Source: an uncultured Bacteroidota bacterium (lineage in GTDB: Bacteria > Bacteroidota > Bacteroidia > Flavobacteriales > Flavobacteriaceae). Taken from it: a stretch of DNA of 35,489 nt. This document shows, piece after piece, positions 1-35,489 of this stretch (within the stretch, counting starts at the first letter, position 1; the number at the start of each line of letters is the position of its first letter). The stretch lies in contig CACCIQ010000009.1 of NCBI GenBank assembly GCA_902546095.1, forward strand, positions 1 to 35,489, in the 5' to 3' direction. Made by a program: the position numbers and the translations under genes. Below the pieces are notes generated by a model that saw only the letters and a program-made list of their open reading frames with translations, made no database searches and was not told the DNA's origin.

Positions 1-852
1 TTACTGATAATTTCCATTTTGGTATTTGGTTTAGTTAATCCAAAGATTGGGACTGAATTAAAAACAGTAAAAAGAGAGGGTGTAGATATAGTTTTTGCCA
101 TAGATGTTTCTAAAAGTATGTTAGCAGAGGATATTGCACCTAATAGAATTTTTAAAGCTAAAAGATTAGTTTCAGAGATTTTCAATAAGCTTGGATCTGA
201 TAGAGTTGGTATCATTGCATATGCATCTACCGCAATTCCTGTTTTACCAATAACTAATGATTTTTCATCAGCTAAAATGTTTTTAGAAAGTTTGAATACC
301 GATATGTTATCTTCTCAAGGTACATCAATTGTTGAGGCCATTGAATTATCTAAAGGATATTTTGATGATGAAAATCAAACCAATAGGGTACTATGTATTT
401 TATCTGATGGTGAGGATCACGAGTATGATGAGAATCAGTTTATTTCAACTCTCAGCGATAGTGGAATAATAATATTATCTGTTGGTCTTGGATCAACTAA
501 AGGTGCACCAATTCCAATTAAAGAAAATAATATTGTAAAGTCATATAAAAAAGATGATAAAGGAGAGGTAGTAATTACAAAATTAAATGATGAATTATTA
601 AAAAAAATTGCTACTCAATCTAGTGGAAAATATATAAAGGGTGATAACACCAGTTTAGTAGTTGATGAAATAATAAATGAATTAAAAGAGATGGATAAAA
701 AGGAGTTTGAATCTAAACAATTTGTCTCTTTTAAAGATCAATTTCAATGGTTTTTGGGTGCTGGATTACTATTATTTTTAGTTAACTCAATTATTTTTGA
801 TAAAAAAACTAAATGGATCGAAAAATTAAATTTGTTCAATGAAAACAACTAG
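1..852 (+). CDS. batB: BatB-like von Willebrand factor A membrane protein (5' end cut by window)
   Basis: The reading frame is open from base 1 and the bases before the TTG at 19 still encode hydrophobic residues, so this is the 3' part of a longer gene and the true start lies outside the window. A VWA domain follows: the metal-ion (MIDAS) motif DVSKS is at bases 103-117, a conserved Thr lies in the GTSIVEA segment, and SDGED follows further on. A C-terminal membrane helix lies near bases 745-800. BatA/BatB proteins are membrane-anchored VWA proteins of the Bacteroides aerotolerance operon, thought to act in a periplasmic complex; their biochemical role is unsettled. BatB is preferred over BatA because batC follows directly, overlapping by 14 nt. 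About 60 N-terminal residues are probably missing. Confidence 0.9.
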   Translation, partial: LLIISILVFGLVNPKIGTELKTVKREGVDIVFAIDVSKSMLAEDIAPNRIFKAKRLVSEIFNKLGSDRVGIIAYASTAIPVLPITNDFSSAKMFLESLNTDMLSSQGTSIVEAIELSKGYFDDENQTNRVLCILSDGEDHEYDENQFISTLSDSGIIILSVGLGSTKGAPIPIKENNIVKSYKKDDKGEVVITKLNDELLKKIATQSSGKYIKGDNTSLVVDEIINELKEMDKKEFESKQFVSFKDQFQWFLGAGLLLFLVNSIIFDKKTKWIEKLNLFNENN

Positions 853-1570
853 ATTATTCACTGCATTATTCTTTATTTTTGCTATCAGCTTTTCCCAAGA
901 TGAAGACAAAAAGAGTTCAAATAATTTTGTTTTTGACGGTAATCTTGAATTTCAAAAGGAGCGTTTTTCCGATGCTGAATATAATTATAGAAAAGCAACT
1001 TCCTTTGATTCTTTAAATTATAAGGCACCTTATAATTTAGGTAATTCACTATATAAAAATAATTTATCAAATGAGGCAAGATTCAGTTATAACAAATCAA
1101 TCAAAAAGTTAAATGATAAGGAAGACCTGCACAAAGCATATCATAATTTAGGTAATACATTTATGAATGATAAAAACTATCAGGGAGCAGTTGATAGTTT
1201 TAAAAAAGCATTATTGAATAATCCTGACGATGAAGAAACAAGATACAATTATGTACTAGCAAAAGAGTTATTAAAAAATCAAAATAATAATAAGGACAAT
1301 AAAGATAATAAGGACAATAAGGACAATAAGGATAAAGAAAAAAACAAGGATCAAAATAAAGATCAAGAAAAAGATGATGATAAAGACAAGAAGGATAAAG
1401 AACAGGATAACAAATCAGAGCCGAAAAAAGAACCTTCAAAACAAGAAATTTCTCCTCAGCAACTAAAAAGTATTTTAGAAGCTATGAGCAAAGAAGAGAA
1501 AAAAGTTCAAGAAAAAGTTAATAAGAAAAAGTTTAAAGGGAACCCTAAACCTAATAAGAAAGATTGGTAG
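839..1570 (+). CDS. batC: BatC-like TPR protein with Lys/Asp-rich tail
   Basis: This 243-residue protein has an N-terminal signal peptide (about residues 1-19), tetratricopeptide repeats at about 30-145, with the YNLGNSLYKN and YHNLGNTFMN segments typical of TPR helices, and a highly charged tail at about 148-205 rich in Lys, Asp, Asn and Gln. Part of the tail is a perfect-period NKD repeat (bases 1289-1333). TPRs mediate protein contacts, so it is presumed to assemble with the VWA proteins BatA/BatB in the periplasm. The start overlaps batB by 14 nt and the stop is one base from batD, which points to translational coupling in one operon. The assignment rests on gene order plus TPR content. 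Confidence 0.88.
   Translation: MKTTRLFTALFFIFAISFSQDEDKKSSNNFVFDGNLEFQKERFSDAEYNYRKATSFDSLNYKAPYNLGNSLYKNNLSNEARFSYNKSIKKLNDKEDLHKAYHNLGNTFMNDKNYQGAVDSFKKALLNNPDDEETRYNYVLAKELLKNQNNNKDNKDNKDNKDNKDKEKNKDQNKDQEKDDDKDKKDKEQDNKSEPKKEPSKQEISPQQLKSILEAMSKEEKKVQEKVNKKKFKGNPKPNKKDW
1289..1333 (+). repeat. 9-bp tandem repeat in batC (NKD x5)
   Basis: Five consecutive 9-bp units of the form AATAAGGAC (variants AATAAAGAT and AATAAGGAT) encode Asn-Lys-Asp five times in frame. The unit length is a multiple of three, so gain or loss of units would change tail length without a frameshift. Confidence 0.9.
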
Positions 1571-1571
1571 A

Positions 1572-3320
1572 ATGAAAAATAATTTTTTGTTAATACTCAC
1601 ATTTTTTTATTGCACGTTAACATGGACACAGGTTAAGTTCGAAGCTGAGGTTAGTAAAAACAAACTTGGTGTAAATGAAAACTTAAGGATAGATTTTAAA
1701 ATGAATAAGGATGGTGATAATTTTTCTCCTCCAAACTTTGAAGGTTTCAATATTGTCGGAGGTCCAAATCAGTCAGTTAGCAATAGCTGGATAAATGGGA
1801 CTAGAACATTTTCAAAAACATACTCTTATTTTTTATCACCAATAAAAAGAGGAAGGTTTACAATCGGTCAGGCATCAATTGAAATTGAGGGAGATATATA
1901 TAAAACTTCACCAGTCGATATTCAAGTTGTTGAAGCTGTTGATTCATCTGCTTCTCCAAACAGTACAAGTAAGCTAGTTGATGATGATATTCAACTTGTT
2001 GCTGAATTATCTAAAAGTAATCCCTATTTGAATGAACCAATTTCCATAGTATATAAATTATTTTTTAGTCCAGAAATTAATGTCAGAAATTTAGGGGAGA
2101 TTGATTCGCCGGAGTTTAAAAACTTTTGGTCACAAAAAATTGATGTTCCAAGATTAGAGATTAAGCGTTCCTCTTTGAATGGGAAGAGCTATAACTATGT
2201 TACCTGGAAAAAAACATTGCTTTATCCACAAAAGGAAGGTAAACTAGAAATTAATCCAATGACTTTAGACGTTTCAATTGATGTTCCTACAAACAGAAGA
2301 GATTTTTTTGGAAATATAATTTATAATCAAACATCAAGTAAAGTTTCATCAAATAAAAAGGTAGTTAACGTTAAATCTTTACCTACAGAAAATAAACCAG
2401 AAGATTTTTTTGGTGCTGTTGGAGATTTTAATATTTCATTAAATTCTAATAAGAATGAGTTAAAAGCTACAGAATCCTTTCAGGTTGAACTTAAAATTTC
2501 TGGCTCTGGAAATTTAAAATTATTTTCAATCCCTGATCTAATTGTTCCATCATCTTTGGAAAAGTATGATCCAGAATATTCAGAAAGTGTGAAAATAGGC
2601 TTAGCAGGCATGAATGGAAATATTTCAAATACATATACTATTGTTCCACAATTTCAAGGTAAGTATCCTATCCCAAGAGTAAAGTTCTCATTTTTTAATC
2701 CTAGATTAAATAAGTATTCTACAATATTTAGTGATGAAGAAATTGTTGACGTTTATGATGGGCCAATTGTTTCAAATGATAATAGTAATGTTGCGGTTGA
2801 GGATAATAAAATTGTTTCAAATTCACTGCAATTTAATTTTATTGAACTTAACTCTGAATTTGATAACATAAGTAAAAGCGATCGCATTTTAGATAAGTAT
2901 ATTAACTATATTATTATTTTGCCTATAGTATTAATTATGTGTGTTTTTATTTATTTGAAAACCAAAAAGAAGTCTATTTCGCAAAGTGAGAAGAATGCAG
3001 AGGAAGCTAAAAAATTAGCATATAAGTTTTTAGAAAATGCGAAGGATGATATAATGAATACAGATCTTTTTTATATTTCTTTGGAGAAAGCTTTATTCAA
3101 CTTCTTAAAATCTAGATTTGATTTTCAGACAACAGAGTTTTCAAAAGAAAAAATTAAATTAAAACTTTCAAAAAAGAACATTCCCGATAGTGTAATAGAT
3201 TCACTTATTGGAATTTTGAATAGTTGTGAGTATGCTAGATATACACCCTCCTCATCAAAAGAAATGAAAGTTGATTATGATAAAGCTGTTGATGTAATAT
3301 CCAATATTGAAAAGTCATGA
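1572..3320 (+). CDS. batD: BatD family protein (oxygen tolerance)
   Basis: The product is 582 residues, usual for BatD. It begins with a signal peptide (about 1-19), continues with a long periplasmic part of beta-sandwich character, and has one membrane helix near residues 440-462 followed by Lys-rich cytoplasmic sequence and a roughly 110-residue helical tail. BatD proteins are encoded with BatA, B, C and E and are assumed to form an envelope complex tied to stress or oxygen tolerance; no enzymatic activity is established. It starts one base after batC and ends in an ATGA overlap with batE, so it is a middle gene of the operon. The call combines length, topology and position between batC and batE. 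Confidence 0.88.
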   Translation: MKNNFLLILTFFYCTLTWTQVKFEAEVSKNKLGVNENLRIDFKMNKDGDNFSPPNFEGFNIVGGPNQSVSNSWINGTRTFSKTYSYFLSPIKRGRFTIGQASIEIEGDIYKTSPVDIQVVEAVDSSASPNSTSKLVDDDIQLVAELSKSNPYLNEPISIVYKLFFSPEINVRNLGEIDSPEFKNFWSQKIDVPRLEIKRSSLNGKSYNYVTWKKTLLYPQKEGKLEINPMTLDVSIDVPTNRRDFFGNIIYNQTSSKVSSNKKVVNVKSLPTENKPEDFFGAVGDFNISLNSNKNELKATESFQVELKISGSGNLKLFSIPDLIVPSSLEKYDPEYSESVKIGLAGMNGNISNTYTIVPQFQGKYPIPRVKFSFFNPRLNKYSTIFSDEEIVDVYDGPIVSNDNSNVAVEDNKIVSNSLQFNFIELNSEFDNISKSDRILDKYINYIIILPIVLIMCVFIYLKTKKKSISQSEKNAEEAKKLAYKFLENAKDDIMNTDLFYISLEKALFNFLKSRFDFQTTEFSKEKIKLKLSKKNIPDSVIDSLIGILNSCEYARYTPSSSKEMKVDYDKAVDVISNIEKS

Positions 3321-4063
3321 AATTAAACATTATAACCTTGTTGTTTTTCTCATTTTGTATCGGTCAAAACGCCGAGTTATTTGATAAGGGAAATGATCTG
3401 TACAATCAGGGAAGATATTTAGAAGCAATTGAAAGTTATGGTGATATAATAAAAGATGGTAAGCATTCGTCAGAGCTATATTACAATATGGGAAATTCCT
3501 ATTATAAGTTGAACGATATTGCAAACTCAATATTTTATTATGAAAAAGCTTTACTACTAAATCCAAAGAGTGAAAAAATAACCAATAATTTATCTTTTGC
3601 ACAAAACATGTTAATTGATAAAATTGAGCCACTTCCTCAGAATCAAATCAATTCTTTTTTTAGTAGTATTATAAATTTATTTGATTATTCTATTTGGCAG
3701 TATATTTTTGTGTTTTTTGAATTCACTGCTGTAATATTTTTAATTTTGTATTTAATTAGTAAAACACCTTTAAACAAAAAAAGATATTTTATATCTGCAT
3801 TAACATTATCATTATTTTTTGTTTTAAGCTTAATAGCAGCAAATATTTCAAAAAATAATTATGTGAATGACAATCCAGCAATTATATTTGATAAACAGGT
3901 TGACTTAAGGACAGAACCAAATTTAAGATCAGAGGAAATAAATACTTTACATGAGGGAACAAAATTGAATATTATTGAAAAGATTGATGATTGGAGTTAT
4001 ATTGAGCTTAAAAACGGAAATAAAGGATGGCTTACTTCATCATCCTACAGGTTAATTAGATAG
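3317..4063 (+). CDS. batE: BatE-like TPR and SH3 domain protein
   Basis: This 248-residue protein has a signal peptide (about 1-16), TPR units at about 18-100 (including LYYNMGNSYYKLND), two membrane helices near 128-150 and 158-178, and a bacterial SH3-like domain at about 183-246 containing DLRTEPNLRSEEI and a WSYIELKNGNKGWL segment. This order is characteristic of BatE. The SH3 part may bind envelope polymer or a partner protein, which is inference. The start codon overlaps the batD stop (ATGA), and the 3' end overlaps the convergent cvpA-like gene by 8 nt, so the Bat operon ends here. Confidence 0.87.
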   Translation: MKLNIITLLFFSFCIGQNAELFDKGNDLYNQGRYLEAIESYGDIIKDGKHSSELYYNMGNSYYKLNDIANSIFYYEKALLLNPKSEKITNNLSFAQNMLIDKIEPLPQNQINSFFSSIINLFDYSIWQYIFVFFEFTAVIFLILYLISKTPLNKKRYFISALTLSLFFVLSLIAANISKNNYVNDNPAIIFDKQVDLRTEPNLRSEEINTLHEGTKLNIIEKIDDWSYIELKNGNKGWLTSSSYRLIR

Positions 4064-4556
4064 TCAAAGAGTTATTGTCCAATAACTCTAATAATAAATC
4101 ACCAATCTTTAAAAGCACAGGATAAATTTTTGAATTATTTGCTTCATCACCTGGTATAATTTCAATCAAAAAAAGATCAGATAAATAATTTATTACCATT
4201 GAAATTGAAACAATTATAATAATAAATTTCAGAGAACTAAAGACACCTCCTAATATTCTATTTATAGTTCCTAGGGAAATAAACTTAATCAGTTTTGTGA
4301 GGGATTTACCTGCAATTGTAAAGCAAAGTGATGTGACAATGAATAATAAAACAAAACTGATAATATTTAGAAATTTAATATCAATTTCAATATAATTTTC
4401 AATTATTTTGGACAAATCATCCGAAAATGTATATGAAATAATAGCTCCGATAAATAAGCCTAGGAAGGATGCTATCTCATTTATAAATCCATTTGAAACA
4501 CCCTTTATAAATGCATAAAGAATTATTACAATAATTATTAAATCTATATAAATCAA
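4056..4556 (-). CDS. CvpA family membrane protein
   Basis: This 166-residue protein has four predicted membrane helices, starting with IDLIIIVIILYAFIKGVSNG, and a conserved Gly-rich pattern (FIGAIISYTFS) typical of the CvpA/colicin V production family. CvpA homologues are inner-membrane proteins linked to envelope homeostasis; in Escherichia coli the gene was first noted for colicin V production, but no colicin locus is present here. It converges on batE with an 8-nt overlap and diverges from the YqaA-like gene with a 43-bp gap, so both probably use promoters in 4557-4599. Confidence 0.8.
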   Translation of the reverse strand: MIYIDLIIIVIILYAFIKGVSNGFINEIASFLGLFIGAIISYTFSDDLSKIIENYIEIDIKFLNIISFVLLFIVTSLCFTIAGKSLTKLIKFISLGTINRILGGVFSSLKFIIIIVSISMVINYLSDLFLIEIIPGDEANNSKIYPVLLKIGDLLLELLDNNSLTI

Positions 4557-4599
4557 AATTTAAAGTATAATTTTAATATAGCATAAATTTAAAATTAAA

Positions 4600-5061
4600 A
4601 TGGAATACTTTACAGATTTAGGATATTTAGGTTTATTCATATCTTGTTTTTTAGCTGCCACATTTATTATTCCATTTAGTCCTGAAGTTATTTTAGGAAT
4701 ATTAATTGTAAAAGGTTTTAGCCTTCCAGTTACAATTTTTGTTGCAACAATTGGTAATTGGCTTGGTGGAATGACATCATATTTTGTCGGAAGAATAGGT
4801 GATTGGAAAAAAATAGAAAAATATTTCAAGATTAAAAAAGAAAAGGTTTTAGCATTTAAAATTAAAATTGATAAATGGGGAAGTATACTGGCATTTTTTA
4901 CATGGTTCCCATTGGGTGGAGATATTTTAGCTCTGAGCCTAGGATTTTTTAAGGTAGACTCTTACAGGGTTGCTTTGTGGATGCTAATAGGTAAGTTTTT
5001 TAGATTTGTAGTATCCGCATTAATAATTTACTATGGATTTGATTTAATTAAATTCTGGTGA
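4600..5061 (+). CDS. YqaA family VTT-domain (DedA-related) membrane protein
   Basis: The 153-residue protein is strongly hydrophobic with four or five membrane segments. It carries the features of the short YqaA branch of the VTT/SNARE-associated family: FIIPFSPEVILG near the start, GNWLGGMTSYFVGRIG in the middle and the WFPLGGDILALSLGF segment. DedA/VTT proteins are linked to lipid scrambling and membrane homeostasis; no substrate can be named for this one. It starts 43 bp from the divergent cvpA-like gene and is followed after 42 bp by pheS on the same strand, possibly co-transcribed. Confidence 0.82.
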   Translation: MEYFTDLGYLGLFISCFLAATFIIPFSPEVILGILIVKGFSLPVTIFVATIGNWLGGMTSYFVGRIGDWKKIEKYFKIKKEKVLAFKIKIDKWGSILAFFTWFPLGGDILALSLGFFKVDSYRVALWMLIGKFFRFVVSALIIYYGFDLIKFW

Positions 5062-5103
5062 AGTTTTAAAATTTAATTTTATTAAGATATTTTAGCAATA
5101 TTA

Positions 5104-6120
5104 ATGATTGAAGAAATAAATAAACATATAGCTGATTTAGAAAAAATTAAACCTAAGGACAGTGATGAGCTTGAGAAGTTTAGAATAAAATATATTTCTA
5201 AAAAAGGGATTGTACCCTTTTTATTTTCAAAATTAAAGGAAATACCAGATGCTCAAAAAAGGGAAGTTGGTTTAAAAATTAACTCCATTAAAGAGAAGGT
5301 TAATGAAATTTTATCCAAACAAAAGAAAAAGTTTATGAAAACATGCTCGGATCAAAGTTCCGACGATTTAACTAAACCAGCAAATTTTATAAAGTTAGGG
5401 TCTAGACATCCAATATCAATTGTCAAAAATAAAATCATCGATATATTTTTAAAAATAGGATTTGATATTTCAGAAGGTCCTGAAATTGAAGATGATTGGC
5501 ATAATTTTACTGCTCTTAATTTACCAGAGCATCATCCTGCTAGGGATATGCAGGATACCTTTTATATTAATAAAAATCCTGATTGGCTCCTAAGAACTCA
5601 TACCTCATCAGTTCAAATAAGACATATGGAAAACAATGATCCGCCAATAAGAACCATCTCACCTGGAAGGGTTTACAGAAATGAAGATATTTCTGCTAGG
5701 TCACATTGTTTTTTTCATCAGGTTGAAGGTCTATACATTGACAAGGGTGTTTCATTTGTTGATTTAAAACAAACGCTTTTGCATTTTACAAAAGAATTGT
5801 TTGGAAAAAGTAAAATTAGATTAAGACCTTCATATTTTCCATTTACTGAGCCTAGTGCAGAACTTGATATATATTGGGGTCTTGAATCTGAGGCTGATTA
5901 CAGGATAACTAAAGGAACTGGATGGTTAGAGATATTGGGATGTGGTATGGTTGATCCGAATGTTTTACAAAACTGTAAAATTGATACTGAAAAATTTTCT
6001 GGATTTGCATTTGGACTTGGTATTGAAAGAATAGCTATGCTTCTTTATCAAATTGAAGATATTAGAACTTTGTATGAAAATGATTTGAGATTTTTAAATC
6101 AGTTCAGATCATCAATTTAG
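5104..6120 (+). CDS. pheS: Phenylalanine--tRNA ligase alpha subunit
   Basis: PheS charges tRNA-Phe with phenylalanine as part of an alpha2-beta2 enzyme. The 338-residue protein has an N-terminal helical arm (1-80) and the class II catalytic domain: [12 protein letters not shown] at 144-155, RTHTSSVQ at 164-171, motif 2 from [14 protein letters not shown] (188-201), FTEPSAELD near 247-255, and motif 3 [15 protein letters not shown] at 300-314. Length is normal for the family. The beta subunit gene pheT is not next to it, as is common in Bacteroidota. Its end overlaps the convergent gpsA gene by 9 nt. I did not see an attenuator in the 42-bp upstream gap. Confidence 0.96.
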
Positions 6121-7107
6121 TTTTTCAGCTAAAAGCTTTAATTCTAATTCTGCATTTTTATTATTGTACAATATTTCATGTACAACTTTTATAATTTCAA
6201 AATTCATATTTTTTGATTTTGAAATCTCATATGCATTTTTTGTAGCATAATAACCCTCAACAATCATTGACATTTTTGAGATAGCTTTTTTTACAGGCAG
6301 CCCTTTTCCTATCATTTCACCAAAAGTCCTATTTCTACTATGTTTAGAGTATGTAGTTACCAAAAGGTCGCCAATGTATGCTGAATGGCTAAATTCACGC
6401 TTTACGTTATCTATTGATTTAATAAAATTTATCATTTCTTTAGTGCAATGACTAATTAGTACACTTATAAAATTATCTCCATAGCCTAAACCAAAAGAAA
6501 TTCCAACCAAAATTGAATATATATTTTTTAATGTTGCTGCATATTCAATTCCGATTACATCATTAGATATTGACGTATGAACGTATGGAGAAAATAATTT
6601 TTTTGATAAATATTTTGAAATTTCATCGTTTGATGAACCAACGGTTAAGTAGGATAGTTTTTCTTTGGCAATTTCCTCCGCATGAGTTGGACCACTTAAA
6701 ATACCTAAATTTTTATATGGTATATTGTATTCTTTGTGGAGATGCTCAGTAATTACCAAATGGGATTCTGGAATCACGCCTTTTGATCCAGAAAAAATAA
6801 TTTTATTAGCTAAGGCAGTTTTATGTTCATTTAAACTTTTTTCAATATAAGGTGAAGGAATAGCAATAATTAGAATATCTGAGTTATCAATAATGAAATT
6901 TAAATCTGAACTAATATTCATTTTATCAGTATCAATTTCTAAATCTTTTAAGTATTTTGGATTTTTTTTTGTTTTAATTATTTCTTTGATTTGAATATCG
7001 TTTCTACTGTGCCAAAAAATTTTATCGCAATTCTCTGAAAGCATCTTAACTAAAGCAGTTCCCCAACTTCCAGCTCCCAATACACCAATATTTTTATTAA
7101 AACTCAT
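6112..7107 (-). CDS. gpsA: Glycerol-3-phosphate dehydrogenase [NAD(P)+]
   Basis: GpsA reduces dihydroxyacetone phosphate to sn-glycerol 3-phosphate, the backbone of phospholipids, in the cytoplasm. The 331-residue protein has the Rossmann dinucleotide motif GAGSWG at 11-16, the SKG segment at 108-110, SGPTHAEEI at 138-146, the catalytic Lys194 in AATLKNIYS, and the C-terminal [18 protein letters not shown] substrate segment. Length and motif order are typical. It is convergent with pheS (9-nt overlap). A perfect TAnnTTTG -7 element lies 28 nt upstream of its ATG on the minus strand, so it probably has its own promoter. Confidence 0.96.
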
Positions 7108-7135
7108 TTTAACAATTCTTTAATAAAATTCGAAA

Positions 7136-7143
7136 CAAATTTA
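7136..7143 (-). promoter_or_regulatory. Candidate gpsA -7 element
   Basis: On the minus strand these bases read TAAATTTG, a perfect match to the Bacteroidota -7 consensus TAnnTTTG, ending 28 nt before the gpsA ATG. No clear -33 TTG is visible at the usual distance, so confidence is moderate. Confidence 0.45.
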
Positions 7144-7185
7144 AACTAATTTTAATTTGTTAGTTTTTCATAGTTTGTTTAGCCT

Positions 7186-7214
7186 AAGACACTCTACCAA
7201 GAGTGTTTTTTGCT
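7186..7214 (+). terminator. Strong intrinsic terminator in plus orientation with no obvious plus-strand gene
   Basis: A 7-bp perfect stem (ACACTCT / AGAGTGT, 7189-7195 and 7200-7206) with an ACCA loop is extended by weaker pairs at its base and followed by a T-rich run (TTTTTTGCTTTT). The U-tract lies on the plus strand. The nearest plus-strand gene, pheS, ends over 1 kb upstream. On the minus strand the hairpin sits just after the stop of the 7216-7560 gene but lacks a U-tract there. Confidence 0.65.
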
Positions 7215-7215
7215 T

Positions 7216-7560
7216 TTAAGTCATCATCAGAAAATAAATTGATATAGAATAGAAAACAAACAACCTAAAAAATTTTTTTCTTGACTCAACTACCTTGTTA
7301 TGTAAATAAAATCCCAATAAAACAATAATAAAAGTTACTAAGTTTTTTTCTTCAAAAATTACATCAGATAATACCCACAAAAGTGAGACTGAAAATTTAA
7401 AAAAAACAAAAATTAAAGTAATTAGGGATATCCTAAAATCATTAATTGAATATTGTTTTTTTAAAATTAATTTATAACAAAAGTTTATAGAGCAATAAAT
7501 TAGAAATATAAGTGATATATATTTTAGAAGCGAATCAATAATTAATAAAGTGTCGGTCAT
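7216..7560 (-). CDS. Small integral membrane protein of unknown function
   Basis: I do not recognise this 114-residue protein. It is almost entirely hydrophobic, with about four membrane helices (near 12-32, 43-65, 70-87 and 95-113) and short basic loops. Its start codon lies one base after the stop of the ABC ATPase gene on the same strand, so it is probably the last gene of the serine hydrolase - ABC ATPase cluster. It is too short and too generic to be assigned as an ABC permease. A hairpin follows 10 nt after its stop. Confidence 0.6.
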   Translation of the reverse strand: MTDTLLIIDSLLKYISLIFLIYCSINFCYKLILKKQYSINDFRISLITLIFVFFKFSVSLLWVLSDVIFEEKNLVTFIIVLLGFYLHNKVVESRKKFFRLFVFYSISIYFLMMT

Positions 7561-7561
7561 T

Positions 7562-9073
7562 TTAAATTATTGCATCAATGAGCTTTTTGGTATACTTTTT
7601 TGGATTTTTAAATAGATTATTAGTGACATTTTCATCCACTATTTGACCGTCTTTTAAAACAATAATTCTATCAGACATAATTTTAACAAGTGCAAGATCA
7701 TGGGAAATAAAAATATAAGTTAGTTTCATTTCCTTCTTTAAACTATCCAATAATTTAAGTATTGAAAATTGAATTGATTTATCTAAGGCAGAAACACATT
7801 CATCGCATATTATAAGCTTTGGCTTTAAGCACAGCGCTCTAGCTATTACCACCCTTTGTCTCTCGCCTCCAGATAATTCTGAAGGGTATTTGTGATATAA
7901 ATCTTCTTTTAATTTTACCTTGTTTAAATAATCATATGCCTTATTGTTTAATTCATCTTTATTTAATTTAAAATGAACTTTCATTGGTTCCTTTATTTGA
8001 TCTATGATTTTGATATTTGGATTTAATGCTGAATATGGGTCTTGAAAAATTAGTTGAATTTCTTTACTCAAATTATACCTACTGATTGATTTAATCTCTT
8101 TCCCTTTGTAATGTATTTTACCATCATAGTTTTTATAAAAACCAATGATACATCTTGATATTGTTGTTTTGCCTGAACCTGACTGTCCAATTATACCAAT
8201 AGTTTCTCCCTCAATAATTTTGAAACTTATATTTTGCAATATATGTTTTCCTTTAATTGATAATTCTAAATTTTCTATGTTCAGAATTTTATTTGCCTTA
8301 ACGATTTTCTTTCTTTTACTTTTTTTTAATTTATTATTTTGATCAATGAGTTTTTTCGTGTAATTCTCTTTCGGATTTTTAAAAACTTTATTGGTTGATC
8401 CTTCTTCAACAATTAACCCATCATTCATTACCAAAACGTAATTAGAAATTTTGGATACTAAATTTAGGTTGTGGCTTACAATAATAAGACTAAGTTTATA
8501 TTCATTCTTCAATTCCATCAAAAGATTAATAATATCTTTTTTTATCAGACTATCCAAAGATGAAGTAGCTTCATCAGCAATTATTAAGTTCGGCTCTTTG
8601 GCAATTGCAATAGCTATCATTATTCTTTGTTGTTGACCTCCGCTTAATTGGTGAGGATACTTATTACATGTAAGTTCAGGTTCATCAATTTTAACCTTGT
8701 TAATTAAACTTAAAACTTGATTTTTGTCTTTAATTTTCAAGGCCTCTAAAATCTGTTCGCCGCATTTCATGCTTGGGTTTAAATAACTCATCGGATCTTG
8801 AAAAATTATAGAAATCTCATTCCTAATAATATTATCCTGATTGTTTTTGTCAATTAATTCATCAGCATAAAAAATTTCACCACTCTGATTAAGCCCTTTG
8901 AATTTTATAAGTGATAAAATGCTAAGAGCAGTTAATGATTTTCCACTGCCTGATTCACCAATAATTCCAAGAATTTCATTTCTATTAAGGTCAAATGAAA
9001 TTCCTTTAACTAATTTTTTATTTTCTGATGATACTTTTAAGTTATTAACTGAGATTAATTTAGACTTCATCAA
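7562..9073 (-). CDS. Duplicated ABC transporter ATPase, oligopeptide/dipeptide (YejF-like) type
   Basis: The 503-residue protein holds two complete nucleotide-binding domains in one chain. Domain 1 has Walker A GESGSGKS (39-46), Q-loop around Gln89, signature LSGGQ (140-144), Walker B IIADE (161-165) and switch His198. Domain 2 has GQSGSGKT (293-300), Gln341, LSGGE (397-401), IICDE (418-422) and a later SHD switch. A Lys-rich linker (244-257) joins them. Fused pairs of this kind (YejF, GsiA) energise import of peptides or peptide-like molecules, but no permease or binding-protein gene is in the window, so the substrate is unknown. The start overlaps the end of the serine hydrolase gene by 14 nt. 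Confidence 0.92.
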   Translation of the reverse strand: MMKSKLISVNNLKVSSENKKLVKGISFDLNRNEILGIIGESGSGKSLTALSILSLIKFKGLNQSGEIFYADELIDKNNQDNIIRNEISIIFQDPMSYLNPSMKCGEQILEALKIKDKNQVLSLINKVKIDEPELTCNKYPHQLSGGQQQRIMIAIAIAKEPNLIIADEATSSLDSLIKKDIINLLMELKNEYKLSLIIVSHNLNLVSKISNYVLVMNDGLIVEEGSTNKVFKNPKENYTKKLIDQNNKLKKSKRKKIVKANKILNIENLELSIKGKHILQNISFKIIEGETIGIIGQSGSGKTTISRCIIGFYKNYDGKIHYKGKEIKSISRYNLSKEIQLIFQDPYSALNPNIKIIDQIKEPMKVHFKLNKDELNNKAYDYLNKVKLKEDLYHKYPSELSGGERQRVVIARALCLKPKLIICDECVSALDKSIQFSILKLLDSLKKEMKLTYIFISHDLALVKIMSDRIIVLKDGQIVDENVTNNLFKNPKKYTKKLIDAII

Positions 9074-10223
9074 AATATATTTTTAACATAATAAATGCTT
9101 CCTCAAGATAAACTTGTTGATCTCTAGGATATATCTCTCTTTCAGTTTTTTTATCATGACGTTTTCCTAATCTAACAATCATAATATTTTGGTCTGGAAA
9201 AACAAATACATGCTGACCTAGATGACCTCTCATTGCAAAAAAATCCATACTGTTGTATTTTCCTATCCAAAAACCATATCCGTAGTGGGGACTCTCCTTA
9301 AATCTTGGAGACGTAACTTTTCGTGTAAATGATGAATCCAAAAGAGTTTCTCCATCCCAATATCCATTATCTTTAAAAAGTTTTCCAAATCTTGCAAAAT
9401 CTCTAGCATTGGAATTAAAGCAACAATAGGCTTTTTCCATGTTAGTTTTTGCATTATCAACCTGCCAAAGAGCATCATTCTCTGCACCCATTGGGTCCCA
9501 AAACCATTCATAAACAAGATCGGATATTTTTCTTCCGCTTGCCTTTTCTATCGTCATTGCTAATAATTGAGTATCACCACTCAAATACTTAAATGATTTA
9601 CCTGGTTCTGAAATAATAGGCCTAGATTTTATAAGTTCCTCCAATCCAGTTCCAACATATGCTCTTGCAGTTACTCCAAAAATATTTTTATAATCTTCTG
9701 TCCATTTCATACCTGAGGACATGCTTGACAAATCTCCAACGGTTAAGTTACTGGCTAAGCCAGAGCTAAACTCTGGAATAAAATCTCCAACTTTTTGATC
9801 TAATCCAGAAAGATATCCTTCCATTATAGCTCTACCCATAATAGCGGCAACAATACTTTTTGAAATTGAAAAAGAATTACTAAGTGAATTTTCATTGTAG
9901 CCCTCATAATATTTTTCATGCCATATAGAATCATTTTTAATTATTAAAAAAGCTACAGTTCCTAATTCAGTATGAATACTGTCTAACTTTTCTGTGGGGT
10001 TTACATTATTATAGCTATCATGAATGGGCCATGATTTTGGATTCTTACTTTTTGGAATAGTAATGTTATCAAAATACTTGTAGTCCGTAATATCTGCAGT
10101 AGTTCTTTTGATTTTTACAATTATTTTAACCAAGTCATATAGGTAAACAGTTTCTGATTTGAAAATAATTCCAAGACATATAAATATTGAACATATAAAA
10201 AGTATAATTGTTCTTTTCTTCAT
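9060..10223 (-). CDS. NylB-like serine hydrolase (beta-lactamase class C fold)
   Basis: The 387-residue protein has an N-terminal membrane anchor or uncleaved signal (residues 4-22) and then a beta-lactamase-family (PF00144) domain. The nucleophile motif SxxK is SISK at 119-122 in the FSISKSIVAAIMG segment, and the second motif is YLSG with Tyr213. The LARFGKLF-like segment here reads DFARFGKLF. Arrangement and spacing resemble 6-aminohexanoate-dimer hydrolase-type esterases/amidases rather than true beta-lactamases. It probably faces the periplasm; the substrate is unknown. It shares an operon with the duplicated ABC ATPase (14-nt overlap), which suggests hydrolysis of a compound that is also transported; that link is inference. 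Confidence 0.85.
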   Translation of the reverse strand: MKKRTIILFICSIFICLGIIFKSETVYLYDLVKIIVKIKRTTADITDYKYFDNITIPKSKNPKSWPIHDSYNNVNPTEKLDSIHTELGTVAFLIIKNDSIWHEKYYEGYNENSLSNSFSISKSIVAAIMGRAIMEGYLSGLDQKVGDFIPEFSSGLASNLTVGDLSSMSSGMKWTEDYKNIFGVTARAYVGTGLEELIKSRPIISEPGKSFKYLSGDTQLLAMTIEKASGRKISDLVYEWFWDPMGAENDALWQVDNAKTNMEKAYCCFNSNARDFARFGKLFKDNGYWDGETLLDSSFTRKVTSPRFKESPHYGYGFWIGKYNSMDFFAMRGHLGQHVFVFPDQNIMIVRLGKRHDKKTEREIYPRDQQVYLEEAFIMLKIYFDEV

Positions 10224-10274
10224 CTGCTCTAATGTATTAAAATAAAAAATATTAAGTGGAATAATTTTTGATTT

Positions 10275-10295
10275 TGACTATTTTAGATATAGTCA
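10275..10295. promoter_or_regulatory. Inverted repeat just before the histidine kinase gene
   Basis: TGACTAT and ATAGTCA form a perfect 7-bp inverted repeat separated by 7 bp, ending 3 nt before the ATG at 10299 and lying between two divergent genes. It could be an operator or a leader hairpin; no regulator can be named. Confidence 0.35.
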
Positions 10296-10298
10296 TTT

Positions 10299-11789
10299 AT
10301 GAAGGAGCCATATTTATTATTGAGAACTAGAATCTTCTTTGCTATGATTCTACTAGTTTTTGTATCCTTTTTATTAATTGGGATTACTACTAGTTTTCAA
10401 ATTCGTGATAACTCATTATATTATCATGAGCTAAGATTGGATAGAAAAGAAGCGCAGCTTCAAAGAGCTTTTAATATCCTTTTTAATGAAAAATCTCTAC
10501 AGCCGGATAATCAACTTTCTTATCTATTCAATAGAAGACCTGATGTTGGCATAAATATTAGTACAGTTTTAGATGAAGATTTAAAAGATGAAATCTTCAA
10601 GATTTCAGATGTTCAAAATATTAATTTCAGTTTGTATGATTTAGATGGAACCTTGATTGGCTCTACAGTTGACGATAATGTTACAACTAAATTAGATGAA
10701 TTATTGATTAATGATTTGGGATCTTCAACTAGTTCAAAACTTGTGAAAAAAAATGAATCAGAAAATCAATTGATTCGATCATCCTTTTCTTACATATTGG
10801 ATATTTATGGCAAGCCAATATGGATATTAAATCTTCCATATGTTGATGATGATAAATTAAATGCCTACGAGATTAGGTCCTTTATAATTAATATTGCACA
10901 GGTATATATTTTGTTATTTGTTTTGGCAATTATCATTTCATATTTTGTTTCACTTTATATTACCAATCCAATATCAGAATTGGTTAAAAAAATGAGACAA
11001 ATGAGATTGGATAAATTGAATAAGAAAATTAGAACCAGTGTTTCTAGTAAAGAGATGTTTACACTTGTTAGCTCATATAATAACATGGTTAGTCAAATTG
11101 ATGAAAATGTTAAAAAATTATCTAAATCTCAAAGAGAGTTAGCTTGGAGAGAAATGGCTAAGCAAGTTGCACATGAAATTAAGAATCCACTTACTCCAAT
11201 GAAATTAAGTGTTCAAAATTTTAAACTTAAGTTCAATCCAAATGATCCCAAAATCCAAGAAAAAATGGAGGATTTTAGTGATACATTAGTTCAACAAATA
11301 GATGTACTGAGTTCAATTTCAACAGCCTTTTCACATTTTGCTGAAATGCCTGCACAAAAAAATGAGAATATTGACATTGTTTCAACAACAAAATTGGCAC
11401 TCGAAATTTTTAAAGAAAATAGTATAGGTTTTGAATCTAAAATTGAAAGTCTTAAAGTTAAAATTGACCGTACTAACCTGATTAGAATCATAACTAATTT
11501 AGTTAAGAATTCAATTCAAGCAACAGAAAATGTTGAAGATCCAAAAATCACTGTAAGTATTAAAAAATTCCGAAAAAAGGCAATTATAGAAATCCAGGAT
11601 AATGGAATTGGTGTTCCAAAAAATATAAAGGAAAAAATATTTGAACCAAAATTTACGACTAAGTCAAAGGGGATGGGATTAGGCCTCAGTATAATAAAAA
11701 ATCTAGTAACTAATTACAATGGAAACATAGATTTTAGTTCAAAAAAGGGGAGTACTATTTTTAAAATTGAATTACCTATATCAGATTAG
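10299..11789 (+). CDS. NtrY-like sensor histidine kinase
   Basis: The 496-residue membrane kinase has a first helix at about 11-31, a periplasmic sensor region of about 160 residues, a second helix at about 196-220, a HAMP-like linker to about 272, and a kinase core. His292 in VAHEIKNPLTPMKLS is the phosphoacceptor; the N box includes NLVKNSIQA (400-408), the G1 box DNGIG (434-438), the F box FEPKF (448-452) and the G2 box GMGLGLS (458-464). This sequence around His is typical of NtrY kinases. No response regulator gene is adjacent, so the partner and signal are unknown. Its stop abuts the convergent bacilliredoxin gene. Confidence 0.92.
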   Translation: MKEPYLLLRTRIFFAMILLVFVSFLLIGITTSFQIRDNSLYYHELRLDRKEAQLQRAFNILFNEKSLQPDNQLSYLFNRRPDVGINISTVLDEDLKDEIFKISDVQNINFSLYDLDGTLIGSTVDDNVTTKLDELLINDLGSSTSSKLVKKNESENQLIRSSFSYILDIYGKPIWILNLPYVDDDKLNAYEIRSFIINIAQVYILLFVLAIIISYFVSLYITNPISELVKKMRQMRLDKLNKKIRTSVSSKEMFTLVSSYNNMVSQIDENVKKLSKSQRELAWREMAKQVAHEIKNPLTPMKLSVQNFKLKFNPNDPKIQEKMEDFSDTLVQQIDVLSSISTAFSHFAEMPAQKNENIDIVSTTKLALEIFKENSIGFESKIESLKVKIDRTNLIRIITNLVKNSIQATENVEDPKITVSIKKFRKKAIIEIQDNGIGVPKNIKEKIFEPKFTTKSKGMGLGLSIIKNLVTNYNGNIDFSSKKGSTIFKIELPISD

Positions 11790-12197
11790 TTAGCAATACT
11801 CGTTGTAAGCTTGTTTTAAGTTTTCGGAAATTAAACTTGCTTCCCTTCCCTCAATATGATGTCTCTCAAGCATGTGAACTAGCTCGCCATTTTTAAATAA
11901 CGCAATACAAGGAGATGATGGAGGAAAAGGGAACATTAATTCACGAGCTGAATTAGTGGCTTCTCTATCAACTCCAGCAAAAACTGTATATAAATTTTTT
12001 GGAGTTTTTTCATTATTTAATGACATTATAACTCCTGGTCTAGCATTCGCTGCAGCACAACCACAAACAGAATTTACCATTATCACTGATGTTTCATCAT
12101 CAATTAATTTTTTGATATCATCATTATTTGATAATTCTACAAATCCATTAGATATTAATTCTAATTTCATTGGTTTTACTACTTCTTCTGGATACAT
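11790..12197 (-). CDS. BrxA/BrxB family bacilliredoxin
   Basis: The 135-residue protein carries the CGC motif (Cys45-Gly46-Cys47) in VNSVCGCAAANARPG, the signature of the YphP/YqiW bacilliredoxin family, which removes bacillithiol from mixed disulfides or acts as a thiol-disulfide oxidoreductase. Length and the following FAGVDREAT segment fit the family. Whether this organism makes bacillithiol cannot be told from this window. It is cytoplasmic (no signal peptide), convergent with the histidine kinase, and has a perfect TATATTTG -7 element 13 nt upstream of its ATG. Confidence 0.9.
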   Translation of the reverse strand: MYPEEVVKPMKLELISNGFVELSNNDDIKKLIDDETSVIMVNSVCGCAAANARPGVIMSLNNEKTPKNLYTVFAGVDREATNSARELMFPFPPSSPCIALFKNGELVHMLERHHIEGREASLISENLKQAYNEYC

Positions 12198-12210
12198 AAT
12201 TTTATTTTTT

Positions 12211-12218
12211 CAAATATA
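12211..12218 (-). promoter_or_regulatory. Candidate -7 element of the bacilliredoxin gene
   Basis: The minus strand reads TATATTTG here, matching TAnnTTTG, 13 nt before the ATG at 12197. A -33 box is not obvious. Confidence 0.4.
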
Positions 12219-12243
12219 ATAAAGAACTATTAATTGACATTTG

Positions 12244-12251
12244 TAAATTTG
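12244..12251 (+). promoter_or_regulatory. Candidate -7 element of the TerB/J-domain gene
   Basis: TAAATTTG matches TAnnTTTG and lies 11 nt before the ATG at 12263, in the 65-bp divergent gap with the bacilliredoxin gene. The implied 5' leader is very short. Confidence 0.4.
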
Positions 12252-12262
12252 AACATCATATC

Positions 12263-12964
12263 ATGTATAAGTGGATTTTAGGAATTATTGGGTTTTATAT
12301 TTTTAGATTACCTGGATTTTTTATCGGGTTATTTATTGGATATCAAATAGATAAAAATAGTTTCATAAAAATTAGAAACAATATTAAAAAGGAGTTTGAG
12401 TTAAATCTATTGGCTTTAGCATCCATTTTAATTAAATCAGATGGAAATGTTTCCCAAAAGGAACTTCAATATGTTAGAAATTATTTTATATCGATATATG
12501 GTCAAGCTAGAGCTGAGGTTTTATTTAAACAGTTCAATAATAATATTGATAAACGAAATATTTCTGCTGAAAAAATATGTAGTTTTTTTTTAAGGAGAAC
12601 AACTTATGGAACTCGCCTTCAATTGATTCATTTTCTTTTTAATATTGCTAAGGCTGATGGAAATGTTTCAAAAAGTGAAATTGAGAAGTTGCTGGAATTC
12701 ACAAGATATTTAAATATTTCAAGAATAGATTTTGAAAGTATTAAAGCGATGTTCTTTAAATCTTCAGATTCTGATTATAAAATTTTAGAAATTGATAAAA
12801 ACTGTACTAATGATGAATTAAAAAAAGCTTACAGAGAATTAGCAAAAAAACATCATCCTGATAAAGTTCAAAATTTGGGTGAAGTTTATGTAAAAGCGGC
12901 AAAGGAAAAATTTTCTAAAATTCAAGCTGCATATGAAAATATCAAAAAACAAAGAGGAATATGA
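12263..12964 (+). CDS. TerB-like and J-domain (DjlA-type) co-chaperone
   Basis: The 233-residue protein starts with a Gly-rich membrane helix (about 3-27), followed by a helical TerB/DjlA-like region (about 40-150) and a C-terminal J domain (171-233) with the HPD tripeptide at 198-200 in KKHHPDKVQ. J domains stimulate the ATPase of DnaK; a membrane-anchored DjlA-type protein would do so at the inner membrane. Two repeated IKSDGNVSQKE / AKADGNVSKSE segments in the TerB part are typical acidic loops. It ends in an ATGA overlap with the HupE/UreJ-like gene, so the two are translationally coupled, although no shared function is known to me. Confidence 0.88.
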   Translation: MYKWILGIIGFYIFRLPGFFIGLFIGYQIDKNSFIKIRNNIKKEFELNLLALASILIKSDGNVSQKELQYVRNYFISIYGQARAEVLFKQFNNNIDKRNISAEKICSFFLRRTTYGTRLQLIHFLFNIAKADGNVSKSEIEKLLEFTRYLNISRIDFESIKAMFFKSSDSDYKILEIDKNCTNDELKKAYRELAKKHHPDKVQNLGEVYVKAAKEKFSKIQAAYENIKKQRGI

Positions 12965-13530
12965 ATTTAGATCAAATCATTTTTTATTTAGAAATTGGAT
13001 TCAGTCATATAATGGACATAGGTGCCTATGACCATTTGCTATTTCTTGTTTCAATTTCAGTTGTGTACTCATTTAAAAGTTGGAAAAAATTATTTTGGAT
13101 TGTCACTTTTTTTACAATTGGCCATTCAATGTCCTTAGTAATTTCATCATACAATATATATAAACCAAACTCTGAGATTATTGAATTTTTAATTCCAGTG
13201 ACTATAATTATTTCTGCTTTAACAAATCTGTTTTTTTTAAAGTCAACTCAAAAAATCAGTTATTTAACAATACTGATTGCTTTATTTTTTGGATTAATTC
13301 ACGGATTTGGTTTTGCAAACTTTTTTAATCAAATAACATTCAATGATGGTGTTGACCTCATGGCATTGATTGGTTTTTCATTTGGTGTTGAAACAGCACA
13401 AATTTTAATAGCAACTTCAATTTTGATTTTGAACTCAATTTTATTTTTAATCAATCCTAGCTTTAGAAAAAATTACGTTCGATTAATTTCCATTATAGTT
13501 TGTTTATTAACTATATTAATATTTATTTAG
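12961..13530 (+). CDS. HupE/UreJ-like membrane protein
   Basis: The 189-residue protein has about six membrane helices and the conserved motifs of the HupE/UreJ_2 group: GAYDHLLFL near residues 21-29, the FFTIGHSMSL segment, FGLIHGFGFA in the middle and FGVETAQI near the end. The His and Asp residues in these motifs may bind a metal. Family members accompany nickel enzymes in some bacteria but are widespread in flavobacteria without hydrogenase or urease, so a role in metal uptake is only a guess. It starts inside the stop of the J-domain gene, and dCMP deaminase follows 5 nt later. Confidence 0.82.
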   Translation: MNLDQIIFYLEIGFSHIMDIGAYDHLLFLVSISVVYSFKSWKKLFWIVTFFTIGHSMSLVISSYNIYKPNSEIIEFLIPVTIIISALTNLFFLKSTQKISYLTILIALFFGLIHGFGFANFFNQITFNDGVDLMALIGFSFGVETAQILIATSILILNSILFLINPSFRKNYVRLISIIVCLLTILIFI

Positions 13531-13535
13531 AAATA

Positions 13536-13961
13536 ATGATTGATAAAAAACAATTAAAGTACGATAAGGCTTATTTAAAAATGGCCAGTGAATGGGCTAA
13601 GTTATCTTATTGTAAAAGAAGACAAGTAGGAGCTTTAATCGTTAAGGACCGAATGATTATTTCTGACGGATATAATGGAACCCCAACTGGACTGGATAAT
13701 AATTGTGAAGATGATGAGGGGTATACCAAGTGGTATGTTTTACATGCTGAGGCAAATGCAATTATGAAAGTTGCAGCTTCAACTCAATCCAGTATTGGAG
13801 CAACCCTTTATGTTACTTTGTCACCATGTACGGAATGTAGTAAGTTGATTTTTCAATCCGGCATTAAGCGAGTAGTCTACATTAATGAATATAAAGACAG
13901 ATCTGGGTTAGATTTTTTGATTAATGCTGGGGTTCAAGTTGATCAAATTACTGATCTTTAA
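13536..13961 (+). CDS. dCMP deaminase family protein
   Basis: Deoxycytidylate deaminase converts dCMP to dUMP for dTTP synthesis. I choose the ATG at 13536 (141 residues): an in-frame ATG 36 nt upstream would overlap the previous gene and add a non-conserved hydrophobic stretch. With this start the zinc site is His70-Ala-Glu72 (HAEANA) plus Cys98 and Cys101 (PCTEC); Glu72 is the expected proton shuttle. RRQVGALIVKDRMIISDGYNGTPTG contains the usual N-terminal substrate segment. It is the last of three closely packed plus-strand genes and lies just upstream of the ribonucleotide reductase genes. Confidence 0.93.
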   Translation: MIDKKQLKYDKAYLKMASEWAKLSYCKRRQVGALIVKDRMIISDGYNGTPTGLDNNCEDDEGYTKWYVLHAEANAIMKVAASTQSSIGATLYVTLSPCTECSKLIFQSGIKRVVYINEYKDRSGLDFLINAGVQVDQITDL

Positions 13962-14145
13962 TTTTTGAATTTATTTTTTCAGAAATAATTAAAATTAAGA
14001 TTAGTATTATAGCGCACAAGCTCCCAAAAATTCCAATTAACGCAACCTTATTATCGTTTGAAAAAATAGCATCACTGTAATCAAAATATACTAAATTGAT
14101 TATCATAATAATGATGGAAATTGCTAGACCTATATATTTTAACAT
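13948..14145 (-). CDS. Small two-helix membrane protein
   Basis: I do not recognise this 65-residue product. It has two membrane helices (about 3-22 and 36-56) and a basic C-terminus. It overlaps the 3' end of the convergent dCMP deaminase gene by 14 nt. Codon use and the ATG start look plausible, but a short hydrophobic open frame in AT-rich DNA can arise by chance. Confidence 0.5.
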   Translation of the reverse strand: MLKYIGLAISIIIMIINLVYFDYSDAIFSNDNKVALIGIFGSLCAIILILILIISEKINSKIKDQ

Positions 14146-14352
14146 AATATTTTTCGAAAATAAAAATTCAAATTATTAATCGCTTTATTTTTTATTTAAG
14201 TTTTTAAAATTGTTAAAAACTAATACAATTTGTGAATAATTAATTCTTTTTTTTTTGATAACAATTTAGAATCTTTGTTAAGCTTTATTGCATGCTACTA
14301 TATACACTTAGTAAAGCTCTATCGCATTTAATTCATTTTACATTTAGACGTT
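14146..14352. other. Intergenic leader of nrdB
   Basis: This 207-bp gap holds the promoter region for nrdB-nrdA. I see an imperfect -7 element AATCTTTG at 14270-14277 and a perfect 7-bp inverted repeat AGCTTTA / TAAAGCT at 14281-14287 and 14312-14318. No convincing NrdR box was recognised. Confidence 0.4.
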
Positions 14353-15324
14353 ATGGTTGAACCAATTTTAAAAGAAAATAAAGATAGATTTGTCATCTTC
14401 CCAATTAAACATCACGATTTATGGGAGTGGTATAAAAAATGTGAAGCTAGTTTTTGGACTGCTGAAGAAATTGACCTACACCAAGATTTGACAGATTGGA
14501 AAACAAAATTAAATGATGATGAAAGATATTTCATCAAACATATTTTAGCATTCTTTGCTGCATCTGACGGAATCGTTAATGAAAATCTTGCCGAGAATTT
14601 TGTTAATGAGGTTCAGTATTCTGAAGCCAAGTTTTTTTATGGATTTCAAATAATGATGGAAAATATTCATTCAGAAACTTATTCATTATTGATAGATACG
14701 TATGTTAAAGACGATGCTGAAAAAGATAAACTATTTAATGCAATTGAAACCTTTCCAGCAATTAAAAAGAAAGCAGATTGGGCATTAAAGTGGATTGAGT
14801 CTGACTCATTTGCAGAAAGATTAATAGCATTTGCAGGTGTTGAAGGTATCTTTTTTTCAGGTGCATTCTGTTCGATATTCTGGTTAAAGAAAAGAGGACT
14901 CATGCCTGGTTTAACTTTTTCAAATGAACTTATTTCAAGAGATGAAGGTGTACACTGTGATTATGCCGTACACCTGCACAATAATCACCTAGTAAATAAA
15001 GTTCCTAAAGAAAGAATCACTGAGATTTTGACTGATGCATTAGAAATAGAAAAAGAGTTTATTACAGAATCACTCCCAGTGAGTCTAATTGGAATGAATG
15101 CAAAACTAATGACTCAATATTTGGAATTTGTAACCGATAGACTTTTGGTTGAGCTTAACTGTGATAAAGTTTATAACTCAACAAATCCATTTGAATTCAT
15201 GGATATGATTTCTTTACAAGGAAAAACAAACTTCTTTGAAAAAAGAGTTTCGGAGTATCAAAAAGCTGGAGTATTAAATAATGATACTAGATCTGAAGAG
15301 ATCAGTTTTGATGAAGATTTTTAA
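14353..15324 (+). CDS. nrdB: Ribonucleoside-diphosphate reductase beta subunit, class I
   Basis: NrdB generates the radical used by NrdA to reduce ribonucleotides to deoxyribonucleotides. The 323-residue protein keeps the carboxylate-histidine metal ligands: Asp72 (AASDG), Glu103 and His106 (MENIHSETY), Glu164 (GVEGIFF), Glu198 and His201 (RDEGVHCDY). Tyr110 occupies the radical position. The sequence around the start and the metal site resembles eukaryotic R2 more than E. coli NrdB. The C-terminal EISFDEDF is the acidic/aromatic tail that docks on NrdA. nrdA follows after 31 nt. Confidence 0.95.
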
Positions 15325-15355
15325 TTAAATTTATAAGAACAACAACTAGTACCAA

Positions 15356-17803
15356 ATGTTTGTAGTAAAAAGAGACGGCCACAAGGAGCCAGTAATGTTT
15401 GATAAGATAACGGCAAGAATTAAAAAGCTTTGCTATGGTCTTAACCCACTTGTGGATCCAGTCAGAGTTTCAATGAGAGTTATTGAAGGTCTCTATGATG
15501 GTGTAACTACATCAGAGCTTGATAACCTTGCTGCAGAAGTTGCTGCTACAATGACTACAACTCATCCAGACTATGCTAATTTAGCTTCTAGAATTTCTGT
15601 TTCAAACCTTCACAAAAACACAAAGAAATCATTCTCACAAACTATGGATGATTTGTATAATTATGTGAATCCAAGGACAAATAAAAAAGCTCCATTATTG
15701 TCAGACGAGGTTTATAAAGTAATTAAGAAAAATGCTGAGAAACTTGATTCCACAATTATTTATAACAGAGATTTCAACTATGATTATTTTGGATTCAAAA
15801 CACTTGAGAGATCATATCTTCTAAAGTTAAATGGAGTTACCGTTGAGAGACCGCAACATATGTTGATGAGGGTTTCTATTGGTATTCATTTGGATGATCT
15901 AGACGCTGCAATTGAAACATATACTTTGATGTCAAAAAAGTATTTTACTCATGCAACTCCTACATTATTTAATTCAGGAACACCAAAGCCTCAGCTATCC
16001 TCATGTTTTTTATTGACAATGCAGGATGATAGCATAGATGGTATATACAATACATTAAAGCAAACAGCAAAAATTTCTCAATCAGCTGGTGGTATCGGAT
16101 TATCCATACATAATATTAGAGCAACCGGTTCATACATAGCTGGGACTAATGGTACTTCAAATGGTATAGTTCCTATGTTGAGAGTTTTCAATGATACAGC
16201 TAGATACGTTGATCAAGGTGGAGGAAAACGAAAAGGATCATTTGCAATATACATTGAGCCATGGCATTCAGATATATTTGACTTTTTAGAATTAAAGAAA
16301 AATCATGGTAAAGAGGAGATGAGAGCAAGAGACTTGTTTTATGCAATGTGGATTCCAGACTTATTCATGAAAAGAGTTGAAAGTAATGAAGAGTGGACTT
16401 TAATGTGTCCAAATGAGTGTCCCGGATTGTATGATACACACAGTGAAGAGTTTGAAAAACTTTATTTAAAGTACGAGAAGGATCAAAAAGGAAGAAAGAC
16501 AATTAAGGCAAGAGAGCTTTGGGAAAAAATATTAGAAGCTCAAATTGAAACTGGTACTCCGTACATGTTATACAAGGACGCATGTAACAGAAAGTCAAAT
16601 CAAAAAAACTTAGGTACAATCAGATCTTCAAATCTTTGTACTGAAATATTAGAGTATACTTCTAAAGACGAAATTGCTGTATGCAACCTTGCATCAATTG
16701 CTCTTCCAATGTTTGTTAAGAATAATTCTTTTGACCACAAGGAACTATTTAAAGTAACTAAAAGAGTTACTAAGAATTTGAATAAAGTAATTGATAGAAA
16801 TTATTATCCGGTTAAGGAAGCTGAGAATTCAAATTTTAGACATAGACCAATTGGATTAGGAGTACAAGGTCTTGCTGACACATTCATAAAATTAAGAATG
16901 CCTTTTACATGTGATGATGCAAAAACCCTAAACCAAGAAATTTTTGAAACAATTTATTTTGCTGCTTTGACCGCATCAATGGAAGAAGCAATTAAAGAGG
17001 GGGCATATAAATCTTATAAAGGGTCTCCAATTTCTAAAGGTGAATTTCAACACAATATGTGGGGTATTAAAGATGATGAATTAAGCGGAAGATGGGATTG
17101 GGATGGTCTTAGAAAAGAAATTAAAAAGAATGGCGTGAGAAACTCATTATTGGTTGCACCTATGCCTACTGCTTCAACCGCTCAAATACTTGGAAACAAT
17201 GAATGTTTTGAGCCTTATACATCAAACATATACACAAGAAGAGTTCTTTCAGGTGAATTTATTGTTGTAAACAAACATCTTTTAGAAGATCTTGTAAAAT
17301 TAGGTTTGTGGACTGAAGAGTTAAAGCAAGAGTTAATGAAAGCAAATGGATCAATCCAACACATAGATGGAATTCCTGAGGATATTAAAGAGCTTTACAG
17401 AACAGTTTGGGAACTAAAAATGAAAGATGTAATTGATATGGCTAGACACAGAGGATATTTCATTGATCAGTCTCAGTCATTAAATTTATTTATGGAAGGC
17501 GCTACAATGGCCAAGTTAACATCAATGCATTTTTATGCATGGAAATCAGGTTTAAAAACTGGAATGTATTACTTAAGAACAAAGTCAGCTGTAGATGCAA
17601 TTAAATTTACACTCGATAATACTAAGAAAGAAGAAAAGGTTAAAGAAGAGGTTGCTGCAACAGCATCTGTCGCTGAACCTCCACCAACTGCTGATGCCGT
17701 TTCTCAAATCCCTGTTGAGCCATTAACTGCAGAAGAATTAAAGGAGATGATCGAAAAAAACAAGAATGATGAGGGAGATGATTGCTTAATGTGTGGTTCC
17801 TAA
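15356..17803 (+). CDS. nrdA: Ribonucleoside-diphosphate reductase alpha subunit, class I
   Basis: NrdA is the catalytic and regulatory subunit. The 815-residue protein has an N-terminal ATP cone (about 1-90) for overall activity control, then the ten-stranded barrel. Active-site residues are Cys217 (QLSSCFLL), Asn426-Cys428-Glu430 (SNLCTE) and Cys443 (IAVCNLAS), numbering nearly the same as in mammalian R1. The mobile C-terminal Cys pair is Cys810/Cys813 (CLMCGS), preceded by an Ala/Pro-rich linker. It forms an operon with nrdB and ends 2 bp from the convergent phosphate transporter gene, leaving no room for an independent terminator between them. Confidence 0.97.
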
Positions 17804-17805
17804 TT

Positions 17806-20109
17806 TTAATCTTGATTTTCAAATTGTGCAGGGCTGATTTTCTCATCATACTTATCTGAGTACAACTCTAAAATTTCAATATAATTTTCAGTAATTTTTT
17901 TAGTTTTTTTAAGGATTTCAAAATAAAGCCTTGTATTCCTTGGGCTAGATTCTTTCTCTTTTGTTCGAGCAATTTGAGATTTAATTTTTGATTCCAGAGA
18001 ATTACTTACACTTTCTTTAATCTCAAAAATTGATTGAATTTGTTTGTAATTTTTATTTTCAAAAGTTTCTATAACCTTATTGAAAAATAAGTCTAAATCT
18101 ATTTCAATCTCCTTGAGCTCTCTTAATTGTTGGAATGTTAGCCCCCTATGTTCATTTTTAAAATGTTTAGAACTGGACTTTAATAACGATTGAGTGAGTC
18201 TTGTTATATTTTCTAAAGATTCAAGAACATTCATATGAAAATTAGACGCAGATTGTGAAGTTGCTTCATCTAAGTTTTTAATAAAATAGAAAACATTATT
18301 AGCGATAAGATCTACATCTTTATCTAGTTTATTGACTATTGATTCACTGTCTTTTAATAGTAAAATATTTTTTGAGCTAATTCCTGTTAGTAGATTTTTA
18401 TATAGCTTACTAATTCTTTTTGAAAATTTGGTAATGTTTTTAGAGCTTTCAAAAATTACACCTTTTATTGATTTACTTTCAATTAATTCTAGCTCTTCCT
18501 CTTCAATTTCTTTTGTTCTTCTTTCTTTATGAGTAAAGTAATTTTTAGTCAAAACTATTGCCACTATAAGAACTAAAAGGTATAAAGCATATTGATCAAA
18601 ATAATAGATAATTGAAGCAATTAGACCTGAAGCCAAAAAGGCAATTAGTGCAGTCATAAGCCATCCGCCAATTACATTAATTACACCTGCAACTCTGTAA
18701 GCAGCACTGTCACTTCCCCACGCCCTATCTGCTAAAGATGTTCCCATAGCAACCATAAATGTTACATATGTTGTTGAAAGTGGTAGCTTGTAAGATGTAG
18801 CTATTGATATTAAAATTGCAGCTACTACTAAATTAATTGAAGCTCTAATTTTATCAAATGCAGGTCTATCTTTTCTAAGTATTAGCGTGTTTACTTTTGG
18901 TTTTATGTACTGTCTCTCAATAAAATTAATTGAATTATTTGGAAGTATTTTTAAAAAACTTTTTTGAAAATAAGCCCCTAATCTAACTAGTCCTCTAGAA
19001 AGAAAATTTGGTTCAAATCTTTCAATTGTTTCTTCTTGTCTTGATAAATCAATGGATGTTTTTATAACAGATTTAGCTTTTGAAGAAGTCCATAATGTAA
19101 CTATCATAATTACACCTGCACCAAGCAGTATCAATGTTGGTGCTGCGACTTTTTCTGATAATGCGCCCATAAAGTATGCATCAGCTTCAACTCCAGAGCC
19201 AATCCACGCAAGGTATGATTGATATCCAGCAATTGGCACACCAATAAAGTTCACAAGGTCATTCCCTGCAAATGCTAATGCTAATGCAAATGTTCCAACA
19301 CAAATTACAATTGTATAGATATTTACTTTTAAAATGGAATTGATTAAATAAGATAAAAATGTTAAAAACAAAAGTGATACAATAACAATTGATACTAGAT
19401 TATTGTCTATATAGTTTGAAAGAGTACTCCCATTTAAAATTTCAAAACTACTTGATGAGTATGGTGTTCCTTTTAATCCCTTAATTACAATGAAATAAAA
19501 TATTGATGTTAAGGCGATTCCTCCAAATATTGAACCCAACCATTTCTTTTTTTCTTCAAATTTAAAAGACAGAACTAATCTGGATAAAAACTGAACCAAT
19601 GCCCCTATTGAAAAGGCAACTAAGACGGACAAAAATATTCCAAAAATTATTTGAGTTGCTTTAGACGTGTTTATGTATGTTGATAAATCTATAAAAGCAT
19701 CGCTGCTTGATGAAATTTTAATTATTGATATGACAACAGCAGCACCTAAAAGTTCAAAAACAATGGAAACTGTTGTTGAGGTTGGAAGACCATAAGAATT
19801 AAACAAGTCTAATAATAATATGTCTGTTATCATAACTGCAATAAATATTATCATGATTTCAGAGAATAGAAACATTTCAGGATTGAATATTCCTTTCCTG
19901 GCAACTTCCATCATTCCACTTGATGACATTGCGCCAAAAGCAACACCCAAGCTAGCAATAATCATTAAGGTTTTAAAGGAAACTACTTTTGATCCAATTG
20001 CTGAGTTTAAAAAGTTTACAGCATCATTACTCACTCCAACCATCAAATCAATAATTGCTAATATTCCAAGGATTATGACAAGTATTAAATAGTAGTCTTG
20101 CATCAACAA
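17806..20109 (-). CDS. PiT-family inorganic phosphate transporter with C-terminal PhoU-like domain
   Basis: The 767-residue protein is longer than a plain PiT carrier (about 400-500). The N-terminal part (about 1-520) has multiple membrane helices with both PiT signatures: SNDAVNFLNSAIGS near the start and AFAGNDLVNFIGVPIAGY near residue 280. These family carriers move phosphate with H+ or Na+ into the cytoplasm. The C-terminal part (about 540-760) is soluble, helical and charged, like the PhoU/DUF47 proteins that control phosphate carriers, so carrier and regulator appear fused. The gene begins 14 nt after a TonB-dependent receptor gene on the same strand and probably shares its Pho-box-like promoter. 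It converges on nrdA with a 2-bp gap. Confidence 0.93.
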   Translation of the reverse strand: MLMQDYYLILVIILGILAIIDLMVGVSNDAVNFLNSAIGSKVVSFKTLMIIASLGVAFGAMSSSGMMEVARKGIFNPEMFLFSEIMIIFIAVMITDILLLDLFNSYGLPTSTTVSIVFELLGAAVVISIIKISSSSDAFIDLSTYINTSKATQIIFGIFLSVLVAFSIGALVQFLSRLVLSFKFEEKKKWLGSIFGGIALTSIFYFIVIKGLKGTPYSSSSFEILNGSTLSNYIDNNLVSIVIVSLLFLTFLSYLINSILKVNIYTIVICVGTFALALAFAGNDLVNFIGVPIAGYQSYLAWIGSGVEADAYFMGALSEKVAAPTLILLGAGVIMIVTLWTSSKAKSVIKTSIDLSRQEETIERFEPNFLSRGLVRLGAYFQKSFLKILPNNSINFIERQYIKPKVNTLILRKDRPAFDKIRASINLVVAAILISIATSYKLPLSTTYVTFMVAMGTSLADRAWGSDSAAYRVAGVINVIGGWLMTALIAFLASGLIASIIYYFDQYALYLLVLIVAIVLTKNYFTHKERRTKEIEEEELELIESKSIKGVIFESSKNITKFSKRISKLYKNLLTGISSKNILLLKDSESIVNKLDKDVDLIANNVFYFIKNLDEATSQSASNFHMNVLESLENITRLTQSLLKSSSKHFKNEHRGLTFQQLRELKEIEIDLDLFFNKVIETFENKNYKQIQSIFEIKESVSNSLESKIKSQIARTKEKESSPRNTRLYFEILKKTKKITENYIEILELYSDKYDEKISPAQFENQD

Positions 20110-20123
20110 ACTAAGATATTGAA

Positions 20124-22928
20124 TTAAAAGTTAATTGAGTACCCTATTGAGAATTTAATACCAGGATCTGCATAGCTAAAAACTTTTTTTGTTGCATTAA
20201 ATGATTCTGCAAAACTTTCTTTTTCACTTCCAAGAAGATTTTCAACTTTTAGATTAATTGATCTTTTATTATTAATCCCGAAACTTTTTGAGAATGTAAA
20301 GTTTAGACTTTCAAATGGTTGTGTATAAATGTCAGGATTTATCCCATTACCAACAACTTCAAGTGTTTTACCTTGCATATTGAAATATAATCCTGCTCTG
20401 GTTCCATTATCATTTCTGTAATCAATGCTGGTATTTATGAGGTAGGGGGATTGACCCTGAAGTTCTCTAGAACCACTTATTGTCTCACCATCCCTGATAG
20501 CCAAAGATCTAAGATTTCTTTCAGCTTCACCATACTTTTGATTAGATTCAATTATTGAAGCATTTATGTTTGCACTTAGCATAGAAGAAATATTTTTTCT
20601 TAATTCTAACTCTAAGCCATAGACTGTAGCGTTTCCTAGGTTTCTAGGTTGATAATTTTGTCTTGCAGATTCAAAATAGCTTAGCTCAATAGGATTTATG
20701 AAATTTTTATAAAATGCACTTATTGCAAAAAGCTGATTATTATCTCCAAAGTCCTCATATCTAATATCTAAATTATCAATGTAGGTAGGTTTTAAATCTA
20801 TATTTCCAATGAATACAATGTTTGATAAAGGGTCAAAAATTTGAGCAATTGACGCTTCCTTAAATGAAGGTCTGGCAGTAGTTTTAGAATAAGAAAAACG
20901 AAGATTAGCCTGCTCATTCAAGGTCCAAATGAAATTAGATGATGGAAATAAGTCAAAAGTATCGATGATCTTTTCATCATTAAATTCTTTGTCTCCAGAA
21001 CTGTCCTGACCAGTATAATATGTAAAGTATTTTTCTGCTCGTAAACCGATTATTGATCTAAAATTAGGATTGAATTTAAACTCAAATGATAAATATCCAG
21101 CTAAATTATTTTGATCAGAAACAAAACTTTTACCTCTTTGAATCAAACTATATGTTAAATCTATAAGGTTTCCACCAGTGTTTGAAGTGCTCCAAATATT
21201 TACATCCTTTAATATGTTATTTGCATCTCCATTATTTAGAGTCCCCATGTTCGTTGGGGAGTTTATAGTTGCAGCATAAATATTATAATCTCTTTCTTTG
21301 TAAGACCCAAAAATTCCAAATTTAAAAAGAGCATCATTTTTAAATATCTCCATTCTTTTTACAATATCAATTTTAGCAACATAATTGAATTCTTCTAGGT
21401 CCCTCCATATTCTTTTTGGTCTGTTATTTAGATTTATTACATATCGGCCTTCATCAGTTATTTTAAATGCAGTAGTTCTATCATCTTTATCTTGAATGGA
21501 TGATCTAGTTGGAGATAATTTCCAATCAATTTTCCAATTACCTTCAGCTAATGAATGAGTTCCTGAAAGAAGAATGTTTGTTATAGATCTTTCTGTATAC
21601 TGTAAGACACTTTTCTTGTAAGTATTAAAATCTGTATCCATTCTATCTTGAATAAAATCTCCAGCAGTAGATTCTCCATTTTGTATATGAAGAGCATTAA
21701 ATTTGATTTTAGAATTCACTGTTTTAAATGAAAGTCCACCCATACCGCTTAGTGTAGCTAATTCAACTCCATAGTCCCCTTTTTGAGTTACTGCTGGATC
21801 AAGTTCATATACAGATTTATTTTCATTTCGCATATATTCATTATTTTCTGCTCCCTCATAAAATTCTGATTCATTTTTAAATGATAAAGCCCCAAAATAA
21901 CCTAATTTGTTATCTCCATCTCCAATGCTTTTTTGATTACCCCCAGAAATTGAAAAACTATAATCACCCATATTAGACTGTCTTGTTCCAGCCATTGTTT
22001 TGGTGTATTTTTTGGTTTGTTCAGTTTGTATTGGATTGTTTAAAACATCTAAGAAACTGTATGTTTTAGTTGGATCTACAGGTAAAGATCTAGTTCCATC
22101 ATCAAACCCTAAAAAATCTGTTTTACCTCCCTCGTATCCAATAAAATTATTGATATAATGCATATTTGGGTTGTATGATGTCCCAATAGAAATTGATAGT
22201 TGTTTGTTGGTTGGAAATTCTTTTGTAACAACATTGATAATTCCACCAGTGAAATCAGCGGGGTTTTCGGCTGTTGAAGATTTAATTATGATAACATTAT
22301 CTAAAATATTTGTAGGAAATAAATCCATTTGAACTGTGTTCCTGTCTGGGTCTAAACCTGGTATATCAATTCCATTTAAAATCGATTTTGTATAACGATC
22401 TCCAAGCCCTCTTACATAAACGTATTTTCCACCTTGAACAGAAACTCCTGGTATTGATTTTACTGCAGATGCAATATCTGAGGCTCCACTACTTTTTATT
22501 CTTTGAGACGAAAGCCCATCAACTAAACTTGCAGATTTTTTTTGAAATGCCAATACTGATGCTTCAGTATTTTTTTTCGCACTTACAGAAACAACAACCT
22601 CATCTAAACCTTCAGCTAAAACTTCCATAGTTACATTAATAACATAGGGATCAATGGAATTAGTCACAACTTCGCTAATTTCAATTGTTTTGTATCCAAT
22701 GTAACTGAACTGAAGTGTGTATGATCCTTCATCTAAATAAATTTCAAAATTTCCATCAAAATCAGATGTTGTTCCTGTTCCAGTTTCTTTCACTAATATG
22801 TTTGCAAAAGGAATTGGGTCTTGAAAATCTGCATCAATTACAGTTCCTCTAATAATTGAATTTTGAGAAAATGAGTAAGAAATAAAAAGAATAAATATTG
22901 TTTTTAGAATAGTTGATTTATTTTTCAT
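20124..22928 (-). CDS. TonB-dependent outer-membrane receptor, putative phosphate-regulated
   Basis: The 934-residue protein has a signal peptide (about 1-21, ending in SFSQ), a CarboxypepD_reg-like domain (about 25-110, GTGTTSDFDGNFEI), a plug domain (about 130-240, with VRGLGDRYTKSILNGIDIPG) and a long beta barrel ending in Phe (GYSINF). Such receptors pull substrates over the outer membrane with TonB-ExbBD energy. The substrate is not readable from sequence. Its position 14 nt upstream of the PiT transporter and behind a Pho-box-like repeat suggests a phosphorus compound. A terminator separates it from the upstream lipoprotein gene, so it starts its own transcript. Confidence 0.93.
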   Translation of the reverse strand: MKNKSTILKTIFILFISYSFSQNSIIRGTVIDADFQDPIPFANILVKETGTGTTSDFDGNFEIYLDEGSYTLQFSYIGYKTIEISEVVTNSIDPYVINVTMEVLAEGLDEVVVSVSAKKNTEASVLAFQKKSASLVDGLSSQRIKSSGASDIASAVKSIPGVSVQGGKYVYVRGLGDRYTKSILNGIDIPGLDPDRNTVQMDLFPTNILDNVIIIKSSTAENPADFTGGIINVVTKEFPTNKQLSISIGTSYNPNMHYINNFIGYEGGKTDFLGFDDGTRSLPVDPTKTYSFLDVLNNPIQTEQTKKYTKTMAGTRQSNMGDYSFSISGGNQKSIGDGDNKLGYFGALSFKNESEFYEGAENNEYMRNENKSVYELDPAVTQKGDYGVELATLSGMGGLSFKTVNSKIKFNALHIQNGESTAGDFIQDRMDTDFNTYKKSVLQYTERSITNILLSGTHSLAEGNWKIDWKLSPTRSSIQDKDDRTTAFKITDEGRYVINLNNRPKRIWRDLEEFNYVAKIDIVKRMEIFKNDALFKFGIFGSYKERDYNIYAATINSPTNMGTLNNGDANNILKDVNIWSTSNTGGNLIDLTYSLIQRGKSFVSDQNNLAGYLSFEFKFNPNFRSIIGLRAEKYFTYYTGQDSSGDKEFNDEKIIDTFDLFPSSNFIWTLNEQANLRFSYSKTTARPSFKEASIAQIFDPLSNIVFIGNIDLKPTYIDNLDIRYEDFGDNNQLFAISAFYKNFINPIELSYFESARQNYQPRNLGNATVYGLELELRKNISSMLSANINASIIESNQKYGEAERNLRSLAIRDGETISGSRELQGQSPYLINTSIDYRNDNGTRAGLYFNMQGKTLEVVGNGINPDIYTQPFESLNFTFSKSFGINNKRSINLKVENLLGSEKESFAESFNATKKVFSYADPGIKFSIGYSINF

Positions 22929-22946
22929 TATAGATTAGTGTTGTTG

Positions 22947-22954
22947 CAAATATC
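22947..22954 (-). promoter_or_regulatory. -7 element of the TonB receptor - PiT operon
   Basis: The minus strand reads GATATTTG, five of six consensus positions of TAnnTTTG, 18 nt before the ATG at 22928. A TTG lies 17 bp upstream as a possible -33 box, and the proximal TTAAC repeat begins exactly 26 nt upstream of this element. Confidence 0.55.
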
Positions 22955-22975
22955 AAGTTTCAAGTGCAATACAAT

Positions 22976-22991
22976 GTTAAGCTATTGTTAA
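22976..22991 (-). promoter_or_regulatory. Pho-box-like 11-bp direct repeat upstream of TonB receptor - PiT
   Basis: On the minus strand TTAAC occurs twice, with starts 11 bp apart (TTAACAATAGCTTAAC). The spacing equals that of PhoB half-sites. The distance to the -7 element (26 nt) is identical to that in front of the second receptor gene. Confidence 0.6.
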
Positions 22992-22992
22992 T

Positions 22993-23025
22993 AAAAAACC
23001 CATCAGAATTAAACTGACGGGTTTT
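22993..23025 (-). terminator. Intrinsic terminator of the lipoprotein gene
   Basis: On the minus strand AAAACCCGTCAG pairs with CTGATGGGTTTT (one internal mismatch) around a 7-nt loop and is followed by a T run. It lies about 50 nt after the stop of the lipoprotein gene. The T run ends one base before the distal TTAAC repeat of the next promoter. Confidence 0.85.
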
Positions 23026-23073
23026 CTAACAACTAATAAAAGTATTTAATTAACGAACTATTAAAAAAATATT

Positions 23074-24588
23074 TTACAATCCATCTGCTCCTCTAGCTTT
23101 AGCCATTGACCATGCCCAAACTGTAACATCAGCTCCACCAGTTTGAGATGCTCTAGCAACATTAGTTACAAAAGATGCACCACCAATTGTTTTGCCATCT
23201 TCATAGTTAGCATTAGGAGTACTCGATTTATCATCAAAAATATCACCACCAGTTAAACTTGCTCCATCTGGAACATCAACTTGGAAATTTTTAAATACTA
23301 AATCACCATCAGTATAAGTTTTACTGTCAGCATCAGCATCTAATTCGAAATCTTTACCAGCCTGGAATCCAAATGCAACCAATCCATCAATTGTTCCAGT
23401 AGCTCCTTTTCTATTGTCATTATATTCTCCATCAGCAGCGCTAGAAGACCCAACTAAAGTAATTTTCTTTAACGTAAATTTACCTTTAGCAGATCCTTCA
23501 GGACCGTCAATTTCCATACCGTGATCTGAAGCTGCAGTTGCTATTACCATTGCATTTTCTACTGTACCAGAATAAGCTTGATCAATATCTAATCCATCAT
23601 CTCCTTGTCCCCAAACTAATAGGTTAGAAGCGTTAACAGTTCCGCCAAAAAATTCAATTCCATCATCAACATTTCCTACAACTTCAATATTGTCAATTAC
23701 AGTACCACTACCAACTCCTCCTAGTGTAAGCCCATTGATTTCATTATCTGCACCAATTTCTGCACCGCCATGTCTAATAGAAATATATTTCATTGATCCT
23801 GAATTATCAGAAGCATCTGACCCACCATATAATCCTCTTGTATCATCAGCAGGAATACCTTCAATTTGATATTCAGAAACATCACCTTTAAATGAACTAG
23901 GTGCTTTACCTAATACAAGTAATCCTCCCCATAAACCTCTGTTATCAACATTTAAGTTTGATCCAACACTTTCTCCTACTTTTATGTCATCTGAAACTGA
24001 AGTCATAATTATCGGTTTATCTGCTGTACCATTAGCAATTAATTTACCACCTCTTGCTACAGCTAAGAAGGATGCATTTGTTCCAGTTCCTCCTTCAGCT
24101 TTTAAGATTGTTCCTGCAGGAATGGTTAATGTAGCGCCATCTCCAACAAAAACTCTACCTTTAATTGTCCATATCTTGTCAGCTGTAAGTGTTCTATCTG
24201 ATGAGATTTCACCATTAAGAACAAAGTTTCCAGTAACATCAATTGTAACAGTAGCTACATTACTATCCAATGCACCGTCGTTAGCTTTATAAGTGAAAGA
24301 GTCTTCACCGTCTGCATTGTCGCTTGGTGTATAAGTTGCTTTGTTTCCACTAATATCTACAGAACCTTGTGAAGGTTGAGAAACTACGGAAAATGTCAGA
24401 TCATCTCCATCAGCATCTGTACCAACTAATGTTATGTCTACGCTTGAATTATTAGCTACCGTAATTGCAGCTGTTAGATCAACAACTTGGGGAGCAATAT
24501 TTACAACTGCATCCACCTCGTTGTCTTCGTTTGAACATGCAACAAATATAAATGCTGACATGATCAATAAAAAATTTATTTTTTTCAT
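23074..24588 (-). CDS. Putative surface lipoprotein with cadherin/Ig-like and beta-helix domains
   Basis: The 504-residue protein has a lipoprotein signal with Cys18 (FVACSNEDNE). The acidic residues after Cys fit a flavobacterial surface-export signal. Residues 30-117 form a cadherin/Ig-like module with DADGDDLTF and a DSFTYKANDG segment. From about 120 the sequence turns into Gly/Asp/Ala-rich repeats (for example TLTIPAGTILKAEGG and GGKLIANGTADKPIIMTS) that suggest a right-handed beta helix. I know this type as common beside TonB receptors in Bacteroidota, without an assigned function. It lies in the phosphate island and is followed by a clear terminator, so it is transcribed alone. A role as substrate-binding partner of the adjacent receptor is only inference. 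Confidence 0.8.
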   Translation of the reverse strand: MKKINFLLIMSAFIFVACSNEDNEVDAVVNIAPQVVDLTAAITVANNSSVDITLVGTDADGDDLTFSVVSQPSQGSVDISGNKATYTPSDNADGEDSFTYKANDGALDSNVATVTIDVTGNFVLNGEISSDRTLTADKIWTIKGRVFVGDGATLTIPAGTILKAEGGTGTNASFLAVARGGKLIANGTADKPIIMTSVSDDIKVGESVGSNLNVDNRGLWGGLLVLGKAPSSFKGDVSEYQIEGIPADDTRGLYGGSDASDNSGSMKYISIRHGGAEIGADNEINGLTLGGVGSGTVIDNIEVVGNVDDGIEFFGGTVNASNLLVWGQGDDGLDIDQAYSGTVENAMVIATAASDHGMEIDGPEGSAKGKFTLKKITLVGSSSAADGEYNDNRKGATGTIDGLVAFGFQAGKDFELDADADSKTYTDGDLVFKNFQVDVPDGASLTGGDIFDDKSSTPNANYEDGKTIGGASFVTNVARASQTGGADVTVWAWSMAKARGADGL

Positions 24589-24660
24589 TATTATTTAGTA
24601 TTAGTTGAGCTAAAATTATGTAATGGCGTTTAACTTAACGTTTCCTAAAAATCATCATAA

Positions 24661-24689
24661 TGTAACCTTTACATTATGCTAATGTTAAC
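24661..24689. promoter_or_regulatory. Second, degenerate Pho-box-like repeat in the divergent promoter region
   Basis: TGTAA at 24661, CATTA at 24672 and TGTTA at 24683 lie at exact 11-bp steps. The outer two match the TGTTA half-site well and the middle one poorly. The site is nearer the minus-strand lipoprotein gene (ATG at 24588) than the plus-strand MORN gene, so its target is uncertain. Confidence 0.4.
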
Positions 24690-24758
24690 AAAATAGATTT
24701 TTTTATGCATAAAAAATAAAAAACTAAACTATTGATAATCAATAAACTATAATGACTA

Positions 24759-24796
24759 TGTTAATTTAATGTTACGCAAATGTTAATTTAATGTAA
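24759..24796 (+). promoter_or_regulatory. Four-copy Pho-box-like repeat upstream of the MORN protein gene
   Basis: TGTTA occurs at 24759, 24770 and 24781 and TGTAA at 24792, each exactly 11 bp apart. Copies 1 and 3 share the whole 11-bp unit TGTTAATTTAA. This is the clearest tandem operator in the window and ends about 38 nt before the ATG at 24835. Confidence 0.65.
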
Positions 24797-24805
24797 AATA
24801 TTAAT

Positions 24806-24813
24806 TATATTTA
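24806..24813 (+). promoter_or_regulatory. Candidate -7 element of the MORN protein gene
   Basis: TATATTTA matches TAnnTTTG except for the last base and lies 21 nt before the ATG at 24835, just downstream of the four-copy repeat. Confidence 0.4.
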
Positions 24814-24834
24814 TTGAAATTAAATAACAGTATT

Positions 24835-25215
24835 ATGAAAAATCTATTCTTATTAATTAGTTTATTTTTTGTTAACTCAATCGTTTCTCAAAATGAAATC
24901 AAATATCAAGATCTAAATACAGAAGATCTTGAACATGTTTACAATAGATTTGATAGAGTGGTAAAAGTGGAAATTTTTCATGATAATGGGGAGTTATATC
25001 AAAAAGGGTATTTAAAAAACAATAAACTACATGGTAGGTGGGAGTCTTATGACATTGATGGAAATTTAGCTGTAATTGGAGAATTCATAAAAGGTAAAAA
25101 AACAGGAAAATGGTTTTTTTGGGGTAATAAGAATTTTACAGAGGTTAATTTTCAAAATAATAAAGTAATTAGCCATTTTAAATGGGAAAATCAAAATGTA
25201 GTTGCTGTTAAGTAA
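24835..25215 (+). CDS. Small secreted MORN-repeat protein
   Basis: I choose the ATG at 24835 (126 residues) because it begins a normal signal peptide (MKNLFLLISLFFVNSIVSQ); an upstream in-frame TTG would spoil it and fall in the promoter. The mature part holds two or three MORN_2-type repeats at about 50-100 (DNGELYQKGYLKNNKLHGRW, then GEFIKGKKTGKWFFW). Such proteins are sometimes misnamed as nicotinate nucleotide adenylyltransferases or antitoxins in flavobacterial genomes; nothing here supports either. MORN repeats form beta hairpins that may bind membranes or proteins. The gene has the best Pho-box-like operator in the window, so it is predicted to be induced on phosphate starvation. Its function is unknown. 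Confidence 0.75.
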   Translation: MKNLFLLISLFFVNSIVSQNEIKYQDLNTEDLEHVYNRFDRVVKVEIFHDNGELYQKGYLKNNKLHGRWESYDIDGNLAVIGEFIKGKKTGKWFFWGNKNFTEVNFQNNKVISHFKWENQNVVAVK

Positions 25216-25232
25216 TTAACTCCATTTATATC

Positions 25233-25259
25233 TTATCTAAAAATTAACCTTAAGTTAAC
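25233..25259 (+). promoter_or_regulatory. Pho-box-like repeat upstream of the receptor - phytase operon
   Basis: TTATC at 25233, TTAAC at 25244 and TTAAC at 25255 lie at exact 11-bp steps. The last copy begins 26 nt before the -7 element at 25281, the same distance as in front of the other receptor gene. Confidence 0.6.
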
Positions 25260-25280
25260 ATAGAGGATAGTGTAATAAAA

Positions 25281-25288
25281 TAATTTTG
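25281..25288 (+). promoter_or_regulatory. -7 element of the receptor - phytase operon
   Basis: TAATTTTG is a perfect TAnnTTTG match, 19 nt before the ATG at 25308. No -33 TTG is visible; the Pho-box-like repeat occupies that zone, which fits an activator-dependent promoter. Confidence 0.65.
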
Positions 25289-25307
25289 TTTAATCAAAAC
25301 AATAATT

Positions 25308-28019
25308 ATGAAAAATTACATTCTATTTATCTTTACCTTCCTAATGTTTGGTTTATCATATTCTCAAACATCTACTTTAAAAGGTAAAATTACAGATGCT
25401 AATGGTTTTGCATTACCTGGCGCAACAATTCAAGCTTCACCATCAGGAAAAGCTGTGGTTACTGACTTTAATGGATTTTATACTATCGTTGGTATTGAAG
25501 GAGATCAGATTATAAAGGTCTCATACATTGGATTTGAAACTGTTGAACAATCTATTTCAATTGAAGATGGTTCAAATACTTTAGACTTCACTTTAGAAAC
25601 AGCTGTAAGTGAATTGGCTCAAGTTGTAGTATCCGGATTTCAAAGTGGAATTATTAAAGGACTCAATAAGCAAAAATCCGATGTTAATGTAACCAATGTT
25701 GTTTCGGCAGATCAGATTGGAAAATTTCCCGATGATAATGTTGGTGATGTAATTAAAAGAATTGCTGGTGTTAGTATGCAAGGTGATCAAGGTGAAGCAA
25801 GGAATATTGTAATGAGAGGATTAGGACCTGGTCAAAATTCTGTAACATTAAATGGAGATAGAATTCCATCAGCAGAAGGTGATAATAGAAACGTTCAGTT
25901 AGATCTAATACCATCAGCAATGATTCAGTCAATTGAGGTCAATAAAACATTAACACCTGATATGGAGGCTGATGCAATTGGTGGTTCTGTCAACTTAATT
26001 ACCAGATCAAATCCAACAGGCTTTAGGGCATCTGCAACTGTAGCTGGAGGTGGAAACCCAATAAGATCCGGTGGGTATAATTCAAATGTAACAGCACTAA
26101 TTGGAAATGAAGTTTCTGAAAAATTTAGCTATACATTATCTGCTACTGTTCAAACTAGAGATTATGGTTCTGATAATATTGAGTTTGAATGGAACGATCC
26201 AGCTGATTGGGCAGATGATGGAGCTATTGGTGAAATGGATATAAGAAGATATGATGTCAAAAGAACAAGACGAAGTTTAAGTTTAAACTTAGATTGGAAC
26301 TTAAATGATAATAATCAGCTCTACTTTAAATCAATATATAACCACAGAGATGACTGGGAAAATAGATTTAGAATGAGAGTTGGAAGTATTGATATGGATG
26401 ATATGACAGTTAGAGTTAGAAGACAAACTAAAGGTGGAGGTAATAATGATAGAAATAAAAATACAAGATTAGAGGACCAAAAGACTCAGAAATATTCTTT
26501 AGGTGGTGATCATCAATTTGGTAAACTTGGAATGGATTGGAAAGTGAGTTTTTCAGCTGCTAGTGAGGATAGGCCTGATGAAAGATATGTAAGATATGAG
26601 CAAAAAGGAGTTCCAATTTCTTCTCTTGATATTTCAAACCCAAGATTCCCAAATTTTATTTATCAAGGAGATAATTGGACTGAAGCAAGTAAGTTTGGTT
26701 ACAAAAAAACTGAGCAAGCATTTAAAGGTACTGAAGAAACTAATACTTCTTTTTCATTAGACTTTGATTTACCATATAATGTCAATGATGAAATAAAATT
26801 TGGACTCAAATACAAAAGTAAAACCAAAGACAGAAATGATATTTGGTATGAATATGATAACGACTTACCTAACATGGATGGAGTTTCATTTTTTAATGCT
26901 ACACTTTCTGATTACCAGCCTGGAAAAAAATATCAAAGTGGAAATTTTATGACTGCTGAAGCATTAGGTAGCTTATCGTTAGGAGGCCCTAGTGATCCTA
27001 ATTTTGACTCCTATGTTATGGATGAATTTGCAGGAGGTAATTACGATGCAGATGAAAATATAACTGCATTTTATGCGATGATTAAAGATAAGTTAGGAGA
27101 TAATTTAACTTTAATTGCTGGAGCTAGAATTGAAAGTACAAATGTTGAATATACAGGTCAGGTTTTTGATGAAGAAGAGGATGAGACACCAGCAGATATC
27201 GGATCAGTAACTGGAGATAATAGTTATACTAATGTTCTTCCAAATCTAACTTTACAATGGGATTTAAATGATAAATTGAATTTTAACTTTGCATTAACTC
27301 AATCATTATCTAGACCATCATATTATGATCTAGTTCCATACGAATATTCAAATTCTGATGATAAAGAACTTGCACTTGGAAACCCTGATTTAAAAGCCTC
27401 TTTATCAACTAACATTGATTTTATGGCTGAATATTATTTTAAAGGATTAGGTTTATTTTCTGTAGGGTTTTTTAATAAAAGTATTGATGACTGGATTTAT
27501 AAGTTTGCTACTAATAATTATACATATGCTGGTGATGATGGTTATGAAATGAGTCAACTTAGAAATGGTGAAAAAGCTACTTTGAATGGTTTTGAAATTG
27601 GTTTTCAAACTAAGCTCTTGAATAACTTCACTTTTATGGGCAACTATACTTCAACCAATTCTTCGACAGACAGAGTTGAAGGTAGAGATGACATTCCACT
27701 AGTTGGTCAAGTTGATAATATGTATAACTTATCGTTAGCCTATGAAGCAAATAAATTTTTTGTTAGGGCATCAATGAATTATGCAAGTGAAGCATTGGAT
27801 GAGTTGAGTGGAGATGCTTATGAAGACAGATATTATGATGAGCAAACATTTTTGGACGTAAATGCTAACTACAAAATTACTGACAAACTTAGTATATTTG
27901 CTGAGGGGAAAAACCTAACAAATCAGCCTTTAAGATATTATCAAGGTACTGTTGAAAAAACTATGCAACTTGAATATTATAATTTAAGCTGGAATGTAGG
28001 TTTAAAATATGATTTTTAA
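25308..28019 (+). CDS. TonB-dependent outer-membrane receptor linked to phytase
   Basis: The 903-residue protein has a signal peptide (about 1-19, ending in SYSQ), a CarboxypepD_reg-like domain (about 22-105, LPGATIQASPSGKAVVTDFN), a plug domain (about 125-235, with IKRIAGVSMQGDQGEARNIV and ADAIGGSVNLITRS) and a barrel ending in Phe (GLKYDF). It is of the large flavobacterial receptor type used for organic nutrients as well as metals. The stop overlaps the phytase start by one base (TAATG), so the two proteins are made together. Inferred substrate: phytate, a lower inositol phosphate, or a metal complex of these. It has little close similarity by eye to the receptor at 20124-22928, so they probably differ in substrate. 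Confidence 0.93.
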   Translation: MKNYILFIFTFLMFGLSYSQTSTLKGKITDANGFALPGATIQASPSGKAVVTDFNGFYTIVGIEGDQIIKVSYIGFETVEQSISIEDGSNTLDFTLETAVSELAQVVVSGFQSGIIKGLNKQKSDVNVTNVVSADQIGKFPDDNVGDVIKRIAGVSMQGDQGEARNIVMRGLGPGQNSVTLNGDRIPSAEGDNRNVQLDLIPSAMIQSIEVNKTLTPDMEADAIGGSVNLITRSNPTGFRASATVAGGGNPIRSGGYNSNVTALIGNEVSEKFSYTLSATVQTRDYGSDNIEFEWNDPADWADDGAIGEMDIRRYDVKRTRRSLSLNLDWNLNDNNQLYFKSIYNHRDDWENRFRMRVGSIDMDDMTVRVRRQTKGGGNNDRNKNTRLEDQKTQKYSLGGDHQFGKLGMDWKVSFSAASEDRPDERYVRYEQKGVPISSLDISNPRFPNFIYQGDNWTEASKFGYKKTEQAFKGTEETNTSFSLDFDLPYNVNDEIKFGLKYKSKTKDRNDIWYEYDNDLPNMDGVSFFNATLSDYQPGKKYQSGNFMTAEALGSLSLGGPSDPNFDSYVMDEFAGGNYDADENITAFYAMIKDKLGDNLTLIAGARIESTNVEYTGQVFDEEEDETPADIGSVTGDNSYTNVLPNLTLQWDLNDKLNFNFALTQSLSRPSYYDLVPYEYSNSDDKELALGNPDLKASLSTNIDFMAEYYFKGLGLFSVGFFNKSIDDWIYKFATNNYTYAGDDGYEMSQLRNGEKATLNGFEIGFQTKLLNNFTFMGNYTSTNSSTDRVEGRDDIPLVGQVDNMYNLSLAYEANKFFVRASMNYASEALDELSGDAYEDRYYDEQTFLDVNANYKITDKLSIFAEGKNLTNQPLRYYQGTVEKTMQLEYYNLSWNVGLKYDF

Positions 28020-29038
28020 TGTTTAAAAAATTATTTTTTGCTAGTTTTATTTTTACTAGCATTTTAAATTCACAAGAGCCTAATTTATTAGGCTCTTTGT
28101 TATATATTGAAGTTGAAGCTGATGTAGAAACAGAGCCAGTTTTTGCTGGTGATGATGCAGCAGATGATATGTGTGTTTTAGAAAACCTAATCAATCCAGA
28201 AAAAAGCTTAATTGTTTCATCTGATAAAAAATTCGGCATAATTGTATATGACTTAGAGGGCAATAAGCTCTATGATTATGAGGTTGGGAGGATAAATAAT
28301 GTGGACATAATTCCATCCAAGTTCAGTCAAGAAAAATACTTAGTTGCCGGAACAAATAGAACATACAATAGTATAGATCTTTATATTTTTAATTCCAATG
28401 GAGAATTAGAAAAAAATATAGTTCGTGAAGTAGTTCCAAGTTTAAAAGATGTATATGGAATTACTTTTTATGATGATAAGTATAATACATATTTATTTGT
28501 AAGTGATAAAAAAGGAAATGTAGAGCAGTGGAGTTATAATAATGATGAATCAAGTCCCGAAATTAAATTTGAAAGAAAATTAAGATTTTCCTCTTTAGTT
28601 GAAGGTATAGTAGCAGATGAATCTAAAGGAAAAGTTTACATAGGTCAAGAAAGAAAAGGTATATGGGAAATTAATGTTTTTCCAACAACTGATGAGGAAA
28701 GAAAATTAATATTTAAGAAAAATAAATTTTTTAAACCTGACTTTGAAGGTTTGGCATTGAGGGACGATGGCGACAGTAAAGGGTATTTAATTTCTTCTGT
28801 TCAAGGATCTAATGGTTATTTACTTATTGATAGAGAATCATTAAAGGCTAAGACTTTTTTCAGAGTTATATCTGGAAAAACTATTGATGGTACAACTGAA
28901 ACTGATGGTATTGATGTAACTTCAATTTCTACTAAAAAATTTCCTAAGGGATTTTTTATTGCTCAAGATGATGATAATGATGGTTTGAATCAAAATTTTA
29001 AATTAGTAGATTGGAGAAAAATTATAAATGAGAATTAG
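28019..29038 (+). CDS. Beta-propeller phytase
   Basis: Beta-propeller phytases remove phosphate from myo-inositol hexakisphosphate in a Ca2+-dependent reaction. The 339-residue protein has a signal peptide (about 1-18) and the family motifs in order: DDAADD (45-50), NPEKSLIVSSDKK, GRINNVDI (90-97), SDKKGNVEQWSY, VEGIVADESKGKVYIGQE, PDFEGLALRDDGDSKGYLIS, TDGIDVTSI, and the closing FIAQDDDNDGLNQNFKLVDW. The usual DDPAIW near the N-terminus is DDMCVL here, so that motif has diverged. The protein is exported to the periplasm or outer surface. It is translationally coupled to the upstream receptor and overlaps the next gene by 11 nt. The family assignment is firm; in-vivo substrate is inferred. 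Confidence 0.93.
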   Translation: MFKKLFFASFIFTSILNSQEPNLLGSLLYIEVEADVETEPVFAGDDAADDMCVLENLINPEKSLIVSSDKKFGIIVYDLEGNKLYDYEVGRINNVDIIPSKFSQEKYLVAGTNRTYNSIDLYIFNSNGELEKNIVREVVPSLKDVYGITFYDDKYNTYLFVSDKKGNVEQWSYNNDESSPEIKFERKLRFSSLVEGIVADESKGKVYIGQERKGIWEINVFPTTDEERKLIFKKNKFFKPDFEGLALRDDGDSKGYLISSVQGSNGYLLIDRESLKAKTFFRVISGKTIDGTTETDGIDVTSISTKKFPKGFFIAQDDDNDGLNQNFKLVDWRKIINEN

Positions 29039-29849
29039 TATTCTACTTACACTTATTGTATTTCAATTTTCTTATTCGCAGAAAATTACAACAGACATAA
29101 GTTTATCAAAAATTATTGATGAAACATCTGGATTAGAGATTATAAATGGTCAATTTGTTACACACAATGATTCTGGAGGGGATCCAGCATTATATTATTT
29201 AGATGAAAAAGGAAAAATAGTTGAGACCCGAAAGATTGCTGGGGTTAAAAATACTGATTGGGAGGACATAACTAAAGACGAAGAGTTTTTATATGTTGCT
29301 AACATGGGGAATAATTATGATACAAGAAAAAATTTATCTATTGTTAAAATCCCAATTCAAAAGTCTTCTAATGAAAATGTTGAGGTGATAAATTTTTCAT
29401 ATCCAGAACAAAAAAAATTTAGGAGAATTTATAGAAGATCAGAGTATGATGCTGAAGCTTTAATCTCTTTTGAGGATAAACTGTTAATATTCACAAAAAA
29501 TAAACGAAAAAAAATTACTGAAATCTACTCTCTTCCAAAAAATGGAGGAAATTATCAGGCAAAAAAAATTGGTAGTTTAAATACTGATTCAATAGTCACT
29601 GGTGGTGATTACGATAAAGAAACAAATACATTAGCTCTGACATCAACTATCAAGTTTGATGAATATTACGTTTTAATAATTTCTGATTTTAGTTTAAACA
29701 ATAAAAATCAAAAAATTGATATGTATGAAATCCCAATCGGGAAAACTCAGGTTGAGGCTATAAAAATTATTGATCCAACAACATTCTGGATAACCTCTGA
29801 AGATGAAAAAAGTAGCTCAGCTGCAAGGTTGATGAAATTTAAATTATAA
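29028..29849 (+). CDS. Secreted propeller-like protein downstream of phytase
   Basis: I recognise no named family with certainty. The 273-residue protein has a signal peptide (about 1-17, ending in SYSQ) and repeated beta-strand segments suggestive of a propeller: DETSGLEIINGQFVTHNDSG, DWEDITKDEEFLYVANMGNN, YDAEALISFEDKLLIFTKN and VEAIKIIDPTTFWITSEDE. Similar secreted proteins are frequent in flavobacteria without a known role, and the fold hints at relation to phytase-like or SMP-30-like propellers. It overlaps the phytase gene by 11 nt and so belongs to the same transcript; it may act on a phytase product or an organic phosphate, which is inference. It has no cysteine-rich or sorting-tail features. 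Confidence 0.7.
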   Translation: MRISILLTLIVFQFSYSQKITTDISLSKIIDETSGLEIINGQFVTHNDSGGDPALYYLDEKGKIVETRKIAGVKNTDWEDITKDEEFLYVANMGNNYDTRKNLSIVKIPIQKSSNENVEVINFSYPEQKKFRRIYRRSEYDAEALISFEDKLLIFTKNKRKKITEIYSLPKNGGNYQAKKIGSLNTDSIVTGGDYDKETNTLALTSTIKFDEYYVLIISDFSLNNKNQKIDMYEIPIGKTQVEAIKIIDPTTFWITSEDEKSSSAARLMKFKL

Positions 29850-29900
29850 AACATTTATTTTTTCATCTTTCCAATTCTCAAAAATATTTAAATTGCATTA

Positions 29901-31220
29901 ATGAAATGGGAAAACCTTTTATCATTAAAAAGACATGGAGATAGTTTAAAAAGACTTAGGTCAGAGCAAGATGAAACGAGAGTTGGATTTGATGTTGACT
30001 ATGATAGAATTGTTTTCTCATCATTTTTTAGAACACTTCAAGACAAAACACAAGTTGTACCATTTTCAAAAACAAGTTTCGTCCATACAAGATTAACACA
30101 CAGTTTAGAAGTATCTGTCGTTGGTAGAAGTTTAGGGCGTACAGTTGGAAAACACATTTTAGAAAAGTATCCATATTTAAATCAAATTCATGGATTTCAA
30201 ACAAATGATTTTGGGAGTATTGTAGCTGCTGCTTGTTTAGCTCACGATATTGGGAATCCACCATTTGGTCACAGTGGAGAGTCAGCAATTGGAGATTTTT
30301 TTAAAATTGGTGAAGGAGAAAAATATAAAAGCGAGTTAACAAAAGTTCAGTATCATGACCTGTGTAATTTTGAGGGGAATGCCAATGGATTTAAAATATT
30401 AACAGAAAGTAAAATTGGATCACCAGGAGGTTTGAGATTAAGCTATGCAACTCTAGGAGCATTTACAAAATACCCAAAAGCCTCACTTCCATACAAACCA
30501 ACAAAGAATATTAAGGATAAAAAATATGGTTTCTTTTCTAACCAACATATCTTTTTTGATGAAGTTGCTGAGGAACTAAATTTAAAAATCGGTGACTCAA
30601 ATTACAATAGACATCCTTTAGCTTTTTTAGTTGAAGCGGCTGATGATATTTGTTACACATTAATTGATTTTGAGGATGGAATAAATCTGGATTGGATTCC
30701 TGAAGAATTTGCTCTTGAATATTTAGTTAAGCTTGTTAAGGATACAATTGATAAAGAAAAATATTCAAAAATGGGATTGAAGTCTCAAAGAATTGCATAC
30801 TTGAGAGCATTAGCAATTAACACATTAATTAATGAAGCAGTAAAAATATTTATTGAAAATGAAGAAAAAATATTGGATGGAACATTCGATAAATCTTTAA
30901 TGTCCATAAGTAAATTTAAAGCACAAATGGATGGAATAATTGAGATTAGTATTGAAAAAGTCTATAAGTCTAAAGAGGTGATTGAAAAAGAACTCACAGG
31001 ATATAAGGTTTTAAATTTCCTTTTGAAGACGTTTACAAATTCAGTTATAAATTGGAGAAATGACAAAGTAAGTGCATTTGATGAATTAGCTTTGGAATGT
31101 ATTCCAAAGGAATATTTAAACAGAGATACAGATTTATATTCAAGTCTCTTAGATGTTAGTTGTTTTATTGCTAGTTTAACCGACGGATTAGCACTTGAAT
31201 GGTATAAAAAATTAAGTTAA
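29901..31220 (+). CDS. dgt: Deoxyguanosinetriphosphate triphosphohydrolase (dGTPase)
   Basis: This HD-superfamily enzyme hydrolyses dGTP (and often other dNTPs) to the nucleoside and triphosphate, helping to balance DNA precursors. The 439-residue protein begins with the family's N-terminal segment, has TRLTHSLEVS with His67, and the metal motif HD at His115-Asp116 in LAHDIGNPPFGHSGE; a later Asp lies in EAADDICYTLIDFEDG. Length is in the range of the longer dGTPase type. It starts 51 nt after the phosphate island and is followed by tadA with a stop/start overlap (TAATG). No obvious promoter element was found in the short gap. Confidence 0.92.
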   Translation: MKWENLLSLKRHGDSLKRLRSEQDETRVGFDVDYDRIVFSSFFRTLQDKTQVVPFSKTSFVHTRLTHSLEVSVVGRSLGRTVGKHILEKYPYLNQIHGFQTNDFGSIVAAACLAHDIGNPPFGHSGESAIGDFFKIGEGEKYKSELTKVQYHDLCNFEGNANGFKILTESKIGSPGGLRLSYATLGAFTKYPKASLPYKPTKNIKDKKYGFFSNQHIFFDEVAEELNLKIGDSNYNRHPLAFLVEAADDICYTLIDFEDGINLDWIPEEFALEYLVKLVKDTIDKEKYSKMGLKSQRIAYLRALAINTLINEAVKIFIENEEKILDGTFDKSLMSISKFKAQMDGIIEISIEKVYKSKEVIEKELTGYKVLNFLLKTFTNSVINWRNDKVSAFDELALECIPKEYLNRDTDLYSSLLDVSCFIASLTDGLALEWYKKLS

Positions 31221-31675
31221 TGAACCAGAAAGAAAAAGATATTTTCTATATGTCCAAAGCCCTTGCTGAAGCCAAAACGGCTTTTGAAAAAGATGAAGTT
31301 CCTGTTGGTGCTGTAATTGTTTCAAATGATAAAATTATTGCTAGAGCTCATAATTTAACAGAAATGCTAAATGATGTAACTGCTCACGCTGAAATGCAAG
31401 CTATAACATCAGCAGCTAATTATTTAGGAGGTAAATATTTAAATGATTGTACATTATATGTTACATTGGAGCCGTGCCAAATGTGTGCTGGTGCTATGTA
31501 TTGGGCACAATTATCAAGACTGGTTTTTGGAGCTAGTGATCCTCACAGAGGATACAGAAAATTTAATACAACATTACATCCTAAAACAAAAGTTTCTTAT
31601 GGAGTTTTATCTAATGAGTGTAAATTACTAATTGATGCCTTTTTTATTAAAAAAAGGAAACTGAAAAAAACTTAG
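31220..31675 (+). CDS. tadA: tRNA-specific adenosine deaminase
   Basis: TadA converts adenosine 34 to inosine in the tRNA-Arg anticodon. The 151-residue protein has the zinc-deaminase motifs His56-Ala-Glu58 (HAEMQA) and Cys86/Cys89 (PCQMCAG), plus DEVPVGAVIV and the FGASDPHRGY region typical of TadA. The C-terminal basic tail KKRKLKK may help bind tRNA. It overlaps dgt by one base and the convergent small membrane protein gene by 4 nt. A generic nucleoside deaminase is the alternative, but the VPVGAV and motif spacing favour TadA. Confidence 0.9.
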   Translation: MNQKEKDIFYMSKALAEAKTAFEKDEVPVGAVIVSNDKIIARAHNLTEMLNDVTAHAEMQAITSAANYLGGKYLNDCTLYVTLEPCQMCAGAMYWAQLSRLVFGASDPHRGYRKFNTTLHPKTKVSYGVLSNECKLLIDAFFIKKRKLKKT

Positions 31676-31878
31676 TCTTTATAAATATAATCCTCTAAAT
31701 TTCTCTTACTGTAGCGGTAGTAAAGAAAGATAGGTAAGAAAATAAAACAGAAAGCAAGAACACTACTTCCAATTAATTTTTCACCAAGTTCGATATCTGT
31801 ATTTTTTTTATACAATCCGAAAAACAGTAGAGCCAAATCCAGAATAAAAATAATGTATAGTAAAATTCGTAGAAACAA
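31672..31878 (-). CDS. Small two-helix membrane protein downstream of aspS
   Basis: I do not recognise this 68-residue protein. It has two membrane helices (about 3-22 and 35-55), a Gly-Leu-Tyr-Lys-Lys turn between them and a charged C-terminus (RYSKRNLEDYIYKD). It starts one base after the aspS stop on the same strand, so it is probably co-transcribed with aspS, and overlaps the end of the convergent tadA gene by 4 nt. Confidence 0.6.
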   Translation of the reverse strand: MFLRILLYIIFILDLALLFFGLYKKNTDIELGEKLIGSSVLAFCFIFLPIFLYYRYSKRNLEDYIYKD

Positions 31879-31879
31879 A

Positions 31880-33607
31880 TTATTTGATTTTAATATTTAA
31901 ATCATCCAATTGGTCTTTATCAATAATTGATGGGCTGTCAATCATAACATCTCGTCCACTATTGTTTTTTGGAAATGCTATATAGTCTCTGATTGATTCT
32001 TCACCTTTCATCACAGCAGCTAATCTGTCTAATCCAAATGCAATACCGCCATGCGGAGGTGCACCATAAGTAAAAGCTTCTAGTAAAAATCCAAATTGAT
32101 CAAACGCCTCTTTTTTAGAAAACCCTAAAATAGAGAAAACTTCCTCTTGTAGTTTTTGATCATGAATTCTTATTGATCCACCACCAATTTCATTTCCATT
32201 TATAACAAGGTCATAAGCATTAGCTAGAGTTGATCCTGGATCCTCCCCAATTGTATTTTTAACTGGTGATGTAAATGGATGATGCATTGCATGATATCTT
32301 TTAGCTTCTTCATCCCATTCGAACATAGGAAAGTCAGTAACCCATAATGCATTAAATTTATTTTTATCTCTAAGCCCTAGTTTTTCGCCAACATGTATTC
32401 TCAAACTCCCAAGTTGAGTAAGTGTCTTTTTCTTATCACCAGATATTATAAATGTTAGATCTCCAGCTTTCGAGCCTGTCATTGATTTTAATTGTTTTTC
32501 ATTAAAGAATTTATCAACTGAAGATTTGACTGACCCATCTTGATTGTGCTTTATCCAAATCAAACCAAGAGCACCAATTTGAGGTCTTTTAACCCAGTCT
32601 GTATAATAATCAATATCTTTTCTTGAAAAAGATTCACCATTTTCAATAGTAAATGCATAAATAGATTCACTTGAATCAAAAATTTTAAAACCACTTCCCT
32701 TAGCTTTTTCTGAAAGGTTTAAAAACTTCATTCCAAATCGTGTATCTGGCTTGTCAGACCCATAAAGTTCCATTGCATCAGCGTAGGATATACGATCAAA
32801 TTTTTCCAAAGATGCTCCGATACAAACTTTAAATAAATTTTTGACTAATCCTTCAAAAGTATTTAGGATATCCTCTTGATTGACAAATGACATTTCACAA
32901 TCAATTTGAGTAAATTCTGGTTGCCTATCAGCTCTAAGATCCTCATCCCTAAAACATTTTACAATTTGAACATATTTATCAAATCCAGATACCATAAGCA
33001 ACTGTTTAAATGTTTGAGGTGATTGTGGAAGTGCATAAAATTCTCCAGGATTTATTCTAGAAGGAACTACAAAATCTCTTGCTCCCTCAGGTGTTGATTT
33101 GATTAAATAGGGAGTTTCAATATCAATAAATCCCTCCTCTTTTAAGTACTTACGCACTTGAAAAGTTAATTCATTCCTAAAAATAATGTTGTCTTTTAAA
33201 GCTGGTCTTCTTAGGTCTAGATACCTATACTTCATTCTTAATTCCTCACCTCCATCAGTTTCATTTTCAATTGTAAAAGGGGGTACCTTGGATGAATTTA
33301 AAATATTTATTTCTGTAACTAATATCTCAATTTCACCAGTTGGGATATTCTTATTTATTGCTTCTCTTTTAATTACTTCTCCTTCAACTTGAATTACAAA
33401 TTCTCTTCCAATATCTTTTACAGAATCAATAACTTTTTTTGAACTTTTTTCAGAATTTATGATAAGCTGAGTTATGCCATATCTGTCTCTGAGATCAATC
33501 CAAATTAAAAAACCTTTATTCCTTATTTTTTGAACCCAACCTGCAAGAGTTACAGTTTTTCCAACATCTGAAATTTTAAGCTCTCCACAATTATTAGTTC
33601 TGTACAT
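31880..33607 (-). CDS. aspS: Aspartate--tRNA ligase
   Basis: AspRS charges tRNA-Asp. The 575-residue protein is of the bacterial type: an N-terminal OB-fold anticodon domain (about 1-105, [20 protein letters not shown]), class II core with RYLDLRRP, motif 2 [18 protein letters not shown], an inserted GAD domain at about 280-400, GGGSIRIHD near 475 and motif 3 [10 protein letters not shown] near 550. Length and order are normal. It is divergent from the polyprenyl synthetase gene with an 85-bp gap. On the minus strand a GATATTTG element lies very close to the ATG, which would make the leader extremely short; I do not annotate it as a promoter. Confidence 0.97.
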
Positions 33608-33683
33608 AATTACAAATATCTAAAAGAAACTATAAAACTATATAACTTTCTTAAGTTTCTAAACCTCTAATTTACCTTTTAAT

Positions 33684-33713
33684 ATTTATATAATGTATTT
33701 TAGCATTTATATA

Positions 33714-33716
<3 letters not shown>
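33684..33716 (+). repeat. Duplicated start-region repeat (ATTTATATAATG x2)
   Basis: The 12-base sequence ATTTATATAATG occurs at 33684-33695 and 33705-33716, exactly 21 bp apart, each ending in an in-frame ATG for the polyprenyl synthetase. Confidence 0.85.
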
Positions 33717-34688
<972 letters not shown>

Positions 34689-34692
34689 TTCA

Positions 34693-34700
34693 TATCTTTG
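34693..34700 (+). promoter_or_regulatory. Candidate -7 element of the ZIP transporter gene
   Basis: TATCTTTG is a perfect TAnnTTTG match, just after the stop of the polyprenyl synthetase gene and 41 nt before the ATG at 34742. It suggests the transporter has its own promoter. Confidence 0.5.
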
Positions 34701-34711
34701 ATGTGTGAACT

Positions 34712-34730
34712 TTAAAACAGGTTGTTTTAA
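34712..34730. promoter_or_regulatory. Inverted repeat between promoter and start of the ZIP transporter gene
   Basis: TTAAAAC and GTTTTAA form a perfect 7-bp inverted repeat around AGGTT. It lies between the putative -7 element and the ATG, where a repressor would block transcription. A terminator for the upstream gene is less likely because no T run follows. Confidence 0.45.
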
Positions 34731-34741
34731 TTAACTAAATA

Positions 34742-35489
34742 ATGAATTCTATATTAGAATTTTTTCAATCTCAAACCAGTCCAATATTACAAGCACTTTA
34801 TGCTGGTCTATTTACATGGATCATGACAGCTATTGGAGCTGCTCTTGTTTTTTTATTCAAGGGCTCAAATAGAAAAGTTCTTGATATGGCTTTAGGATTT
34901 ACTGGTGGTGTAATGATTGCTGCAAGTTTTTGGTCATTAATAGCACCAGCTATTGATGCAGTTGAGGTTCAGAATGAGTTAGGACAATCAACTCTGCCAT
35001 CATTTTTACCTCCAGCAATTGGTTTTTTCATTGGGGCTCTTTTCATGTTCATATTAGATAAGGCAATCCCACACTTGCATATTTTTGGAAAAATGAAAGA
35101 AGCAGAGGGGCCCAAGACTGATCTCAAAAAAACTTCTTTACTCGTATTAGCTATTGCTATTCATAATATTCCAGAAGGATTAGCAGTTGGAGTTGCTTTT
35201 GGCGCTTTAGTTATTCCAGAATTTGCTAATGTATATACACTCGGAGCTGCTGTTGCATTAGGAATTGGTATAGGAATTCAAAATTTTCCTGAAGGTTTTG
35301 CCGTATCTATGCCTGTGAGAAGAGCAGGTTTTAGCAGAACTAAATCCTGGATATGGGGACAGCTATCAGCTATAGTAGAACCAATCTTTGCAGTCATTGG
35401 TGCTGCATTAGTAATTCTTGTTTGGCCAATATTACCATATGCATTATCATTCGCTGCTGGTGCAATGATTTTTATTGTTGTTGAAGAGG
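34742..35489 (+). CDS. ZIP family divalent metal transporter (3' end cut by window)
   Basis: ZIP proteins move Zn2+ and related divalent metals into the cytoplasm. The frame runs open to the window end with 249 codons; the family is usually about 260-280 residues, so little is missing. It has several membrane helices and both metal-binding helices: HNIPEGLAVG (His141, Asn142, Glu145) and QNFPEGFAVS (Asn181, Glu184), followed by the VEPIFAVIGA segment. A His in IPHLHIFGKMKE forms a short metal-binding-like loop. The form resembles the ZupT/ZIP11 branch. Metal specificity is not readable. It is preceded by its own -7 element and an inverted repeat that may be a metal-responsive operator. Confidence 0.93.
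   Translation, partial: MNSILEFFQSQTSPILQALYAGLFTWIMTAIGAALVFLFKGSNRKVLDMALGFTGGVMIAASFWSLIAPAIDAVEVQNELGQSTLPSFLPPAIGFFIGALFMFILDKAIPHLHIFGKMKEAEGPKTDLKKTSLLVLAIAIHNIPEGLAVGVAFGALVIPEFANVYTLGAAVALGIGIGIQNFPEGFAVSMPVRRAGFSRTKSWIWGQLSAIVEPIFAVIGAALVILVWPILPYALSFAAGAMIFIVVEE

Follow-up and report, generated by a model that had tools for sequence, protein, structure and literature searches.

Tandem TTAAC/TGTTA repeats with an 11-bp period recur in a 35,489-nt stretch of flavobacterial DNA (the window, by which we mean the whole stretch analysed), where they sit amid genes for a Pit transporter, two TonB receptors, an FII-type lipoprotein and a phytase (Table 1). We infer that these repeats are Pho boxes, to which the PhoB-like OmpR-family regulator of the genus would bind, and put the probability of this reading at roughly 0.87. 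It is supported by the exact matches to a strict promoter geometry, all 13 of which lie at phosphate-locus genes, and by a repeat that 22 of the 28 genera examined carry ahead of the phoB-like gene. In some ocean regions phosphate is growth-limiting, and flavobacteria are major degraders of organic matter in these waters. Combined with this geometry, the motif makes a partial phosphate regulon of uncultured flavobacteria readable from sequence alone; the type of switch is already known, and its spelling and layout can serve to seek the remaining genes of the regulon.

Table 1 Genes, repeat arrays and predicted promoter elements in the window
Feature	Position	Strand	Remarks
Pit-type phosphate transporter (PHO4)	17806..20109	-	PF01384, E=9.1e-29
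TBDT1, TonB-dependent receptor, PF14905	20124..22928	-	Fjoh_0545 type by domain set and neighbours
-7 element GATATTTG of TBDT1 (predicted)	22947..22954	-	26 nt from proximal TTAAC
Pho box of TBDT1 (predicted)	22976..22991	-	TTAACAATAGCTTAAC, 2 units, 11 bp
FII-type lipoprotein candidate, bacterial Ig domain	23074..24588	-	homologues of 32-39% identity
Degenerate TGTAA/CATTA/TGTTA triplet	24661..24689		weak, membership doubtful
4-unit array TGTTA/TGTTA/TGTTA/TGTAA, 11-bp period	24759..24796	+	upstream of MORN gene
-7-like element TATATTTA of MORN promoter (predicted)	24806..24813	+	14 nt past last TGTAA start
Small MORN-repeat-like protein	24838..25215	+	PF07661, weak (20.8 bits, cut-off 29.6)
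Pho box of TBDT2 (predicted), TTATC/TTAAC/TTAAC	25233..25259	+	3 units, 11 bp
-7 element TAATTTTG of TBDT2 (predicted)	25281..25288	+	26 nt from proximal TTAAC
TBDT2, phytase-paired TonB-dependent receptor	25308..28019	+	Fjoh_1368 type
Beta-propeller phytase	28019..29038	+	PF02333, E=9.3e-66

Repeat arrays and promoter geometry in the window

The sequence-only reading had placed exact 11-bp spacing at four sites, and direct reading of the sequence found arrays at all four, three of them strong and one weak. On the minus strand, 22976-22991 reads as an exact TTAAC N6 TTAAC, a pair that matches the 26-nt geometry described below exactly and is kept despite a diverged spacer (L079, L082-L084). 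Units start at 24759, 24770 and 24781 (TGTTA) and 24792 (TGTAA) in the 4-unit array, and at 25233 (TTATC), 25244 and 25255 (both TTAAC) in front of TBDT2. These three arrays are confirmed. The fourth, with units at 24661 (TGTAA), 24672 (CATTA) and 24683 (TGTTA), is degenerate, as that reading itself had it; it overlaps a 23-nt inverted repeat (24656-24678), was not found in the homologous stretch of L079 and was not counted as an established array. The opposite strand of the 4-unit array faces FII.

The pattern TTAACN6TTAAC occurred three times in the window (both strands); 300 dinucleotide shuffles averaged 0.19 occurrences and never exceeded 2. The third occurrence, at 27283, falls within the TBDT2 gene. 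Neither the 4-unit TGTWA array (one in the window) nor the TTAAC pair with a -7 element at 26 nt (two in the window) appeared in any of the 300 shuffles. The exact 3-copy pattern had no match in the window's own genome.

The distance of exactly 26 nt from the proximal TTAAC to the -7 element, claimed earlier for both receptor genes, was borne out, running from 25255 to TAATTTTG at 25281 and, on the minus strand, from 22980 to GATATTTG at 22954. A script recovered the offset of 26 in 15 of 17 promoters with predicted -7 elements, and by reading of the sequence the remaining two fit it if a -7 with one mismatch, TAATTTAG, is allowed. L079-L081 have TTAAT as the proximal unit of TBDT2. Two layouts could be distinguished: in one, shared by TBDT1, TBDT2, OprP and, in genomes G002 and G022, FII, TTAAC reads towards the gene and its proximal unit lies 26 nt before the -7; in the other, that of MORN, TGTTA reads towards the gene and the last unit lies 14 nt before the -7. 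A pattern for the MORN layout gave six matches versus three for its control, a figure that reflects selectivity rather than independence since the pattern was derived from loci that it later matched. Given the predicted -7 elements and the position of the -33 element in flavobacterial promoters, the repeats stand at a fixed distance and overlap the -35 zone. In E. coli the Pho box overlaps the -35 region at distances of its own.

Association with phosphate genes across the genus

Among 28 genus loci, which include the window and one other locus of its own genome, 18 of the 25 intergenic regions that precede phosphate-locus genes contained TTAACN6TTAAC, compared with 0 of the 118 others. Elsewhere in the range of 5-20 bp no spacing reached more than 4 of the 25 phosphate regions, seven of which lacked the exact pair. 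The full geometry, TTAACN6TTAACN22ANNTTTG, had 13 exact matches in 23 genus genomes, every one before TBDT1, TBDT2 or OprP-Pit; these represent three promoter kinds from related species, with several loci being near-copies, so that counts and p-values overstate their independence. Twelve of them lie 17-20 nt ahead of TBDT1, TBDT2 or OprP starts; the one left, G017:C4:60901, corresponds to the TBDT1 site of L076.

When one mismatch was allowed, the geometry pattern ceased to be selective and was rejected as a marker (59 matches versus 57 for the reversed control, exact ones included). Of the 59, 30 were examined with their loci, and the remainder were assigned to known loci from their coordinates or left unassigned. 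Phosphate-locus promoters accounted for 25, namely the 13 exact matches and 12 more, which include OprP-Pit in G004, G007 and G009 and one site (G022:C18:13) assigned solely via sequence identity to the G002 copy. The bare motif was likewise rejected as a genome-wide marker: TTAACN6TTAAC gave five matches in the own genome versus 15 for the reversed control, TTAACN6TTAACAT gave 61 versus 49 across the genus, and SusC-type promoters are marked as well. Thirty matches of the latter pattern, seen with their loci, comprised phosphate promoters, two SusC-type groups and conserved sites near other genes. The motif search proposed in the sequence-only reading therefore succeeds with the 26-nt geometry and fails for the bare (TTAACN6)2, and the preference for positions upstream of phosphate-acquisition genes, clear among the genus loci and the exact geometry matches, is lost genome-wide for the bare repeat and for the geometry with one mismatch. 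PhoU, sought as a marker of pst operons, had no matches in the 23 genus genomes (of 60 genomes searched).

The SusC-type sites bring up a general motif of TonB-receptor promoters, according to which TTAAC repeats would mark flavobacterial receptor promoters regardless of nutrient. Of the three remaining exact matches in the own genome, two (L001, L002) precede SusC-type receptors, identified by reading alone, two SusC-type groups bear the TTAAC repeat across genus genomes, and a third is found among the one-mismatch geometry matches (L237, L238, L241). In SusC-type promoters, however, the proximal TTAAC abuts the -7 (e.g. TTAACATATTTG), a different geometry, while the 26-nt geometry is also found at OprP-Pit, which is not a TonB receptor, and an 11-bp repeat also precedes the regulator gene in most genera examined. 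We therefore consider a general receptor motif very unlikely.

The PhoB-like regulator and its own promoters

Genus assemblies (55-87% complete) each contained at most two OmpR-type regulators over the cut-off, of a PhoB-like and an RprY-like kind. In the window's own assembly (59.7% complete) the RprY-like gene was the sole OmpR-type one found; the PhoB-like gene had no match there and was taken from relatives. It follows Pit in G010, G013 and G001, and in a tree these Pit-linked copies share a starred clade with trmB-linked ones. The regulator copies were shown to be orthologous, and some of them to be linked to Pit. The repeat stands upstream of these operons, OprP-Pit-PhoB-PhoR in G013 and G001 and Pit-PhoB-PhoR in G010. 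No conserved exact pair was seen before the trmB-linked phoB of the genus. One trmB-linked phoB (L132) has a three-unit site with two mismatches.

A PhoB/PhoR pair is thus present in the lineage, though below NCBIfam equivalog cut-offs, since PhoB models scored 201.6 against 270 and 201.3 against 296.2. Over 149 family genomes, NF053854 had matches in every genome and many in most, and exceeded its cut-off in one only. Naming the regulator from solved structures was abandoned, as it yielded only general OmpR-family matches. In Flavobacterium phragmitis and F. panacis the ortholog is 57% identical to the genus protein, FII homologues (32-39% identity) lie beside phoB, and the gene order FII-TBDT-phoB-phoR matches that of Fjoh_0546 to Fjoh_0543, with TGTTACCAACTTGTTA between TBDT and phoB.

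Across the family, the phoB-like gene of 22 of the 28 genera has an 11-bp repeat of the TGTTA type ([ATG]GTWAN6[ATG]GTTA) in front of it, compared with 3 of 227 control promoters, so that the repeat stands before the regulator's own gene as well as before the Pit-linked operons. The 28 promoters were taken from the best-scoring 30 loci of the NF053854 search, two distant copies (L187, L203) being excluded, and are hence not a random draw, and the controls were drawn from phytase loci of partly different genera. The pattern was devised after the sequences had been viewed, against which a spacing scan offers a safeguard, as spacings of 11 and 22 stand out in it, with lesser excesses at 15 and 16. 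Identical 5-mers 11 apart were found in 26 of 31 family TBDT-phytase promoters versus 82 of 227 controls. Nine of the 31 were excluded from the position count for want of a recognisable -7; in 14 of the remaining 22, TGTTA or TGTTG lies exactly 39 nt from the -7, a site that coincides with TTAAC at 37 nt only if it is part of TGTTAAC.

Direct repeats of about 10-11 bp are frequent targets of OmpR-family regulators, and would also suit another direct-repeat binder (the RprY-like regulator, one with an ArcA-like function, or a protein outside the OmpR family) with incidental control over phosphate genes. Among OmpR-type genes, the own assembly yielded the RprY-like one alone, and the motif of Riemerella has been likened to that of E. 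coli ArcA (PMC9603813). Against this, no exact pair was found in two scanned RprY-like loci (L138, L143), it is the PhoB-like gene and not the RprY-like one that is linked to Pit in three genomes, and within the family the PhoB-like gene has repeats in front of it, which leaves such a binder about as improbable as the receptor motif. Chance in A+T-rich DNA is next to impossible: TTAAC is common at ~30% G+C and in the own genome the reversed control outnumbers the bare pair, but the 300 shuffles, the preference for 11-bp spacing, the conservation with diverged spacers, the geometry search and the spacing and phosphate-gene counts speak strongly against it.

Known phosphate switches and a proposed mechanism

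Like the Pho box of E. coli PhoB, which consists of two 11-nt direct repeats with CTGTCAT as the most conserved part (PMC4415409), the arrays are tandem 11-bp direct repeats ahead of phosphate genes. They differ in the half-site (TGTTA/TTAAC here, TGTCA in E. coli), in the -7 of TAnnTTTG type and in the opposite direction of the repeats at TBDT1, TBDT2 and OprP. The suggestion that the half-site is lineage-specific proved too strong. DAP-seq of Riemerella anatipestifer PhoP, which bound its own promoter, gave TTTAACA as the most conserved nucleotides, and the cyanobacterial SphR box is CTTAACCT with a 3-bp linker (PMC9603813, PMC1906773). SphR shares the TTAAC core, the 11-bp period and the position upstream of phosphate genes; it belongs to a different phylum, with at least three tandem units reported. 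Riemerella PhoP is, like the regulator considered here, a flavobacterial OmpR-type protein paired with a PhoR, whereas its motif was described as ArcA-like, its peaks numbered 583, and section 5 of that report gives no unit spacing or -7 geometry (PMC9603813). Since pstS rose in the PhoP mutant and the peaks are so many, Riemerella PhoP may not be a dedicated phosphate regulator.

In F. johnsoniae, phosphate depletion induces a phytase with its TBDT, plus a TBDT and FII beside phoBR; within Fjoh_0546 to Fjoh_0543, TBDT, FII and PhoB are induced, while OprP (Fjoh_0542) is not (PMC8115612). The gene types match those found here, whereas the report of that regulon offers no binding motif; its main text nowhere uses the terms Pho box, motif or promoter. 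F. johnsoniae thus offers a regulon without a site and Riemerella a site without a clear phosphate regulon, and the present result links both. The PhoP box of Bacillus subtilis, TTAACA with 11-bp spacing, shares half-site and spacing with the arrays, in a different phylum and at different promoters.

By analogy with Riemerella PhoP, the PhoB-like regulator would very likely bind the arrays as Pho boxes, one response-regulator protomer on each 11-bp unit of the head-to-tail sites. At low phosphate, the PhoR-like kinase would phosphorylate it, and the phosphorylated form would bind in tandem and recruit the flavobacterial housekeeping RNA polymerase to promoters that have a -7 box (xAnnTTTG) and TTAAC in place of the -33 element. 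This would turn on the two TonB receptors, the phytase and the FII lipoprotein, along with the OprP-Pit(-PhoB-PhoR) operon in relatives; in F. johnsoniae, genes of these types respond to phosphate starvation, OprP excepted.

A more tentative idea, which we hold to be possible but less than even, is that the regulator activates from both array polarities, each at a fixed distance from the -7 (26 nt for TTAAC-forward, 14 nt for TGTTA-forward). As PhoB protomers sit head to tail, reversing the polarity would turn the other face towards the Bacteroidetes RNA polymerase, and at least one polarity would then have to rely on a contact that E. coli PhoB and sigma-70 are not known to make. If both are functional, they pose a clean question on PhoB-type activation at Bacteroidetes promoters. 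The motif also suggests roles for genes whose function is unknown, namely FII, the MORN protein and the gene after the phytase.

Phosphate genes and 11-bp repeats of the window

The window (G+C 29.7%) belongs to an assembly of 1.07 Mb that is 59.7% complete. Named records nearest to its first TonB-dependent receptor (TBDT1) carry the label uncultured Bacteroidetes, Flavobacteriales, Flavobacteriaceae or Cryomorphaceae, and from such names we take them to be marine. Direct reading of the sequence bore out the coordinates at which the sequence-only reading had placed 11-bp-periodic repeats (22976-22991, 24661-24689, 24759-24796 and 25233-25259). Compared with 300 dinucleotide shuffles of the window, the exact pair TTAACN6TTAAC occurred three times (shuffle mean 0.19, maximum 2), a four-unit TGTWA array once (shuffles 0), and the pair with a -7 element (a promoter octamer of the TAnnTTTG type) at 26 nt twice (shuffles 0). 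Sequence comparison supports well the reading of these repeats as a putative Pho box.

Genes near the repeats in the window
Gene	Position
Pit (phosphate transporter)	17806-20109
TBDT1, TonB receptor	20124-22928
FII-type lipoprotein	23074-24588
Small MORN-like protein	24838-25215
TBDT2, receptor	25308-28019
Beta-propeller phytase	28019-29038

After the phytase, in the genus phytase loci and also in L087 and L088, lies a gene for a 273-aa protein (29028-29849) with no match in Pfam or NCBIfam, a candidate new phosphate-scavenging gene. Positions 14353-17803 hold 323-aa and 815-aa genes where L077 (2017-4998) and L082 (326-3307) hold another pair (567 and 424 aa); by reading, both pairs look like ribonucleotide reductases, and two such unlike pairs at one position suggest local gene replacement. 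A perfect inverted repeat, CATAATGTAA-CCT-TTACATTATG (24656-24678), was found in the FII/MORN intergenic region and in the near-identical L076, and none was seen in L079.

Geometry of the TTAAC and TGTTA layouts

In sister-genome intergenic regions the repeats were kept and the spacers had diverged. The distance of 26 nt from the proximal TTAAC to the -7 octamer, claimed for both receptor genes, was recovered by script in 15 of 17 promoters (TBDT1, 6; TBDT2, 7; OprP, 4; near copies among them); the remaining two (TBDT2 of L082 and L084) also gave 26 nt if a one-mismatch -7, TAATTTAG, was allowed. The proximal unit was TTAAT at TBDT2 of L079-L081, and at L079 TBDT1 the units lay 84, 73 and 51 nt upstream of the start codon, the gene-nearest again 26 nt from the -7. 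Across 28 genus loci, partly close copies so that a p-value overstates independence, 25 intergenic regions preceded phosphate-locus genes and 18 of them held the exact pair, versus 0 of 118 others, and no spacing from 5 to 20 other than 11 bp exceeded 4 of the 25.

The bare pair is no genome-wide marker, as judged against the reversed-pattern control in the window's own genome and in the genus. The pair with the -7 at 26 nt, a pattern defined from the window with no part played by OprP promoters, gave 13 exact matches in 23 genus genomes, all at TBDT1 (G000, G006, G008, G012, G017, G021), TBDT2 (G000, G010, G017) or OprP (G001, G013, G019, G020). With up to one mismatch there was no excess in these genomes (59 matches, control 57); one-mismatch matches included the OprP-Pit promoters of G004, G007 and G009, and, counting such matches, 18 of the 23 genomes had at least one at a phosphate gene. 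The G007 OprP gene (L255) matched as two overlapping pieces, which suggests a frameshift or assembly error.

At the MORN promoter the TGTTA units point towards the gene, the last lying 14 nt before TATATTTA/G in the window, L077 and L082-L084; in L081 the distance is 13 nt, and the L079 promoter is without TATATTT. This layout matched six times in the 23 genomes, always at MORN promoters by coordinates (control, 3). For F. psychrophilum, the available text of the source places the -7 octamer at -12 to -5. On that numbering TTAAC units would begin near -38 and -49, and TGTTA units near -26, -37, -48 and -59. The latter positions are close to those of E. coli, whereas the TTAAC units are of opposite polarity.

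The PhoB-like regulator and family-wide repeats

Genus assemblies contained at most two OmpR-type regulators above the PF00486 cut-off, with one extra weak match in G019. One kind is PhoB-like, its two tested members having PhoB as their best NCBIfam match, though below cut-off; the other, of which one member was tested, is RprY-like. The PhoB-like gene precedes a PhoR/PnpS-like kinase gene and adjoins trmB in most loci showing both neighbours; it directly follows Pit in G010 and, within the order OprP-Pit-PhoB-PhoR, in G013 and G001. In a 60-row tree, with bootstrap unsettled and the G013 and G001 copies shortened by the ORF caller, Pit-linked and trmB-linked copies shared a starred clade (100/98) and are thus most simply one gene in two places. 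Comparison of L077 7608-8291, L110 and L111 with L134 9907-10590 suggests that, inside a single genus, the PhoB-PhoR pair has changed places between trmB and the Pit phosphate locus. The window's own assembly (59.7% complete) gave no PhoB-like match, for which its incompleteness is a plausible reason.

F. phragmitis and F. panacis each had one close PhoB homologue, at 80% to the L213 query where the runner-up reached 38-39%, with neighbours FII-TBDT-phoB-phoR, the order of Fjoh_0546 to Fjoh_0543; their TBDT-phytase promoters did not match the strict patterns. Upstream of TBDT-phytase genes, sampled at one locus per genus, 26 of 31 loci had identical 5-mers 11 bp apart versus 82 of 227 control promoters, other spacings being mostly near background (17, 22 and 33 somewhat raised). 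Among 28 phoB promoters, drawn from the best-scoring of 149 genomes, a TGTTA-type pair at 11 bp occurred in 22 (controls 3/227) and at 22 bp in 17 (controls 5/227). Measured from TATCTTT, units clustered upstream at about 43, 54, 65 and 76 nt, and 10 of 26 had another one at 12 nt. Kriegella sp. EG-1 carries TTAACATTCTCTTAAC upstream of its FII-TBDT1 pair.

Phosphate response, prior descriptions and other carriers

According to the available text of PMC8115612, F. johnsoniae genes of the window's types are strongly induced on phosphate depletion: its FC column gives 8.02 for TBDT Fjoh_0545, 9.91 for FII Fjoh_0546, 5.76 for phytase Fjoh_1367, 9.22 for the TBDT of that phytase (Fjoh_1368) and 3.06 for PhoB Fjoh_0544; PhoR Fjoh_0543 (0.76) and OprP Fjoh_0542 (-1.3) are not induced.

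The sequence-only reading had proposed that the half-site could define a lineage-specific motif; it is not private to the lineage: in the accessible text on Riemerella anatipestifer PhoP (DAP-seq, PMC9603813), TTTAACA forms the most conserved nucleotides, the regulator's own promoter is bound, and the motif is likened to ArcA. From the portions of the sources at hand, B. fragilis PhoB binds a pst promoter fragment, with no motif given, and a 2015 paper marks Pho boxes predicted for the plcP gene clusters of bacteria from the sea, with no flavobacterial consensus. In the open-licence literature, as far as its text was available, no Pho box of flavobacteria or Bacteroidetes was found described with the 11-bp spacing and -7 geometry seen here. 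As an element the Pho box is already known; within the literature searched, what is new is that it is assigned to phosphate genes of this lineage, has a strict geometry and occurs in two polarities.

SusC-type receptor genes (by reading) also carry TTAACN6TTAAC, with the proximal copy abutting the -7, e.g. TTAACATATTTG. This layout, found at L001 1501-1516 and L002 1501-1516, with relatives in L145-L149, L151, L155, L156, L160, L162, L164, L165, L169 and L171, is conserved as judged from sequence and unlike that of the phosphate promoters. In G009 (L153 1501-1529), overlapping copies form three units upstream of a 217-aa reading frame.
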